64,000 nucleotides of DNA, taken from positions 62,001 through 126,000 of the forward strand of contig JABAQJ010000008.1 in the NCBI GenBank assembly GCA_019186945.1, read 5' to 3'. Positions 1 to 64,000 of the stretch are shown here, in pieces. Each line of letters opens with the position of its first letter. Within the stretch, counting starts at the first letter, position 1. The notes beneath the pieces were generated by a model. It was not told the origin of the DNA, did no database searches, and saw nothing but the letters and a program-made list of their open reading frames with translations. The DNA comes from Gemmatimonadaceae bacterium. Its GTDB lineage: Bacteria; Gemmatimonadota; Gemmatimonadetes; Gemmatimonadales; Gemmatimonadaceae. Position numbers and translations under genes: made by a program.

Positions 1-1198
1 TGAAGCGCAGGATCGATCCGCGTCGTGTGAGCGGCTGATCGGGGCCCACGCCGTTGGCGGGGAGGCGTACCCATTCCAGTTCGCCGGTTTCGTCGCTGAG
101 CGCGAGGAGCGACGTGCCATCGGCGCCAAAGACCGCGTCGCGATAGCGCACGCTGTCCTTGCGCGTGGCTCTCACGAAGCGTCCTCCCTTGACCGGGGCT
201 ACGAACACGCGTCCGCGCGAAGTCAACACGACGCGGTCGCCATCGGGAGACAGATGCGCGGAGGTGAGGTACGTCATTGGATCCTTGACCCAGTTGTCTC
301 TGAGCTGATCCAGATCGGAGGCGAGCGTTATGTCGACCGTTCGTGTCTGTCCGGTGGCGATGTCGAGATCCCAGAGATCCGCTTGGAGCTGGTAGACGAT
401 GTGACCGTCGCCGAGCGAAGGATCGCGAACATCCCAGCCGAGGTGGTGCGTGATCTGCCTCCGATCGGTTCCGTCTTCCTTCATTGACCAGATGTTCATC
501 TGGCCATCCTTGTCCGTCACGAAATAGACGCGACCGCCGTACCACATCGGCGAATGACTTTCGCCCGCGTAGTCATTCCCTGTCAGCTGCACTGCTTCGG
601 CGGCGCCGGCGGTGAACTTCCAGATCTGGCGCGCCGTGCCACCCGTGTAGCGTTTGGTGACGTTTCCATGGAAGCCGGGGCGTGAGAAGTAGAGAGTGCG
701 GCCGCTGGCGTCGTACGATCCTTCGGATGCGCCTGCGAGCGGGATGAGGGTGCGCGAGCCAGTGGCGATATCGAGCTGGACCATCGCCGACTTGGGGATT
801 CCGGAGTAGTGCGTCGTGCGGTAGACGAGCTTGCCGTCCGGCGTCCACGAGGTTGCGATCGACTGGTCGCCGTCGAAGGTCCAGCGCGTGGGAGTACCAC
901 CCGACAGAGGCACGGTGTAGAGCGCAGCTGGCCCCTCGTAGCGTCCTGTGAAGGCGAGCGTCTTTCCGTCGGGCGAGATAGTCGGATCCGTTTCCTCGGC
1001 GGCGTGACTGGTCAGCCTGTGCGCGAGCCCTCCCTTGCGTGGCACCGACCACAGGTCGCCCTCGGCAGCGAAGACCACCGTTTCGTGGCTTACCGCTGGG
1101 AAACGATAGAAGCCCTTCGTGCCCGTGACGGTGCCCTGGGCGAGCAGCGTGACGGGGAGAAGTGGGAGGAGCAGAATGGTGGCGAGCTGGACTCGCAT
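1..1198 (-). CDS. Tricorn-like S41 protease, N-terminal propeller part (partial)
   Basis: Reading leftward from the ATG at 1196-1198 gives an open frame of 399 codons that leaves the window, so only the N-terminus is present. Residues 1-21 form a signal peptide ending LLAQG. The rest is PD40/WD-like beta-propeller with TolB-type blades, for example ISPDGKTLAF at residues 74-83 and later LSPDGDRVVL, and with the pairs 'EGDLWSVP' and 'GGLAHRLTSH' that are typical of tricorn-protease homologues. In that family the propeller is followed by PDZ and S41 serine-protease domains, which would lie outside the window. The protein is probably periplasmic and degrades peptides. Divergent from the CDF transporter, with a 176-bp gap. 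A TolB-like amidohydrolase with the same type of propeller is the main alternative. Confidence 0.8.
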   Translation of the reverse strand, partial: MRVQLATILLLPLLPVTLLAQGTVTGTKGFYRFPAVSHETVVFAAEGDLWSVPRKGGLAHRLTSHAAEETDPTISPDGKTLAFTGRYEGPAALYTVPLSGGTPTRWTFDGDQSIATSWTPDGKLVYRTTHYSGIPKSAMVQLDIATGSRTLIPLAGASEGSYDASGRTLYFSRPGFHGNVTKRYTGGTARQIWKFTAGAAEAVQLTGNDYAGESHSPMWYGGRVYFVTDKDGQMNIWSMKEDGTDRRQITHHLGWDVRDPSLGDGHIVYQLQADLWDLDIATGQTRTVDITLASDLDQLRDNWVKDPMTYLTSAHLSPDGDRVVLTSRGRVFVAPVKGGRFVRATRKDSVRYRDAVFGADGTSLLALSDETGELEWVRLPANGVGPDQPLTRRGSILRF

Positions 1199-1374
1199 GC
1201 TGGAACCTCGGCTGGGATCTATCACGGAAACTTGGTGCGGAGACGGACGATGCGAAACGACTCCGGGCGACCGGCGCCTGTCAAAGGCTTGCGCGGCAGC
1301 CCACGATCGGACAGCGTGCATTGGTCGCCAACGACCGTCTTGCCCGTGAGTACTGGATCCACGACAGCCACACC

Positions 1375-2364
1375 ATGAACAGCCCGAGTTCTCGTGGCAT
1401 CCGTGCGGCTCAGGTCGGTCTTCTTGCCAATGCCATGCTGGCGGCCGTCAAGCTGGTGGCGGGAGTGCTGGGTCATTCGTATGCGCTCGTGGCGGATGCG
1501 ATCGAGTCCACGGCGGACATCTTTTCATCTGCAGTCGTGTGGGGTGGCCTGCGCATCGCCTCGCGCGAAGCGGATGAGGAATATCCATGGGGCTATGGGA
1601 AGGCCGAATCGCTGGCGGCCGCCGTGGTCGCCTTGTTGTTGCTGGGTGCGGCAGCCGGGATCTCGATCGAAGCGATCCGCGAGATCCGCACGCCTCATCA
1701 TGCGCCGGCACCGTTCACGTTAGGCGTGCTGGTCGTCGTGGTAATCATCAAGGAAACGATGTTCCGGCGGATCTTCCACGTGGGCGACGAGACCGGAAGC
1801 CCGGTGGTCAAGGCCGATGCATGGCATCACCGAAGCGATGCAATCACCTCTCTTGCCGCTGGCGTCGGCATTGGCGTCGCGTTGTGGAAAGGCGCTGGTT
1901 GGGAGTCCGCGGACGATTGGGGCGCCCTCGTCGCCGCGGCCGTGATCGCGTTCAACGGTGTCCGCCTGCTGCGACCCGCAGTTCAGGATCTGATGGATCG
2001 CGCGCCTTCGCCCGACCTACTGGTGCGGGTAGAGCTTGCGGCGTTAGGCGTCTCCGACGTCCAGTCGGTGGAGAAGCTGCGGATACGGCGCGCCGGCGCG
2101 CGTTACTACGCGGACCTGCACGTGCAGGCGGATCCGGATCTTTCACTCCACGATGCTCACATAGTGAGCGGCAAGGTCAAGTCGAACATACGCGCTGCCG
2201 TGCCGGCCGTGGTTGGAGTGCTGGTGCACATGGAGCCCTTCTCCGACGGAGAGTCGAGACTCCAGCCTGCGAATCGGCGTATCCCGGAGGGGCTACCGCA
2301 CGACGACCAATCGGTTCCGGGCGTCGATGTGCCGGAGGTGCGCACGGGTATCCCGGTCACCTGA
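1375..2364 (+). CDS. Cation diffusion facilitator (CDF) metal exporter
   Basis: 329-residue inner-membrane divalent cation/proton antiporter of the CDF (FieF/YiiP) family. TM2 carries the paired acidic residues D41 and D48 in VADAIESTADIF, the YPWGYGKAE loop is the family (H/Y)PYGxGKxE signature, and TM5 carries the H151-xxx-D155 metal pair in WHHRSDAI. A cytoplasmic C-terminal domain of about 100 residues follows from residue 205 (LGVSDVQSVEKLRIR...VHMEPF). The ATG at 1375 is chosen because homology begins there; the frame is open further upstream, but that extension is arginine-rich and overlaps the divergent gene's promoter. The substrate (Zn, Fe, Mn or Co) cannot be told from the sequence. 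The last ~35 residues are a hydrophilic tail beyond the usual family end. Confidence 0.93.
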   Translation: MNSPSSRGIRAAQVGLLANAMLAAVKLVAGVLGHSYALVADAIESTADIFSSAVVWGGLRIASREADEEYPWGYGKAESLAAAVVALLLLGAAAGISIEAIREIRTPHHAPAPFTLGVLVVVVIIKETMFRRIFHVGDETGSPVVKADAWHHRSDAITSLAAGVGIGVALWKGAGWESADDWGALVAAAVIAFNGVRLLRPAVQDLMDRAPSPDLLVRVELAALGVSDVQSVEKLRIRRAGARYYADLHVQADPDLSLHDAHIVSGKVKSNIRAAVPAVVGVLVHMEPFSDGESRLQPANRRIPEGLPHDDQSVPGVDVPEVRTGIPVT

Positions 2365-2463
2365 GTGGCGCTCGTGCCTCGATCCCTCATCGCGAGAGAT
2401 CCAAGCGGGCGACACGGCCCGTCGGACCGGTCGGCGCAGATCATCGAGACGCCGCCGGCGGTC

Positions 2464-2805
2464 ATGGCAGCGCCTGTTGGCGCACGAGGAGTCGGCCGCG
2501 TTGGACGTCGGGTGTCGTGGCGAGGTTCGTTCGCCCTCATCGTGTTGCCCATGGCGGCATGCCTGTCCGCGATTAGGAGTACGGAAGGGGGTAGACGCGA
2601 GGCACGTCGCGAGTGTCTCCAGTACGCCCGGAATGAGGGCTGGCACGTGATCGACATTGGCGCTGCGGTGTTCAGGGGCACTGGTCGGTACGATGTGGAT
2701 CTGCTGGTTTCAAGGGACAGTGTTCCGCAGCAGGCGGTGCGCTGCGTGTACGACATCAGGGCGGGAGTGAGCCACCTGACGAGCGTCGACGAGGAAAGAC
2801 GTTAG
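2464..2805 (+). CDS. Hypothetical small lipoprotein
   Basis: About 113 residues, not recognised. From the ATG at 2464 an arginine-rich n-region is followed by a hydrophobic stretch (SFALIVLPMAAC) that could be a type II signal peptide with cysteine as the lipidated residue, although the lipobox is not ideal. The mature part (ECLQYARNEGWHVIDIG...YDVDLLV...QAVRCVYD) looks like a small folded alpha/beta domain with two further cysteines. The frame is open back to 2365, directly after the CDF stop, so a longer product is possible. The stop codon is a TAG inside the recurrent heptamer CGTTAGG. Confidence 0.5.
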   Translation: MAAPVGARGVGRVGRRVSWRGSFALIVLPMAACLSAIRSTEGGRREARRECLQYARNEGWHVIDIGAAVFRGTGRYDVDLLVSRDSVPQQAVRCVYDIRAGVSHLTSVDEERR

Positions 2806-2930
2806 GCACGATCGCGAGCGCAAGGCACGTCCGGTACAAGGACGGTCCGTGCCATGGCGTCGATGCGGATGCCGAGAGGCGGCAGTGCGGGTATTGTGTG
2901 ATCCGGAGGTGGGCAGGGCGCGCTTGACAC

Positions 2931-4775
2931 GTGGTCCTGACGATCGATCTTGTCGCTGTTGGCGTTTGCGGAAGCAACCATCGCGCTCATCTCTCCATGA
3001 GCTTCGTGCCGGGGCAAGAATCTTTCGAACATGAAGGGCACGGGCGCGCTGGCCGCGGTCAGACCGCGGACGCGCCTCGTCACGGAGATGCAGACGGTCG
3101 ATTGTCCCCGCGAGCTGGCCAACGACCGGCCGTCCGTTCGTTGCCGAGACGTCTCCGGCACCTCCTGGTGCAGGTGCATCTGTGGCTTGGCTTGGCGTTG
3201 TGCGTCGTGATGGCTCTCTGGTTCGTCTCCGGCTTCGTCATGATGTACGCCGGATATACAACTCAGATCGACGAAGATCTCAGGTTAGAGCGAATGCCTC
3301 TTCTTGCGGCCGAGCACGGCTGGATATCCGTCGAACAGGCCGCGCGAGCCGCCGGACTGGGGCATGAGGAGGTAAGGGAAGTACGCCTCCACCGTCACCT
3401 CGATGATCCGGTGTGGGATCTGCGTGGCCCGGGTGGGCGTTGGATCACCGTGAGCGCTCGCTCCGGGTTCCGAGTTGCTCCGGTGTCACCGGCTGAGGCG
3501 GTCACCCTGGCGTACCGGTACCACCCTGGGGGCGACATACCGGTGGCAGAAAAGGGAGATCGCTCTCCGAAAACCAGAACACTCGACGTGGCCGATGTCT
3601 GGACGCTTTCCGGGACGCACGCGCCCGCGTTCCCCGTCTATCGTGTCGACCTGGGCGATGACGCAGGCACGAGCGTTTACATCTCCAGGCAGAGTGGTGA
3701 TGTCGTCAACGTTCATGATCGGGCGGCACGCATTCTGGCCTTTGCCGGTGCCGTCATCCACTACCTCTATCTTCCGCAGCTACGGCGGAATCCCGGCAGC
3801 ACAGGTTTGTGGAAGTGGGTAGTGGTGGCATTGTCGGCGTTGGGCGTGGTCGTATGTGCCTCTGGAATATGGATCGGGATTCTCTATCTGCGGTCGCCAG
3901 CTGCAATCAAGGCGATGCCGCACCTTCCCTGGAGTCCGTACAGAGGTTGGATGAAGTGGCACCACTACACTGGGTTGGTTTTCGGGCTGGTGTCGTTCAC
4001 CTGGGTTCTCAGCGGGATGCTTTCGGTGAATCCCGGCTACACGCCGAACAGCGGCCCGACGGAGTCTCCGGCGGTGCGCTTGGCTGGCGGGCCGCTTCTG
4101 AGTTCTCCAGCGCTGGATCCAGCGAAGGCGATCGCCGCACTCGTGACCTTGGCGCCAAGCTTCGAGCTCCGGGAGCTTGAACTTCGTCGGATGGGTGACC
4201 GGAGTTACTGGCTGGCCAAGGGTGACGCACGCGGAACGCGGCTCATCATTCCGCCTGCCGTCGCGAGGCAGGTCGAGGGCGGAGCGCTGCTTCTGTCGGC
4301 GGTGGGGGATGGCGAGAGAAGCGGTGGCGCAGAACCGCTGGTCCTGGAACGGTTCTCGGACTCCGACATGGAGACTGCTCTCCGCCAAGCAGTGGATGCG
4401 CGTCTCCTCGAGAAGCGGTGGGTTCGGGAGCAGGAGACCTACTACTCATCTCGAACCGATCCTCGTCCCCTGCCGGTTCTTCTCGGCAGATTCGCCGATG
4501 CTCGCGAGACGTGGGTCTATCTCGATCCGGCGACCGGATCCGTGGCGTCGGTGTCCGATCGCATTGGACGCTGGCACCGGTGGGGATACAGCTTCCTGCA
4601 CGGGTTCGACCTGCCTTGGCTCCTGCATAGGAGGCCGTTGAGGGATTCCCTCATGATCCTGAGCTTGGCGGGCGGTACTGCGCTCTCGCTCATAGGGATC
4701 TGGGTATCGATCCTCTGGTTAGGCAAGAAGCCGCGGAGCTGGAAGAAGCGGGTTTCTCCTAGCGTCAACGGCTAG
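2931..4775 (+). CDS. PepSY-associated transmembrane protein
   Basis: Up to 614 residues. A first helix (about residues 80-105, LLVQVHLWLGLALCVVMALW) is followed by PepSY-like periplasmic segments (WISVEQAARAAG...VREVRLH; FPVYRVDLGDDAGTSVYISRQSGDVV), then helices near residues 255, 300 and 345 (FAGAVIHYLYL; WVVVALSALGVVVCASGIW; HYTGLVFGLVSFTWVLSGML), more periplasmic sequence, and a final helix near 580 (MILSLAGGTALSLIGIWVSIL). This matches the PepSY_TM membrane proteins, often linked to siderophore or metal-reductase functions. The GTG at 2931 is only the farthest supported start; the first ~65 residues are low-complexity and a TTG at 3102 just before the first helix is at least as likely. 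Convergent with the next gene (8-bp gap). Confidence 0.8.
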   Translation: MVLTIDLVAVGVCGSNHRAHLSMSFVPGQESFEHEGHGRAGRGQTADAPRHGDADGRLSPRAGQRPAVRSLPRRLRHLLVQVHLWLGLALCVVMALWFVSGFVMMYAGYTTQIDEDLRLERMPLLAAEHGWISVEQAARAAGLGHEEVREVRLHRHLDDPVWDLRGPGGRWITVSARSGFRVAPVSPAEAVTLAYRYHPGGDIPVAEKGDRSPKTRTLDVADVWTLSGTHAPAFPVYRVDLGDDAGTSVYISRQSGDVVNVHDRAARILAFAGAVIHYLYLPQLRRNPGSTGLWKWVVVALSALGVVVCASGIWIGILYLRSPAAIKAMPHLPWSPYRGWMKWHHYTGLVFGLVSFTWVLSGMLSVNPGYTPNSGPTESPAVRLAGGPLLSSPALDPAKAIAALVTLAPSFELRELELRRMGDRSYWLAKGDARGTRLIIPPAVARQVEGGALLLSAVGDGERSGGAEPLVLERFSDSDMETALRQAVDARLLEKRWVREQETYYSSRTDPRPLPVLLGRFADARETWVYLDPATGSVASVSDRIGRWHRWGYSFLHGFDLPWLLHRRPLRDSLMILSLAGGTALSLIGIWVSILWLGKKPRSWKKRVSPSVNG

Positions 4776-4783
4776 CAGTGCCT

Positions 4784-6346
4784 CTATCTCCTGCCGGTCG
4801 GGGCTCGTTCCGTCCGGGTCTTCGACCAGATCACGACGACTGCGCACGAGGTCTTTCCGGCCTGCTGGAACTGCGCCGGCGTGTTGGTGCCGCTCTGGTA
4901 GACCTCGATTCCGCCGATCTCCTGCGGCGGATACAGGCGGTCGACGTCTCCCGGAAACATCGCTTCCCACGGTGCACCATCGACCCAGTACTGCACGCAG
5001 CCACCCATCACGTTCCGCGAACTCTCGATCTGGTAGTCGTTTCCGACGGGTACGACACGCAGCCCAGGCACGGTGCGGAACACATCGGTCAGCGTCGTCG
5101 GCGCGCGCTTTACGACATCCTCCGCGGTTATGAAGGTGCCACCGCTGCCCTTGCGGCGCATGTTGAAGCCGACCCGATCCAAGCCCGCCTCGGCCGCCGC
5201 GGTGACCACGACCGGATTGAGTACCTGGGCTGGCTTCGTCATCATCACGGTTACGCGAGCGGGAGCGCGCGTCGACAGTTCCACGGGTTGCTCCACGGGC
5301 TGATATCCCAACTGCCTGACGACCAGCGACTGAGTCCCTGACGGAAGTCCGCTCATGGCGAACTCCCCGTTGGCCCTGGTCAAGGTCGCGCCTGGCGTAC
5401 CCACGACGTCCACACGCGCGCCGACGATCGGATTGCCATTGGCATTGAGCACGCGCCCGGTGATCGAGGCGTTGCCGCGCTGCACGGTGACAGCACTGAA
5501 CGTGGGGCCGGTTGCGGCCTCGCGAGCACGCCTGGCTGCGCTATCGGACTCCGCTCGCGAAACCGTGGCCGCGCTACCAATGCGCAGTCCCTGGATCACC
5601 AACGGCTGTCCTTCGATATTGACGCGGACCTCCGAGGTCAGGATGCCCTGTTTGCTCGCCTGCAGCGTTCCGCCTTCGAGCTGGCTGGAGAGTCCACAGA
5701 TGCGGAAGACACCATCCCGTCCGGTCACCGCGTCACGCACTCGGGGAACACGACGCAGCGTCTGCAGGGAAATATCAGACCAGGCAAACGACACACGCAC
5801 ACTGTCCACCGGTGCATCGGTATCGGCATCCAGCACGCGACCGATGATAGCTGACGGGCCTAACGCGCGTCGTGCAGCCGAGCAGGAGACACCGACCAGT
5901 GTCTCGCCGGACGGGATGGCCAGCGACAGCTCCTTCGCCTCGTTGTCCGCAACCGCGAACGGTTCCGTCAGCATCTGAATGCCAAGCGAGTCGAGAAGGT
6001 CGTGCTCTACGCGGACCCGGTAGCTGCCAGCAGGAACGGAGTCGATCCTGAACCGGCCCTGGTCGTCCGTGACGTGAAAGCGCGATGTGCCATCGAGCGA
6101 CACGGCGGCGCCGCGCAGTGGGGCGAGATGCAGACTGTCAATGACGATGCCGGCGATGGTCGCCATGACAGACGCGGGCGACTCGCCGGTCTTCTGCGCG
6201 GTATCGGCCGCCACTCCTGTCTTGGTGCTGTCGGATGTCCTTGGCGGCGGTTTGCGAACCTGCGCTTGCGCGGCGGCAGGCACTGACATCGCCAGGAACA
6301 GGAATCCGATCAGCAGGACTGCGCGGCTCCGGCTACTGCGGGTCAT
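4784..6346 (-). CDS. Carboxypeptidase-regulatory-like protein with TonB plug domain, no barrel
   Basis: 520 residues from the ATG at 6346, chosen because it gives a clean signal peptide (MTRSSRSRAVLLIGFL... AAAQA). The mature protein contains three carboxypeptidase-regulatory-like (CarbopepD_reg) beta-sandwich modules: near residues 58-140 (IAGIVIDSLHLAPLRGAAV), 170-260 (IIGRVLDADTDAPV) and 295-380 (ITGRVLNANGNPIVGARV). A TonB-receptor plug-like domain follows (FITAEDVVKRAPTTLTDVFRTVPGLRVV, ending near GGIEVYQSGTNTPAQF). No 22-strand barrel follows: the protein ends about 35 residues after the plug. It is probably periplasmic or outer-membrane associated, but the role is unknown. Confidence 0.85.
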   Translation of the reverse strand: MTRSSRSRAVLLIGFLFLAMSVPAAAQAQVRKPPPRTSDSTKTGVAADTAQKTGESPASVMATIAGIVIDSLHLAPLRGAAVSLDGTSRFHVTDDQGRFRIDSVPAGSYRVRVEHDLLDSLGIQMLTEPFAVADNEAKELSLAIPSGETLVGVSCSAARRALGPSAIIGRVLDADTDAPVDSVRVSFAWSDISLQTLRRVPRVRDAVTGRDGVFRICGLSSQLEGGTLQASKQGILTSEVRVNIEGQPLVIQGLRIGSAATVSRAESDSAARRAREAATGPTFSAVTVQRGNASITGRVLNANGNPIVGARVDVVGTPGATLTRANGEFAMSGLPSGTQSLVVRQLGYQPVEQPVELSTRAPARVTVMMTKPAQVLNPVVVTAAAEAGLDRVGFNMRRKGSGGTFITAEDVVKRAPTTLTDVFRTVPGLRVVPVGNDYQIESSRNVMGGCVQYWVDGAPWEAMFPGDVDRLYPPQEIGGIEVYQSGTNTPAQFQQAGKTSCAVVVIWSKTRTERAPTGRR

Positions 6347-6493
6347 CTGTGACAAGACGGGATAATGAACGGACATGAGTCGACTCACACAGGATGCTAC
6401 TCGGTCGCGGCTCGGACTGCGAACGTGTGACCGCGAACGACTGGAGAGCAAGATGACGGGATGTCTGGCTGCCGGGGTAGAGCCCGCGGCGTG

Positions 6494-7237
6494 CTACCCC
6501 GGCAGCGGGCGCGAGGTCGCGCGATCGATCTCCTCGATTATCGCACTCACGGTGGCTCTGGGATCGGTCGCGGTCCTGACAGGGCGGCCGACGACGAGGT
6601 AGTCGGCGCCGGACGAGATGGCGGCGGATGGCGTTGTCGAGCGTTTGTGCTCATTGGCAGCAATCCCGGATGGACGGATCCCAGGGCTGACGATCAACGG
6701 ACCGGGTCCCACCCGCTCTCGTACCGCTCCGATCGTTTCACCGGAGGCAATGAGTCCGTCACATCCAGCCGCCACAGCCGTTTCCGCGCGCCAGAGCACG
6801 TACTCCAGCAAGTTCCTGAACCGCGCTGTCGGGCCCACGACCTGGAAATCGATGAGATCCTGTTCTCCCAGGCTGGAGAGGAGCGTCACGGACAGCAGTT
6901 GCGGGAGCGGGGCGCTCCCGCGACCGGCGACGGCTGCCCGGACCGTGGCGGTGCCGCCGTGGAGTGTGAGCAGGTGCACGCTGTTCCGCGCGACCTCGCG
7001 AACCGCGCTGGCGATCGTCTCATCGACGTCATCCATCTTCAGATCGAGGAAGACACGCAGGCCGCGCCCGAGGAGTTCGCGGACGAAGCTCATGCCTTCG
7101 GCGACGAAGAGCTGGTAGCCGACCTTGTAGAAAGTGACGAGTCCATCGAGCCGGTCCACGATGCCTAACGCTTCACTGCGCGTCGCCACGTCCAGAGCGA
7201 CTATCAGGCGATCTCCGCTCGCTTGCGGGTGATGCAT
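6494..7237 (-). CDS. pyrF: Orotidine 5'-phosphate decarboxylase
   Basis: 247-residue cytosolic enzyme converting OMP to UMP, the last step of de novo pyrimidine synthesis. The active-site signature D65-x-K67-x-x-D70 (FLDLKMDDVDET), the substrate lysine K38 (FYKVG), D16 near the N-terminus (VALDVA), the phosphate-binding SPGIRP loop and the terminal VVGRPV motif are all present. The length is normal for the family. The frame is open well upstream of the chosen ATG, but homology starts at MHHPQASGDRLIVALD, so 7237 is used. It sits 68 bp downstream of the BNR-protein gene on the same strand and may be co-transcribed. The EALGIV codons include one TTA inside the CGTTAGG heptamer. Confidence 0.96.
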   Translation of the reverse strand: MHHPQASGDRLIVALDVATRSEALGIVDRLDGLVTFYKVGYQLFVAEGMSFVRELLGRGLRVFLDLKMDDVDETIASAVREVARNSVHLLTLHGGTATVRAAVAGRGSAPLPQLLSVTLLSSLGEQDLIDFQVVGPTARFRNLLEYVLWRAETAVAAGCDGLIASGETIGAVRERVGPGPLIVSPGIRPSGIAANEHKRSTTPSAAISSGADYLVVGRPVRTATDPRATVSAIIEEIDRATSRPLPG

Positions 7238-7305
7238 GGTGGTTTCCGTCACAGGTGAGCGCATCGGCTTGCAATCGGTGATGGGTTCCTGGGCCGAATT
7301 GCCGG

Positions 7306-10482
<3,177 letters not shown>

Positions 10483-10687
10483 CGAATAAGGGAACGCGTG
10501 ACGCGAAGTGTCAGCGAACTAACGTGCGACCAGTGAGGGCCGCTGTCACCCCTTGCAGCAGCGTGAGGGGAGCAGCGTGCAAGCTACAACGGTTACCCTT
10601 TCGTGCCTGGAGAACGGCACGTTGCCTTGCAATCGCCATGGAGAGAAACGACGTTACGACAGGAAATCCACAGACGACACGGCAAAC

Positions 10688-11254
10688 ATGACGGACCTTG
10701 TGAAACGGGGATGCGAGCGGGCGGGCAGGTCGCCCCTCGACTGGAGTGCGGCTCGTTTCGCGCGCTGGCGCCACCGCGGACGCCATGCGGTCATCGCTGT
10801 CACGCTCCTGCCGTTCGGCACGGGATGTTACCGATACGCGCCGGTGAAGATGACCGACGTGAGTCCGGGAATGGACGTGCGCGCGCGAGTCTCGGCCGAG
10901 GCATCGGCACGAATTGCGCCACTTCTTGGGGTGACGTCCGCGCGAACGCTGACGGGAACACTGATCACCAGCGTTCCGGATACGATCATGGTCGAGGTGC
11001 CAGCCACCGGAGTGCCGGATCCAGGAACCGTCGGTCCAGCCCTGAGTCAGCGGATCTCCATCCCTCGAAGTGACCTCGTGGAACTCGAGGTGAGGTCACT
11101 CAATCGTGCCCGCACCGCGGCGATCGTGGGAGGTTCAGCCGTCGTGCTGGTGTCCCTGCTGCTGAACGTCATGAAGGGCGATCCGGCAATGGAAAAGACG
11201 CCCGGAGGTGGCGGGTCGGAGAGCATCGGTCCGGTGTTTCAACGAAGTCGGTAG
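10688..11254 (+). CDS. Hypothetical lipoprotein
   Basis: 188 residues, not recognised. After an arginine-rich start a hydrophobic stretch ends in TGCYRY near residue 48, a plausible lipobox. The mature part begins YAPVKMTDVSPGMDVRARVS and continues through beta-rich segments (LTGTLITSVPDTIMVEVPA; ISIPRSDLVELEVR), then a glycine-rich hydrophobic segment (AAIVGGSAVVLVSLLLNVM) that could insert in a membrane, and a short GGGGS tail. Small proteins with the opening 'CYRYAPV' seem recurrent in Gemmatimonadota (from memory, not searched). The ATG at 10688 is used; the frame is open further upstream to 10553. Convergent with susD, separated by the terminator at 11312-11351. Confidence 0.65.
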   Translation: MTDLVKRGCERAGRSPLDWSAARFARWRHRGRHAVIAVTLLPFGTGCYRYAPVKMTDVSPGMDVRARVSAEASARIAPLLGVTSARTLTGTLITSVPDTIMVEVPATGVPDPGTVGPALSQRISIPRSDLVELEVRSLNRARTAAIVGGSAVVLVSLLLNVMKGDPAMEKTPGGGGSESIGPVFQRSR

Positions 11255-11311
11255 CGAACGATTACCCGATGATGCGGCTGCTGGCACCGACTGGCGACGC
11301 GATCTGACGTG

Positions 11312-11351
11312 AAAAAGGAGGCGCCCGGTGGCGGCAGCCACCGGGCGCCTC
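11312..11351 (-). terminator. Rho-independent terminator of the susC-susD unit
   Basis: A perfect 14-bp stem (11318-11331 pairing with 11338-11351, arms GAGGCGCCCGGTGG / CCACCGGGCGCCTC) with a 6-base loop. Read on the minus strand the hairpin is followed by CCTTTTTC, the T-tract of an intrinsic terminator, 20 bp after the susD stop. It may also help stop the plus-strand lipoprotein transcript, which lacks a T-tract in that direction. Confidence 0.9.
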
Positions 11352-11371
11352 GCTGTCGATGGGACGCCGCC

Positions 11372-12703
11372 TCACCCAGGGATGTTGGGGTTGGTTTGTC
11401 GTTCGGAGCGCGGGACAGGGAAACAGAGATCCTGCACCTGCAAGTGCGAGCTGGCACCGGGCAGTTCGAGCGGATCGAGCGCGCCCGGAGTGGCCGCTGC
11501 CTTCCAGCGTCTCATGTCGCCAAGGCGTCGAGCTTCGAGCCAGAGTTCGATGCCACGTTCTCGCTTGAGCAAGCGCCAGGCTTCGTCCGCGGTCGCCGGC
11601 ACCGCGAGCTGTGCGGCATTGGCGTTGGATCGGGCCAGATTGATCGCGGCGAAGGCGCCGTCGACATCGTTGCTTCTGAGCTTCACCTCAGCTTCAACGA
11701 GACGCATTTCGCGACCGCTGGTGAGCCGGATGGGCGAGGCCGAGGTAGTGTGCTTCGCTTCGGGCAGGAAGGGAACGCGTCCACAGCACTCGATCGCCGC
11801 GTCACCCAGCAACGTGGTTGTGGTGATAGGAACGCGCGGATCGCTGGTGGCGATCTTGTAGTCGTTGTACCAGGTGCTCCACTGCGTATGTGCGCGGTAG
11901 GGCGTGTTGCCGATGGACCACGCGATCCGATTGCGCTGGTCGTCATCGCCGATGTTGAAGTACGACATGTTGAAGGCGAAGGCCGTGCTCACCTTCCCGG
12001 CATCGGTGGCGGCGTCGCTGTTCTTGCCCAGGTAGAGACGCACGGAGGCTCGGCCGCCGTACGCGGCCGTCGACTGCGTGGTCATGGTGGCCGCAGTGCC
12101 ACCGGTAACGGCGATCGCTTTGGTGAACAGGCTTTCCGCACGGGTGAGGTACGTGGCGCTGGGCACGATCGGGCCGCCGTCGATTACGGCCTCGCACATG
12201 TTCTCGCCTAGCAGGCGATTGGCGAAGCCGGCGTATACGTACGCGAGCTGAAGCGCATTGAGATAGGCCGCCGGCGTCTGGAGCGATCCGGTTGGAGGCG
12301 GTCCGGCCGCCTCGAGGCGGCGAAGCGCTTCTTCCGCCTGCCAGCGGGCGCGCTGTGCCTGCTCCCAGTGGGTGTTGAGATCCCCGTCGTCGACTGCCAG
12401 TTCGCCATTCTGCCAGCGGTTGGTGATCCCGAAGCTTCCGGTGGAGCCGGCGGGATGAATCTCCCGGGCGACGGCGGCTCCGGTGTAGCCGATCCAGTTG
12501 ATGCCGCTCGACAGAGCGCGTCCAGCGCCATTCACCATGGCAGTGGCTGCATTTCTGTCGGAGAGGAACTGATCCTGGACGGGACCAGGATTCGTAACTT
12601 CAGTGTCGCACGCGGCCAGTCCCGTGATCAGCACAGCGCCACACGCGACGGTTCGGAAAAAACGCATGGTCACGGACTCGGGTCGGAGGTGAAGGTTCGT
12701 CAT
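11372..12703 (-). CDS. SusD/RagB-family outer-membrane lipoprotein
   Basis: 443 residues (431 from the second Met at 12667, which gives the cleaner lipoprotein signal MRFFRTVACG...GLAAC). The N-terminal mature sequence TEVTNPGPVQDQFLSD and the TPR-like helical core (AYLNALQLAYVYAGFANRLLGE; ASVRLYLGKNSDAATDAGK) are typical of RagB/SusD. The C-terminus (REMRLVEAEVKLRSNDVDGAFAAINLARSN...ERGIELWLEARRLGDMRRW) is the classic family ending with the RxxELxxEGxRxxDxxRW-type motif. It should form the lid over the SusC partner encoded just upstream (11-bp gap). Substrate unknown; no glycoside hydrolase is adjacent. Confidence 0.94.
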   Translation of the reverse strand: MTNLHLRPESVTMRFFRTVACGAVLITGLAACDTEVTNPGPVQDQFLSDRNAATAMVNGAGRALSSGINWIGYTGAAVAREIHPAGSTGSFGITNRWQNGELAVDDGDLNTHWEQAQRARWQAEEALRRLEAAGPPPTGSLQTPAAYLNALQLAYVYAGFANRLLGENMCEAVIDGGPIVPSATYLTRAESLFTKAIAVTGGTAATMTTQSTAAYGGRASVRLYLGKNSDAATDAGKVSTAFAFNMSYFNIGDDDQRNRIAWSIGNTPYRAHTQWSTWYNDYKIATSDPRVPITTTTLLGDAAIECCGRVPFLPEAKHTTSASPIRLTSGREMRLVEAEVKLRSNDVDGAFAAINLARSNANAAQLAVPATADEAWRLLKRERGIELWLEARRLGDMRRWKAAATPGALDPLELPGASSHLQVQDLCFPVPRSERQTNPNIPG

Positions 12704-12714
12704 GGTCTGGATCC

Positions 12715-15700
12715 TCAGAAGACGACGCGCAGCGCGGCAACGAAGTTCGCTGGCGGCGGCACGTGTTCGAGGATGGAGCGGACGGACGCGTCGAACCCTC
12801 CGTTATTACCGGTTTCCGGATCGAAAACCGGGAAGTCCTTGTTGACCCACTTTACGGCATTGCGCGCCGCAAGCGTCAGATTGGCCGAGGACAGGCCGTG
12901 GAGCCAGCTTCGGGGAATCGGTACCATCAGCGACACGTCCCGCAGCTTGAAGAAGTCGGCCGGATAGACGAAGTAGTCCGCACGCGTGAGTGACACGGTG
13001 CAGCGCGCCTTCTGGAGCGCGGGCACTTCCGCGAGCCGATTAGTCTCCTGCATCGTGTAGAAGTCGTAGCACCCGGGCCACCGGACCGAGCGGACGACGG
13101 CGTTGTACGCAGCGCCGTCGTAGATGTAGTGCCCAGCCTGATATTCGCCGTTCGCGGTGAGCGTGATGCGGTACGGGAGCGTCAAGCTCGTGCGGATGCC
13201 GAACGTCCGCGTCGGCAGGTTGGGACCGTGGATACAGTCGTCCGGGTCCGTACTGATGATGGGGTCGGCTCCCCTTGCGCTGGCGTTAGTGACGCACTGG
13301 TCGGTGCGGATCACCGGGATCGCCTGTCCTTCCATGATCCAGCCGAAGTTGCCGAGTGAGAAGTCGGCTGCGCCACCGAGCGACAGTACCTCGCTGGAGG
13401 ATGTGTACACGGAGCCACCGATGGTCCACTCGTAGTTCCTCGTGCGCAGTACCGGCACGTCGGCCGTCAGCTCGATGCCGCTGCTCTTCATGGAGCCGAC
13501 GTTCTTGAGCTGAGAATTGAGGAATCCGAGGGATGGGATCTGGCGCGCATTGAACAGTGCGTCTTCGATCTTTCGCGAGAACCAGGTAAAGGTGGCGGTG
13601 AGGCGATCGCCCCAGAATGCGGCATCGAACCCGGCTTCGAGTTCGCTCGTGCGCTCCGGGCCGAGCTTGCTGTTCCCGACGTTACGGGTGAAGAAGGCCG
13701 GCTGGCCGCCCCATCCGACGGGATCCCAGGTGCGGACGGCATCGAACGCTCCCGGTGCACGCCCCGATTGGCCCCAGGCGGCGCGGAGCTTCAGCTCCGA
13801 CATCCACTCCGGCCAGTAGTCCTCTTCGGAGGCGACCCACGAGAGGCTCACCTTTGGGTAGTTCTGCAGACCGAAATCCTTGCCGAACGCACTGTTGCCG
13901 TCGACGCGCAGTCCTGCCGTCACGAAGTACCGGTTCTTGTAGTCGACCAGCAGTTGACCGAATCCGCCAGCGTTGATCACGCGCGAGCGCGCTTCGAAGC
14001 CGAGCGTCGTCCCGGCGCTGGACACCGTCGGATCGCCTGGGCCGGGGAAGTTCTCGCCATAAGCCGACGTTTCGCGATTCTCGGTCGTGATTCCCTGCCC
14101 ACCCCAGGACAATGTCGTACGCAGCGACGAACCGAACGGTCGCACATAGTTGCCGGCGTAGTCGACCGTGATGCTCTGGTAGGAGTTCTGCCGGTCGGAG
14201 ATGATGCCGGCCGGGGCGAGGATGAAACCGAAGGGGCGGAGGTTCCGGTTATTGATCTGGGCCAGGTCGTAGCCCAGCGTCAGCTTGTTCGTGAAGTCGG
14301 CCCTTGGAGTCCAGTTTACCGAGCCACCGGTAATGAGGTGATCTATGCGACTCTCGATGCGCTGGTTCAACATCTTGGACACGATCTCGGGGCGATCGTT
14401 CGAGGCGTAGTTCCGGTCGCGGCGGAATGAGTTCAGCGTCAGGCCGTGCGCGTTGTTCCCGGCGGCCGTGTTGGCGATGTTGTCCTTCGTGTACGAAGTA
14501 TTCCATGTGAACAGCAGGTCCGGCAGCGGCGAGAACGAGAAGTTGCCGCGAATCGCGTTCTTCTGCTCGTTGTCGTTGGGTAGGACGCCATTTTCGTTGG
14601 TGGTTGTGCCGGAGACGAAATAGCGCAGCGCTTCGGCGCCACCGCCCACGGAGAGCGAGTACCGCTGTTGCAGTCCTCTGCGGAGCCACGGGTCGATGAA
14701 AAGGTAGCGCGACGTTCCGCCGGCGCGGGAAACGCCGCGGGTTGGGAGTCCCTTGAAGCGGTTCGGGAACGAGTCGCGGTATGCAGCCATCGTCCCGGAG
14801 CATGGCGACACCGTGACACATCCATAGATGGTGTCGCTCGGTGGAGCCTTGCTCATGTCGGGGCCGAATGGCAGTGCCTGAGCGAATCCCTGATCCACAT
14901 TGAACGTCCACACGGGCTTCCCGGAGCGGCCGCTCTTGGTGAAGATCTGGATTACGCCGGCCGCGGCTTCGGTTCCGTACAGGGTGGCAGCGGCTGCGCC
15001 CTTGATCACCTCGACGCGCTCGATGTCGTTCGGATTGATGTCGTTCAAGGGGCTGGCGACGTCATTTCCGCTGCGCAGATCCGAACCCGTGGGTGGCACG
15101 TTGCGCTGGTAGCCATCGCTGCGGATACGAACGCCATCGACGTACAGGAGTGGCTGATTGCTCATCGCCACGCTCACGTTGCCACGCAGCCGGATCATCG
15201 ATCCGCTGCCGGCGCCGGCCGAACTGGGCATGACCTGCATGCCGGCGGCCTTTCCCTGCAGGAGCTGGCCGACGTTGGATGGCGGGAGCGACACTTCCGA
15301 CAGGTTGATCTGGGAAATGCTGTTGCCAAGCTCGCGCTGGCGCGCAGCGCCGGCGGTACCGGTTACCACGACCGCGTCGAGCGAAAGTGCCTGCGTCTTG
15401 AGCGTGAAGTCCTGTGTGGCCGTCTGCCCGTCGCGCACGGTGAGCGTCATGTCCTCCGGCCGGTATCCGATGAGGATGGCGCGCAGACGCACGGTGCCAG
15501 TCGGGACGTTTACCAGAGTGTACTTGCCGTTGTCGGCGGTTCGTGCCCCAAGTCTCGTCCCAACGACCTGGATCTGGGCATTGCCGAGCGGCTGGCCGGC
15601 CTCGCCGCTCACGGTTCCGGTCACGGTACCCGTTTGTGCTTCCAAGCGTCCCGTGAACAGCATGATGGCAGCTGCGCTGCACGCTGCCAGTAGAGGTAGC

Positions 15701-15726
15701 AACTTTCGGCTGACGTAATGAGGCAT
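12715..15726 (-). CDS. SusC/RagA-family TonB-dependent outer-membrane transporter
   Basis: 1,003 residues from the ATG at 15726, preceded by AGAGG; the frame is open for 20 more codons upstream but the signal peptide (MPHYVSRKLLPLLAACSAA...RLEAQ) fixes this start. An N-terminal CarbopepD_reg module (VTGTVSGEAGQPLGNAQIQVVGT) is followed by the SusC box (SLDAVVVTGTAGAARQRELGNSI), a plug domain (LLQGKAAGMQV; IRLRGNVS; PLLYVDGVRI; DIERVEVIKGAAAATLYG) and a long 22-strand barrel ending in aromatic VF, as expected for an outer-membrane barrel. It imports an oligomer or peptide together with the SusD protein encoded 11 bp downstream. Confidence 0.96.
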   Translation of the reverse strand: MPHYVSRKLLPLLAACSAAAIMLFTGRLEAQTGTVTGTVSGEAGQPLGNAQIQVVGTRLGARTADNGKYTLVNVPTGTVRLRAILIGYRPEDMTLTVRDGQTATQDFTLKTQALSLDAVVVTGTAGAARQRELGNSISQINLSEVSLPPSNVGQLLQGKAAGMQVMPSSAGAGSGSMIRLRGNVSVAMSNQPLLYVDGVRIRSDGYQRNVPPTGSDLRSGNDVASPLNDINPNDIERVEVIKGAAAATLYGTEAAAGVIQIFTKSGRSGKPVWTFNVDQGFAQALPFGPDMSKAPPSDTIYGCVTVSPCSGTMAAYRDSFPNRFKGLPTRGVSRAGGTSRYLFIDPWLRRGLQQRYSLSVGGGAEALRYFVSGTTTNENGVLPNDNEQKNAIRGNFSFSPLPDLLFTWNTSYTKDNIANTAAGNNAHGLTLNSFRRDRNYASNDRPEIVSKMLNQRIESRIDHLITGGSVNWTPRADFTNKLTLGYDLAQINNRNLRPFGFILAPAGIISDRQNSYQSITVDYAGNYVRPFGSSLRTTLSWGGQGITTENRETSAYGENFPGPGDPTVSSAGTTLGFEARSRVINAGGFGQLLVDYKNRYFVTAGLRVDGNSAFGKDFGLQNYPKVSLSWVASEEDYWPEWMSELKLRAAWGQSGRAPGAFDAVRTWDPVGWGGQPAFFTRNVGNSKLGPERTSELEAGFDAAFWGDRLTATFTWFSRKIEDALFNARQIPSLGFLNSQLKNVGSMKSSGIELTADVPVLRTRNYEWTIGGSVYTSSSEVLSLGGAADFSLGNFGWIMEGQAIPVIRTDQCVTNASARGADPIISTDPDDCIHGPNLPTRTFGIRTSLTLPYRITLTANGEYQAGHYIYDGAAYNAVVRSVRWPGCYDFYTMQETNRLAEVPALQKARCTVSLTRADYFVYPADFFKLRDVSLMVPIPRSWLHGLSSANLTLAARNAVKWVNKDFPVFDPETGNNGGFDASVRSILEHVPPPANFVAALRVVF

Positions 15727-15784
15727 GAGGAAACCTCTAATAGGGGGGAATCTTCCCGCGGCACATCCCGAGTGGCGCAGCACC

Positions 15785-15812
15785 ACGATACGGCCTGAGC
15801 CGAGCGAGTCAA
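15785..15812 (-). promoter_or_regulatory. Possible sigma70-type promoter for susC
   Basis: On the minus strand TTGACT (complement of 15807-15812) and TATCGT (complement of 15785-15790) are 16 bp apart and lie about 60 bp upstream of the susC start, just after the stop of the PKD lipoprotein gene. The -10 box is weak, so this is a suggestion from pattern only. Confidence 0.3.
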
Positions 15813-15813
15813 G

Positions 15814-16167
15814 TCAGTTGACCCGGATATCAACGCTATCATCCTTTTGATCTGCCGTACCGTCAGTGACGACGACACGCACCGTGAACGTGCCGCGTGC
15901 CGTATACGCGTGCCGAAACGTGACGCGCGCCTGGCTGGCGCCATGAGTCGGGTAGATTTCCGACGTCGTGTCGCCGAAGTCGATCTCCAGACCAACGAGG
16001 TTGGGCCCTTTGGCGGCGGCCACCAGCGAGATGGTGTCGCCCGGTGCAGCGATTTCGGTACTGGCTGAGAGGTCGATGGTGAGTGAGGCGACCGGTTCGA
16101 CGGTGGACTTGTCGCAGGCCATCAGGCCGGAAACTGCGAGCAGGATTGCGAGACGCCAGGATGTCAT
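15814..16167 (-). CDS. Small PKD-domain lipoprotein
   Basis: 117 residues. MTSWRLAILLAVSGLMACD is a type II signal peptide with cysteine at residue 18. The remainder is one PKD/cadherin-like beta-sandwich: ASLTIDLSAS... , GLEIDFGDTTSE, then RVTFRHAYTARGTFTVRVVVTDG, where 'FGD' and 'HAYTARGTFTVRVVVTD' are the PKD signatures (GDG...HxYxxxGxYxVxLxVxD). It is probably an outer-membrane-anchored accessory protein of the SusC/SusD pair encoded 87 bp downstream. Upstream on the same strand lies the 592-aa secreted protein (82-bp gap). Confidence 0.85.
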   Translation of the reverse strand: MTSWRLAILLAVSGLMACDKSTVEPVASLTIDLSASTEIAAPGDTISLVAAAKGPNLVGLEIDFGDTTSEIYPTHGASQARVTFRHAYTARGTFTVRVVVTDGTADQKDDSVDIRVN

Positions 16168-16249
16168 GCGACAAGGATCGGAGGCAGGTTGCGACGCCGC
16201 CAGTCCCGAGTGAATCGACCCTTCATGCGGCGCCTCTGGTGCGAGCCGT

Positions 16250-18028
16250 CTACCGTGAGATCACGACGATCCGGGAAGCTCGTACGGGGATCGTCCCTTC
16301 GGCGGCGATTTCGAGTTCCAGCGCGTACCGTCCCGGTTTGAGCGAGGTGAGGTCGACCACGACCGATCGCGGTGTGTAACCACGGCCGCGGGCCGACACG
16401 TCGCGCATGCCGACAGAGACTGGTTTGGCCTCGCGAATGAGACGTAACGCGGTGAGTCCCTTTCGCAGCCAGTTTCCCGAGCCGTCGGAATCCTCGGGCG
16501 CGACGGTGATGGACACCTGCATCGCTTCCCCGGTGGGACGCGTGTTGTACGTCTCCCAGTAGATGCCGATGCGGGAATCGGGCTTCATGGTCACGCCGGG
16601 ACGTGCGTGCGGTGTGACGTCTTCCAGAGTCTCCGGCATGTCATCGTACGGATCGAAGATGAGGAGGTCGGAGACCTGCACTCGTGAGCCGGGCATATCG
16701 CTCGCTCGAAGACCATACCGTGCACGAGCGAGGATCCTGGCAGAGGGAGCGGCTACCTCCGCGCTCATGAGTGTCGGCCCCCACGCGGACGTTGCTACCA
16801 TGACGCCGCGTGGATGCGGGGGAGGGGCGTCCAGTCGAACGATCGTCGCGTCGCTCTCCTCTCCGCGGGTCAGCACCAGCGCCGCCGTCAGATCCTTTGC
16901 GTTCGCGGCTTCCGGGAAGGCAGCGTCGCTGCCGACGTCGTAGGCGACCACGACCACCGCGGAATCGCCGCGACGGAAGAGCGCGGCCTGGTGTGGCAGG
17001 GGAAGCAGCCGCTTGGCGTATGCGGCGTGGTAGCGGGCGCGCACGCCGGGAAGGCCCTTGCCTCGCCAGCCTGACGAATCGCTCAACGCTGGATTGCGGA
17101 CGGAGGCTGCCATCGGGAGCATTGGGTGGGCCGGGGTGGGTTCATGGCCGGTGATGCCGCCGCGGGCACCGAAAGGGCCGCCATTCTCGCGCGTGAACTG
17201 CCGCGCCCATCCGTATCGCAAGGAGAGTTCACGCTCGTCTTCATCCTCGCCGAACCCCAGCGTCTGGACGGAAGGCGCGTCCTCGATGAAGTGTGCGTAC
17301 ATGACCCGTGCGTAGTACTCGGTTCTGGCGTCGTTGCCGGGCGACGAGAACATCGGTTTGGCCAGCCACCAGATGCGATTCTCGAACGGGACGCGCCGTG
17401 TGCAGTTGAAGTCGCGGTAGTCCTTGAGCAGCAGGTCGTCGAGGATCAGCTTCATGTCCCGCCAGTCGCAACGTTCGCCCGTGGGCATCGCGTCCAGCGC
17501 GATCGCGAACAGGCTATCGGCGTCGTGGTAGCGGCTCGCCATGTGCAACGCAAAGCCCTGCAGGGCAAAACACCACCAGCCATCGACCCTGCAGCGCCGT
17601 GCGGCGGCGATGGCGTCGTCGAAGCGTCCAGCCTCCGTGAGGTAACGAACCACCTGTCCGCTGGTCCATCGTTCGCCAGGGAATGCGCGGGCATTGGAAT
17701 CCAGTCTGGCAATCAGCGTCAGGCGGGCGTCTACTATAGACTGCGGCTCCCGCGGTGGCGGGGGGCTGCTCTCGTCGTACCAGTAGCAGAAGCGCCCGAC
17801 TCGTTCGTCACACGCGCCGGAGCCGCCGCGTGACACGCTCATGCCGGGAAGGCGATCGCGGCGGAACGCCTCGAACTCGAGCTGGGCGGCCTTGAGTGCG
17901 GTGACGGTCGGTCCGGCTGCGTCGGGCGTGACACTCCTGACGCCCACGACCTGGCCGTCCGCCGTCGATGACAGGATCAGCGCGAAAAGCGAGACGACAC
18001 AGGTGGCGGGCAGCCGGCAACGAGACAT
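16250..18028 (-). CDS. Secreted protein of unknown function with TPR-like region
   Basis: 592 residues, not assigned to a family. A signal peptide (MSRCRLPATCVVSLFALILSSTADGQ) is followed by a cysteine-bearing region (GACDERVGRFCYWYDES), a helical TPR-like segment (residues ~95-190: SIVDARLTLIARLDSNARAFPGE...AGRFDDAIAAARRC...SRYHDADSLFAIALDAMP) and a conserved-looking stretch ELSLRYGWARQFTREN. The C-terminal half is beta-rich and ends with an amphipathic strand motif (GRYALELEIAAEG). Gene order suggests a link with the downstream PKD lipoprotein, susC and susD, all on the same strand. Similar mixed helical/beta secreted proteins with 'GWxTD-like' segments occur in related phyla, but the match here is weak. 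Confidence 0.7.
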   Translation of the reverse strand: MSRCRLPATCVVSLFALILSSTADGQVVGVRSVTPDAAGPTVTALKAAQLEFEAFRRDRLPGMSVSRGGSGACDERVGRFCYWYDESSPPPPREPQSIVDARLTLIARLDSNARAFPGERWTSGQVVRYLTEAGRFDDAIAAARRCRVDGWWCFALQGFALHMASRYHDADSLFAIALDAMPTGERCDWRDMKLILDDLLLKDYRDFNCTRRVPFENRIWWLAKPMFSSPGNDARTEYYARVMYAHFIEDAPSVQTLGFGEDEDERELSLRYGWARQFTRENGGPFGARGGITGHEPTPAHPMLPMAASVRNPALSDSSGWRGKGLPGVRARYHAAYAKRLLPLPHQAALFRRGDSAVVVVAYDVGSDAAFPEAANAKDLTAALVLTRGEESDATIVRLDAPPPHPRGVMVATSAWGPTLMSAEVAAPSARILARARYGLRASDMPGSRVQVSDLLIFDPYDDMPETLEDVTPHARPGVTMKPDSRIGIYWETYNTRPTGEAMQVSITVAPEDSDGSGNWLRKGLTALRLIREAKPVSVGMRDVSARGRGYTPRSVVVDLTSLKPGRYALELEIAAEGTIPVRASRIVVISR

Positions 18029-18238
18029 CAGAACGGTCGGGTCGAAGATGGAGCGATCCTCCGTACAATAGTTCGACCACGCGCTTCAGGGGGAGCCCTC
18101 GCCCGCTTCGTCACGGGCTGCGTTCCGAAAGTTCACACGCCAGCGCCGCCAGTCCCTGCTTCGACCTGTTATTCGGCCTTTGCGGCGGCTCGGTCGGTCT
18201 CCTTGGCCGCACATGGTGGGGCTGCGAGCGAGCGTCGA

Positions 18239-18255
18239 GTATGCCACGGGCATAC
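18239..18255. repeat. Perfect 17-bp dyad (GTATGCC-ACG-GGCATAC)
   Basis: A 7-bp perfect inverted repeat with a 3-bp spacer, 52 bp upstream of the chosen start of the pRiA4b ORF-3-like gene, in the 278-bp gap between divergent genes. The size and position would suit an operator for a dimeric regulator; no regulator gene is adjacent. Confidence 0.4.
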
Positions 18256-18306
18256 ATTCCCGCTACGGCCCTGTGTTGAGCCGTGCTTTGCTTCCACTGC
18301 CTAACG

Positions 18307-18849
18307 ATGCCGGCCGCGCCCGACGTTCTCGACCTGCTCCTCACACTCGGCGACGTGGATCCGAGCGTGTGGCGCCTGGTGCGCGTGTCGTCCGGAGCGA
18401 CGCTGGCTCGCGCGCAACGCGTATTTTGCACGTGTTTCGGCTGGAGCTGGGGACGGCCGTATGCGTTCGAAGCGCTCCATCTCCGCTACCCTGGGCGCGG
18501 TAGGGAAGTCGAGGAAGAGGCTAACGCCGTGCGGTTGCGGCAGCTGCTTCCGGATGTGGGTTCGGCGATCGAGTTCGCGTACGGTGGTGCGCGCGGGTGG
18601 GATGTACGAGTTCTGGTCGTCAGGCGATTTCCGGCGAGCGCCGGACTCGTGACGCCGCGCTGTCTGGAAGCGGAGGGCATAGCTCCGCCGCTGGACGCGG
18701 GTGGCGCGATCGCGTGGAACGAGCGTTTGCAGGAGGCGATCGAGGATCCGTCATACGATTTCGCCACGCGGATGGCCGATTCGGGGCGTGCCACACGACC
18801 GGGGGCGCCGCTGGCCGCCATCAACGCCGAACTTGCCGTACTTCGATAG
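18307..18849 (+). CDS. pRiA4b ORF-3-like / 'IS1096 passenger TnpR' family protein
   Basis: 180 residues. The opening LLLTLGDVDPSVWRLVRVSSGATLARAQRVFCTCFGW matches the conserved core of the plasmid pRiA4b ORF-3 family (L-x-D-I-x-P-x-V-W-R-x-(I/V)-x-V-x-x-x-x-T-L-x-x-x-H-x-x-x-x-x-x-x-G-W). The later part (EALHLRYPG; EFAYGGARGWDVRVLVVRR) matches the 'FxYxYDFGDxWxHxI' region in weakened form. The biochemical role of the family is unknown; despite the database name it is not evidence of a mobile element. The ATG immediately follows a CCTAACG heptamer; an in-frame Met 8 codons upstream is possible. First gene of a tight trio. Confidence 0.75.
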   Translation: MPAAPDVLDLLLTLGDVDPSVWRLVRVSSGATLARAQRVFCTCFGWSWGRPYAFEALHLRYPGRGREVEEEANAVRLRQLLPDVGSAIEFAYGGARGWDVRVLVVRRFPASAGLVTPRCLEAEGIAPPLDAGGAIAWNERLQEAIEDPSYDFATRMADSGRATRPGAPLAAINAELAVLR

Positions 18850-18858
18850 GAAGGCTAC

Positions 18859-19689
18859 GTGCGTCTGATCTCGCTCTGTCCGTCGTTGACCGAACTGCTA
18901 TTCGACCTGGGTGCCGGCCCGGAGGTAGTGGGACGGACGAAGTTCTGTGTTCATCCCCAAGGGCTGGTAGATCGCATCGAGAAGCTCGGTGGGACGAAGA
19001 ACCCGAAGCTCGACCGCATCGTGGCGTTGCAGCCGGACATCGTCTACATGAACGAAGAGGAGAACCGGCGCGAGGACGCCGAAGCGCTTCTGGCGCACGG
19101 GGTGCGCGTGGATGCATCGATGCCCCGGACGGTCGAGGAGACGGCCGTCATGGTGGAAACGATCGCGGCAAGCGCAGGGCGCGGGATTGCTGGTGCGCGC
19201 ATCGCCGGGGACATTCGGAAGCGCGCGGCGCGCGTGCGAGCGTCGGTCGTTCAGAGCGGTCGTGCGGTGACGTTCGCCTATCTGATCTGGCGAGAGCCTT
19301 ATATGACCGTCAGCGACGCTACGTTCGTTGGCGCGCTCTTGTCGCTGGCGGGAGGGGTGAACGTGTTCGGCGCCATGGCGGACCGATATCCGGAAGTGAC
19401 CGCGCTGCAGCTGGCAAGAGCGCGGCCGCAGGTCGTGTTGTTATCCACCGAGCCGTTCCCGTTCGACGATCGCCACGCCGACGAACTTGCCCGTGCGACC
19501 GGACTCGGTCGCGGCCGGTTCCGCATCGTCGATGGCGAACTGCTGTCGTGGCACGGATCGCGCACCGCTCGCGGCATCGACTACGCGGACGATGTCTTGT
19601 CGGCGGTACAGGCGGGTGTGTCTGCGGGCACGGACGATGGGGGCCGCAAGGATCGCGACGTATCGAGCATGGAGGAGCGCGATGCCTAG
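18859..19689 (+). CDS. BtuF-like helical-backbone metal/cobalamin receptor, leaderless
   Basis: 276 residues from a GTG start 9 bp after the preceding stop, with AGGAAGG as ribosome binding site. The fold signature is that of class III periplasmic binding proteins: MRLISLCPSLTELLFDLGAG, VVGRTKFCVHP, KLGGTKNPKLDRIVALQPDIVYMN..., AYLIWREPYMTVS, FVGALLSLAGGVNVF, RYPEVTALQLARARPQVVLLSTEPFPF and GELLSWHGSRTARGI. These are typical of BtuF and related 'cobalamin-binding' proteins. There is no signal peptide: the first beta strand starts at residue 2, so the protein should be cytosolic unless the start is wrong. No ABC permease or ATPase is adjacent. The 3' end overlaps the next gene by 8 bp, suggesting translational coupling. 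Confidence 0.85.
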   Translation: MRLISLCPSLTELLFDLGAGPEVVGRTKFCVHPQGLVDRIEKLGGTKNPKLDRIVALQPDIVYMNEEENRREDAEALLAHGVRVDASMPRTVEETAVMVETIAASAGRGIAGARIAGDIRKRAARVRASVVQSGRAVTFAYLIWREPYMTVSDATFVGALLSLAGGVNVFGAMADRYPEVTALQLARARPQVVLLSTEPFPFDDRHADELARATGLGRGRFRIVDGELLSWHGSRTARGIDYADDVLSAVQAGVSAGTDDGGRKDRDVSSMEERDA

Positions 19690-20869
19690 CCTGAGGAAGC
19701 CTGTCGCTGCGCGGACGCGACTGCACCCGTGGTTGTATCTGGCGGTACTGGCGGTGGCGGCGCTGCACAGCGTCGGGCGGCCCGCGGAGGCACAGGAAAT
19801 CCCGCAACGCATCGACGACCGCACCTTCTGGAGCATGGTGGAACAGATGTCGGAGCCGGGCGGCTTCTTCCGGTCGGACAACTTCGTGTCCAACGAGATG
19901 GCGTTCCAGACGGTGATTCCGCGGTTGCAGGCGGCCATCCCGCCGGGCGGTGTCTACGTCGGTGTGGGGCCGGAGCAGAACTTCACCTACATCGCCGCGC
20001 TCAGGCCGGCGATCGCGTTCGTCATCGACATCCGCCGGCAGAACATGCTGCAACACCTGCTCTACAAGGCGATGATCGAGATAGCGAGCGACCGTGCGGA
20101 GTTCCTATCGCTGCTCTTCTCGCGTGCGCGACCGGCGGGCGTGGGGGCCGGTTCCTCGGTCGAGGCGTTGATGACGGCGTTCCAGTCGGAGATTCCCGAC
20201 AGCGCTCGCTTCGAGCGGAACCATGAAGCGCTGGTCGACCGGCTGACGGAAATCCATGGCTTCACGTTGTCCGCGGAGGATCTGTCGGCGATGCGGTACG
20301 TGCACATGGCGTTTCTTCTGGCTGGCCCCGATCTGTCGTACAGTTTCGGGCGCGGGCCCGGAGGTGGAGGGCGTTACGGCCGACGCGGGATGCCGAGCTT
20401 CGCCGAGTTGGCGACGGCAACCGACGGGGCAGGCGTGGCGCGGAGCTACCTGGCATCGGAGGTTCGGTTCGTGCAACTCAAGGATCTCGAGCAACGCAAC
20501 CTGATCGTGCCCCTGGTTGGTGATTTTGCCGGCGACCGGGCGGTGCGCGCGGTTGGCGACTACGTACGCGCGCACCAGGCGACCGTGTCCGTTTTCTACA
20601 CGTCGAACGTCGAGCAGTACCTGTTCCAGACTCCTGACTCGTGGGGCAGGTTCTACGCCAGCGTGGCTACGATGCCCCTCGACGCCGGGAGCGTCTTCGT
20701 CCGCGCGGTCTTTGGCGGTATTGGAGGCGCACCACCGTACGGCATGCGATCGGAGTCCCTGCTCCTGTCGATTCCCGAGTTCCTCGAAGAGTTTTCGAAC
20801 GGGCGCGTGCAGTCCTATTTCGACGTCATTCGGCTGTCCCGCGAGTTCACGGTACGTGGCTGGACCTGA
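19682..20869 (+). CDS. LIC_10091-like conserved secreted protein
   Basis: 395 residues from the ATG at 19682, which overlaps the upstream stop by 8 bp. An N-terminal signal anchor/peptide (LYLAVLAVAALHSVG...AEAQ) precedes a conserved-looking core: FWSMVEQMSEPGGFFRSDNF, VSNEMAFQTVIPRLQ, GGVYVGVGPEQNFTYIAALRPAIAFVIDIRRQNMLQHLLYKAM. The G-V-G-P-E-Q-N-F-T-Y stretch followed by an acidic strand end resembles a Rossmann methyltransferase-like nucleotide site. I associate this with the uncharacterised LIC_10091 family from memory only. The C-terminal part (VSVFYTSNVEQYLFQ) would complete that fold. Function unknown; context links it to the BtuF-like and pRiA4b ORF-3-like proteins. Confidence 0.7.
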   Translation: MPSLRKPVAARTRLHPWLYLAVLAVAALHSVGRPAEAQEIPQRIDDRTFWSMVEQMSEPGGFFRSDNFVSNEMAFQTVIPRLQAAIPPGGVYVGVGPEQNFTYIAALRPAIAFVIDIRRQNMLQHLLYKAMIEIASDRAEFLSLLFSRARPAGVGAGSSVEALMTAFQSEIPDSARFERNHEALVDRLTEIHGFTLSAEDLSAMRYVHMAFLLAGPDLSYSFGRGPGGGGRYGRRGMPSFAELATATDGAGVARSYLASEVRFVQLKDLEQRNLIVPLVGDFAGDRAVRAVGDYVRAHQATVSVFYTSNVEQYLFQTPDSWGRFYASVATMPLDAGSVFVRAVFGGIGGAPPYGMRSESLLLSIPEFLEEFSNGRVQSYFDVIRLSREFTVRGWT

Positions 20870-20919
20870 TGCGGAAGAGCGTGGGTCATGGTAACACGCC
20901 ACATCACTCGGCACCGCGC

Positions 20920-23319
20920 CTAACGGCGGAACAGGTAGCTGAGCTTCACGAAGAAGCCGTCACGTACCCGCTGCATGTCGTGGAAGCGGAAAGCGTCCGG
21001 CTCCGTCAGAGACGCTCCGTAGCCGGCGAACACCACCGTGCCGGGGTTCGGGACGAACGAGACGAGCCAGTCGACGCGAAGGTCGTGAGTGGTAACTTCC
21101 ATGGCGGGCGATATCACGCCATTCCGAACTGTGACGATCGGCAGATCGGTCCGGGGATCCCGCAGGGCGTCGCGCGTCCGACTGTCGTACTGTCCGACGA
21201 ACCGCAGGAAGAGCGGGCGGCTCACCTGGTATTCCACCTTGATCCTCGGCACGCTGGCACGCGAGAGCGTCGTGTTGTCGCGCCAACGCGTGTACACGCT
21301 GTACAGGTATGATGTCGTCAGCCGTAATTTCGCGGATGGGCGGAGGTCGATGTCCGCTGTGAGATCCGTGCGGTGTGCCGGGGCGGCCTCGAAGAAATCC
21401 ACGTCGCGGCCAATGATCGACGAGAAACGGCCGGAGAAGAGGCGATACTGCGGTGTCGTGACCCGGGCCAGCACTTCGGCGGTTGCGACCCGGTCGTTCA
21501 CTAGGAACGACAGCGTATCCGGCGGAGGATTGCCGGATCCGGGGGCGGGGCGCAGCGTCCGGTAATGAGCGTACGACCGTGGATCGAAGCGGAACCCCTC
21601 GCTCACCGGGGTCAGGCTCACGATCCAGCCGCCACGCAGATTAAACACGTTCTCGCCCTGCAGTTTGGTCTCCTGCACGCTTTTCCCATCCCTGAAACCG
21701 TCCCACGACCAAAGCGCATCGGCGCCCTGCCGGAACAGCCAGCTTTCGATGAAGCTGCCGGGCTTGCCGTAGAACGACACACGGTTGTAGGCCTGGGCGC
21801 GAACGAAATCGTTGCGCGGGACAAAGCCGCTCAGCGCCTGGAAATGCGGGTCGAAACCGGAGAACGAGTACAGGTAGCCATAACGGAATCCGGAGCGCGT
21901 GTGGCTGACGTCCCATTGGGGCGACGTATGCGTCGTTCCCGCGGAGCGCGTGGAACTCAACGAGCCCTGGGCCGTGAGGGCGTAGACGCCACCCCACACG
22001 AGTCGGGTGTCCGTGGACGCGACGCGGTTGTAGTCCGCGCCTGCGGTGCGGTCGGTGAGAGTCACGCCGAGCGTCGAAGCCCTGAAGATGTCCCGCCGCA
22101 GCCTCACGAGATTGTACAGCGGGTGATCCCGGCCGTTGGACGACGCGCGCCGGTCGTCGATGGCTGAGATCAGCGCCACGTTGCTGCGTCCGAACTTGCC
22201 CGAAAGCTTTACAGCGGCATCCGGCTGCACGATGCGTCGTGTGTAGATCAGGTTGTTCGGCGAGTCGAATTGCTCGCTGCCGTCGACGAAGAACGGCCGT
22301 TTCTCCGGGAAAAAGAGGGAGAAGCGCGTGTCGCCGGGGATCTGTGCGGCGTCTGCCTCGACCTGCGAGAAATCGGGTCGCACCGTACCGTTCACGGTCA
22401 GATTCGGCAGCAGGCGCCAGCGAACATTGCCCCCGAACGCCGATGTCGCGTCGCTGTGGTACGCGCTGCCGTTGCCGAGGCTGGTGCGGGACGCTGTGAA
22501 CTCCGGGTTGAGCTCGACGACCATGTCGCGTCTCAGGCCGGCGATGCCGGTGAGGCTGCCGGACTGGCTGAGGAACGCCGCCGAGCCGCGTCGTGCGGCG
22601 GTCCACGTCTGCTGGTATCCCGAGTGCTGGACGAAGCGCAGAACCTGGAATGACCAGGTTTGCGCATCCGTGCCCTGGAAGCGGATGCTCTTGAGAGGCA
22701 CGCGCACCTCGACTTCGTATCCCCCCTCGATCAGGCGTCCCCTTGATTCCCACTGGAAGTCCGGGTTGAGGTCGATACTGGCTGGTGGCGTGCCACCGAA
22801 AGTGGTGCCACGCGGCTGCGGGCTGGTCGAGGCGTCCGTGCGCGTTCCGTCGGTCTGCACGCCTAACGGGTTGACGCCGAACACGAACGCCCGCCGCCGG
22901 TCGTTGAACGGGTCGAGGAGCAGCTGGACGTTGTCGTCGCTGTCGGTGCGATCGCGCGCGGCCAGTGTGGCGTGTACAGGGCCGTGGCTTTCGAAGGCGC
23001 GGATGCCGAAATACACATCGGTCGGCGTGTACCAGATGGCCACCTCGGTGGAGTCGTCGGCGGCGCGATTATCGATCGGCAGATACGACGAGAAACCGGT
23101 CAGCACGGCAGCTTGACGCCATGCCGTCTCGTCCAGTGCGCCATCGACGACTATCGTGGCGTCCAGCCTGGGGATGCGTGCCGACGTCTCGCCCTTGCGG
23201 CCATTGAACACGCCCTGGCCGTGAAGCGCGCCGGGAGCGGTTCCGAGGACCGCTACGGCGCATGTCAGCCAGGCGAAGGAACGGGCGCGCGGACGTTTCA
23301 GGCGCTCTCCTTGGTCCAC
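20920..23319 (-). CDS. CBM9-like / DUF5916 outer-membrane protein
   Basis: 799 residues from a GTG start that overlaps the 3' end of ctaG by 22 bp. After a signal sequence (SFAWLTCAVAVLGTAPGALHGQG) there is a carbohydrate-binding family 9-like domain (LDATIVVDGALDETAWRQAAVLTGFSS...STEVAIWYTPTDVYFGIRAFE...DDNVQLLLDPFNDRRRAFVFGVNPLGVQTDG). A long DUF5916 region of beta-strand repeats follows, including PDFSQVEADAAQIPGDTRFSLFFPEKRPFFVDG and ending FFVKLSYLFRR, compatible with an outer-membrane barrel with terminal aromatic residues. Its substrate is unknown. The stop is a TAG inside CGTTAGGC. Convergent with the LIC_10091-like gene (50-bp gap). Confidence 0.9.
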   Translation of the reverse strand: MDQGERLKRPRARSFAWLTCAVAVLGTAPGALHGQGVFNGRKGETSARIPRLDATIVVDGALDETAWRQAAVLTGFSSYLPIDNRAADDSTEVAIWYTPTDVYFGIRAFESHGPVHATLAARDRTDSDDNVQLLLDPFNDRRRAFVFGVNPLGVQTDGTRTDASTSPQPRGTTFGGTPPASIDLNPDFQWESRGRLIEGGYEVEVRVPLKSIRFQGTDAQTWSFQVLRFVQHSGYQQTWTAARRGSAAFLSQSGSLTGIAGLRRDMVVELNPEFTASRTSLGNGSAYHSDATSAFGGNVRWRLLPNLTVNGTVRPDFSQVEADAAQIPGDTRFSLFFPEKRPFFVDGSEQFDSPNNLIYTRRIVQPDAAVKLSGKFGRSNVALISAIDDRRASSNGRDHPLYNLVRLRRDIFRASTLGVTLTDRTAGADYNRVASTDTRLVWGGVYALTAQGSLSSTRSAGTTHTSPQWDVSHTRSGFRYGYLYSFSGFDPHFQALSGFVPRNDFVRAQAYNRVSFYGKPGSFIESWLFRQGADALWSWDGFRDGKSVQETKLQGENVFNLRGGWIVSLTPVSEGFRFDPRSYAHYRTLRPAPGSGNPPPDTLSFLVNDRVATAEVLARVTTPQYRLFSGRFSSIIGRDVDFFEAAPAHRTDLTADIDLRPSAKLRLTTSYLYSVYTRWRDNTTLSRASVPRIKVEYQVSRPLFLRFVGQYDSRTRDALRDPRTDLPIVTVRNGVISPAMEVTTHDLRVDWLVSFVPNPGTVVFAGYGASLTEPDAFRFHDMQRVRDGFFVKLSYLFRR

Positions 23320-24095
23320 TTGAAGAAGATGATGCTCAGGGAAACGAAGGCTATGAAGGCGCCGCCCACACTCATCAGCACCCCCGCCGTCTGGTGATCC
23401 GCGCGCGAAGAGATGCCGGCGAGGGGTGGCGCCAGCTCAAATACGCCGTACAACGGTGTGGTGCTGTAAACGAGGAAGCCCACCAGTCCAAACATCACGG
23501 GACTGAACATCATGCCAAGGACGACATACCCGATCCTGGCCGGTGGCGGGAAACGATGCGCGGGGACATCGCGAACGACCGGCCACCAGAAGAGGAGTCC
23601 GGCGAGGATCCAGGCCATGTCGATCGCGAAGGACCCCGGTTGCGATACCATGAGGGCGTCGACGATCGCCGGCAGGTGCGTGAGGAGGACGATGGTGCTG
23701 AAGACGATGAGCGCCGTGACCGGCGTGGTGAGCCGTTGCAGCACGGGTCCGAGCAGCCGTCGCGACGGGATCATCGCGATCGCGTCGGCGGACGGCCCCC
23801 GCAGGAGCAGCGGCGGCGCCACCAGGGCGATCAGGAGGAACTGCAGCATGTGAACGCTGGCAAGGTATCCCGCGCCTAACGCGCCAATCGGCCAGTCGAG
23901 CGCCAGCCAGAGTACGCCGAGTCCCACGAAAAAGCGCGGCGGGATCGGCGAGGCGGTCTTGCCGGAACGTCGGGCGCCAGCCCGATTCCAGCGCAGGACC
24001 GCGAACGCCAGCAGGCCAACGAACAGCCAGACGCCGGGATAGGGCCGCCATGTCCAGGTCCAGGCCGTCCCGGAGGCGGCGCACCAGAACTGCAT
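23298..24095 (-). CDS. ctaG: CtaG-type (caa3) cytochrome c oxidase assembly protein
   Basis: 265-residue integral membrane protein with about seven helices, including YPGVWLFVGLLAFAVLRW, PRFFVGLGVLWLALDWPIG, LASVHMLQFLLIALVAPPLLL, VTALIVFSTIVLLTHLPAIV, SFAIDMAWILAGLLFWWPVV and the last helix VLMSVGGAFIAFVSLSIIFF. It matches the Bacillus-type CtaG (caa3_CtaG, DUF1404-like) family, whose members help deliver copper to the oxidase CuB site; the histidines in SVHMLQF and THLP are in the places expected. It lies 32 bp downstream of the SCO-PCuAC gene on the same strand, which supports a copper-delivery role. No oxidase subunit gene is in the window. Confidence 0.88.
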   Translation of the reverse strand: MQFWCAASGTAWTWTWRPYPGVWLFVGLLAFAVLRWNRAGARRSGKTASPIPPRFFVGLGVLWLALDWPIGALGAGYLASVHMLQFLLIALVAPPLLLRGPSADAIAMIPSRRLLGPVLQRLTTPVTALIVFSTIVLLTHLPAIVDALMVSQPGSFAIDMAWILAGLLFWWPVVRDVPAHRFPPPARIGYVVLGMMFSPVMFGLVGFLVYSTTPLYGVFELAPPLAGISSRADHQTAGVLMSVGGAFIAFVSLSIIFFKWTKESA

Positions 24096-24127
24096 GCTAT
24101 GGAGCGGATCGGGTCATGCGTCGCGCG

Positions 24128-25243
24128 TCAACGCTGGCGTCCGCCCAGGATCTTCTCGAGGTCGGCGTACGGAACGACGACCGCCGCCGCTTCCAGTGCG
24201 CCGGCACGCTTCAGCGTGAGGGTCACGAACACCGTGTCTCCCGCCTTGAGGTCCTTAGTCAGTTCCATCAACATGCCATGGCGACCGCCAGGTTCGAGGC
24301 GCAGCTCTCCCTGCGCCGGTATCGGCGCGCTCGCCAGCATCTCCATTCCTCCGGACGGCAGCGATTCGTGGAGCATCGTCATTCCCGCGACCGCCGTGGC
24401 GATGCCGATCAGTTCGTCGTCCTGAGCCGTTCCGTTGACTATCGTCAGATACAACGACGCTTCGCTGCGGGACAGCGGCGCCGCGATCACAGCCACCGGG
24501 ATCTCGATCCCCCGCATTGTCACCGCCGCTTCCGGAGCGGCCATGCCGATCCCGCCACCGGCCCGCTCCATCGCCGCAAGTTCCGCGCGGATGGCCCGGC
24601 CGCTGGCGTCGCGCGCCAGTTTGGGAAGATCGTTCGCCCAGTCCTGCTGACGGATCCCGTTCGGGTAGATGGTATACGCGTTGCCATCGCGGGCAAAAGC
24701 GATCACCTGGGCGGCGTGCGCCACGTAGTAATTGGAGCTATCGGCGCCCTCCAGGTACTCCCGCTCGGCCACGCGCAAACCTAACGCCACTTGCGCCGAA
24801 TCGATCGCGGCCTTGCTGCCCGTGAGACCGACGAACGACGGGTCGATCGCGCCCAGCCATTCCTTCAGCCGGGCCGGCGTGTCCCGTTCCGGATCGGTCG
24901 TCACGAAAACGACGCGAATCGCGTTCCGCTCCTCAACCGGCATAGTACGCAACACCGCGGCGATATTCGCCATGTGAAGCGGGCAGATGTCCGGGCAATG
25001 GGTGTAGCCGAAGAAGAGTAACGCAACCTTCCCCTGCGTCTCCCGGCCGAAATCGAACGGCTTGCCGTCCTGATCCATCAGGGTGAACGAAGGCTTGGGT
25101 ATGGGACTGGCGAGCGTCACACCGCGAAATCCCGTCATGGCGCCACGCTCTTCGGCATTCGGGCTCCCGTCCCGCGAACAGGCGGAGACCAGGGCAAGCG
25201 CGACAACGAGAAGGGACGCAGGTGCGAAACGAAGCGATGGCAT
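24128..25243 (-). CDS. SCO1/SenC-PCuAC fusion copper chaperone
   Basis: 371-residue lipoprotein (VVALALVSAC lipobox, C22) from the ATG at 25243. Residues ~50-215 form a SCO thioredoxin-like domain with the copper motif C83-PDI-C87 (FFGYTHCPDICPLH), the TTDPERDTPARLKEWL strand and a downstream histidine H176 (YYVAHAAQV). Residues ~238-365 form a PCuAC (DUF461) domain with M290/H292 (MTMLHE), M302 (MEML) and H322-x-M324 (LEPGGRHGMLMELT), the ligands of the H-x~10-M-x~20-H-x-M copper site. In most bacteria these two CuA-loading factors are separate proteins; here they are one chain, exported to the periplasmic side. Followed by ctaG. Confidence 0.92.
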   Translation of the reverse strand: MPSLRFAPASLLVVALALVSACSRDGSPNAEERGAMTGFRGVTLASPIPKPSFTLMDQDGKPFDFGRETQGKVALLFFGYTHCPDICPLHMANIAAVLRTMPVEERNAIRVVFVTTDPERDTPARLKEWLGAIDPSFVGLTGSKAAIDSAQVALGLRVAEREYLEGADSSNYYVAHAAQVIAFARDGNAYTIYPNGIRQQDWANDLPKLARDASGRAIRAELAAMERAGGGIGMAAPEAAVTMRGIEIPVAVIAAPLSRSEASLYLTIVNGTAQDDELIGIATAVAGMTMLHESLPSGGMEMLASAPIPAQGELRLEPGGRHGMLMELTKDLKAGDTVFVTLTLKRAGALEAAAVVVPYADLEKILGGRQR

Positions 25244-25439
25244 GGCAGCAGGGGAAAACGGCGAGAGGAAAGGTAACCCGTATACGCGCCTGGCCGAGGT
25301 GTCACCCGACAGTCGCGGCGGTCGATCCGACATCGCGCGCACGAGCCGAGGAGGCCCACTGGCAGCGCGTCACGGCTTCGCGCCGTATCTTGGGAGTCTC
25401 CGCGCTCCGTCGTCGCGCGGAACACACGTCGGAGATGCC

Positions 25440-26885
25440 ATGCAGACAAAACATTTCCCCGGACGGGTTCGCCGGCGATGTCGATGCGGCATCCTCGCGA
25501 GCATCCTGACATCCATCGCGCTCATGCCGGCGGCCGGCGATGCGCAGATCCTGGCGAAAAGCAGATGGGACTCGCTCGCTCATGGGATTTTCAAGGAGCT
25601 GGTCGAGATCAATACCACGGAGAGTACCGGCAGCACGGCGCAGGCCGCGCGAGCGATGGCGGCTCGGCTCAAGACGGCCGGCTTTCCGGATTCCGATGTC
25701 GTCGTCGTCGAACACGCGCCACGCAAGGGGAACCTGATCGCGCGCCTGCATGGCCGGGATCGATCGAAGAAACCGATCCTGTTGCTGTCGCACCTGGATG
25801 TGGTGGAGGCCAAGCCGGAGGATTGGACGCTGCCACCTTTCACATTCATCGAGAAGGACAGCACGTTCTACGGGCGTGGAGTGGCCGACGACAAGGACGA
25901 TGGCGCGGTGCACCTGACGATTCTTATGCGACTGAAGGCCGAAGGCTACGTTCCGGAGCGCGACATCGTCGTGGCGATGACGGCAGACGAGGAAGGTGGG
26001 CCGGCCAATGGCGTCGAGTGGCTGCTCAGGAATCGGCCCGAGCTGCTGCGGGCGGAGTATGCGTTCAACGAGGGAGGCGGCGGTCGTGTGCGCGACGGGA
26101 AGTACCTGTCGCATGACGTGCAGGCGAGCGAGAAGAAGTTCCAGACATACATCCTGGAGGCGACGAATCCCGGCGGTCACAGTTCCGTGCCGGTGAAGGA
26201 CAACGCGATTACACAGCTGGCGACCGCGCTCGTCCGGGTCGGGGCGTTCGATTTTCCGGTGCACCTGACGGACATCACTCGCGCATATTTCGAGCGATCG
26301 GCGTCGATCACGCCCGGAGCGATGGGGCAGGCGATGGCGGCGCTGGTCAGGAACCCGAGCGATCCGGCTGCAGCCGCAACGCTGTCGACCGACCCCCGTT
26401 ACAATTCGCAGCTGCGGACGACGTGCGTGGCGACCATGTTGGAGGGCGGGCACGCGCGCAACGCACTGCCACAGCGGGCACGCGGGTACGTGAACTGTCG
26501 AATCCTTCCGGACGAATCGCCGGATGACATCGGGAAGACACTCGCGCGCGTGGTGGGAGACGCGAAGGTCATGGTGTCACCCGAGAACACGGCGACCAAC
26601 TCCCCGCCGTCGCCGCTCACTCCCGAGCTGTTCAACGAAATCGAGCGGATCACGAAGGAGATGTGGCCCGGCACGCCGGTCATTCCGACGATGAGCACGG
26701 GTGCAACCGACGGACTCTACCTACGCAACGCGGGCACGCCGGTGTACGGCGTATCCGGCTTCTTCTACCCGGACACGTTCGCGCACGGGATGAACGAGCG
26801 GATCCCGCAGAAAGCATTCTACGAGGGGCTCGAGTTCATGTACCGCCTCGTGAAGGGCGTGACGACAAAGAAGACAATCAGCTGA
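25440..26885 (+). CDS. Secreted M20-family metallopeptidase
   Basis: 481 residues from the ATG at 25440 (preceded by GGAG); the frame is open upstream but that part overlaps the divergent SCO gene. Signal peptide MQTKHFPGRVRRRCRCGILASILTSIALMPAAGDAQ. The co-catalytic zinc ligands of clan MH are intact: LLLSHLDVVEAKPEDW (H and catalytic D), GRGVADDKDDG (bridging D), MTADEEGG (E base and E ligand) and the distal FAHGMNER histidine. The dimerisation (lid) domain contains NPGGHSSVP. It is a carboxypeptidase or dipeptidase of the ArgE/DapE/CPG2 type acting in the periplasm. It is followed after 10 bp by an M14 peptidase, so the two likely form an operon. Confidence 0.93.
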   Translation: MQTKHFPGRVRRRCRCGILASILTSIALMPAAGDAQILAKSRWDSLAHGIFKELVEINTTESTGSTAQAARAMAARLKTAGFPDSDVVVVEHAPRKGNLIARLHGRDRSKKPILLLSHLDVVEAKPEDWTLPPFTFIEKDSTFYGRGVADDKDDGAVHLTILMRLKAEGYVPERDIVVAMTADEEGGPANGVEWLLRNRPELLRAEYAFNEGGGGRVRDGKYLSHDVQASEKKFQTYILEATNPGGHSSVPVKDNAITQLATALVRVGAFDFPVHLTDITRAYFERSASITPGAMGQAMAALVRNPSDPAAAATLSTDPRYNSQLRTTCVATMLEGGHARNALPQRARGYVNCRILPDESPDDIGKTLARVVGDAKVMVSPENTATNSPPSPLTPELFNEIERITKEMWPGTPVIPTMSTGATDGLYLRNAGTPVYGVSGFFYPDTFAHGMNERIPQKAFYEGLEFMYRLVKGVTTKKTIS

Positions 26886-26895
26886 GGACACCGGA

Positions 26896-29247
26896 ATGCG
26901 GCGAGCTTGCCCGCGGGTGGTGCGGTTCGGTTGTGGCCTGGGGATGGCCAGTCTCTCTCTGGTTGCGCCGAGGGCCTCCGCCCAGAGCGCCATCCCGACG
27001 CCGACGTCCGTGTTGGGCTGGGCGCCGGGAACGGATCGCAAGCTGCCGTCGTGGAAGCAGATCGCGGACTACTTCCATGCGATCGATCGCGCCAGTCCAC
27101 GCGTCAGCGTCCGCACCCTGGGGAAGACCACGCTCGGACGGCCGTTCCTCGTGGCGTTCATCAGCGATCCGGCAACGCTGGCCAACCTGGAGCGTTACCG
27201 TCAGATTCAACGCAAGCTGGTGGATCCCCGTTTGCGGCGGCCGAACGAGCTGCCGGCGTTGCTCGATGAGGGAAAGAACATCGTGCTCGTCACGTCGAGC
27301 ATTCACTCGACCGAAGTCGGCGGTTTCATGACGCCGCTCGTGATCGCCGATCGACTCGCCAGGCAGAACGACGCCGAAACGCGATCGATCCTCGCGAACA
27401 CGATCGTCATGCTGGTTCCGTCTCAGAATCCGGATGGCGTGGACATCGTCGGCGACTGGTATCGGTCCACGCTGGGTACCGCGACCGAGGGACTGGGGCC
27501 ACCGGATCTCTACCATTTCTATACGGGGCACGACAACAATCGCGACTGGTACGCGTTCACGCAGGCCGAGACCCGCTACACGGTGGATTCTCTCTACACG
27601 CCTTGGAATCCTCAGATCGTGAACGACGTGCACCAGCAGGGACCGAATGCGGGCCGTCTCTTCATCCCGCCGTTCATGGATCCGGTCGAGCCTAACATCG
27701 ACCCGATCCTCACCGCCGGGACCAATGCCCTGGGCAGCGAGATGACGTTCCGGCTGATCGCCGAAGGGAAGACAGGTGTGGCGACCAACGCTTCGTACGA
27801 TGCCTGGTCGCCGGCGCGGCAGTACTCGCTCAATCATCGCGGCGTGCGCATCCTGACGGAGACGGCGAGCGCGCGCTTGGCCAGTCCGCTGGAGTTGTCG
27901 TTCGAGGCGCTCGGCACCGGTCGCGGGTACGATGCGCGTGTCCAGAGCTGGAACTTCCCGGCTCTGTGGAAGGGAGGGACGTGGAGCATCGGCAACATCG
28001 TCGACTATCAGTCGAGCGCCACGTGGGCGCTGCTGGCGGCCGCGGCAAGAGACCGCCGCCAGTGGCTGACGAGCTACGCCACGCTGGGCGAGCGGGCCCT
28101 TGCGGAGAATACGCCGTGGACGGCAGACAGCGTCCCGTCGGCGTTCGTCGTTCCGAAGACGCAAGCCGATCGACAGGCCGTTGAGCGTCTTCTTTGGACT
28201 CTGCAGCACGGCCAGATCGAGGTTCGCGAGACAACAGCGCCCGTGTCGATCGGCGGGACGACCTACCCAACCGGGAGCTATGCCGTCCTCACGAGGCAGC
28301 CGTTCGGCAGCTATGCCAAGGCGTTGCTGGAGCGGCAGAGGTATCCCAATCTTCGGGAGTATCCGGGCGGCCCGCCAAAGCGGCCGTACGACGTGACGGC
28401 ACACACGCTGCCACTATTGTTCGGGGTCGAGGTCGCCGCGCTGTTCGGGCCGGCACCCGACGTCGGCGCTCCCATCGGCCCGCTGCCGGAACCGAAATAC
28501 ACAGTGGCCGGTCTCTCCGACACCAGAGCGCGTCGCGTCGCGATCTACAAGAGCTACAACGCGTCGATGGACGAGGGGTGGACGCGATGGATATTCGATG
28601 CCAATCGCATTCCTTTCACGACGATCGTCGACCGCGACATCCGCGCCGGAAAGCTCAACGACCGTTTCGACGCCATCGTTCTTCCCGATCAGCAGTCCGC
28701 CGCGATCGCGAAAGGACTCGGCAACAACTACCCCGACTCGCTGCGTGGCGGACTGGGCGAAACCGGTCGTACCGCGCTCGAGGACTTCGTCGAGAATGGC
28801 GGCACGCTCCTGGTGTTCAATGATGCGACAGCGTATGCGATCGATGCGTTCGACTTGCCGGTGAAGAACGTGCTGAACGGCGCGCGATCGACGGAGTTCT
28901 ATGCGCCCGGATCGCTGCTCGCCGTAGAGTTCGACAAGACGAAGCCGATAGCCGCCGGGGTCACAACGCCCGTGCCTGCCGTCTGGTTCGAGGACAGTCC
29001 TGCGTTTGAGGTGACGGACCCGTCGCGTGCGACCGTCGTCGCACGATATCCCGCGAATGGCGACCCACTGCTGTCAGGGTGGCTCCTGGGTGGACAGAAG
29101 CTCAATGGAAAGGCTGCCTTGGTGGATGTGAAACTGGGGAAGGGGAACGTGGTACTGTACGGCTTCCGGCCGCAGTATCGGGGACAAACGATGGCGACGT
29201 ACCCGTTGATCTGGGATGCCATCGGACGGGCAACCGGCGTTCAGTGA
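26896..29247 (+). CDS. Secreted M14-family zinc carboxypeptidase
   Basis: 783 residues with a signal peptide (FGCGLGMASLSLVAPRASAQ). The M14 core is at residues ~50-330: LGKTTLGRPFLVAF, the zinc pair in SSIHSTEVGG (H-xx-E), QNPDGVD, GHDNNRDWYAFTQAETR, and VNDVHQQGPNAGRLFIPP with the third zinc histidine. A long C-terminal extension (~400 residues) includes a PEP-like glutamine amidotransferase-fold segment (DEGWTRWIFDANRIPFTTIVDRDI; LEDFVENGGTLLVFNDAT) and ends GFRPQYRGQTMATYPLIWDA. This is the intact copy; its last ~65 codons are duplicated as a fragment at 32.7-32.9 kb. Confidence 0.93.
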   Translation: MRRACPRVVRFGCGLGMASLSLVAPRASAQSAIPTPTSVLGWAPGTDRKLPSWKQIADYFHAIDRASPRVSVRTLGKTTLGRPFLVAFISDPATLANLERYRQIQRKLVDPRLRRPNELPALLDEGKNIVLVTSSIHSTEVGGFMTPLVIADRLARQNDAETRSILANTIVMLVPSQNPDGVDIVGDWYRSTLGTATEGLGPPDLYHFYTGHDNNRDWYAFTQAETRYTVDSLYTPWNPQIVNDVHQQGPNAGRLFIPPFMDPVEPNIDPILTAGTNALGSEMTFRLIAEGKTGVATNASYDAWSPARQYSLNHRGVRILTETASARLASPLELSFEALGTGRGYDARVQSWNFPALWKGGTWSIGNIVDYQSSATWALLAAAARDRRQWLTSYATLGERALAENTPWTADSVPSAFVVPKTQADRQAVERLLWTLQHGQIEVRETTAPVSIGGTTYPTGSYAVLTRQPFGSYAKALLERQRYPNLREYPGGPPKRPYDVTAHTLPLLFGVEVAALFGPAPDVGAPIGPLPEPKYTVAGLSDTRARRVAIYKSYNASMDEGWTRWIFDANRIPFTTIVDRDIRAGKLNDRFDAIVLPDQQSAAIAKGLGNNYPDSLRGGLGETGRTALEDFVENGGTLLVFNDATAYAIDAFDLPVKNVLNGARSTEFYAPGSLLAVEFDKTKPIAAGVTTPVPAVWFEDSPAFEVTDPSRATVVARYPANGDPLLSGWLLGGQKLNGKAALVDVKLGKGNVVLYGFRPQYRGQTMATYPLIWDAIGRATGVQ

Positions 29248-29454
29248 CGGGTTAGGGGTCGCCGCGGGTTGCGGCCGTAACCCCGATGCCCGGTCAGGCG
29301 AGCCGCTCGCATTTCAGCGTTACCGGAGCACGACACGCGTAGCCGCCCACGATTCCCGGGTGCCCGCGGTGTATCGGACATCCCCTATCAGAACTGTCGC
29401 CGAATCGCCGTCGACACCGGTAACGAAGTACGGGAAGCGCGACCATCGCAGAAA
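29052..29454. repeat. Direct repeat copy 1 (M14 3' end / hydrolase 3' end junction)
   Basis: This ~403-bp stretch is repeated in the same orientation at 32706-33107. By hand count there are about 43 differences, including one length difference, i.e. roughly 89 % identity. It spans the last ~65 codons of the intact M14 gene, the ~70-bp intergenic spacer (with a GC-rich imperfect palindrome) and the last ~45 codons of the convergent YdjM-like gene. Copy 1 has the intact M14 gene and a truncated hydrolase. Confidence 0.95.
29320..29454 (-). pseudogene. 3' remnant of YdjM-like membrane hydrolase gene
   Basis: Read on the minus strand this encodes RWSRFPYFVTGVDGD followed by SATVLIGDVRYTAG and ...WAATRVVLR-stop, matching the last ~44 residues of the intact 313-aa protein encoded at 32973-33914. 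Homology stops abruptly at about 29454, and no start codon or upstream part of the gene is present. It is a truncated duplicate and part of repeat copy 1. The remainder of the 346-bp gap (29248-29593) holds the spacer palindrome and ~140 bp in which I see nothing else. Confidence 0.9.
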
Positions 29455-29593
29455 GCGTGACGATTTTGCGGCAAGGGGGCATACAGCAACTGACGACGCT
29501 CATCCTAGTGCAGGAGACTGAACTGGGATTCAGCTGCTGTCAGAATCCTTCGCAACGCGCTAACCTCACCGCCTCATCAAACCCCTGGCAAGC

Positions 29594-30319
29594 ATGCGAA
29601 GCCTTATCGGACTCCTGTGGGCGCTGGGTGGTGCTATCGCCGGCTCGATCGTCGGTACTATCGGCGCCATGGTGTTTGCCAGTGCCACGAACATGACGAG
29701 CCGCGAGGGGGCGAGCGGCTACTTCGCCATCGCCATTGGCTTGATCGGCGCGGTCATGGGCTTGATTGCAGGACTGGTGTTGTACGGGAGATCGGCACCC
29801 GCCGGGCAAGGCGCAGCTTACTCCGGTTCGGGCGTCCTTGGATTCGTCGCGCTCGTTGCGGTTGTGGCGGTGTCGCTCTGGGCATTCATGCAGCTGCGCG
29901 AGACACCGCTCGAGTACGATGGGGCGCAGGCGAATCTCGAACTGGAGTTTCGCATCAAGAGCGCCGACATGCCCGATACCTCCTCTGCCAGTTGGCTGGA
30001 TGTCGAAGTACAAACCGCCAAGACACGACCGCAAGGCACTCCGCTGTGGTCCGACAAACGCGTTGATGGTGAATACACCATCATCCCCGTCATACAGGGT
30101 CCGCTGTATCGATCGCGAAGCCGAATGATTGTTGCACGTATCGGTGAAGCGCAGGTCGAGGTGTTCTCCCCGCCCATGAAGCGGACGCCCGACCCGAAGG
30201 CCGATTGGAGCGAGTGGCATGGTCCGCAGATTGTTGACCCGCCGTACGGCGTGGTGCCACCGTCGCCGCTACAGTCGAAGCTCGAAGTGAGGTACCGAGT
30301 GCGGGCGTACGGCCAATGA
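29594..30319 (+). CDS. Hypothetical membrane protein
   Basis: 241 residues, not recognised. The N-terminal half has three predicted membrane segments: residues ~3-30 (LIGLLWALGGAIAGSIVGTI), ~44-65 (YFAIAIGLIGAVMGLIAGLV) and ~80-98 (GVLGFVALVAVVAVSLWAF). The C-terminal ~140 residues are soluble and beta-rich (LELEFRIKSADMPD; WLDVEVQTAKTRPQGTPLW; VEVFSPPMKRTPDPKADWSEWHGPQ; LEVRYRVRAYG) and should face the periplasm or cytoplasm depending on topology. First gene inside the segment bounded by the two ~400-bp repeats, so it may have been acquired. Confidence 0.7.
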   Translation: MRSLIGLLWALGGAIAGSIVGTIGAMVFASATNMTSREGASGYFAIAIGLIGAVMGLIAGLVLYGRSAPAGQGAAYSGSGVLGFVALVAVVAVSLWAFMQLRETPLEYDGAQANLELEFRIKSADMPDTSSASWLDVEVQTAKTRPQGTPLWSDKRVDGEYTIIPVIQGPLYRSRSRMIVARIGEAQVEVFSPPMKRTPDPKADWSEWHGPQIVDPPYGVVPPSPLQSKLEVRYRVRAYGQ

Positions 30320-30513
30320 CCCACTGTGACCATTTTCTGAGTGCTACTGAGCCGAGATCTCCTGCATCATCACGATCAACGAATAAGCGATCAACAACCC
30401 ATTCTTACTTGGTGGGAGATTCGTGCCGGCTTGACCTACGATCGGCTGCGGGAGCCGCGCTACCAGCCGTCCCGATGAGAAGGCGTCGTTCAACGGCTTG
30501 ACCGCCGTCGCGG

Positions 30514-31074
30514 ATGGCGTACTTTCGCACGATGTGTCACACGCGGTGCCAGTCGTACCGGGTCTTCATCGCGGCTGCGGTCCTCGGCGTCCCGCGCCCC
30601 GCGTGGGCCCAGCATCCTGACTTCAGCGGTCAGTGGGTCGCGATAGTGGACTCGGCCGCGGGCTCGCGAACCGTTGCCAGCACGGGCGATGCCGTCTTCC
30701 GGAGCGGTGATATGGGCAGCGGCTGGGGCGCGCCCCTCACCATTCGCCAGGCCGCGGACTCACTGATCGTCGAGTATCCGCAGTTCTCGACCTACGACCT
30801 CCAGCCGCCGCTTCGCTTCGCCTTCTCGCTGGACGGAGGGGAGACGCGCGCGGCGGCGATGATCGGCCACGCCCAAGTGTCCGAGCGCTCGCGGGTGTCC
30901 TGGAGCGGCGACACGCTCGTCGTGGTTACGACGTTCCCCGTTCCGCCGGCCGCTGGAGCATCGCCTACGACCGCCGTGCGCCGGGCGATGTCGCTCGCCG
31001 CCGACGGCACGCTGCACATCGAGACCAGGCGCGAGGGCGCCGCGCCCGTTCGGACCGCGTACCGGAAGCGCTGA
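30514..31074 (+). CDS. Hypothetical secreted protein
   Basis: 186 residues; a second Met (30532) is an alternative start. A signal peptide (YRVFIAAAVLGVPRPAWAQ) precedes HPDFSGQWVAIVDSAAG, the 'FSGxW' opening common in small secreted beta-barrel proteins of soil bacteria, then strands such as LTIRQAADSLIVEYPQF, RVSWSGDTLVVVTTF and MSLAADGTLHIETRREG. That pattern suggests a lipocalin-like or 'extracellular beta-barrel' fold; no function can be assigned. Convergent with the sulfatase, with only 6 bp between stops. Lies inside the repeat-bounded segment. Confidence 0.65.
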   Translation: MAYFRTMCHTRCQSYRVFIAAAVLGVPRPAWAQHPDFSGQWVAIVDSAAGSRTVASTGDAVFRSGDMGSGWGAPLTIRQAADSLIVEYPQFSTYDLQPPLRFAFSLDGGETRAAAMIGHAQVSERSRVSWSGDTLVVVTTFPVPPAAGASPTTAVRRAMSLAADGTLHIETRREGAAPVRTAYRKR

Positions 31075-31080
31075 CTGCGC

Positions 31081-32484
31081 CTAACGGTGCGGTGGCGTGT
31101 ATGGATCCCGTGCGCCGGCGGGCACGTTGGGCCATCGCTCCGTGCTCGCTGTGAACTCGGCCACCAGCCGGTCGAACAGCCCGATCGCCCACGGATTCAC
31201 GTCCTTGAGGTCCGTCTCCTCCCGCGGGTCGGAACGCAGGTTGAAGAGCCGCATCAGCGGCGGCTCGGTCACGCGCGGTTCCGGCATGAAGGCGTAGTGG
31301 AACTTCCACTCCTTCCATTTCACCGCCCGCACCTGCGTGCCGGTGAAGAACAGCGCCGACTCGCGGTTTGAGGTCTTCTGCTTGCCCTCGAGAAACGGCA
31401 ACTGGTTCACGCCGTCGATCGCGCGATCCTTCGGCACCAGATCCGCGCCGACCGCCGCCGCGATGGTCGGGAAGATGTCCAGCTCATGCACGATCTCATT
31501 GGACACCTGGTCGCGCGGGATGCGCCCCGGCCACCGCATCACGCAGGGGGTGCGGATGCCGCCTTCCATGACCGAGTTGTAGAAGCCGCGCCAGGGCCCT
31601 GACGTGCCGCGCCAGGGGCGACGGCCCTCGGCGCCGTTGTCGGTGCACCACATGACCAGCGTGTTGCGGTCGATGCCGAGCCGCTTGATCGATGCCATGA
31701 CCAGCCCGACGTTGTAGTCCACGTCGGCCATCGCGTCGCCGATGTCGCCGGCCCCCGTCTTCCCCATGAAATCCGGGTGCGTCAGCGTCGGGAAGTGGAT
31801 CTGCGTCATCGGGAAGTACAGGAAGAACGGCTTCCCGGCGCGCACGTTGCGCTCCATGAAGTCCACGCTCTTGAGGGTCGCCTCGCGATCCACCGTGCGG
31901 CGGGTGTCGAGGTCGAACACCTTCACCTGGCGTGCCGGCTCGCCGGACTTCTGCTCCCAGATGTACGGGGTCTCGGTCGTCGACGGGTTGAACCCGACGG
32001 CCGACGTAATCTGCGCCTCGTTGCTGGTGTTGGGGATGCCGTACCACTCGTCGAAGCCTTGGTTGATGGGCGTCCGACCCTCGATCCAGTTGAACCCGCC
32101 GAGGTGCCACTTGCCGAACAGCGCGGTGGCGTAGCCGACAGACTTGAGCGCCTCGGCGATAGTGACTTCCCACTGGGTAATGCCGCTGATCTGCGTCGCG
32201 CCGGAGCGAAGCGCATAGCGAGCAGTGAGCAGGGCGGCACGGGACACGGTGCAGGAGAACTCGACGTTGAAGTTGTCGAGCCGGATGCCTTGGGCGGCGA
32301 TGCTGTCGATGCTGGGCGTCGGCACGCCGCGCACGCTGCCATAGGCGCCCACTTCACCCCAGCCGAGGTTGTCGGGGAAGATGAGGACGATGTTGGGGCG
32401 CGCCGGTTGTGCCGCCTGGGCAAATGCGCCTACGGGAGCGCCGGCCAGGCAGGCCGCTACTCCAAGGCGGATGAGCGTCGTCAT
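31081..32484 (-). CDS. Secreted arylsulfatase-family protein with atypical CTVSR motif
   Basis: 467 residues from the ATG at 32484, chosen for the strong ribosome binding site GGAGGTGG; a signal peptide follows (LIRLGVAACLAGAPVGAFAQ). Sulfatase landmarks: PNIVLIFPDNLGWGEVGAYG (metal-binding DN), the formylglycine region SCTVSRAALLTARYALRSG, GKWHLGG (K, H), FLYFPMTQIHFP (H), and VMWCTDNGAEG (D, N). The activating motif is normally C/S-x-P-x-R; here the third position is valine (C-T-V-S-R), which could weaken formylglycine formation. The other metal and substrate ligands are present. The protein is periplasmic or outer-membrane facing. It is the largest gene in the segment between the two ~400-bp repeats; no sulfatase-modifying enzyme is nearby. 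Confidence 0.92.
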   Translation of the reverse strand: MTTLIRLGVAACLAGAPVGAFAQAAQPARPNIVLIFPDNLGWGEVGAYGSVRGVPTPSIDSIAAQGIRLDNFNVEFSCTVSRAALLTARYALRSGATQISGITQWEVTIAEALKSVGYATALFGKWHLGGFNWIEGRTPINQGFDEWYGIPNTSNEAQITSAVGFNPSTTETPYIWEQKSGEPARQVKVFDLDTRRTVDREATLKSVDFMERNVRAGKPFFLYFPMTQIHFPTLTHPDFMGKTGAGDIGDAMADVDYNVGLVMASIKRLGIDRNTLVMWCTDNGAEGRRPWRGTSGPWRGFYNSVMEGGIRTPCVMRWPGRIPRDQVSNEIVHELDIFPTIAAAVGADLVPKDRAIDGVNQLPFLEGKQKTSNRESALFFTGTQVRAVKWKEWKFHYAFMPEPRVTEPPLMRLFNLRSDPREETDLKDVNPWAIGLFDRLVAEFTASTERWPNVPAGARDPYTPPHR

Positions 32485-32697
32485 TGAACCACCTCCATGA
32501 GCCGCCGGGCACACGCGACCAGGCGGAACTTGAAGATGTTGCGTCGCCGGCTGCGGCGCGAAGTTCTAGAGCCTCCGCCGGAGCAGGACGACCGGAGCTC
32601 TGACTTACAGGCCGGGCGTCGAGGCGACTCGGGGTTCCCTGACGACTCCGCATGCTGCGGGCAGGTGCCGAACCAGGCTCGGGTCAGCCGCGTGGAT

Positions 32698-32901
32698 CGA
32701 CTTCCGGCGAGTGGCGATCCCCTGCTCTCAGAGTGGCTCCTGGGTGGTCAGAAGCTCAATGGAACGGCTGCCTTGGTGGACGTGAAGCTGGGGAAGCGGA
32801 ATGTCGTCCTGCACGGCTTCCGGCCGCAGTACTGGGGACAGACGATGGCGACATATCCGTTGATCTGGGATGCCACCTTACGGGCAACCGGCGCTCGTTG
32901 A
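32698..32901 (+). pseudogene. 3' fragment of M14 carboxypeptidase gene
   Basis: Encodes LPASGDPLLSEWLLGGQ, KLNGTAALVDVKLGK and ...GFRPQYWGQTMATYPLIWDA, ending ATGAR-stop, matching the last ~65 residues of the intact M14 peptidase at 26896-29247 with several amino-acid changes (e.g. K to T, Y to H, R to W). The upstream sequence (32485-32697) does not match the peptidase, so this is a 5'-truncated duplicate. The 488-bp gap between the sulfatase start and the hydrolase stop holds this fragment, the repeat spacer and the sulfatase leader; nothing else is recognised. Confidence 0.9.
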
Positions 32902-33107
32902 CGGGTTCGGCGTCGCCGCGGGTTGCGGCCGTAACCCCGTGCCCCGTCGGAAGAGCCGCGCCCATTACAGCGTTACCGGAGCACGACACGCGTAGCCGCC
33001 CACGATTCCCTGGTGCCCGCAGTGTATCGGACGTCTCCGATCAGAACTGTCGCCGAATCGCCGTCGACGCCGGTAACGAAGTACGGGAAGCGCGACCATC
33101 GCAGAAA
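32706..33107. repeat. Direct repeat copy 2 (M14 3' end / hydrolase 3' end junction)
   Basis: Second copy of the ~400-bp junction described at 29052-29454. Here the M14 part is the truncated fragment and the YdjM-like hydrolase is complete. The two copies enclose about 3.25 kb. Right-hand homology ends at ~33107, inside the intact hydrolase gene. Confidence 0.95.
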
Positions 33108-33914
33108 ACCCTTCGCCTGCTCGGTTGCCGCTGCCCTGAGTGCACGCGGGTTCGTGAACCCGATCGGAATCCGCATCGTCGGCGCGCCGATGGCCACGGC
33201 GCCAGGCTGCACGAGCGCCTCGTACCGGATGTAACTCGAGTCGTCACGGACGAGCACTTCGCGCCGGAGGATCGACGCGGGCTCTGGCGCGACCATCAGG
33301 TCGCCCGGGCCGGCGGGATCGAGGCCCAAGTCGCGCACGGCGGCTGAGCGCGAAATCGCACTCAGGCCTTTCATGGTGGCGATATAGGCGAGCGCAAGCG
33401 CCAGGGCGATCCGCGCAGGTCGCGACGGTCGCGGCACGTTGTCGCGATGCCGCCGCCGGGAGAACCACCAGCCTGCTGCGAGCACGCCGAGCAGAACCAG
33501 ATCGACGATGAACAGCGTGTCTCCGTAGAACCACCGGTTGCTGAACGGCATGAGCCAGCGAACGCCGTAGTTGTTGAGCCAGTCCAGCGATGTGTGGCTG
33601 AAAACAGAGAGGAACGCGGCGGCGAGCATCGGGGCCGGCCGGGCCTCCGTGTCGGATGCTTCGCCACGGCGGCGGTCCCACCACAGGAAGCAGCCCGCCA
33701 GTAGCAACGTCCAGCAGACAAGTGCCGGAAGTCCGTGCGTCCATCCGCGGCGAAACTCGACGGCGGCAAGCGAATCGGCGAACGCGTACGTGGCGGCATC
33801 CACGTCGGGGATATTTGCGCCGATGACGCAGAGCAGTGTTGCGCCACGAAATCTTTTCGCGAAGCCCGCCTGGGCGATCGCGGCGCCGGCAAGCGAATGG
33901 CAGATGTTATCCAT
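32973..33914 (-). CDS. YdjM/LexA-regulated-type metal-dependent membrane hydrolase
   Basis: 313 residues. The start MDNICHSLAGAAIAQAG, the segment VIGANIPDVDAATYAF, the motif RRGWTHGLPALVCWTLLLAG and SVFSHTSLDWLNNYGVRWLMPFSNRWFYGDTLFIVDLVLL carry the conserved H/D pattern of the YdjM (PF04307) inner-membrane metal-dependent hydrolase family: H6, D/N near residue 35, H60, H108 and D112. About four helices are followed by a soluble C-terminal domain (VREVLVRDDSSYIRYEALVQ...). The substrate is unknown; members are often annotated as membrane-bound phospholipase-like. Its last ~44 codons exist as a remnant at 29.3-29.45 kb. Confidence 0.88.
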   Translation of the reverse strand: MDNICHSLAGAAIAQAGFAKRFRGATLLCVIGANIPDVDAATYAFADSLAAVEFRRGWTHGLPALVCWTLLLAGCFLWWDRRRGEASDTEARPAPMLAAAFLSVFSHTSLDWLNNYGVRWLMPFSNRWFYGDTLFIVDLVLLGVLAAGWWFSRRRHRDNVPRPSRPARIALALALAYIATMKGLSAISRSAAVRDLGLDPAGPGDLMVAPEPASILRREVLVRDDSSYIRYEALVQPGAVAIGAPTMRIPIGFTNPRALRAAATEQAKGFLRWSRFPYFVTGVDGDSATVLIGDVRYTAGTRESWAATRVVLR

Positions 33915-34013
33915 GAAGTGTGACTATCGGTGGGAACGCTGCCGAGGAGCGAGACCTGGTCGTAGCCGTCGGGCGTCTCGTGGAGCGCGTGGGCTGCACT
34001 GCCTGACGCCGGG

Positions 34014-35099
<1,086 letters not shown>

Positions 35100-38000
35100 C
35101 TACTGTCCGGGCACTCGCCCCGGAGTGTACGGCGCGCGTGCCCGCTCGAGTTCGCGTTCCAGCTCCAACACCTCCGGCCCCGCAATCTGCTGCAGCTTCG
35201 CCAGTTCGGCAGCAAACAACTCCGAGGCGATCGCGAACTGTTCGCGATGCGTCCCGGTCGGCGGTCCGAGCGACCGCGCCTGCTCTCCATCGATCCCGTT
35301 CGCCCGTTCGGCGATCGACGCCGGTGTGGGAACGCTGCGAGATCCCAGGGCGTTGTCGCCGCGCAGTTCCACCAGCACGGCAGCGAGTCGCTTCTGCAAC
35401 GCGCGCACCTGCTCTGGTAGCGCTCGCGGCGCTGCCGGCGTGGCATCCAGCGCCCTCTTCATCGCCTCGAACTTCGCGTTGGTCGCATTAGCCAGTTCCA
35501 GCGCACCGGCGATTCTGCGCCTCAGATCGGCCAGTTGTTCCTGAAATGCCCATCGCAAGGCGTGATCGGCCAGCGTCTGTACGCCGTCAGGGTCCAACAC
35601 GACGTTGAAACTGGCGGGTCCGGCCAATGCGGTAGTCATGCCTCCCACGCGCTTCGAAAGCGATGCCGAGTAGCGTCCGGGAAGGACGAACGGTCCCATG
35701 GGACCGGGGTCATCGCCGGCCTGCTGGCTCGCGGGCCGGGTGCCTGGCAGCACGTGCGCCGGCAGGCGCAGATCCCACGCCACGCGCTGCACGCCCTTCC
35801 CACCCGGTGCGGCGATTACCCGGATCGGCTTCCCCGCCGAGTCGCTGACCGTGAGCAGAAGGACCGGCGTTTCCTCGGCGGCCTCGGCGCGCAACTCGTC
35901 AGGCGTGGGATACCGGATGGGTTGTCCTGCCTTCTCCGCCGCCCTTTCCGCTTCTACTCGCTTCTGCTTGAGCGACTTGAGCGGATCTCGGAGGTAGTAA
36001 GTGAATACCGCCCCGTACGGCGGGTTGTCCCCCGCGTAGAGCATCTCTCCCTGCGAGGCCTTGCCGCTTCCGCCGTACTGCTCCGTCGGCACGAACAGTA
36101 TGGCGTCTCGTGTCGGAAATAACTCGACGGCTCGTTCCAGCGTGGTGCCACTCGTCAATCGAAGCGCCGAGTAGTCGTCGACGATGTATACGCCGCGACC
36201 GAATGTGCCCAGCACCAGATCGTTCTCTCGTCGCTGTATGGCGATGTCGGCGACCTTGATGGTCGGGACGCCCGGGATCCGGATCCAGTGCCTGCCCCCA
36301 TCCTTGCTCGCGTATGCCGCAAACTCCGTCCCAATGAAGAGCAGATTCGGGTCGACGTGATCTTCGGCGATCGCGAACGTGCCGCCGCGTTCCGGCAGGT
36401 TGCCGTTGATGCTCGTCCATGTGCGGCCGAGATCCGTGGTCTTGAACGCGTACGGCTTGAAATCGCCGTTCTGGTGGTTACTGAACGTTGCGTAGGCGAC
36501 GCTGGCGTCATGCTGGCTGGCCTTGATTCGTGTCACGTACGCATTGGCGGGCACGCCCGGAAGGCCCTCGATCTTACGCCACGTTCCGCCGCCATCATCG
36601 CTGACCTGGATCAGTCCATCGTCAGTTCCAACCCAGAGCAATCCCTCCTTCTGCGGGCTCTCGGCGACCGCCGAGATGTTGGAGTAGATAGCGGTCGATG
36701 TGTTCTTGGCGACCGCATCCGGGCCCCAGATCTTCCCCATCACTGCCAGCGTGTTGCGGTCGACCTGGCGCGTCAGGTCCGGGGAGATCTTTCGCCACGT
36801 ACTGCCGCGGTCGTCGCTGCGGTAAAGATGCTGCGCGGCCATGTACAGACGCGTGTGCGAGTGCGGCGAGATGATGAACGGGGCATCCCAGTTCCAGCGC
36901 AAGGGCACACCGCCTTTCTCCTCCTGTGGCTGGATGCCTATGCGCTCGTGCGTGCGTTTGTCGACGCGCACGATCACGCCGTGTTGCAGCTCTGCGTAGA
37001 TGGTATTCGGGTCTTCAGGATCGACGCGCGATACGAAGCCGTCGCCGCCCTGAGTCACGAACACGTCCTGGTTAAGGACACCATGTTCGGAGCGCGTGCG
37101 AGATGGCATCCCTAACGAGTTGTTGTCCTGAAGTCCGCCGTAGACGTTGTAGAACGGAGACACGTTGTCGACGTCCACGTCGTAGTACTGCGCAAGGGGA
37201 AGATTCTCGAAGAACGTCCAGGTGGAGCCGCGATCGTAGGACCGATAGAGACCGCCGTCGTTGCCCACGAGGTAGTGGTTCGGGTTGTTCGGGTCGACCC
37301 AGATGATGTGGTTGTCGACGTGCATATACCGCTGCCCGAGCGGCCGGAAAGTGCGACCGCCGTCGTCAGATACCTGGAACAGCATGTCCGGCACGTACAC
37401 GCGATCGAAGTCGTGCGGGTCGGCGAAGATGTCGCCGTAATACATCGAGCCTTGTTGGTAGTCGGAAACCCGGGACCACGTGACGCCGTTGTCCGTCGAG
37501 CGGAAGATCCCGCCGCGCCGGTTTGCGGCCTCGACGTTGGCGTACACGACATCGGGGCGTTGTGGCGAAATTGCCAGACCGATGCGGCCGAGTTCCTCAG
37601 GTGGGAGCCCAGTGTTCACCTTGGTCCATGTCCTGCCCGCATCCGTGGAGCGGTAAATGGCGCTCTCGGGACCGCCGTCGATCAGCGTGAAGAAGTGTCG
37701 ACGCCGCTGGTAGGCGCTGGCGATCAGCACGTCGGGGTTCCTGGGATCCATCACGACATCCGACACGCCGGTGTTGTCGCTGATCCTGAGCGACTGTTCC
37801 CAGGTCTTGCCGCCATCTGTCGTCTTGTAGAGTCCGCGGTCGCCGCCCGGCGACCAGAGCGGTCCCTGAGCGGCGACGTACACGATGTCCGTGTTCGTGG
37901 GGTTGACGATGATGCGCCCGATATGTTCCGAGTTCCTGAGTCCCACGTTCTTCCACGAGCGCCCGGCGTCCTCCGACTTGTACACCCCATCGCCATACGA

Positions 38001-38399
38001 AACCGAACGCTGCGAATTGCGCTCGCCGGTTCCAACCCAGACGACGTTCGAGTTCTTCGGGTCGAGCGTCACCCAGCCGATCGAGTACGACCCTTCGCCG
38101 TCCATGATTGGCGTGAACGAGGCGCCACCACTCGATGACTTCCACAAGCCACCCGATGCCGTAGCCACGTAAATGACGCCGACGTTTCCGGGATCCACGG
38201 CGACGCTCATCACGCGGCCCGAGGTCATCGCCGGGCCGATGGACCTCGCCCGCAATCCCGCGAACAGGTCGCTGGTAAATGGCGACGAATCAGATTGAGC
38301 TGCCGGAGCGGAGCGGCGTCCCTGCTGTGCCGCCAGCGGAGGTGCGGCCCATTCCAGAAGAACAAGACAGGCGACGAATGAACGCAGGAGAAATGACAT
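35100..38399 (-). CDS. Secreted BNR/sortilin-like beta-propeller protein (paralogue 2)
   Basis: 1,099 residues from the ATG at 38399, selected for the signal peptide MSFLLRSFVACLVLLEWAAPPLAAQ; the frame is open 36 codons upstream. Two linked propellers of Asp-box blades follow (GDGVYKSEDAGRSW, TTDGGKTW, STDAGRTW, STDNGVTW, SDDGGRTF, SDDRGSTW, SDDGGGTW, SKDGGRHW), with VNPTNTDIVYVAAQG-type inter-blade strands, closing with LGTFGRGVYIVDDYSALR. The last ~300 residues contain an FnIII-like domain (RVAWDLRLPAH...FVLPGRYSASLSKRVGG) and a helical C-terminus (LRRRIAGALELANATNAKF; QVRALQKRLAAVLVELRG). Same architecture as the protein at 7.3-10.5 kb. Upstream (147 bp) are the three amidohydrolase genes. 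Confidence 0.88.
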   Translation of the reverse strand: MSFLLRSFVACLVLLEWAAPPLAAQQGRRSAPAAQSDSSPFTSDLFAGLRARSIGPAMTSGRVMSVAVDPGNVGVIYVATASGGLWKSSSGGASFTPIMDGEGSYSIGWVTLDPKNSNVVWVGTGERNSQRSVSYGDGVYKSEDAGRSWKNVGLRNSEHIGRIIVNPTNTDIVYVAAQGPLWSPGGDRGLYKTTDGGKTWEQSLRISDNTGVSDVVMDPRNPDVLIASAYQRRRHFFTLIDGGPESAIYRSTDAGRTWTKVNTGLPPEELGRIGLAISPQRPDVVYANVEAANRRGGIFRSTDNGVTWSRVSDYQQGSMYYGDIFADPHDFDRVYVPDMLFQVSDDGGRTFRPLGQRYMHVDNHIIWVDPNNPNHYLVGNDGGLYRSYDRGSTWTFFENLPLAQYYDVDVDNVSPFYNVYGGLQDNNSLGMPSRTRSEHGVLNQDVFVTQGGDGFVSRVDPEDPNTIYAELQHGVIVRVDKRTHERIGIQPQEEKGGVPLRWNWDAPFIISPHSHTRLYMAAQHLYRSDDRGSTWRKISPDLTRQVDRNTLAVMGKIWGPDAVAKNTSTAIYSNISAVAESPQKEGLLWVGTDDGLIQVSDDGGGTWRKIEGLPGVPANAYVTRIKASQHDASVAYATFSNHQNGDFKPYAFKTTDLGRTWTSINGNLPERGGTFAIAEDHVDPNLLFIGTEFAAYASKDGGRHWIRIPGVPTIKVADIAIQRRENDLVLGTFGRGVYIVDDYSALRLTSGTTLERAVELFPTRDAILFVPTEQYGGSGKASQGEMLYAGDNPPYGAVFTYYLRDPLKSLKQKRVEAERAAEKAGQPIRYPTPDELRAEAAEETPVLLLTVSDSAGKPIRVIAAPGGKGVQRVAWDLRLPAHVLPGTRPASQQAGDDPGPMGPFVLPGRYSASLSKRVGGMTTALAGPASFNVVLDPDGVQTLADHALRWAFQEQLADLRRRIAGALELANATNAKFEAMKRALDATPAAPRALPEQVRALQKRLAAVLVELRGDNALGSRSVPTPASIAERANGIDGEQARSLGPPTGTHREQFAIASELFAAELAKLQQIAGPEVLELERELERARAPYTPGRVPGQ

Positions 38400-38546
38400 C
38401 GGACGATCCTGTTTCCGGTTGCAGTGCCAGCAGCGCACAGCCGCGACTCGACTGAGCGACCTGGCCGCGAGCTGCGGCGCGCCCGTTTTCACCGGCGCGC
38501 GCGACACGCACGCACCAAGGGCAGTTCGCAGAGCGGTTTCGGCGCC

Positions 38547-39848
38547 TTACGGCTTCGGTTTCGGGCGAGCGCGATACTGTTCGTAGAGCCTCGTGTGTCG
38601 ATCGTTGAACGGCATGCGTTGCCCGCGCACGATGACTTCCTTGATCAGCGAGCGGATGTCGATCGGATCGCCGGTAGTGACGATCAGGTTCGCGACCTTT
38701 CCTGCCTCGATCGAGCCGTAGTCCTTGTCCACGCCCCAGATCTTCGCGGGGTTGATGGTTATTGCCTTGAGGGCATCGTCGCCGCTCAGGCCGAACGCCT
38801 CGGCAAGCCCGGCGTGGTACGGAAGGTCGCGCGCGCTCGACGCCGATCCGCTCTCGAATGCGATCAGCACACCCGCTTTCGATAGCACGCCCGGATTCGC
38901 GTACACCGCGTCGTACGGCTCGTCGCCGCCCGGCACGGACGTGAGCGGAGCGATGACGACCGGGACGCGTTTCGCCGCCAGCGCATCGGCCAGCTGCCAT
39001 GCCTCCGTGCCCCCGCGGATGACGATCCGCACCTTGGCCGAATCGGCGAATGTGAGCGCATCGCGAATCTGCTGCGCGTTGCTCGCCTCCACGATCACCG
39101 GCATTTCTCCGCGCACGACCGGCGTCAGGGCCTCCATCTTCAGGTCGATCCGGAACGACGTCGGCAGGGTGGCTCCGTTGGCTGTCGCCCGCGCCTTCAC
39201 CTCCGCATACGCGCGTGCATCGTCGAAGTACCTGTAGATGTCACGCACCTGTCGGACGTACTCCGCTTGCCGCTCGGCGGGAGACCGTGGCGGTCCGAAT
39301 CCGAAACCGCCGAATCCCCGGGGTGGCGCCGCGCTGGGCCAGTTCACGACCATGCCCGCGCGCGCCTTCGCGGCCATGTCGTTCGGTGTCCATCCCGCCA
39401 GATCGATCAGTGCCGCGATGCCGGACACCAGACCGCCCGTGGCGGAGGTGATGGCGCTCGTGATCCCGTTGGCTCGCGTGATCGCGATATGCTCGGACGA
39501 TGGGTTCACGGCCGTGAGCACGACATCCTGAGGGTTGAACTCGCCTAGCTCCCTCGTGTCGTCCGGCCCCGGGACGCCTCCGACTTCCGTCAGGCCCAAC
39601 CGTGTCCCCGAATCGATCAGGCCCGGGTAAACGAACAATCCGCTCCCTTCGATCACCGTTGCGTCTGACGAGATCGGCAGGTTCGGTCCGATGGCCGCGA
39701 TCCGGCCGTTCTGCACCACGATCGTTGCATTGGGGATCCGAGGTCCGGTCACCGGCACCACAGTGGCATTCCTTATCACCAGCGATTGCGCGCCAAGGAC
39801 CGGTGCAGCGCAGACGAGCGCCGCGGCGATCATGCGGTGAGTTTTCAT
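38547..39848 (-). CDS. Amidohydrolase-fold protein lacking metal ligands (triplet member 3)
   Basis: 433 residues from the ATG at 39848; the ATGA overlaps the preceding stop by 4 bp. Signal peptide MKTHRMIAAALVCAAPVLGAQ. The composite beta-sandwich (LVIRNATVVPVTGPRIPNATIVVQNGRIAAIG) and TIM barrel of the imidazolonepropionase/amidohydrolase-1 family are clear. The usual PG(L/I)IDxHxH reads PGLIDSGTRLG, so both histidines are lost. Compared with the adjacent active-type paralogue, HWHSYRADE is VEASNAQQI, MQHALEGYK is IRGGTEAWQ, and the catalytic NSDSDER is FESGSASSA. All expected metal ligands are therefore replaced, and it is probably a non-catalytic homologue, perhaps a partner subunit. Confidence 0.9.
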   Translation of the reverse strand: MKTHRMIAAALVCAAPVLGAQSLVIRNATVVPVTGPRIPNATIVVQNGRIAAIGPNLPISSDATVIEGSGLFVYPGLIDSGTRLGLTEVGGVPGPDDTRELGEFNPQDVVLTAVNPSSEHIAITRANGITSAITSATGGLVSGIAALIDLAGWTPNDMAAKARAGMVVNWPSAAPPRGFGGFGFGPPRSPAERQAEYVRQVRDIYRYFDDARAYAEVKARATANGATLPTSFRIDLKMEALTPVVRGEMPVIVEASNAQQIRDALTFADSAKVRIVIRGGTEAWQLADALAAKRVPVVIAPLTSVPGGDEPYDAVYANPGVLSKAGVLIAFESGSASSARDLPYHAGLAEAFGLSGDDALKAITINPAKIWGVDKDYGSIEAGKVANLIVTTGDPIDIRSLIKEVIVRGQRMPFNDRHTRLYEQYRARPKPKP

Positions 39849-41302
39849 CGGGCACCCTCCTCGCTCGTGACGCGCGGCTTCTTCTTCTGCTGTTCGATCA
39901 GCCACTCCAGCGTCGGTGCCGTGCTGCGATCGAAGAAGACCCGTCCGTCGATGAGCGTCATTTCCACGCGCGCCCCGGGAGAAAAGGGATGTGCGTTGAA
40001 AATGGCGAGGTCGGCGTCCTTGCCGACGTCGATCGAACCGACGCGCTTGTCGATACCCAGCTGCAGCGCGGCGTTGAGTGTGATCATGCGCAGCGCGCTC
40101 TCCTCCGAGGCCCCGCCGAAGCGCATCGTCTTGGCTGCCTCCTGGTACAGTCGGCGTGCTCGCTCGTCGGAGTCAGAGTTGATGGTGACGAGCACGCCGC
40201 GTTCGGCCATCAGCGCCGCGTTCTGCGGAATCGCGTCCCACGCCTCCATCTTGTAGCCCCAGAAATCGGCAAAGGTGGAGGCGCCGGTGCCGGCCGCCGC
40301 CAGCTCGTCGGCGACCTTGTAGCCCTCCAGCGCGTGTTGCATCGTGGCGATCCGGAAGCCGAACTCCTTCGCGATGCCGAGCGCCATCAGAATCTCGTCG
40401 GCGCGATAGGAGTGCCAGTGCACCAGTCGCTTGCCCTCGAGCACTTCGACCAGCGCATCGAGTTCCAGATCCTTTCGCGGGGGAACGGGTTCGGGCCCGG
40501 ACTTCCTTTTCGCCCGGTCCCAGACCGCTTTCGCGCCATCGTACTCCTTCCACCGCGCCCGGTACTCGCGCGCGCTGGTGAAGGCATCGCGCAGCAGATC
40601 CTCGACGCCCATGCGGGAACGCGGATACCGCGACGGATTCGACCGCGACGTCTGTCGCACGTTCTCACCTAACGCGAACTTGATACCTAACGGTGCGCCG
40701 GCGAACCTGAGACTGTCCACCGGTAATCCGAACCGCAGCTTCACGACCGCGTTCTGTCCACCGATCGCGTTCGCCGATCCATGCAGAATGTTGATTGTGG
40801 TGGTGCCGCCAGCGAGCTGCCGGTAGAGAGAGATGCCGTCCTGCCGCAGCACGTCCTCGATGCGAACCTCGGACGTGACCGACTGCGTGCCTTCGTTGAT
40901 GGCCTCCGCGGCGGTGTGCGAATGGGCATCGATGATGCCGGGCGTGATGAACTTGCCGGTCCCGTCGATGACCCTGGCGCCGGGTGGCACCTGCACGTTC
41001 GCGCCCACCTCGGCGATCCTGCCGTCGCGAATGAGGATGGTGCCGCGTTCGATGGTACCATGACTCGCCGTCATGATGGTCGCGTTCGTGATCGCGACCA
41101 GCGTTCCGGCGGTCGGCGCTGGCAGCGACAGCGGATCGAGCGTACCGGACGCCTGCGATGCCTGTGCAGGGAGGGCCCCGATGGCCACGAAAACGGCGCA
41201 GCCGATGGCGGCGGACAGCCGCGACGCACGAGACACGAGGCCGGTTGCATTGCGTCCTGAAGCGCCACTGCATGCGGATGTCCGCAGATAGTTCAGGTTC
41301 AT
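39845..41302 (-). CDS. Amidohydrolase (imidazolonepropionase-like), active-type (triplet member 2)
   Basis: 485 residues from the ATG at 41302, which overlaps the previous gene's TGA (ATGA). Leader: a somewhat long hydrophobic signal region, residues ~28-50 (SRLSAAIGCAVFVAIGALPAQASQ). The metal-binding motif is intact: TPGIIDAHSHTAA (H127, H129), then WHSYRADEILMAL (His), ATMQHALEGYK (His) and VTINSDSDERAR (Asp). Other family features include GTTTINILHGSANAIGGQ and GIDKRVGSIDVGKDADLAIFNAHPF. It should hydrolyse a cyclic amide or peptide-like substrate in the periplasm. It is sandwiched between two paralogues that lack these ligands. Confidence 0.94.
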   Translation of the reverse strand: MNLNYLRTSACSGASGRNATGLVSRASRLSAAIGCAVFVAIGALPAQASQASGTLDPLSLPAPTAGTLVAITNATIMTASHGTIERGTILIRDGRIAEVGANVQVPPGARVIDGTGKFITPGIIDAHSHTAAEAINEGTQSVTSEVRIEDVLRQDGISLYRQLAGGTTTINILHGSANAIGGQNAVVKLRFGLPVDSLRFAGAPLGIKFALGENVRQTSRSNPSRYPRSRMGVEDLLRDAFTSAREYRARWKEYDGAKAVWDRAKRKSGPEPVPPRKDLELDALVEVLEGKRLVHWHSYRADEILMALGIAKEFGFRIATMQHALEGYKVADELAAAGTGASTFADFWGYKMEAWDAIPQNAALMAERGVLVTINSDSDERARRLYQEAAKTMRFGGASEESALRMITLNAALQLGIDKRVGSIDVGKDADLAIFNAHPFSPGARVEMTLIDGRVFFDRSTAPTLEWLIEQQKKKPRVTSEEGAR

Positions 41303-42681
41303 CGTTTGTCCTCCACGCCTGGACGTCGTTCGCCACGCGCCGGACTCTGCTGCGTCGCCGGCGCCGGAATCACGTCGTAACGCTGACCGTCCACGAAGAC
41401 AGCGCTCACTCTGGCACTGTCCGTCAGCACTTCTCCATCCATCACCAGCAGGTTGGCGATCTTGCCAACCTCGATGCTGCCGAGTTGCTGCTCCACGCCA
41501 GCGGCTTCGGCCGCGCGGATCGTCAGTGCCTCGAGCGCCACTTGCCGCGGCAAACCGGCGGCGATCGCCTTCCGAACGTTGGCGATGAAGTCGGCAGGCC
41601 GGACGCCGCCTGAGGCAAGCGCGAACTTCACGCCCGCGGAATTCAAGGTAGCGGCGTTGCCTTCCAGCATCTTCGTCACCGCCGCCGCACGCGTAGTGCT
41701 GTCGTCCAGGTCGTGTCGAGCCGCGTTCCGGTACGCCCATCCGGTCACGCTCGCAGGCTCGGGGTAGTCCACGGTCACGACAGGGATCCGCATGGTCTTG
41801 AGCGCGTCAATGGCGCGAAATCCTTCCACAGCGCCAACGACCGTGGCCTTCAGGTTGAACTCCCTGGCAAGGGCCGCCGCCCGCCTGATCTCGTTCTCGT
41901 TGCCGGCGGCAATGAACGCTGGCAGCTGACCGCGCACCACGGGCACGAGGGCATCGAGGTCCGCGTCGTAGGAAGCGCGCGGCATTCCGCGGGGGTTGGT
42001 CCTGTACTGGTCGAGTAGCGTCGCATGCCGCTGCGCGTCGAAAAAGGATTGGCGCTGGTAGGCGATCACGCCCAACAATGATCCCGGGTAACGACCCTGG
42101 ACGGTCTGGTATCCGACGTGCAAGGCCACCGGCGATTTCACGATCCAGTGCGTGGCGGCGTCGTCCCGCAAAGGCACCAACGCTGACAGTCCGCGGAACA
42201 GCCCCCGTCCGGGGGCCACCAGAGCCACGGCGATCCCCACGTCGCGCGCCGAGCGCACGTCGGCTGCGGCTGGTCGCAGCTCGTTGGCGATCGTCCGGCC
42301 TGGTTCGAGTCCGACGTTCCGGATGGAGGTATCCGCCGAAGCTCCGAAGATCGCGGCCTCCATGTTCGCGGGCGGCCGCGCGGCTGGTGACGCCGGCAGC
42401 CCGATGGTCGACGTGAGGTCAATAAGGCCTGGATAGATCGTTCGACCACTGTAGTCGACGACCCGGACATCCGGCGGCAGGTTCACCGAAGCGCCCACGG
42501 CCTCGATCAGTCCGTCGCGGATGACTACGGTGCCGCGGTCGATCGCGCCCCTGGTCACGGTCTCGATCCGTGCATTCACCAACGCCCAGCTCCCGCTCTG
42601 CGCGTTAAGGGGTGGAGCCGCGAGCGTGACCGCGATCGCTAACGCGGTACCGCCACCGCGAGAAATCCAGTAGTGACCCAT
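41299..42681 (-). CDS. Amidohydrolase-fold protein lacking metal ligands (triplet member 1)
   Basis: 460 residues from the ATG at 42681, first of three coupled genes. Signal peptide (ISRGGGTALAIAVTLAAPPLNAQ). Fold signatures are clear (GSWALVNARIETVTRGAIDRGTVVIRDGLIEAVG; IEVGKIANLLVMDGEVL), but the HxH site reads YPGLIDLTSTIGL, the middle histidine strands read FIAAGNENEI and VVGAVEGFR, and the aspartate strand reads ALASGGVRP. All four ligand positions are thus replaced. It is like triplet member 3 and unlike the middle gene. Probable pseudoenzyme or regulatory/structural partner. Confidence 0.9.
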   Translation of the reverse strand: MGHYWISRGGGTALAIAVTLAAPPLNAQSGSWALVNARIETVTRGAIDRGTVVIRDGLIEAVGASVNLPPDVRVVDYSGRTIYPGLIDLTSTIGLPASPAARPPANMEAAIFGASADTSIRNVGLEPGRTIANELRPAAADVRSARDVGIAVALVAPGRGLFRGLSALVPLRDDAATHWIVKSPVALHVGYQTVQGRYPGSLLGVIAYQRQSFFDAQRHATLLDQYRTNPRGMPRASYDADLDALVPVVRGQLPAFIAAGNENEIRRAAALAREFNLKATVVGAVEGFRAIDALKTMRIPVVTVDYPEPASVTGWAYRNAARHDLDDSTTRAAAVTKMLEGNAATLNSAGVKFALASGGVRPADFIANVRKAIAAGLPRQVALEALTIRAAEAAGVEQQLGSIEVGKIANLLVMDGEVLTDSARVSAVFVDGQRYDVIPAPATQQSPARGERRPGVEDKR

Positions 42682-42836
42682 ACGCCGCAACACTCCAGAA
42701 TGAGGATGGTCGAGCACGCTCCCGCAGAGCAGTGCGATAATGCCGCTGTCCCGGGCGCGCGACAAGCGTCCGACTCGCCATAGAACGCACGAGCACAGCG
42801 TTGCGCTTGGATGCCCAGGGCCTACGTTGCGACCTC

Positions 42837-44231
42837 ATGGTTCCTGACGCCACACGGCCCCCGCACCTCCCCAGCCGCTCCGCTCTGCTAGCCAACCTGC
42901 TCCGGCCGTTTCAGGAATTCGCCAGGACAGGCTCGCTCGGAAGCGTGGCGCTGTTCGCGTGCACGCTGATCGCTCTGGTGTGGGCGAATTCTCCCTGGAG
43001 CGACGCCTACTTCCGTTTATGGGAGACGGTGGTCGTCGTCGGGCCGGAAACGGTGCCGCTCGCCATGTCATTGCGCCATTGGGTCAGCGATGGGCTCATG
43101 GTGGTTTTCTTTCTGCTCGTCGGTCTGGAGATCAAGCGCGAACTGCTGGTAGGTGAGTTGGCGTCGGTGCGGCGAGCATCGCTGCCCATCGCGGCCGCGA
43201 TCGGCGGCATGATCGTGCCGGCGACGATCTATGCCCTCATCAACGGTCGCGGGGCGGGCGAGCCCGGATGGGGCATCCCGATGGCGACCGATATCGCGTT
43301 CGCGCTGGGCGTCCTCGCGCTCGTGGGTTCCCGCACCCCGGTTGGACTCAAGGTCTTCCTTGCGGCGTTCGCCATCGTGGACGACATGGGCGCGGTACTG
43401 GTCATCGCCGTCTTCTACACATCCAGCCTGTCGTGGATGGCGTTAGGTGCGGCGGCCGCGATCGTTGCGTTGCTGCTGGTACTGAACGTCATGAGAGTCG
43501 GTTCGCTCGTGCCGTACCTCCTCCTCGGCGTTCTGTTATGGCTGACCCTGATTTCATCCGGGCTTCACGCGACGATCGCGGGCGTCATTCTGGCTTGCAC
43601 GATCCCCGCCCGCACGCACGTCGACACCGAGCGATTCTCGGCACGGGCGCGGGCCCTCGTGGACGAGTTCGATAGCTCGGGAACCGTCGCTCACCCTGTG
43701 ATGACGAGCATGGGGCAACAGGAGGCGATCCACCAGCTCGATGTAGCGAGCGACGACGTACAGGGACCGCTCCTCAAGCTGGAGCACGCGCTGCACGCGC
43801 CGGTAGCGTTCGTCGTCATGCCGATCTTCGCGCTTGCCAACGCGGGCGTGCGGATCGAAGACGTCGGTCACCTCGCGCTCAGTCCGATAGCGCTGGGCGT
43901 GCTGACCGGGCTGGTCATCGGCAAACCGATCGGCATCACGTTGTTCAGCTGGCTGTCCCTGCGTTTTCTGGGGGCATCGCTTCCGACTGGCGTCTCGCTG
44001 CGAATGATTCACGGTGTGTCGTGGATCGGCGGGATCGGTTTCACGATGTCGCTGTTCATTGCCGGTCTGGCGTTCAGTGCGGGTGGGCAGCTGGACGCGG
44101 CGAAGTTCGGCATTCTGAGCGGATCGATCGTCGGTGGCACGATCGGATTCCTGTTGCTCAGGACGCAAACGTCGCCGCGGAAATCGGCGGCGACGCGTGC
44201 AGAACGTTTGCCCGAGGAAGCGACGAGTTAG
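42837..44231 (+). CDS. nhaA: Na+/H+ antiporter NhaA
   Basis: 464-residue inner-membrane antiporter exporting sodium in exchange for protons. The ion-binding aspartates are in the right places: D152 (MATDIAFALGVLAL) and D182-D183 (AFAIVDDMGAV), equivalent to E. coli D133, D163 and D164. Also present are FFLLVGLEIKRELLVGEL (TM2-3), the LNVMRVGSLVPYLLLG helix, GKPIGI with the TM10 lysine, and the last helices (GGIGFTMSLFIAGLAF). A region of ~45 residues (THVDTERFSARARALVDEFDSSG...) is the usual loop of longer NhaA proteins. The ATG at 42837 is used; a TTG 12 codons upstream is an alternative. Its TAG stop interlocks with the TAA of the convergent serine hydrolase (4-bp overlap). Confidence 0.96.
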   Translation: MVPDATRPPHLPSRSALLANLLRPFQEFARTGSLGSVALFACTLIALVWANSPWSDAYFRLWETVVVVGPETVPLAMSLRHWVSDGLMVVFFLLVGLEIKRELLVGELASVRRASLPIAAAIGGMIVPATIYALINGRGAGEPGWGIPMATDIAFALGVLALVGSRTPVGLKVFLAAFAIVDDMGAVLVIAVFYTSSLSWMALGAAAAIVALLLVLNVMRVGSLVPYLLLGVLLWLTLISSGLHATIAGVILACTIPARTHVDTERFSARARALVDEFDSSGTVAHPVMTSMGQQEAIHQLDVASDDVQGPLLKLEHALHAPVAFVVMPIFALANAGVRIEDVGHLALSPIALGVLTGLVIGKPIGITLFSWLSLRFLGASLPTGVSLRMIHGVSWIGGIGFTMSLFIAGLAFSAGGQLDAAKFGILSGSIVGGTIGFLLLRTQTSPRKSAATRAERLPEEATS

Positions 44232-45727
44232 GGCGCCTTGCCGCTGTCTGCAGCGGGCGGATTCCATGCCGGTCGAACCTGTGGTACGGCTTCCATCAGC
44301 AGCGACAACGCCCGGTTCAGCGCCTTCGAGCCTTCCTCCGAGCCCTTGTAGTGGCCCAGCCGCACGACCACCATGTCGTGCGTGGGAATGACGATCGTGT
44401 ATTGCCCACCGGCGCCAAGCATCGCATACGCGTCCTCAGGGACGGGGAACTGGTTCACCCGATTCAGCCAGAAGAACCCGCCGTATTCCGGCCGCGACCA
44501 GGCAGGCGCGGGAGTCCGCACGAAATCGGCATATCCTTCCGGCAGTATTCGCTCTCCGTTCCACATGCCGTCCTGCAGGTACAGGTTGCCGAGCCGAGCC
44601 CAGTCGCGCCCGGTGCCTAACTCGTAACCATTCAGCAGGAAGTTGCCGAACGGATCCGGCTCCGGAACCATGCGTCGTATGCCGAGCTTGTCGAACAGAT
44701 GGCGTTGCGGATACGACAGGTAGTCCTCACCCTTCGCCAGGACCGCCTTCTTCACGAGGTAGTTGATCGTCAACGGATCCCCATTCCGATAGCGACCCAC
44801 TGTATTCGGATGCCACTGCAGCGGTCGCGTGACCGACCACTTGAAGGCGTCGATCGCGCCGGTGTACACGTACAGGTGATCCGGGTATCCCTTGCTTGCG
44901 TCGAACCCGGAGTCCTGGGGCGCAACGAAGCGCAGGCCGCTCGACATCCGCAGGATGTCAGCGATGCGAATCGTCTTCCGTTCGTCGTCAGCGCCCTGCC
45001 ACTCGTCCACCGGGGCGGGCTGCCAGAGATCGTAGACCTTCTCCTGGATCAGCTGCCCCATCAGCGTCGCCGTAAGGCTCTTCCCCATCGACCAGCTTGG
45101 CAACTGCGTTCGGTAGTCCAGCCCTTTCCGATAGCGTTCGGCGATGATGCGCCCCTTGTAGGTGACGACGAATGCCGCTGTCAGTCCTTCATCGGGACTG
45201 AACGCCGAGTCCAGGGCAGCCGCCAGCTTGTCCCGCTTGATCTCCGGCGGCAGCTGATCCGTCGGCAGCCTGTCTCCCATGGGCCACGGCTGGGTCATGG
45301 CGTCGGGCAAGGCGGATGTCACCTTCACTGGCGCGAAGCTCACGGAATCGGCTCCCCTCGGAATGGTGACGCATCCCTGGCTGCCATAACGCTTTGCCGA
45401 GCGTTTCACGCCGCCAGGTACACCAACCGTCACCATCTGCCTGGTACGGTCGACGATCGTGTCCGTCGCCTGCCTGCGTGCCTCTGCCGTCGTCACGAAG
45501 TAGCCGTCCTCCTCGGCGGCATCCTGGAGCGTGCGGCCGGTGATGAACAGCGCCGAGCAGAGGATCTTGGCGAATCCCGCCAGCTCATACTCCAGTCGAT
45601 CGCCCGGCGGCGCTTCCCACGCAGTCGGAAGCTCGTTGGCGACAGGATCCGCGTTGGCGGCGGGCTTGGCGGTGCAGCTGGCAAGGACACCGACCGTTGC
45701 GAGTGTCGAGGCGAGGTAGCGGCGCAT
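44228..45727 (-). CDS. Serine hydrolase lipoprotein (S12 / class C beta-lactamase fold)
   Basis: 499 residues. MRRYLASTLATVGVLASC is a lipoprotein signal (C18). The fold of penicillin-binding/class C beta-lactamase-like hydrolases is shown by the catalytic S-x-x-K in LPSWSMGKSLTATLMGQLIQ and the Y-x-N motif in GRYRNGDPLTINYLVKKA. Structural elements such as RIADILRMSSGLRF, LFDKLGIRRMVPEPDPFGNFL and MLGAGGQYTIVIPTHDMVVVRLGH follow, the last being the third active-site strand. About 150 extra N-terminal residues lie before the catalytic domain (FITGRTLQDAAEEDGYFVTTAEARR). Probably cleaves a D-amino-acid peptide or ester in the periplasm; it is not a classical resistance enzyme. Confidence 0.93.
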   Translation of the reverse strand: MRRYLASTLATVGVLASCTAKPAANADPVANELPTAWEAPPGDRLEYELAGFAKILCSALFITGRTLQDAAEEDGYFVTTAEARRQATDTIVDRTRQMVTVGVPGGVKRSAKRYGSQGCVTIPRGADSVSFAPVKVTSALPDAMTQPWPMGDRLPTDQLPPEIKRDKLAAALDSAFSPDEGLTAAFVVTYKGRIIAERYRKGLDYRTQLPSWSMGKSLTATLMGQLIQEKVYDLWQPAPVDEWQGADDERKTIRIADILRMSSGLRFVAPQDSGFDASKGYPDHLYVYTGAIDAFKWSVTRPLQWHPNTVGRYRNGDPLTINYLVKKAVLAKGEDYLSYPQRHLFDKLGIRRMVPEPDPFGNFLLNGYELGTGRDWARLGNLYLQDGMWNGERILPEGYADFVRTPAPAWSRPEYGGFFWLNRVNQFPVPEDAYAMLGAGGQYTIVIPTHDMVVVRLGHYKGSEEGSKALNRALSLLMEAVPQVRPAWNPPAADSGKAP

Positions 45728-45944
45728 GCTGGATGGACGGAGCGAGAGAGTTGGCCAGCGGGAGGAGCGGACTCCCGGAGTCGCGAACATGCGACGCCAG
45801 AGAGATCGACGGAAGGGCCACGGGGTGTCGGGGCCGCGCCGCCGGTTACGTGTCCGATGGTGTGAGGCGTGACCGAACCGACTTGTCGCGATTGCCGCAA
45901 TGATGAACAGGAAGGCTGTTGGGGAATCGACTTACCGAGGACGA

Positions 45945-46451
45945 ATGGCGACTTCTGCGGGGGTCGTGTTCTTCGGGTGTGCCTTCGTCCTGGCGTGCGG
46001 CATTGACGGATCCGGCTTGGCCGCGCCGGCAATGGGGAGTGGCACCCTGGTCATCGCTACGGATGCGTCGGTTTCGGCCAGCGTCATCAACACCGGGGGT
46101 AGCGGCCTGGATGTGACCGTGCGAAACGCGGGGAGCCGGGTTGTTTATACGAAGGCCGGAGATGGCTTCGACCCCGCGGACGAGCAGGATCCGTTCTACG
46201 TCTCCGCAGGATCGGACGCCGTGGTAGAAGGGCGGGGTGGATCCGGCGTCTGGACCGAACTGGACATGGGCGTGGCGATCGAAGGTACCAAGTACATCGC
46301 GCTCAAGCCCGGCAAGACGTACCGCCTGATTGGGACGATCTCCGCGCCGGCGTTTCGCGGTCAGGCGCGTGTACGTGTCAGATACTCGTCGTCGGCGGAC
46401 AGGAACGGTCAGCAGGCGGTGGACTACTCGAACGTGTTCGAGGTTCGCTGA
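45945..46451 (+). CDS. Hypothetical lipoprotein
   Basis: 168 residues from the Met at 45945, giving a lipoprotein signal (MATSAGVVFFGCAFVLACGID). Beta-rich mature part with segments TLVIATDASVSASVINTGG, LDVTVRNAGSRVVYTKAGDG and GKTYRLIGTISAPAFRGQARVRVRYSS, suggesting an Ig-like or FnIII-like sandwich. Function unknown. A start at 45900 is also open. Its last 74 bp overlap the C-terminal tail of the convergent rmuC. Confidence 0.65.
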   Translation: MATSAGVVFFGCAFVLACGIDGSGLAAPAMGSGTLVIATDASVSASVINTGGSGLDVTVRNAGSRVVYTKAGDGFDPADEQDPFYVSAGSDAVVEGRGGSGVWTELDMGVAIEGTKYIALKPGKTYRLIGTISAPAFRGQARVRVRYSSSADRNGQQAVDYSNVFEVR

Positions 46452-47688
46452 CCGCATCAGGATCGTTGTGCGTGCGGTCGGATATGCATCCGGCGGGCGG
46501 GGAGATCGTATCGATGGTCGGCAGGTCCGCGTGCGGCGCGGCCGCGCCCAGATCCTGGAAACGGCGTGCGGTGGGGAAGACACGGCGCTCGAGAGCGCCG
46601 ACCGCGTTGTTGTAGGCGCCGGTGGCCTTGTGCAGTCCGTCGCCGATCGCAGTGAGGTGCGAGGCAAGGAGCGCCATCCGCTCGTACAGTTCGCGACCGA
46701 GGGCGCTGACCTCCCTGGCGTTCCGGGCCAGCGCGTCCTGACGCCACCCATGCGCCACGGACTTGAGCAGCGCGATCAGCGTCGTTGGCGTCCCAATCAC
46801 CACGCCCTGCTGCAGCCCCGCTTCGATCAGTCCCGGGTCTGCCAGGAGGGCCGCGCTGAAGAACGCTTCCCCCGGCAGGAACAACACTACGAATTCCGGG
46901 GATCGCTCGAACTGCCGCCAGTACTCCTTCCGGGCCAGCGCGGCGATGTGCGCCCGCACTTGGCGAGCGTGGTCGCGGAGCAATGCCGCGCGACGTCCTT
47001 CATCGTCCTGGGCGATGGCCTCCAGGTAGGCGCTCAGCGGGGCTTTGGCGTCGACCACCACCTGCCGGTCGCCGGGGAGTCGTACCACGAGGTCCGGTCG
47101 CTGCCGCCGCTCGTCGCTGTCGACGGTCAGCTGCGTCACAAAGTCGCAATGCTCCGCCATACCGGCCAGTTCGCAGACGCGGCGAAGTTGCATCTCGCCC
47201 CAGGCGCCGCGTACTGCTGGTGTCCGCAACGCCTGCGACAGCTGTTGCGTCGCGGTGCGAAGTTCGCTGCTGGAGGCAACCACGTCGTCGAGCCGTTGCG
47301 CCAGTTGACCGGCCTGACAGGCGTGCTCGCGCTCCAGTTCGCCGATCCTGGCATCGTACTGCGCCAATCCCTCGCGAATCGGCTCGATCATGAACCCGAT
47401 CTCGCGTTCGCGGTCTCCCAGCGACGCCTGCGCCTGCGCTGCGGTCCGCTCCAGTTCGTTGCGGGCGAGCTGAAGGAACAGCTCGCCATTCTGACGCAGC
47501 GCGTCCAGGCCTAACGACTGAAAGGACTCGCGGAGCTGCTGGCGATCGAGCGCCTGTGCCTCCGCGCGAGCGATGGCAGCGTCACGCTCGGCGCGCCATC
47601 GCGCCCTCCAGGTCCAGGTGGCCAGTCCGATCACGCCGGCGCCGGCGCAGAACGACACCAGCGCGAGTTGCAACTCGTCAGCGTTCAC
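46378..47688 (-). CDS. rmuC: DNA recombination protein RmuC
   Basis: 436 residues from a GTG start that overlaps the upstream TGA (GTGA). An N-terminal membrane anchor (LALVSFCAGAGVIGLATWTWRAR) is followed by a coiled coil (residues ~30-140) and the RmuC nuclease-fold domain: RTPAVRGAWGEMQLRRVCELAGM, RPDLVVRLPGDRQVVVDAKAPLSAYLEA, ARKEYWRQFERSPEFVVLFLPGEAFFSAAL and LKSVAHGWRQDALARNAREVSALGRELYER. RmuC limits recombination at inverted repeats. The last ~45 residues are a proline/serine-rich low-complexity tail (RTRSSSPPPADRSCPP) that overlaps the convergent lipoprotein gene and is not part of the family core. Confidence 0.94.
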   Translation of the reverse strand: MNADELQLALVSFCAGAGVIGLATWTWRARWRAERDAAIARAEAQALDRQQLRESFQSLGLDALRQNGELFLQLARNELERTAAQAQASLGDREREIGFMIEPIREGLAQYDARIGELEREHACQAGQLAQRLDDVVASSSELRTATQQLSQALRTPAVRGAWGEMQLRRVCELAGMAEHCDFVTQLTVDSDERRQRPDLVVRLPGDRQVVVDAKAPLSAYLEAIAQDDEGRRAALLRDHARQVRAHIAALARKEYWRQFERSPEFVVLFLPGEAFFSAALLADPGLIEAGLQQGVVIGTPTTLIALLKSVAHGWRQDALARNAREVSALGRELYERMALLASHLTAIGDGLHKATGAYNNAVGALERRVFPTARRFQDLGAAAPHADLPTIDTISPPAGCISDRTHNDPDAVSEPRTRSSSPPPADRSCPPTTSI

Positions 47689-49448
47689 GCATCGTCCCCG
47701 ACGGGCGTGGATCGCAGCACGCTGTCCAGACGCGGCTGGCTGGCGCCGCGCGACCGCAGCAATTCGTAGTGGTGCTCCCGGGCATCCTCGGCCGCCTCGC
47801 GAATCCGCTCGTCCGCGATTCCGTAACGGTGCAGCACTCGGCCGAAGATCTCGATCGATGTCTCGAACTCTTCCGGCACGACTTCGTCGGCACCCAGCGA
47901 TCGCAGCTCGTCGATCTCCACCACATAGCGCGTGCGAGCCACGATATGCACTTTCGGATTGAGCTGGCGGGCCACCGCCACCCCGCGGCGTTCGTCGCCC
48001 AGGGATGCGATGGCGAACACCACGACGCGCGCACGGTGGATGCCGACGCGATCCAGAACCTCGGCGCGCGTGCCGTCCCCGAACACGATCGGTTCGCGCT
48101 CCAGCCGCGCACGGCGCACCACCTGCCCGTTGGATTCGAGAATCGTGTAGCGAATCCCGGAGCGACGCAGCACCCGCGCAAGGTTCTCGCCATTGAGCCC
48201 ATAGCCCACGATGATCACGTGATCTTCGAGCGGCTTCACGATACGCGCCTCACGCGTGGCCCACTCCATCGTCGGCATGGCACGGTTCCGGAGCAGGAGT
48301 TCCGCGACGTCCGGCGCCCACGCGACGGCGAACGGCGCAATGAGCATCGTCAGGATCGAAGCGCCGAGGAGGAGCTGATACTGATCGCTCCCCATCAACC
48401 CGATGCTGGCCGCCATGCTCGCCAGCACGAACGAGAACTCACCAACCTGCGCCAGGCCGATCCCGGCGATGATGCCGACGCGAGCCGAACGACGCACTAC
48501 ACGGACGACGATGTAGCCGATCAGCGCCTTGAGGATCACGATCCCGATCGCGACCCCGAGCATGAACCACAGGTGCGCCAGGAAATAATGCACGTCGAGC
48601 AGCATGCCGACCGAGGTGAAGAAGATCCCGCTGAACGTATCGCGGAACGGCAGCACGTCGGTCAGCGCCTGGAGCCCGAACTCCGATTCCGCGATCACCA
48701 ACCCAGCCACGAATGCACCGAGCGCGAGCGACAGCCCGAAGATGGACGTCAGGTATGCAGCTCCCAGCCCGATGGCGAGGATGCACAACGTGAAGATCTC
48801 CTGGCTGCGCAGCGCGACCACCCGTTCGAGCGCTTTCGGGATCACGAAGCGCCCGACCAGCAACAGGCCACCCGTAACCGTTACCGTGATCGCGATCGCC
48901 CGCCCGATCGCACCCAGACCCTGCTCGGTGCCCGCCAGCAGCGGCAGGAGTACCATCAGCGGTACGACGCAGAGATCCTGGAACAGGAGTATGGCCACCA
49001 CCACTCGGCCATGCGCGGAGTCCAGTTCGCCGCGATCGGCATACACCTTGAGGATGATCGCCGTCGACGAAAGCGTGACCAGCGCGCCGTAGAGAATGGC
49101 GTGGTTCACGGACGTGCCCGCGAGCAGCGTCACGCCAGCTACAACAACGGTCGTCCCTACGAGTTGACCGAAGCCTCCGCGCAGGATCAGACGGCCCAGC
49201 CTCACGATCCGCGAAAGCGACAGCTCGAGCCCGACGGCGAACAGCAGCAGGACGGCGCCGACCTGCGCCAGCGTGTTGACCGACTCGATCTCGCGTACCA
49301 GGCCCAGCGCGTGCGGCCCGATGGCTATTCCCGTGAGCAGGAAGCCAACGAGCGATGGAACGTGAAATCGGGTCGCGATCACGATCACCGGAAGCGCGAC
49401 GGCGATCAGCAGGACAAGGTCGCGAAGCTGGGGAATCTCCTCGTGCAT
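47685..49448 (-). CDS. CPA2-family cation/proton antiporter with TrkA-N (KefB/KefC-like)
   Basis: 587 residues: about 12 membrane helices of the CPA2 Na+/H+ exchanger domain (residues ~10-390) including FLLTGIAIGPHALGLV, LLLFAVGLELSLSRI, TLSSTAIILKVYADRGELDSAHGR, LALGAFVAGLVIAESEFG and FFTSVGMLLD, then a Rossmann NAD-binding TrkA-N domain (VIIVGYGLNGENLARVLRRSG, with GxGxxG-like G-Y-G-L-N-G) and a TrkA-C-like end (ADEVVPEEFETSIEIFGRVL). It probably exchanges K+ or Na+ for H+ under nucleotide or redox control. It is the first gene of a two-gene unit with rmuC (GTGA overlap). The ATG at 49448 is chosen because helix 1 starts shortly after; the frame is open 8 codons upstream. Confidence 0.94.
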   Translation of the reverse strand: MHEEIPQLRDLVLLIAVALPVIVIATRFHVPSLVGFLLTGIAIGPHALGLVREIESVNTLAQVGAVLLLFAVGLELSLSRIVRLGRLILRGGFGQLVGTTVVVAGVTLLAGTSVNHAILYGALVTLSSTAIILKVYADRGELDSAHGRVVVAILLFQDLCVVPLMVLLPLLAGTEQGLGAIGRAIAITVTVTGGLLLVGRFVIPKALERVVALRSQEIFTLCILAIGLGAAYLTSIFGLSLALGAFVAGLVIAESEFGLQALTDVLPFRDTFSGIFFTSVGMLLDVHYFLAHLWFMLGVAIGIVILKALIGYIVVRVVRRSARVGIIAGIGLAQVGEFSFVLASMAASIGLMGSDQYQLLLGASILTMLIAPFAVAWAPDVAELLLRNRAMPTMEWATREARIVKPLEDHVIIVGYGLNGENLARVLRRSGIRYTILESNGQVVRRARLEREPIVFGDGTRAEVLDRVGIHRARVVVFAIASLGDERRGVAVARQLNPKVHIVARTRYVVEIDELRSLGADEVVPEEFETSIEIFGRVLHRYGIADERIREAAEDAREHHYELLRSRGASQPRLDSVLRSTPVGDDA

Positions 49449-49527
49449 GCGGTAAGGTCGTCCCGTCTGCACGAGCGGACAAGGCGCAGTTGCCGAATGC
49501 CGGCAGCGCCCGCGTCAGGCGCGGGCG

Positions 49528-52500
49528 CTATGGGCGCATGGCAGCCAGTTCGCGCTCGACCCTGGCCAGGTCGTCGATCGCGCCCTGGAACTGGCGACGT
49601 TGATCGCGCGTCGGTGGGTACAGGCTACCCTGCTGCGCTCCGGCTCCGTTGAAGTCCGCCGCCAGCGAATTGAGACGCCCGCGAATCGCGCTCTGTCCGA
49701 TGCGAAGCGTGCGCTCGAGCGCGACCACGCGATCGAGGCGGCTTTGCGCCGCCGCTCGCTCGGACGAACCATCGGTCGCTGCGTCCCGGGCAGCCATCGC
49801 CCTGGCCCTGCGAGCCGCCAGGTCCGCCAGCAACACGGCAACCCGCTGTTGCTTCTCGAGCACACGAAGCAGGAACGCCTCGCGGTCGCGATACTGCGCC
49901 AATGTGATCGGCAGCTTCGGATCGCCGACCACATCGACCGCCGAGCGCACGGTATCGCCGTCGGCCGCCAGCCGCAACAAGTAGCGTCCCGGCGAAACGA
50001 ACGGGCCCCGATCGCCGATCTCGTGCGTCGGACGCGGTAGCGAGAGTCTGGCGGCCTCGGACGTGTCCGGTTCCGACGGTGGCGGTTCGTGGCGCAGATC
50101 CCAGTTCACCCGGCCGATGCCGGCCACGGGCGAGATCGGCAGGTTCCGCACGACACGGCCGTCCGGGCGCAGGACATCGAGCGAGACCTCCCGCACGCCG
50201 GACTGTAGCCGATACGTGACAATCGCGCCGTCCGCAGGATTCGGCGCGTGATAGGCGCTCGCCCCCAGATACGAATAGTCCTGCCAGTACTGAAAGATCG
50301 TTGCCCTGCGTGGAGCGGCGATCGCCGCGCGGTCGCTGCCGCTGGCGAGCGTCGCCAGGAACGACGCATCGTCCAGTACCCACACCGAGCGTCCATGCGT
50401 TCCGAGTATGAGATCCCTCGTCCGCGGATGCACGAGGATGTCGTCATAACGCGTCGTCGGCAGATTGGAGCCGAATGCGAACCAGCGGCGCGCCGAATCG
50501 AGCGAAACGTATAACCCCCGCTCGGTTCCCGCGAACAGCACGCGCGCGACGCCAGGGTATTCGTGCAGCGAGCGCACCGGCTCGTCTCCGGGCAGGCCGC
50601 TCGTCACGCGCGTCCAACTGCGGCCGAAGTCGGTCGTTCGAAACACATAGGGGGCAAAGTCGCCGCTCCGGTGTCCGTCGAATGCGACCAGCGCCGCGCC
50701 ACGTCCCGCACTCGATGCCACGACGCGGCTAACCAGCGTACCGTTCGGCACATCGGGAATCGCGGACGAAGTCTCCAGCCAGGTGCGGCCGCCGTCACGC
50801 GAGACCTTGACGTTCCCGTCGTCGGTGCCGATCCAGAGCACCATCGGATCGAGCGGCGATTCGGCGATCGTCGTCAATTCGCCGAACGAACTCTCGCCGT
50901 CGTGCTTCGACAGGCGGATGTCCTTCCCGAGCACCCCCATGATCCGCAGGGTGTCGCGTTGGATCTGGCGAGTGAGATCCTCCGTACGGGTCCACGTAAG
51001 GCCACGATCGCGAGTGATGAACAGCCGGTTTCCACCCAAATAGAACGTGCCGGGAGTGTGGCGAGAGGCCAGCATCGGCGCCGTCCAGTCGAAGCGGTAC
51101 GCCGAGTCGCCCGGCGCCGGCCGCGGCTGGATGTCGAGCCGGTCGCCCGTTTCAGCGTCGAACCGCGTCACCGACCCGTTCTGGCCGGACGTGTACACCA
51201 CGCGGCGGTCGAACGGATCCGGTTGCTGCTGCATCCCGTCGCCGAAACCGATCTCCAGCCAGTCCGAGTTCAGGATGCCTAACCAGTGACGTGTGGCGCT
51301 CGGCCCCATCCACGAGTGATTGTCCTGAAGACCGATCGAGATCCAGTACGGATCGCGTGTGTCCGCGCCGATGCCGTAGACCTGCGCGATCGGGAGATTG
51401 CTGAAGCGCGCGTAGGTTTCCCCCAGATCGAACGACTCCGCCAGACCGCCGTCGCCCGCGAGATAGAAGTGCCGCGGGTCGCGCGGGTCGATCCACATGG
51501 CGTGGAAGTCGGAGTGGAGCCCGACGTCATAAGTCGGCGACGTCGGCATGCGTCGCCATGAACTACCTCCATCCTCGCTCTTCAGGATCGGCTCGGCGAG
51601 GATCCAGACGCGTCGGTCGTTCGTCGGATCAATGTAGATGTGCGAGTAATACATCGGCCGTGGGTTCTGCCGGCTGACGCGCGTCCATGTCTCGCCGCCA
51701 TCCTCCGTCCGGTACGTTCCACCATCCGATGCGTGCTCGACGAGCGCGTTCAGCGTGCCGGGGCGCGTTTCCGCGACAGCCAGGCCGATCCGCCCGATAT
51801 CGCCATCCGGAAGGCCGTTCGTCAGGCGCCGCCACGTCGCGCCGCCGTCCATCGTCTTGTAGATGCCGCTGCCCGGTCCGCCGCCGTTGAATCCCCACGG
51901 CGTGCGCAGTCGCTGATATGCCGCTGCATAGAGGACGTTGGGATCGCCCGGATCCATCACGAGGTCGACCGCGCCCGTGAGGGAATCGACGAACAACGAA
52001 CGGCGCCAGGACTTGCCGCCGTCCGTGGTCTTGAATACGCCACGATCGACGCTTGGCGCCCACAGGTTCCCAAGCGCCGCCACGTAGGCCACTGCAGGGT
52101 CCGTCGGATGCAACCGCACTCGGCCGATGTGCCGAGTGCTGTCCAGGCCAAGGTGCGTCCACGTCAGGCCCGCGTCGCTGGAACGGTAGATCCCGTTTCC
52201 CCATGACGTCGACTGTCGGTTGTTCTGCTCCCCGCTGCCTGCCCACACGATGTTCGGATCGCCTTCGAAGATCGCGAGGTCGCCGAAGGTGTTCACTCCC
52301 GCCCGGTCAAGGATCGGCGCCCAGGTGATTCCCTTGTTTACCGACTTCCAGATGCCCCCGGACGCGGTTGCGACGTACACGGTGGATGCGTCGTGCGGGA
52401 GCGCTTCGACATCGTGGATCCGTCCACCCAGCGACGCTGGGCCAATGTTGCGGAACGGTACCGCGTCGAATGGCGATTGCGACTGGATTGGCGTCGCGAT

Positions 52501-52554
52501 CCATGGCAGTGCGAACCAGACGAGCTGGCGGAAGCGGACACTGTGACGGCACAT
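49528..52554 (-). CDS. Secreted BNR/sortilin-like beta-propeller protein (paralogue 3)
   Basis: 1,008 residues from the ATG at 52554 with signal peptide (RQLVWFALPWIATPIQSQ); the frame is open 44 low-complexity codons upstream. The Asp-box blades alternate with inter-blade strands as in the two paralogues (GNGIYRSSDAGLTW, TTDGGKSW, TMDGGATW, TEDGGETW, SEDGGSSW, TRDRGLTW, SRDGGRTW, TTDFGRSW), and the propellers close with LGTHGRSVWVLDDASFLA. A proline-rich region and an FnIII-like domain (GRVNWDLRHEPPPS; FVSPGRYLLRLAADGD) lead to a helical end (RDREAFLLRVLEKQQRVAVLLADLAARRARA). It ends 79 bp from the CPA2 antiporter start, on the same strand and upstream of it. Confidence 0.88.
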   Translation of the reverse strand: MCRHSVRFRQLVWFALPWIATPIQSQSPFDAVPFRNIGPASLGGRIHDVEALPHDASTVYVATASGGIWKSVNKGITWAPILDRAGVNTFGDLAIFEGDPNIVWAGSGEQNNRQSTSWGNGIYRSSDAGLTWTHLGLDSTRHIGRVRLHPTDPAVAYVAALGNLWAPSVDRGVFKTTDGGKSWRRSLFVDSLTGAVDLVMDPGDPNVLYAAAYQRLRTPWGFNGGGPGSGIYKTMDGGATWRRLTNGLPDGDIGRIGLAVAETRPGTLNALVEHASDGGTYRTEDGGETWTRVSRQNPRPMYYSHIYIDPTNDRRVWILAEPILKSEDGGSSWRRMPTSPTYDVGLHSDFHAMWIDPRDPRHFYLAGDGGLAESFDLGETYARFSNLPIAQVYGIGADTRDPYWISIGLQDNHSWMGPSATRHWLGILNSDWLEIGFGDGMQQQPDPFDRRVVYTSGQNGSVTRFDAETGDRLDIQPRPAPGDSAYRFDWTAPMLASRHTPGTFYLGGNRLFITRDRGLTWTRTEDLTRQIQRDTLRIMGVLGKDIRLSKHDGESSFGELTTIAESPLDPMVLWIGTDDGNVKVSRDGGRTWLETSSAIPDVPNGTLVSRVVASSAGRGAALVAFDGHRSGDFAPYVFRTTDFGRSWTRVTSGLPGDEPVRSLHEYPGVARVLFAGTERGLYVSLDSARRWFAFGSNLPTTRYDDILVHPRTRDLILGTHGRSVWVLDDASFLATLASGSDRAAIAAPRRATIFQYWQDYSYLGASAYHAPNPADGAIVTYRLQSGVREVSLDVLRPDGRVVRNLPISPVAGIGRVNWDLRHEPPPSEPDTSEAARLSLPRPTHEIGDRGPFVSPGRYLLRLAADGDTVRSAVDVVGDPKLPITLAQYRDREAFLLRVLEKQQRVAVLLADLAARRARAMAARDAATDGSSERAAAQSRLDRVVALERTLRIGQSAIRGRLNSLAADFNGAGAQQGSLYPPTRDQRRQFQGAIDDLARVERELAAMRP

Positions 52555-52657
52555 GATCGATCCGAGACGGGGTCGGCGCGTGGATCGGTCGATCGACGCG
52601 CTGAGCGAATGTACGCGCCGTCGGCGCTCCAGGCACGGCGTCGCCGCCGAAGGCCCG

Positions 52658-53563
52658 CTATCGCTTGCGAATCGCGATATCGCCACTCCCGGAACTCATC
52701 ACCAGCCGGCCACCCCCGTTGCCCAGCGTCCCGCGTACCCGAGTCGGGCTGATCCGTCCGCGCACCCGGATCGGAAAGTCGGACGAGATACTGCCGCTGC
52801 CCGTATTCGACTCCAGTTCCGCGCCGAATCCCTCCGGGACGGTGATCGTAATGCGGCCGTTTCCGGTCGAGAAGTTCATGCTCGAAGACGCTTCGATCCT
52901 GTCCATCGCCACGTCGATATCGCCATTGCCGGACGACGCGGTCACGGGACCTAACGAGGTGGTCACTCGAACGTCGCCGTTGCCCGTTGACGCTTCCACC
53001 GGGCCACGAGCTCCGTCCACGACGATGCGTCCGTTCCCGGTCGATGCGGTGACTTCGCCGGTAGTCCCCGACACGTTCACCTGGCCGTTGCCGGTCGTGG
53101 CGCTCACTTCGCTCCCGGCGCCGACGACGCTGACATCGCCGTTGCCGGTTGCGGCCTTTACCCGAACGCCGGCCGGAATGCGCACGGTGAAATTGACGCT
53201 TGGTTCGCTACGGCTCCGCCACCGGCTGCCGCTGTGACCCTGATAGTTGCCGTTCGAGCCGCACTCGTCCTCATCCTCGAAGACCGCACAAACCGTCAAC
53301 GAGCCCGATTCCTTCCGCACCACGAAGCCCACATCCTCCAAAGCGCCGCGACGGACCTCCTTCTCCGCGCGAATCTCCACCCTATCGCCGCTCCCCTGTG
53401 TGATGCCGATCGCGCCGTTCGGCGAGGCAATCCGCAGCCAGTCGCCGCTCGCCAGTCGTTCGCTGATGTTGAAGACCGTCTCCTTGCGACCGACGACTTC
53501 CTGAGCGCCCGCTCCCGAAAAGCCACCAGCGACCAGGATCAGGGTAACCGCAAGCGATCTCAT
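52658..53563 (-). CDS. DUF4097-type secreted repeat protein
   Basis: 301 residues from the ATG at 53563 with signal peptide MRSLAVTLILVAGGFSGAGAQ. The first third (GDWLRIASPNGAIGITQGSGDRVEIRAEKE) and the repeats belong to DUF4097/adhesin-like proteins. From residue ~150 there are six tandem units of ~17-18 residues built on A-x-T/S-G-N-G-x-V/I-x-V (TGNGDVSV, TGNGQVNV, TGNGRIVV, TGNGDVRV, SGNGDIDV, TGNGRITI), a right-handed beta-helix or solenoid pattern. The end GRLVMSSGSGDIAIRKR repeats the motif again. Localisation is probably periplasmic or surface; no enzymatic motif. Its start faces that of the plus-strand M20 peptidase across a 139-bp gap. Confidence 0.88.
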   Translation of the reverse strand: MRSLAVTLILVAGGFSGAGAQEVVGRKETVFNISERLASGDWLRIASPNGAIGITQGSGDRVEIRAEKEVRRGALEDVGFVVRKESGSLTVCAVFEDEDECGSNGNYQGHSGSRWRSRSEPSVNFTVRIPAGVRVKAATGNGDVSVVGAGSEVSATTGNGQVNVSGTTGEVTASTGNGRIVVDGARGPVEASTGNGDVRVTTSLGPVTASSGNGDIDVAMDRIEASSSMNFSTGNGRITITVPEGFGAELESNTGSGSISSDFPIRVRGRISPTRVRGTLGNGGGRLVMSSGSGDIAIRKR

Positions 53564-53702
53564 GTCGTGCAGCTCCGTGGGTGCGTACATGTCCTCTGAC
53601 ACCAGCGCCAATACCGGGGTTTGAACGCCAGCACACCAGCAACTATTATCGCCACCTGCCGCAGATCCCGCCGCATCTACACCACGCGCTGGAGACGAAT
53701 AC

Positions 53703-54917
53703 TTGCCCGCGACGCGGAAATCGCTGAACGACCTGGCACGTCGTGTCTCCCGCCAGCTCAAGCGGGACACAGCGGACATCGTGTCCTTCGCCTCCGAACT
53801 GATCGCCATTCCCAGCGAGAACCCGCCTGGGAAAACGTACGACCGCTGCGCGACTTACATCGCTCGCCGGCTCAGGGAACTGGACCTCCGCGTTCGGACG
53901 GTAAACCCTTCCGGCGATGGGCCGAGCGTCATCGGTACGTTTGGCGAAGGCGGCCGCGCGCTCTACTTCAGCGGACATTACGACGTCGTTCCCGCGCAGT
54001 CCGAATCCCAGTTCGAACCCGTCGTCCGGAAGGGCTCGCTGCATGGACGCGGAGCCGCGGACATGAAGGGTGGGATCGCAGCGATGGCGTTCGCCATCCG
54101 CGCGCTCGCCACGGCCGGATTCGAACCGGCGGGACGTCTGGTGTCCGTCTCGGTGCCTGACGAGGAGACATCGGGACCGCGCGGCACGGTCGCTCTGGCG
54201 ACGGCGGGCATCATCGAACGGGACGCCATCGGCATGCTGACGATGGAGCCGACTGGCGGTGAGGTGTGGAACGCCAATCGTGGCGTGATCTCGATGCGGG
54301 TCACGGTGCACGGAAGGCCGGCCCACGTCGGGCTGCATTTCCGCGGCCGAAATGCCTTCCGCGGCATGCTGGATGTCGCGAATGCCCTCGTGATGCTGGA
54401 CACGGAGATATCCGCACGGCGAACCGGATTCCACATCCGTCCTGAAGCCGCGCGACGCTCGGTGCTTCTCCTCGGTGGCGAACTCTCCGGCGGCCACAAC
54501 TTCAATGTCGTCCCGGATCGCGCATCGTTCACCATCGACCGTCGCACAAACCCCGAGGAGGACTTCGATCGCGAGCGCGACCGGCTCCTGGCGGCGATCG
54601 ACCTCGCGACGCAACCCGGTGTCGGCGTCGATGTCGAGATCCTGCAGCAGGGACGATCCGCGGCGACGACAGCGCGAGGGGCGCTCGGCCGAGCGCTTGG
54701 CGCAAGCTTGCGGAACGTGACCGGACGGGCGCCGCGGTTTGGTCTGTGCCCCGGGGTGCTCGAAACTCGGCATTATGCCGCGCTTGGGATCCCGGCGATG
54801 GCCTGCGGTCCGGGCCTCCTCTCCGTGTCGCATGGCCCGCACGAGTTCGTATCCGTGCCTCGCCTGGTTGAGTGCGCGAGGGTGTATGCGCTGACAGCGA
54901 TACGACTGCTGTCCTGA
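53703..54917 (+). CDS. M20-family peptidase (ArgE/DapE-like), cytosolic
   Basis: 404 residues from a TTG start; no signal peptide. Intact dinuclear zinc ligands: FSGHYDVVPAQ (H, catalytic D), GRGAADMKGGIAAM (bridging D), SVPDEETSG (E base, E ligand), MEPTGGEVW and the C-terminal HGPHEFVS (H). The lid domain contains GRPAHVGLHFRGRNAFRGM. Likely hydrolyses N-acyl amino acids or a succinyl-diaminopimelate/acetylornithine-type substrate. The ATG-less start is supported by the homology beginning at LNDLARRVSRQLKRDTADIVSFASELIAIPSENPPG; a start farther in is unlikely. Followed by 119 bp to the convergent GDPD gene. Confidence 0.93.
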   Translation: MPATRKSLNDLARRVSRQLKRDTADIVSFASELIAIPSENPPGKTYDRCATYIARRLRELDLRVRTVNPSGDGPSVIGTFGEGGRALYFSGHYDVVPAQSESQFEPVVRKGSLHGRGAADMKGGIAAMAFAIRALATAGFEPAGRLVSVSVPDEETSGPRGTVALATAGIIERDAIGMLTMEPTGGEVWNANRGVISMRVTVHGRPAHVGLHFRGRNAFRGMLDVANALVMLDTEISARRTGFHIRPEAARRSVLLLGGELSGGHNFNVVPDRASFTIDRRTNPEEDFDRERDRLLAAIDLATQPGVGVDVEILQQGRSAATTARGALGRALGASLRNVTGRAPRFGLCPGVLETRHYAALGIPAMACGPGLLSVSHGPHEFVSVPRLVECARVYALTAIRLLS

Positions 54918-55036
54918 AGGGCACGATCGCTTTCCGCTGGCGCCGGCTCGTTCCTGGCGCAGCCGGCAACCCGCTGGGTGCGGGACGAAGGCCGGGGTGC
55001 ATGTCGTCCCGGCGATGCGAAATCGGATGGAAGGTC

Positions 55037-56020
55037 CTATGCCCAGCCCGCGCGTCGCACCGCCACACCCACATCCGGGAAGTCACCGAACATTCCATCC
55101 ACACCCAATGCGGCGAATCGGCGCCACTCGGCAGCCGGATCGCCGTTGTAGCCGGCGGGAAGGAAAGGCGGATCCGATCGCAGCGTCCAGACGTGGACCG
55201 CCAGGCCGGCAGCGTGTGCGTCCGTCACCAGCGATGTGGCCTCGCCCAATCGACCATCGTGAAGTGTCGGAAGAACCAGCGACTTCTCCACGCCAATCCC
55301 GAAGGCATACGCAGCGATCTCCGCCAGCGAATGGGGCAGGAGCAGTTCACCGGGATCGCGACCGACAGTCGGCTCGGCCGCTGCCAGGTCCGCTGGCCAC
55401 GAGCCGCGCTCGATCAGTTGAATCAGTCGGATCGTCGTTCGCTGTCGGAGCGCACGCAGATTCGCGGTCTCGAACGATTGGATGAACACCGCATCGTCGG
55501 GTCGTGCGAAACCATGCCGGTCCAGCGTCTCGAGCAGCTTGTCCTCCAGCGGTAGCGACAGACTGCGGAAGTAGCTCGGATGCTTGGTTTCCGGATACAC
55601 ACCGATCGTTCGTCCGGTCTCCCGCTCGCGCCGCCGAACCAGCGCCAGCACGTCGTCGAGAGACGGCACCAGGAATCGCCCGTCATTGCCATGCGACCGC
55701 GTCGCCAGACGTTCGCGGGCGCGGAGTGTCTGAAGTTCGGCGAAGGTGAAGTCCTCGACGAACCAGCCCTCGACCGAACGACCGTCGACAATTGCCGTTC
55801 TCCGCCGTTCCGGAAACCGTGCGCCGGCGTCCGTCGTGGCGCCGATTTCGTTCTCGTGACGCGCGACCAGCACGCCGTCGCGAGTCGAGACCACATCGGG
55901 TTCGATGAAGTCGGCGCCTTGCGAGATCGCGAGGTCGTAGGCTTCGATCGTGTGCTCGGGCAGGACGCCGCTGGCCCCACGGTGTGCGACGATGAGCGGA
56001 TGAGGGAGGTCACGCGACAT
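55037..56020 (-). CDS. Glycerophosphodiester phosphodiesterase (GlpQ/UgpQ type)
   Basis: 327 residues, no signal peptide. Catalytic set of the GDPD family: LIVAHRGASGVLPEHT (H13, R14), FIEPDVVSTRDG (E40, D42) and LVARHENEIG (H55), then VPSLDDVLALVRRRERETGRTIGVYPETKHP (E and K), FIQSFETANLRAL and VHVWTLRSDP. Hydrolyses glycerophosphodiesters to glycerol-3-phosphate and an alcohol. The ATG at 56020 is used because the HRGASG strand must start within a few residues; the frame is open another 29 codons. A 9-bp inverted repeat lies 21-54 bp upstream. Confidence 0.95.
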   Translation of the reverse strand: MSRDLPHPLIVAHRGASGVLPEHTIEAYDLAISQGADFIEPDVVSTRDGVLVARHENEIGATTDAGARFPERRRTAIVDGRSVEGWFVEDFTFAELQTLRARERLATRSHGNDGRFLVPSLDDVLALVRRRERETGRTIGVYPETKHPSYFRSLSLPLEDKLLETLDRHGFARPDDAVFIQSFETANLRALRQRTTIRLIQLIERGSWPADLAAAEPTVGRDPGELLLPHSLAEIAAYAFGIGVEKSLVLPTLHDGRLGEATSLVTDAHAAGLAVHVWTLRSDPPFLPAGYNGDPAAEWRRFAALGVDGMFGDFPDVGVAVRRAGWA

Positions 56021-56040
56021 GCGCACGATCCCGTCTGTGG

Positions 56041-56074
56041 TGGCACGTTTGAGCTGGCAGCGAGCAACGTGCCA
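56041..56074. repeat. Inverted repeat upstream of the GDPD gene
   Basis: Perfect 9-bp arms TGGCACGTT (56041-56049) and AACGTGCCA (56066-56074) with a 16-bp spacer, about 20 bp upstream of the minus-strand GDPD start. It could be an operator or a hairpin in the 5' leader. Confidence 0.45.
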
Positions 56075-56209
56075 GCGATCGCGTGCTTCCACCGATGGCT
56101 GCCCCAATCACACACTTGAACCGCAGACCCTTGCGGAGGTTTGCCCCGAGCCGTTCAAGGCGCATTGGAGACGTCAGTGCAGTTGTGTCCCGGCCTGGAC
56201 GAGACGACG

Positions 56210-56959
56210 TCAGTACGAGACCTGGATGCCCGCTGACAGGATGCGATCCGACTTCCTGAGCGAGGCGCCACCGGTGGCGTTGAGCGCCGGTACGTTGTCG
56301 TAACGAACCACGTAAGAAAACTTCATCCCGATGTGCGAGGACAGCGGTGCGACGATGGACGTCTCTGTGTTCACGCGCAGATCCCTTCTGTCCGCTAGGT
56401 TCGGCAGCACCTCCACCGCTTGCAGGAGATATGCATCCTTGGAGAACGCGTGCTTCCAGCTCGTGGCTCCGCGCAGCGAGGAGAAGCTGTCGTCCGACCC
56501 GTCCAGGTTCTGTTGCTGCGTGAGTTGGAAGCCCGCTTCGAGATTCACACGATCGGCGTCGGTAGTCACCAGTTTCGCAACTCCTCCGATGCCCTCTGCG
56601 AAGCGCGCCTTGATGCCCGCAAACTTGTTGCGATCGAACGCCGTCAAGCCGTAGAAGGCGAATCGTGGCGAGAAGTCATAGTCGCTGCGCAATCCGGCGC
56701 GCCAGAGGTTGGACGACTCCACGCCGTCGGTCTTGCCGTACACGACGCCAAGATCCTGGCGGAACTCCCAGCGCGCGAAGCGCCGGACGATACGCTCATT
56801 CGCGTTGAACGTGCTGACAGAGGTGTTGCCGCTGACGTCTACCATCCCGAGGTCACCGCTGAACTCGAGAGCCGGTGGCTTCTTCGCATCTTGTGCAAGG
56901 ACAGGACTGGCGCTAAGAACGGTCGCAAGGATAGCGGTACGAATTCGAAGGAAATGCAT
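56210..56959 (-). CDS. DUF481 outer-membrane beta-barrel protein
   Basis: 249 residues with a signal peptide (FLRIRTAILATVLSASPVLAQ) and the YdiY-like DUF481 pattern: LEFSGDLGMVDVSGNTSVSTFNANERIVRRFARWEFRQDLGVVYGKTDGVESSNLW-type strands (quoted only in part), FDRNKFAGIKARFAEGIGG and the final strand ending aromatic Y (GIQVSY). Such proteins form small outer-membrane barrels of unknown function, often linked to salt stress. The start at 56959 is chosen for the signal peptide; 15 additional codons upstream are open. Divergent from the M28 peptidase (122 bp). Confidence 0.9.
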   Translation of the reverse strand: MHFLRIRTAILATVLSASPVLAQDAKKPPALEFSGDLGMVDVSGNTSVSTFNANERIVRRFARWEFRQDLGVVYGKTDGVESSNLWRAGLRSDYDFSPRFAFYGLTAFDRNKFAGIKARFAEGIGGVAKLVTTDADRVNLEAGFQLTQQQNLDGSDDSFSSLRGATSWKHAFSKDAYLLQAVEVLPNLADRRDLRVNTETSIVAPLSSHIGMKFSYVVRYDNVPALNATGGASLRKSDRILSAGIQVSY

Positions 56960-57060
56960 GAGAGTCGGTAATGCCTGGCGTTGTCGAGGAGTTTCGAATC
57001 GCACGACAATCTAGCGACCGGCCTCGCGCCACCCGTCATGTCTGCCGAAGTCAGGCGCCA

Positions 57061-57076
57061 GCCCGCGGAAGCGGGC
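57061..57076 (+). promoter_or_regulatory. GGAA-loop hairpin just before the M28 start codon
   Basis: A perfect 6-bp GC stem (GCCCGC 57061-57066 with GCGGGC 57071-57076) closes a GGAA tetraloop (GNRA type). It ends 5 nt before the ATG at 57082, so the purine-rich GGAAG would be placed at ribosome-binding distance. May be chance. Confidence 0.35.
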
Positions 57077-57081
57077 ACGAG

Positions 57082-58638
57082 ATGACCATGCCTCGCTTAC
57101 CGTTGTCGACTCTCTGCCTCGCTCTCTGGTCCTGCGCCGTGCCGGCCACGACGCAGCGCACGCTGCCTAACGCTGGCCCCGCAGCCGAGGGCGACGCGCC
57201 GCCTGCCCTCGACGCGATCGTGCAGGCCGACATCTCGCGCGATCTGCACGCGCTCGCCGGAGACCGGTTCCGTGGTCGCGAGGCTGGTACGCTGGACGAA
57301 CTCCGCGCATCGGTGTGGCTGGTCGAACGGATGCGCGAGGCGGGACTCGACCCGGCCGGGGACGACGGCACGTACTACCAATGGGTGCCGATGCGCCGCC
57401 TGCGCCAGGCCGACGATGGCACTATCGCGGTCGGAGCCACGACCATGCGGTTGTTCGAGGATGCCGTTACCCTCGCTCCGACGGATCTCTCGGTAGACGC
57501 GCCGCTCGTCTATGTGGATGCATCGTCCAGCGCGAGCGCCGCCGACGTCCGCGGCAAGGCCGTCGCAACCGCGCTTGTCGCCAGCAGCACGAACCTTCTG
57601 CCGATTCCCGCTGGTGGAACGGCCCGACCCTTCAGCGCCGCCGCCGCCGTGAGACGCACGGCGGCCAGGTTCCTGGATATGGGAGCCGTAGCGGTCGTCG
57701 TCGTATCCGACTCGGCGGCCGAGAGCACTTTCGCCCGTGCATTCGACACCATGGCGCGCGGTCGCTACGGTGTCGACACAGCCAGCGCGACCGCCTACTG
57801 GCCGGACGCCACATCCGGAGCCCGGCGTCCGGCTGCGCCACCGATTGTCTGGGTCCGCAGCCGAATGCTCCAGGCGTTGCAGCAGACGGGACAGCGGCTC
57901 ACCGCCCGCCTGACGACCGAGAACTTCGTCTATCCGACGGTCAACCTGGTAGGGCGTGTGCGCGGCGCCGATCCGCGCCTCCGTGACGAATACGTCCTGT
58001 ACAGCACCCACCAGGACCACGACGGCGTGCGTACTGCGATCGATGGCGACTCGATCTGGAATGGCGCCGACGACAACGGCACGGGAAGCGTCGCCAACCT
58101 GGCCATCGCCCGCGCGTTCGCGAAATCGCCTGGCAAGCGATCGGTGCTGTTCGTCTGGCATGGCGCCGAAGAGCGCGGCCTGATCGGATCGCGTTACCAC
58201 GCGATGCACCCGGTGGTAGCGAGGCAGCAGATCGTGGCAGTGCTCAACGGCGAAATGATCGGACGCAACCATCCGGACTCGATGACGATCCTTGGCGCGA
58301 TCCCGCCCCATCGCAACTCCACGGTCCTGGTCGACATGGCGAGGCAGGCGAACGATCGGGTCGCGCAGTTCGAGCTGGATACGCTCTGGGACAGCCGCAC
58401 GCATCCGCAAGGCTGGTACTTCCGCAGCGATCATCTGCCGTACGCGCGCCTGGCGATTCCTGCGATCGAGTTCTCCAGCAACCTGCACGCCGACTATCAC
58501 ACGCCGCGCGACGACCCGTCGCGCATCGACTACGGGAAGCTTACTCGCGTCGCCCGGTGGATGTATGCCACGGGGTGGCTGGTAGCGAACGCGGACCAGC
58601 GGCCACCGGTCGATCCGGGCTTCAAGCTCGAACGCTGA
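57082..58638 (+). CDS. Secreted M28-family zinc aminopeptidase
   Basis: 518 residues (a second Met 2 codons later, at 57088, is equally possible). Signal peptide MTMPRLPLSTLCLALWSCAVPATTQ. The PA-like insertion (VDASSSASAADVRGKAVATAL...) precedes the M28 core: YSTHQDHDGV (H, D), WNGADDNGTGSVANLAIA (bridging D), WHGAEERGLIGS (E base, E ligand), NGEMIGRN and DYHTPRDDPSRIDYGKL (terminal H), i.e. the Zn ligands of aminopeptidase Y/Ap1-like enzymes. Releases amino-terminal residues in the periplasm. The segment TLPNAGP contains the CCTAACG heptamer in an unrelated frame. Confidence 0.94.
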   Translation: MTMPRLPLSTLCLALWSCAVPATTQRTLPNAGPAAEGDAPPALDAIVQADISRDLHALAGDRFRGREAGTLDELRASVWLVERMREAGLDPAGDDGTYYQWVPMRRLRQADDGTIAVGATTMRLFEDAVTLAPTDLSVDAPLVYVDASSSASAADVRGKAVATALVASSTNLLPIPAGGTARPFSAAAAVRRTAARFLDMGAVAVVVVSDSAAESTFARAFDTMARGRYGVDTASATAYWPDATSGARRPAAPPIVWVRSRMLQALQQTGQRLTARLTTENFVYPTVNLVGRVRGADPRLRDEYVLYSTHQDHDGVRTAIDGDSIWNGADDNGTGSVANLAIARAFAKSPGKRSVLFVWHGAEERGLIGSRYHAMHPVVARQQIVAVLNGEMIGRNHPDSMTILGAIPPHRNSTVLVDMARQANDRVAQFELDTLWDSRTHPQGWYFRSDHLPYARLAIPAIEFSSNLHADYHTPRDDPSRIDYGKLTRVARWMYATGWLVANADQRPPVDPGFKLER

Positions 58639-58778
58639 GCAGTGTGGTCCACGTGCCGGACGGCTGCTGCGCGGCTATCCAGCCACGGCAATTCGTCTCC
58701 AGAGCCGGCGTTTGTGCCGCGAGGAGCGGGCAGACTGCACCGGGCACTCGGCGGCGCTATTGCCGCTGGCAACCTGCG

Positions 58779-59597
58779 CTACGGTATCGGTGCGCGCCGC
58801 AGCGCGTCGATTTCTCCCAGCATGCCCTTCACCTGGGCTTCGACGAGCGTGCGTCCTTTCTCCCGCGTCGCCAGCGTGGCGTTCCCGAACGTGCCCGATC
58901 GCGACCACACCTTCCCCTCCCGCGCCGCCGTCGCCGAATCTCTCGTTAGGCCCCCCGCACCGGGATGGTAGTCGTTGACCGCCAGCTTCATGTCAACCAC
59001 GTCCGGATGCATGTAGAGCATCATCGACGTCTCCAGCTCGTCGGCATGCGTTCCGCCTGCCTGCTGGCGCACGCGATCCTCGGCTTCCTTCCCGACCTGA
59101 AGGATGTCGGTATAGCGCATCAGGATGCCGCTGGCCGCCAGGGTGTCCCGGGCGGGCGCCAGGGCACGCAGCGTCGACACGCCGGTGTTGAGGACGTAGA
59201 ACCTCCGAGGGCCGTGTCGGGCGATCGAGCGCACGATGTCCACGATCAGATCGCGTGCCGTGGGCATCTGCAGTGACGTCGAGCCCGGGTACTCCACGAA
59301 CGACGGATAGAAGTGGTAGTTCACCGTCGGATAGACAACCACCCGCGTGGCGGCCGCAACGCGCCCTGCGAAGTACTCCGCGAGGAGCCAGTCGTTGTTG
59401 AGCGGGAGGTGCGGACCGTGCTCCTTGGCCTCAGCGCCGATGGGAATCACGACCACCGTGGAGCTGTCGAGGAGGCGTGCCGCAACCGGCCATGCGACCG
59501 AACCGATGCGTACGCTTCCCGAGGCCGGTGAACTCTGGGCGCCAGCACTCGCGCTGGCAGCGCCAGCGCAAATGAGCGCCAGCAATCGACGAGTCAT
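58779..59597 (-). CDS. Creatininase-family hydrolase, secreted
   Basis: 272 residues from the ATG at 59597; a start at 59624 (MHLASAFAR...) is also possible. Signal peptide MTRRLLALICAGAASASAGAQ. Family landmarks: IPIGAEAKEHGPHLPLNNDWLLAEY (the E/H/D zinc loop, here with a lysine two before the histidine where creatininase has a glutamate, and a glutamate next to it), VNYHFYPSFVEYPGSTSLQ, FYVLNTGVST and HADELETSMMLYMHPDVVDM (H and E ligands). It probably hydrolyses a cyclic amide or N-acyl bond. Subfamilies with an 'AKEHGPHLPL' loop exist, but I did not check. The LTRD codons include CTA-ACG, the heptamer in a third frame. Confidence 0.9.
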   Translation of the reverse strand: MTRRLLALICAGAASASAGAQSSPASGSVRIGSVAWPVAARLLDSSTVVVIPIGAEAKEHGPHLPLNNDWLLAEYFAGRVAAATRVVVYPTVNYHFYPSFVEYPGSTSLQMPTARDLIVDIVRSIARHGPRRFYVLNTGVSTLRALAPARDTLAASGILMRYTDILQVGKEAEDRVRQQAGGTHADELETSMMLYMHPDVVDMKLAVNDYHPGAGGLTRDSATAAREGKVWSRSGTFGNATLATREKGRTLVEAQVKGMLGEIDALRRAPIP

Positions 59598-59671
59598 ACG
59601 AGCGAATGCGGATGCGAGGTGCATAACACGAGATTTGCCGCGGCTCTCGCGTGGCAAGAAACGGTACATCG

Positions 59672-59995
59672 TTAGCCAGCCCGTTTTTTCACACGCCGCG
59701 TGCGCATCTGCGTCATATACGTGCGCAGCACGGCATTCATCCGGGTCTGATATCGTGGTCCTTGCGCGCGAAACCACGCGAGCACATCGGGATCGACGCG
59801 CAGCGAAATCGCCTGCTTGATGACGGGCGCGACGAGTTGCGCCTCGCCCCAGAAATCCGCCGGTAGGTTCGCCAGTTCTGGCGGCGACGTCCGCATGATG
59901 TCTGCCTCAGAGACTCGGCGCATCCGGGCAAGGTCGATCCTCCCGGGCGCGGCCTTACGGGGACGGTTTCGCTTTTTCGTAACGTTGGCGCTCAT
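59672..59995 (-). CDS. brnA: BrnA-family antitoxin
   Basis: 107 residues from the ATG at 59995. A basic N-terminus (MSANVTKKRNRPRKAAPGR) is followed by RMRRVSEADIMRTSPPELANLPADFWGEAQLV and the ribbon-helix-helix-like C-terminus ISLRVDPDVLAWFRAQGPRYQTRMNAVLRTYM, which is the BrnA signature (LRxDxDVLxWFRxQGxGYQTRxNAVLRxYM). BrnA binds and neutralises the BrnT toxin and represses its own operon. It lies 5 bp after the stop of the truncated brnT frame; in the repaired reading the two genes would overlap by ~40 bp, as is usual for brnTA. Confidence 0.93.
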   Translation of the reverse strand: MSANVTKKRNRPRKAAPGRIDLARMRRVSEADIMRTSPPELANLPADFWGEAQLVAPVIKQAISLRVDPDVLAWFRAQGPRYQTRMNAVLRTYMTQMRTRRVKKRAG

Positions 59996-60000
59996 CGCGA

Positions 60001-60240
60001 TCACTCCGGTGGCAGAAATATGCGGCGAATGAGGTCGTCGTGGCGATCGGACCGATCGGTGCGCACGACCGTGAGCACGAAGCGAGCGACTTCCCCGATA
60101 GCCAGGATCCGCGGCTCGCCATAGTCCTGCCGCGTATCGGCGCGTTCCAGCGCGAATCCGGCGAAGATCTGCGCGGCGGCGGCGAAATCGAAGCCGCGGT
60201 TGCGGAAGCTTCCGTCGCTCTTGGCCGGATCCCGGTCCAA
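60001..60240 (-). pseudogene. brnT: BrnT-family toxin, apparently frameshifted
   Basis: 79-residue frame from a TTG (an in-frame stop lies just upstream). DRDPAKSDGSFRNRGFDFAAAAQIF and DTRQDYGEPRILAIGEVARFVLTVVRTDRSDRHDDLIRRIF match the BrnT core. Canonical BrnT ends I-R-I-I-S-A-R-(R/K)-A-T-x-x-E-R-x-x-Y-E. Here the frame ends LPPE-stop, while the expected tail continues in another frame as HRSDRDERQRYEKAKPSP. Removing one C at about 60013-60015 restores IFLPRSDRDERQRYE, which aligns residue for residue with the canonical tail, and the stop then falls at ~59955, inside brnA. The tail includes an arginine needed for activity, so the toxin is probably inactive unless the shift is a sequencing error. 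Confidence 0.85.
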
Positions 60241-60368
60241 ACGCGCCGTGCGAGTTTACGCGGTGTATATACGTTATGCAACCGGGCGGACACCGGACTC
60301 CGGGCTGGCAAACGTGGTCTTTCCTGCGTTCGCGAACCGGGTCCACCAGACACCGTCGTGCCCGTGCC

Positions 60369-61565
60369 TTACTTCGGCCAGCCTTCCTGCGGCAGACCCG
60401 GGGCAATCCGCAGCGCGTTTGCGAAATACACTTTCTTCAGCACCGAGTCCGGGAGGTCGATGCCGTACAGTTTCCAGAACGCGTGATAGTGACGGTAATA
60501 GTCGAAGTAGTCGTCGCGAGTCTCGAAGACCCTCCAGTAGTACGGGTACTCTTCCGGCTGGAACGAGTCCTTGCCAAAGAGAATCCGGTCCTGGAACCGG
60601 ACGAAGAAATCGTGCGCGGCCCGCGGCTGGCGTCCGATATCGTAGAGCACGGCGCCCACTTCAGTGTTCACGTTCGGCAGCTCGTCCATCAGCTTGGCAA
60701 GGCGGCCAAGATCGTTGGCATGCCATCCCATGTGCGCGATCACGAACGTGGTCTGCGGATGCTTTCGCAGCAGGTTGTCGCGCTCCGTCATCAGCGTCTC
60801 GAACGACGGGTACTCCTCCGGTGGATACCGGCGTCCCGGGAACAGCGCCAGTTCCAACCAGCGCTCGTTGGTGAAGTCGATCGGCTTCCAGAACTCCTGC
60901 GGATCCGCGGTATGGATGAATACCGGCAGCCTCAACCGGGCGGCTGCGTCCCACACGGGATCGAGCGCCGGATCGTCGATTCCAAGACGCGCGCCGTCCG
61001 CTTTCCTGATCGAAAGACCGAGTCCCTTGCCGATCTCGCCGATTCCCACGGCCCCGGCGGCCGCATCCGCTTCGAGCTGTGTGACAGCTCGCTCCGCCCA
61101 GCCCGGCCCTACGTTGCGGAAGTCGATGCCGGCAAGAAACCGGATGCGATCCTTCATCTTCGGCGACGCTTTCGCCAGCGCCACCTGTCGCTTGAGATCC
61201 TCGCCCGACACGTTGTTGGCGGCCACAATCAGCCGAACGTTGAGTCCATCCAGCGCATCGCCCAACTGATCGAGTCCCTCAGCCGAGTTCACCTGGGAGG
61301 TCGGGTGCCCATGGAAGTCGATCGAAGGAAACTTCGACTTCGGCACTGGATGCTCCGGTGCCACCAGCGTCGAGTGCGGGCGGTAGTCCAGAATACTCGG
61401 CGCCGGCATCGTTGGCGCTTGGCAGTTTCGTGGCCGTATCTCCGTCATCCCCGGCGGACACGATTCGCCGGCCTGGATCCGCGTCCCGCCTCGACCAACC
61501 TGTGCCGGGAGCGAGGGAACGACGAAGGGGGGCAGGAGCAATACGACGGCGAGATGACGGCGCAT
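60369..61565 (-). CDS. Amidohydrolase-2 family metal-dependent hydrolase
   Basis: 398 residues with a signal peptide (MRRHLAVVLLLPPFVVPSLPAQ). TIM-barrel metal ligands: FPSIDFHGHPTS (HxH), RLPVFIHTADPQEFW (H), TTFVIAHMGWHAND (H) and ILFGKDSF (D), as in the ACMSD/2-pyrone-4,6-dicarboxylate-type amidohydrolase-2 family. Non-oxidative decarboxylase or lactonase activity is possible. The N-terminal ~60 residues form a cysteine-containing linker (GESCPPGMTEIRPRNCQAP). Divergent from the M20 homologue across 262 bp, which also holds a weak dyad CCCTGT-N10-ACAGGG (61731-61752). Confidence 0.92.
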   Translation of the reverse strand: MRRHLAVVLLLPPFVVPSLPAQVGRGGTRIQAGESCPPGMTEIRPRNCQAPTMPAPSILDYRPHSTLVAPEHPVPKSKFPSIDFHGHPTSQVNSAEGLDQLGDALDGLNVRLIVAANNVSGEDLKRQVALAKASPKMKDRIRFLAGIDFRNVGPGWAERAVTQLEADAAAGAVGIGEIGKGLGLSIRKADGARLGIDDPALDPVWDAAARLRLPVFIHTADPQEFWKPIDFTNERWLELALFPGRRYPPEEYPSFETLMTERDNLLRKHPQTTFVIAHMGWHANDLGRLAKLMDELPNVNTEVGAVLYDIGRQPRAAHDFFVRFQDRILFGKDSFQPEEYPYYWRVFETRDDYFDYYRHYHAFWKLYGIDLPDSVLKKVYFANALRIAPGLPQEGWPK

Positions 61566-61827
61566 GGGAAAGACGCGTGAAGGGACAGGGAATGTAACCG
61601 CCAGTAGTGACTGGCCGGCGGCGATCGCTTGCGAGGGTTCGATCGGAACTGGATTCAGGCCCTGCTGGAAACGCAACGATTGCAACCGATGCCACTTTCC
61701 GCAGGGCAGGACTGGCAGGAATGTACGAGACCCTGTATTTCGCGTGACAGGGACAAGGTACGGCCGTCGCTGTGGAACGGACCCGTCCCATGGTGAAAGC
61801 GAACAGGAACCCATCGGAGGACACGGT

Positions 61828-63381
61828 ATGACGGACTCACCCAGGCCACGCACTGTAGACATGCGAGGCGAGATCGACCGGCGGCAGTTCGTCCAGGGAG
61901 CCATGGCTGGCGCCGCCGCGCTGGCTCTGGGCGAGCCTCGAATGCCGAGTGCCTTCGTCGCTACGCATCAGAAGGACGCAGTCGTGGCACAGATCGCCGC
62001 GCAGCACAACGCTACCGTGAAGATGCTGCAAGACTGGATCGCGCTCCCGTCGATCGCCGCCGAAAACCTCAATTTCCCGAAGGGCGCCGAATACATGGCG
62101 CAGCTCGCGCGCGACGCCGGGTTCTCGCATGTCGAGGTAGTACCCACGAAGGGAAAGCCGGGCGTCTTTGCAACGCTGGACGTGGGAGCGCCGACATCGC
62201 TGGCCGTGTACTTCATGTACGACGTGAAGCAGTTCGATCCTGCCGAGTGGAGTTCGCCGCCCCTCGAGGGTCGGTTGGTGGACAAGCCGGGCTACGGCAA
62301 GGTGATCGTGGGGCGGGGAGCGACCAATACCAAGGGACCGCAGGTGGCCTTCCTGGCGGCGCTGCACGCGTTCAAGGCGGCCGGCCGCAAGCTCCCGGTG
62401 AACCTCGTGCTCGTCTGCGAGGGAGAGGAGGAGATCGCGTCGCCCAACTTCTCCCAGGTGGTTTTTAAGCCCGAAGTCGAGGCGGCGCTGCGGAAGTGCG
62501 TGGGTATCATCATCCCGTTAGGCAATCAGGATCCGGATGGCTCGGTTACCATCAACCTGGGCGCCAAGGGCGTCGTCGAACTGGAGCTGGTCTCGACCGG
62601 AGAGAAGTGGGGTCGAGGACCGAAGAAGGACATCCACTCCAGTTACGAGGCGCAGGTGGACAGTCCGGTATGGCACCTGGTTAAGGCGCTCGACACGCTG
62701 GTTGAATCTGACGGGCATACGCCCGCGGTGGCCGGTTTCTTCGACAAGGTGCGGCCGCTGTCGCCCGAGCTGAAAAGGATCCTGGAGGAGGCCATCGCCC
62801 AGCGGAGCGAGGCAGAGACGAAGAAAGCGCTCGGGATCGACCGCTGGTTCAAGGACGAGTCGTGGCACGACACCAACGTCCGTCTCGTCACGCAACCGAC
62901 GATCAATATCGAAGGTCTGGTAGGTGGCTACACCGGTCCTGGCGGCAAGACCATCCTCCCTCACAAGGCCGTGGCCAAGATCGACATGCGTCTTGTGCCG
63001 GACATGACCGCCAAGGGGACGTTGGAGCTGCTGAAGGCGCACCTTGCCAAGCACGGCTTTGGCGACATCGAGGTCAACATGAGTGGCGGCTACGACCCCA
63101 CCGAGACCGACCCGAACTCGAAGCTCGTGAAGGCGCAGATCGCTACCTACAAGGCACTGGGAGTCGAGCCCGGGCTCTGGCCGCGGCTGGCCGGTTCGTG
63201 GCCTGGAGTGACGTTTACCGGAGCGCCGTTGCACCTGCCGGCCGGGCAGTTCGGTATGGGTCACGGCGGCGGCGCTCATGCCCCGGACGAATACTGGGTC
63301 GTGGAGTCGTCGAATCCGAAGGTAGCGGGGATGGACGGCGCAGTGCGGTCCTTCGTCGAGTTCCTGTATCAGCTGGCCTGA
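61828..63381 (+). CDS. M20-fold protein with replaced zinc ligands, Tat-type leader
   Basis: 517 residues; ATG preceded by TCGGAGG. The N-terminus has a twin-arginine leader (residues ~17-35: DRRQFVQGAMAGAAALALG). The M20 fold is clear, but the ligand positions differ from family consensus: GHYDV reads VYFMYDV (His to M130, catalytic D132 kept), the bridging Asp of GRGA(S/T)DDKG is N167 in GRGATNTKG, the usual SDxxxxSPDxP stretch reads IIIPLGNQDPDG, while CEGEEEIASP (E base and ligand) and GGGAHAPDEY (distal His) are kept. It may be a variant-metal enzyme or a non-catalytic binder. Follows the amidohydrolase across a divergent gap. Confidence 0.93.
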   Translation: MTDSPRPRTVDMRGEIDRRQFVQGAMAGAAALALGEPRMPSAFVATHQKDAVVAQIAAQHNATVKMLQDWIALPSIAAENLNFPKGAEYMAQLARDAGFSHVEVVPTKGKPGVFATLDVGAPTSLAVYFMYDVKQFDPAEWSSPPLEGRLVDKPGYGKVIVGRGATNTKGPQVAFLAALHAFKAAGRKLPVNLVLVCEGEEEIASPNFSQVVFKPEVEAALRKCVGIIIPLGNQDPDGSVTINLGAKGVVELELVSTGEKWGRGPKKDIHSSYEAQVDSPVWHLVKALDTLVESDGHTPAVAGFFDKVRPLSPELKRILEEAIAQRSEAETKKALGIDRWFKDESWHDTNVRLVTQPTINIEGLVGGYTGPGGKTILPHKAVAKIDMRLVPDMTAKGTLELLKAHLAKHGFGDIEVNMSGGYDPTETDPNSKLVKAQIATYKALGVEPGLWPRLAGSWPGVTFTGAPLHLPAGQFGMGHGGGAHAPDEYWVVESSNPKVAGMDGAVRSFVEFLYQLA

Positions 63382-63402
63382 CCGCGTCGCTCGGCTGCCC
63401 TC

Positions 63403-64000
63403 TCACGCTGCTGGACCAGCCTCGACCGCCTGCACGTCGCACGCAACGCCATGGAAGGCATTCGAGCCCGATACCGGATCGAATGCCTCGCCGTCCGTGG
63501 AACTGTTGTAGCTCCAGGAAGCTTCGTCGCTCCACCAGCCGTACTGCGCCCAGATCGTTCCCGCCGGCAGCTGCATGTTGACGCTTGCCACCGCCCGGAA
63601 CCCTCCGGACGTCGTTCTGATGTCGACCCACGTGCCCGCGGCAATGTTACGAGCGGCGGCCACGTCGGGAGCCAGCTCGCATTCCGGCCTGGGCGAGCGC
63701 TTCCGCAGCGAAGGCTGATTGCGCTGCTGGCTGTGGCAATAGGCGACCACCTTGCCGCACGTCAGCAGGAAGGGATGGAGCGGATCCGGCGGCCGAGCCA
63801 CGTAATTCGGCAGCGGATCCCGGCCGCGTTCGGCAAGCGCATGACTCCAGATCTCGATGCGGCCGCTCGGGGTGCGAAAGCGTGACTGCTCGCCTTGCCG
63901 GAGGCTCGTCGCGAGTGGGAGATCGACCCCGCGTGGATTGGCGCGAAGCGTCTCGATCGATACGCCGGTCGGTGCCAGCAGGTGAGCCATGGCGGCGTCG
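63403..64000 (-). CDS. Molybdopterin oxidoreductase, C-terminal domain (partial)
   Basis: The C-terminal ~199 residues of a protein that continues beyond the right edge. The segment FRTPSGRIEIWSHALAERGRDPLPNYV, HPFLLTCGKVVAYCHSQQRNQPSLRKRSPRPECELAPDVAAARNIAAGTWVDIRTTSGGFRAVASVNMQLPAGTIWAQYGWW (quoted in parts) is the molybdopterin dinucleotide-binding domain of DMSO-reductase family enzymes (the PSGRIEI, SQxxNxPxLR and GxxVxIxTxxGxxxxxAxV pattern). The N-terminal Fe-S and catalytic domains are outside the window, so substrate is unknown. Convergent with the M20 homologue (21-bp gap). Confidence 0.9.
   Translation of the reverse strand, partial: DAAMAHLLAPTGVSIETLRANPRGVDLPLATSLRQGEQSRFRTPSGRIEIWSHALAERGRDPLPNYVARPPDPLHPFLLTCGKVVAYCHSQQRNQPSLRKRSPRPECELAPDVAAARNIAAGTWVDIRTTSGGFRAVASVNMQLPAGTIWAQYGWWSDEASWSYNSSTDGEAFDPVSGSNAFHGVACDVQAVEAGPAA

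Follow-up and report, generated by a model that had tools for sequence, protein, structure and literature searches.

A conserved trio of exported amidohydrolase-fold genes in Gemmatimonadaceae, one metal-competent and two without a metal site: a putative heteromeric enzyme with pseudoenzyme subunits

Results

Gene layout and family membership

Three genes, here called A, B and C, follow one another within the window, by which we mean the whole 64,000-nucleotide stretch of DNA that was analysed (Table 1). All three passed the curated Pfam cut-off of 25 bits for Amidohydro_1 (PF01979), scoring 45.7 (A), 64.8 (B) and 39.8 (C) bits, and their pairwise identity was 27-28%. The best PDB match of each gene was 3OOQ (E = 1e-16, 1.7e-55 and 7.7e-42). 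By inspection the N-termini of A, B and C resemble Sec signal peptides, and a simple heuristic found an export-type N-terminal segment in about 97% of trio genes across loci. The original prediction of three paralogous, exported amidohydrolase-fold genes joined by two ATGA overlaps therefore held in its frames, order and overlaps.

Table 1 Features of the amidohydrolase trio, in positions of the window.
Feature	Position	Strand	Remarks
Gene A, exported pseudo-amidohydrolase subunit (460 aa, P0001)	41299..42681	-	ligand pattern TTHAGG
Gene B, exported metal-competent amidohydrolase (485 aa, P0002)	39845..41302	-	ligand pattern HHKHHD
Gene C, exported pseudo-amidohydrolase subunit (433 aa, P0003)	38547..39848	-	ligand pattern GRVEGG
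ATGA overlap, 4 nt, A stop / B start	41299..41302	-	
ATGA overlap, 4 nt, B stop / C start	39845..39848	-	
HxH codons of B (H127-S-H129)	40916..40924	-	invariant in 140/140 B domains
K208 codon of B, presumed carboxylated bridging lysine	40679..40681	-	same residue in 3OOQ; ligand identity inferred
H297 codon of B, beta-5 ligand	40412..40414	-	
H323 codon of B, beta-6 ligand	40334..40336	-	
D377 codon of B, beta-8 ligand	40172..40174	-	
T90-S-T92 of A, standing where B has HxH	42406..42414	-	
G81-T-R83 of C, standing where B has HxH	39600..39608	-	

Naming B by NCBIfam was tried and rejected, as B fell far below every curated cut-off among the equivalogs compared (imidazolonepropionase HutI, N-acetylglucosamine-6-phosphate deacetylase NagA, 5'-deoxyadenosine deaminase and others), reaching 56 of 298 bits for HutI, 59 of 226 for NagA and 66.5 of 391 for PRK08204.1. 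Directly downstream of C, on the same strand (35100-38507), lies a large exported-looking protein with BNR/sortilin-type repeats, which does not recur beside the trio elsewhere.

Metal-ligand positions

The ligand set of a binuclear site (HxH, Lys, His, His and Asp) is complete in B, and the catalytic set is absent from A and C of the window. At the six ligand columns (H127/H129/K208/H297/H323/D377 in B numbering) B shares the reading HHKHHD with 3OOQ; the corresponding residues are TTHAGG for A and GRVEGG for C. This confirms the earlier claims that the middle gene keeps H127/H129, both later histidines and the aspartate, and that the flanking genes have lost every metal ligand. The replacement of HxH, previously read as LTS and SGT, was one residue out of register, the aligned residues being T-S-T in A and G-T-R in C. 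K208 had not been mentioned as a sixth ligand; its position is also lost in A and C. We take K208 to be the carboxylated bridging lysine because it sits in the motif GxKFALGEN, and this assignment is inferred.

The same contrast was found far beyond the window, and chance can be excluded for the three-gene pattern because it is conserved across phyla. All five His/Asp ligands were kept in 140/140 B domains (140 loci, at least eight phyla) and lysine stood at the K208 position in 139/139 readable B domains, whereas no more than two of the five His/Asp ligands were left in any of 113 A or 134 C domains. In A and C alike, 90% of the domains had Gly where the beta-6 His would stand, a loss common to both. 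A search for displaced ligands found no His conserved at ≥ 85% in A or C, and their former pocket positions showed no consensus and their ligand positions no conserved polar residue. Polar residues conserved at ≥ 85% numbered about 48 in B, nine in A and nine in C. The family-specific conserved residues are Q211, D215 and R267 in A and E88, D97, S118 and R125 in C; Q211 and D215 are invariant in A and, like E88 and R125 of C, lie away from the ligand positions.

Ligand-type residues occurred at three of the six positions in 12 of the 134 C domains, mostly from Bacteroidota, the usual set being H/H/D-E at 208/297/377. Such C domains were seen at loci L144, L145, L147, L149, L159, L162, L163, L167, L168, L179 and L180. 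It remains possible that some, mostly Bacteroidota, C domains hold a residual metal site.

C has a conserved tail of the RHxxLYExYRxRP type (38547-38600), situated at the end of the hydrolase core. Of 73 C domains, 59 carried it, and these came from several phyla; it might conceivably be a docking element.

Spread across genomes

Among 200 Gemmatimonadota genomes, a C homologue was present in 174 and a B homologue in 172, practically the same genomes. Most of sixty Gemmatimonadota loci had the order A-B-C; A and B formed one reading frame in about twenty of them and B and C in two. The ligands were kept by all complete B domains at these loci and by no A or C domain. A second subfamily, comprising a metal-competent B' and a dead C' without A, is common in Gemmatimonadota and Bacteroidota, and A is thus not universal. 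The window's own genome also contains a paralogous B'-C' pair without A, on contig C8 (L062, G000:C8:106000-120000).

Scanning GTDB genomes with the B alignment gave at least 593 relatives. The best 80 include Acidobacteriota, Planctomycetota, Bacteroidota, Marinimicrobia, Pseudomonadota (Idiomarina, Undibacterium), Armatimonadota, Zixibacteria, Ignavibacteria and others. Both the triplet and its ligand loss, which the original prediction had proposed to look for in other genomes, are conserved there. It should be noted that these 80 loci are the best matches and hence biased to the window's type. A further 20 Bacteroidota loci, picked so that unfused and weaker B matches were included, comprised twelve A/B/C loci, seven B'/C' loci (a slash separating reading frames) and one odd long frame (L218). 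In one plasmid record with such a locus, two of the three neighbours were annotated as "amidohydrolase family protein" and one as "amidohydrolase".

Two Planctomycetota loci held about eight (L197, G213:C37:12000-26000) and about six (L198, G207:C6:75000-84000) amidohydrolase-fold domains in tandem. Most of these domains lack HxH and only one or two are intact, which is possibly an expanded form of the same theme.

Fusions, co-occurrence and neighbours

The architectures among 167 loci included AB/C (n = 62), A/B/C (n = 47), A/BC (n = 5), ABC (n = 4) and BC/A (n = 3), Singulisphaera acidiphila being among the four with a single chain. Mapped on a tree built from the B domains of 120 trios, the fusion state changed at least 11 times (A-B joining 7, B-C joining 5), a count which does not separate fusion from fission.

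Of 198 Bacteroidota genomes sampled, 108 had a trio-type B, and every one of these (108/108) also encoded C. It was unlinked from B in 12 of these 108, and also in 3 further genomes, two from Armatimonadota (G200, G204) and G228. The unlinked C lay on another contig or about 1 Mb off and was yet retained, which argues against mere passengers. The neighbours were examined for clues to the substrate. Apart from the trio's own genes, no gene was shared by the surroundings of more than 17 of about 140 loci; the trio is therefore self-contained, and its context does not reveal what it acts on.

Phylogeny and selection

A, B and C each formed one clade across phyla (support 99, 99 and 97). C grouped with C' (97) and then with A (78), and B grouped with B' (95) and then with TM0814 (98), which was placed outside the B/B' clade. 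Since the tree joins A, C and C', a single old loss of the site in their ancestor is the simplest explanation, with the reservation that the branch uniting A with C was not strongly supported.

As the window's genus is represented by one genome only, dN/dS was measured in relatives. The median pairwise values were 0.151 for A, 0.115 for B and 0.134 for C in nine genomes of one genus, and pairs computed in a second genus, in which A and B are fused, gave values in the same low range for all three. A and C are under purifying selection in these relatives; among the three families, conservation is lowest in A. Two outcomes that would have refuted the original prediction, relaxed selection on the outer genes and ligands kept at displaced positions, have thus both been tested, and neither the dN/dS values of A and C nor the search for conserved His refutes it.

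Structure models

We modelled two natural fusions with AlphaFold2: a BC fusion (L127, 832 aa; mean pLDDT 89.8, pTM 0.89) and an AB fusion (L049, 883 aa; pLDDT 85.6, pTM 0.87). Two freely oriented domains would, by our own estimate, score a pTM near 0.5-0.6; the values obtained are well above this and the A-B and B-C packings are therefore predicted with confidence. However, the interfaces themselves are not visible, the models are of fusions from relatives and not of the window's proteins, and AlphaFold2 may reproduce homo-oligomer packing from its training.

The C domain of the BC model matched 3OOQ with Z 47.6 (rmsd 2.4 Å, 370 residues) and the B domain of the AB model with Z 47.1 (1.9 Å, 372 residues). 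The modelled B and C domains of relatives thus meet the (beta/alpha)8 plus small beta-sandwich fold, and the close superposition of C indicates that this dead subunit keeps the full fold. The window's A was checked by sequence only, and the A domain of the AB model (residues 1-465) was hardly covered by the structural comparison.

Discussion

We consider it likely, with a probability of about 0.72, that A, B and C are subunits of one obligate extracytoplasmic hetero-oligomeric amidohydrolase with one catalytic and two pseudoenzyme subunits. The loss of the site and its conservation, the three clades, purifying selection, the gene fusions and co-occurrence even when unlinked are shown. They support the original proposal that the outer genes are maintained as non-catalytic partners and are not decaying; physical association, stoichiometry, activity and substrate are inferred. 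Support for a hetero-oligomer comes from the natural fusions, the 108/108 co-occurrence and the models, and is indirect only, there being no biochemical evidence of a complex. It should also be noted that fusion and operon linkage indicate functional linkage, and not always contact.

In the proposed mechanism the three proteins would be exported to the periplasm or envelope and assembled as one hetero-oligomer. B, with its complete HxH/K/H/H/D metal site, would be the only catalytic subunit, and A and C, with the amidohydrolase fold and no metal site, would be pseudoenzyme subunits derived from copies of a B-like enzyme in which the site was lost long ago. A and C would probably occupy the places of sister subunits in an ancestral homo-oligomer, where they may support the assembly or stability of B and shape or regulate its pocket. 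By inference, the enzyme would hydrolyse a small exogenous molecule at an amide-like bond. One conserved reaction is suggested because the active-site shell of B is invariant in all phyla, and a peptide- or acyl-amino-acid-like substrate may be guessed at, no more than that, because the wider family has dipeptidases and carboxypeptidases, 3MTW and 3BE7 being among the weaker profile matches.

The best surviving alternative, which we nevertheless think unlikely, is that A and C are expressed together with B and act in one pathway with it, yet form no stable complex and work independently as exported binding proteins (e.g. substrate scavengers or sensors derived from a dead enzyme fold). Operon linkage and co-occurrence require functional linkage only, the fold of C is intact, Q211/D215 of A and E88/R125 of C are conserved away from the ligands, and 15 genomes have C at a site remote from B. 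Against this, the repeated A-B, B-C and A-B-C fusions and a pTM near 0.9 favour contact, and the pocket positions of A and C are without consensus, unlike a conserved ligand-binding pocket.

It is very unlikely that A and/or C are active enzymes which use other residues, either in a mononuclear metal site formed anew or in chemistry that needs no metal. The 12 of 134 C domains with three of six ligand-type residues and the invariant Q211 and D215 of A would fit such a reading, but there is no conserved His and no conserved polar residue at the ligand positions, and the window itself reads TTHAGG and GRVEGG. Decay of A and C as duplicates carried along with B, to which the loss of ligands in both and the weaker conservation of A might point, is all but excluded and was rejected on dN/dS (about 0.13-0.15) and co-occurrence, as A and C are retained across phyla and C is kept in every sampled Bacteroidota genome with a trio-type B, even when unlinked.

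If the hetero-oligomer reading is true, many genomes with an "amidohydrolase family protein" encode an obligate enzyme-pseudoenzyme complex, and assays of isolated B would overlook its activity or misjudge it. Because the trio recurs in many phyla, the dead sisters look like kept parts of a complex and not like gene debris. A bolder reading, on which we would not wager in either direction, is of an undescribed, phylum-spanning class of exported hydrolases, each an obligate heteromer in which an active subunit is joined by two pseudoenzyme paralogues of ancient origin that build or gate its active site; the class would have a simpler B'-C' form and possibly the expanded Planctomycetota forms with six or more tandem domains.

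Comparison with known systems

The open-access literature searched, which does not cover subscription papers, yielded no account of three sister genes of which two encode dead amidohydrolase subunits, and no paper on TM0814 or 3OOQ. The earlier claim of a new arrangement held in part: within that literature it is true for this trio family only, as enzyme-pseudoenzyme heteromers are already known elsewhere (PMC7053772, PMC5201418). A bile-salt-hydrolase amidohydrolase (PMC13081902) was considered and set aside, as it belongs to another Pfam family (PF07969).

The aspartate transcarbamoylase of Pseudomonas needs for its activity a pseudo-dihydroorotase, an amidohydrolase-superfamily subunit without zinc ligands (PMC7053772). 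In that complex the active partner is unrelated to the dead subunit and the proteins are cytosolic, whereas the trio has two dead subunits, is exported and has no transcarbamoylase as partner, the active member being a sister amidohydrolase. The AdoMetDC-prozyme pair of Trypanosoma is a heterodimer in which the living enzyme is activated by its catalytically dead paralogue (PMC5201418); its fold is different, it is eukaryotic, and it has one dead subunit. The collapsin response mediator proteins (CRMP/DPYSL) are amidohydrolase-fold pseudoenzymes which form hetero-oligomers; unlike the trio, they are animal cytosolic proteins and their oligomer has no catalytic member.

The closest solved structure of A, B and C is the uncharacterised TM0814 of Thermotoga maritima (3OOQ), which reads HHKHHD like B and matches the fold of relatives' B and C at Z 47. 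Unlike the trio, TM0814 is taken here as a single metal-competent protein. The series from a TM0814-like single enzyme through the B'-C' pair to the A-B-C trio, with every fusion state, is a natural test case of how a homomer may become a heteromer with dead subunits.
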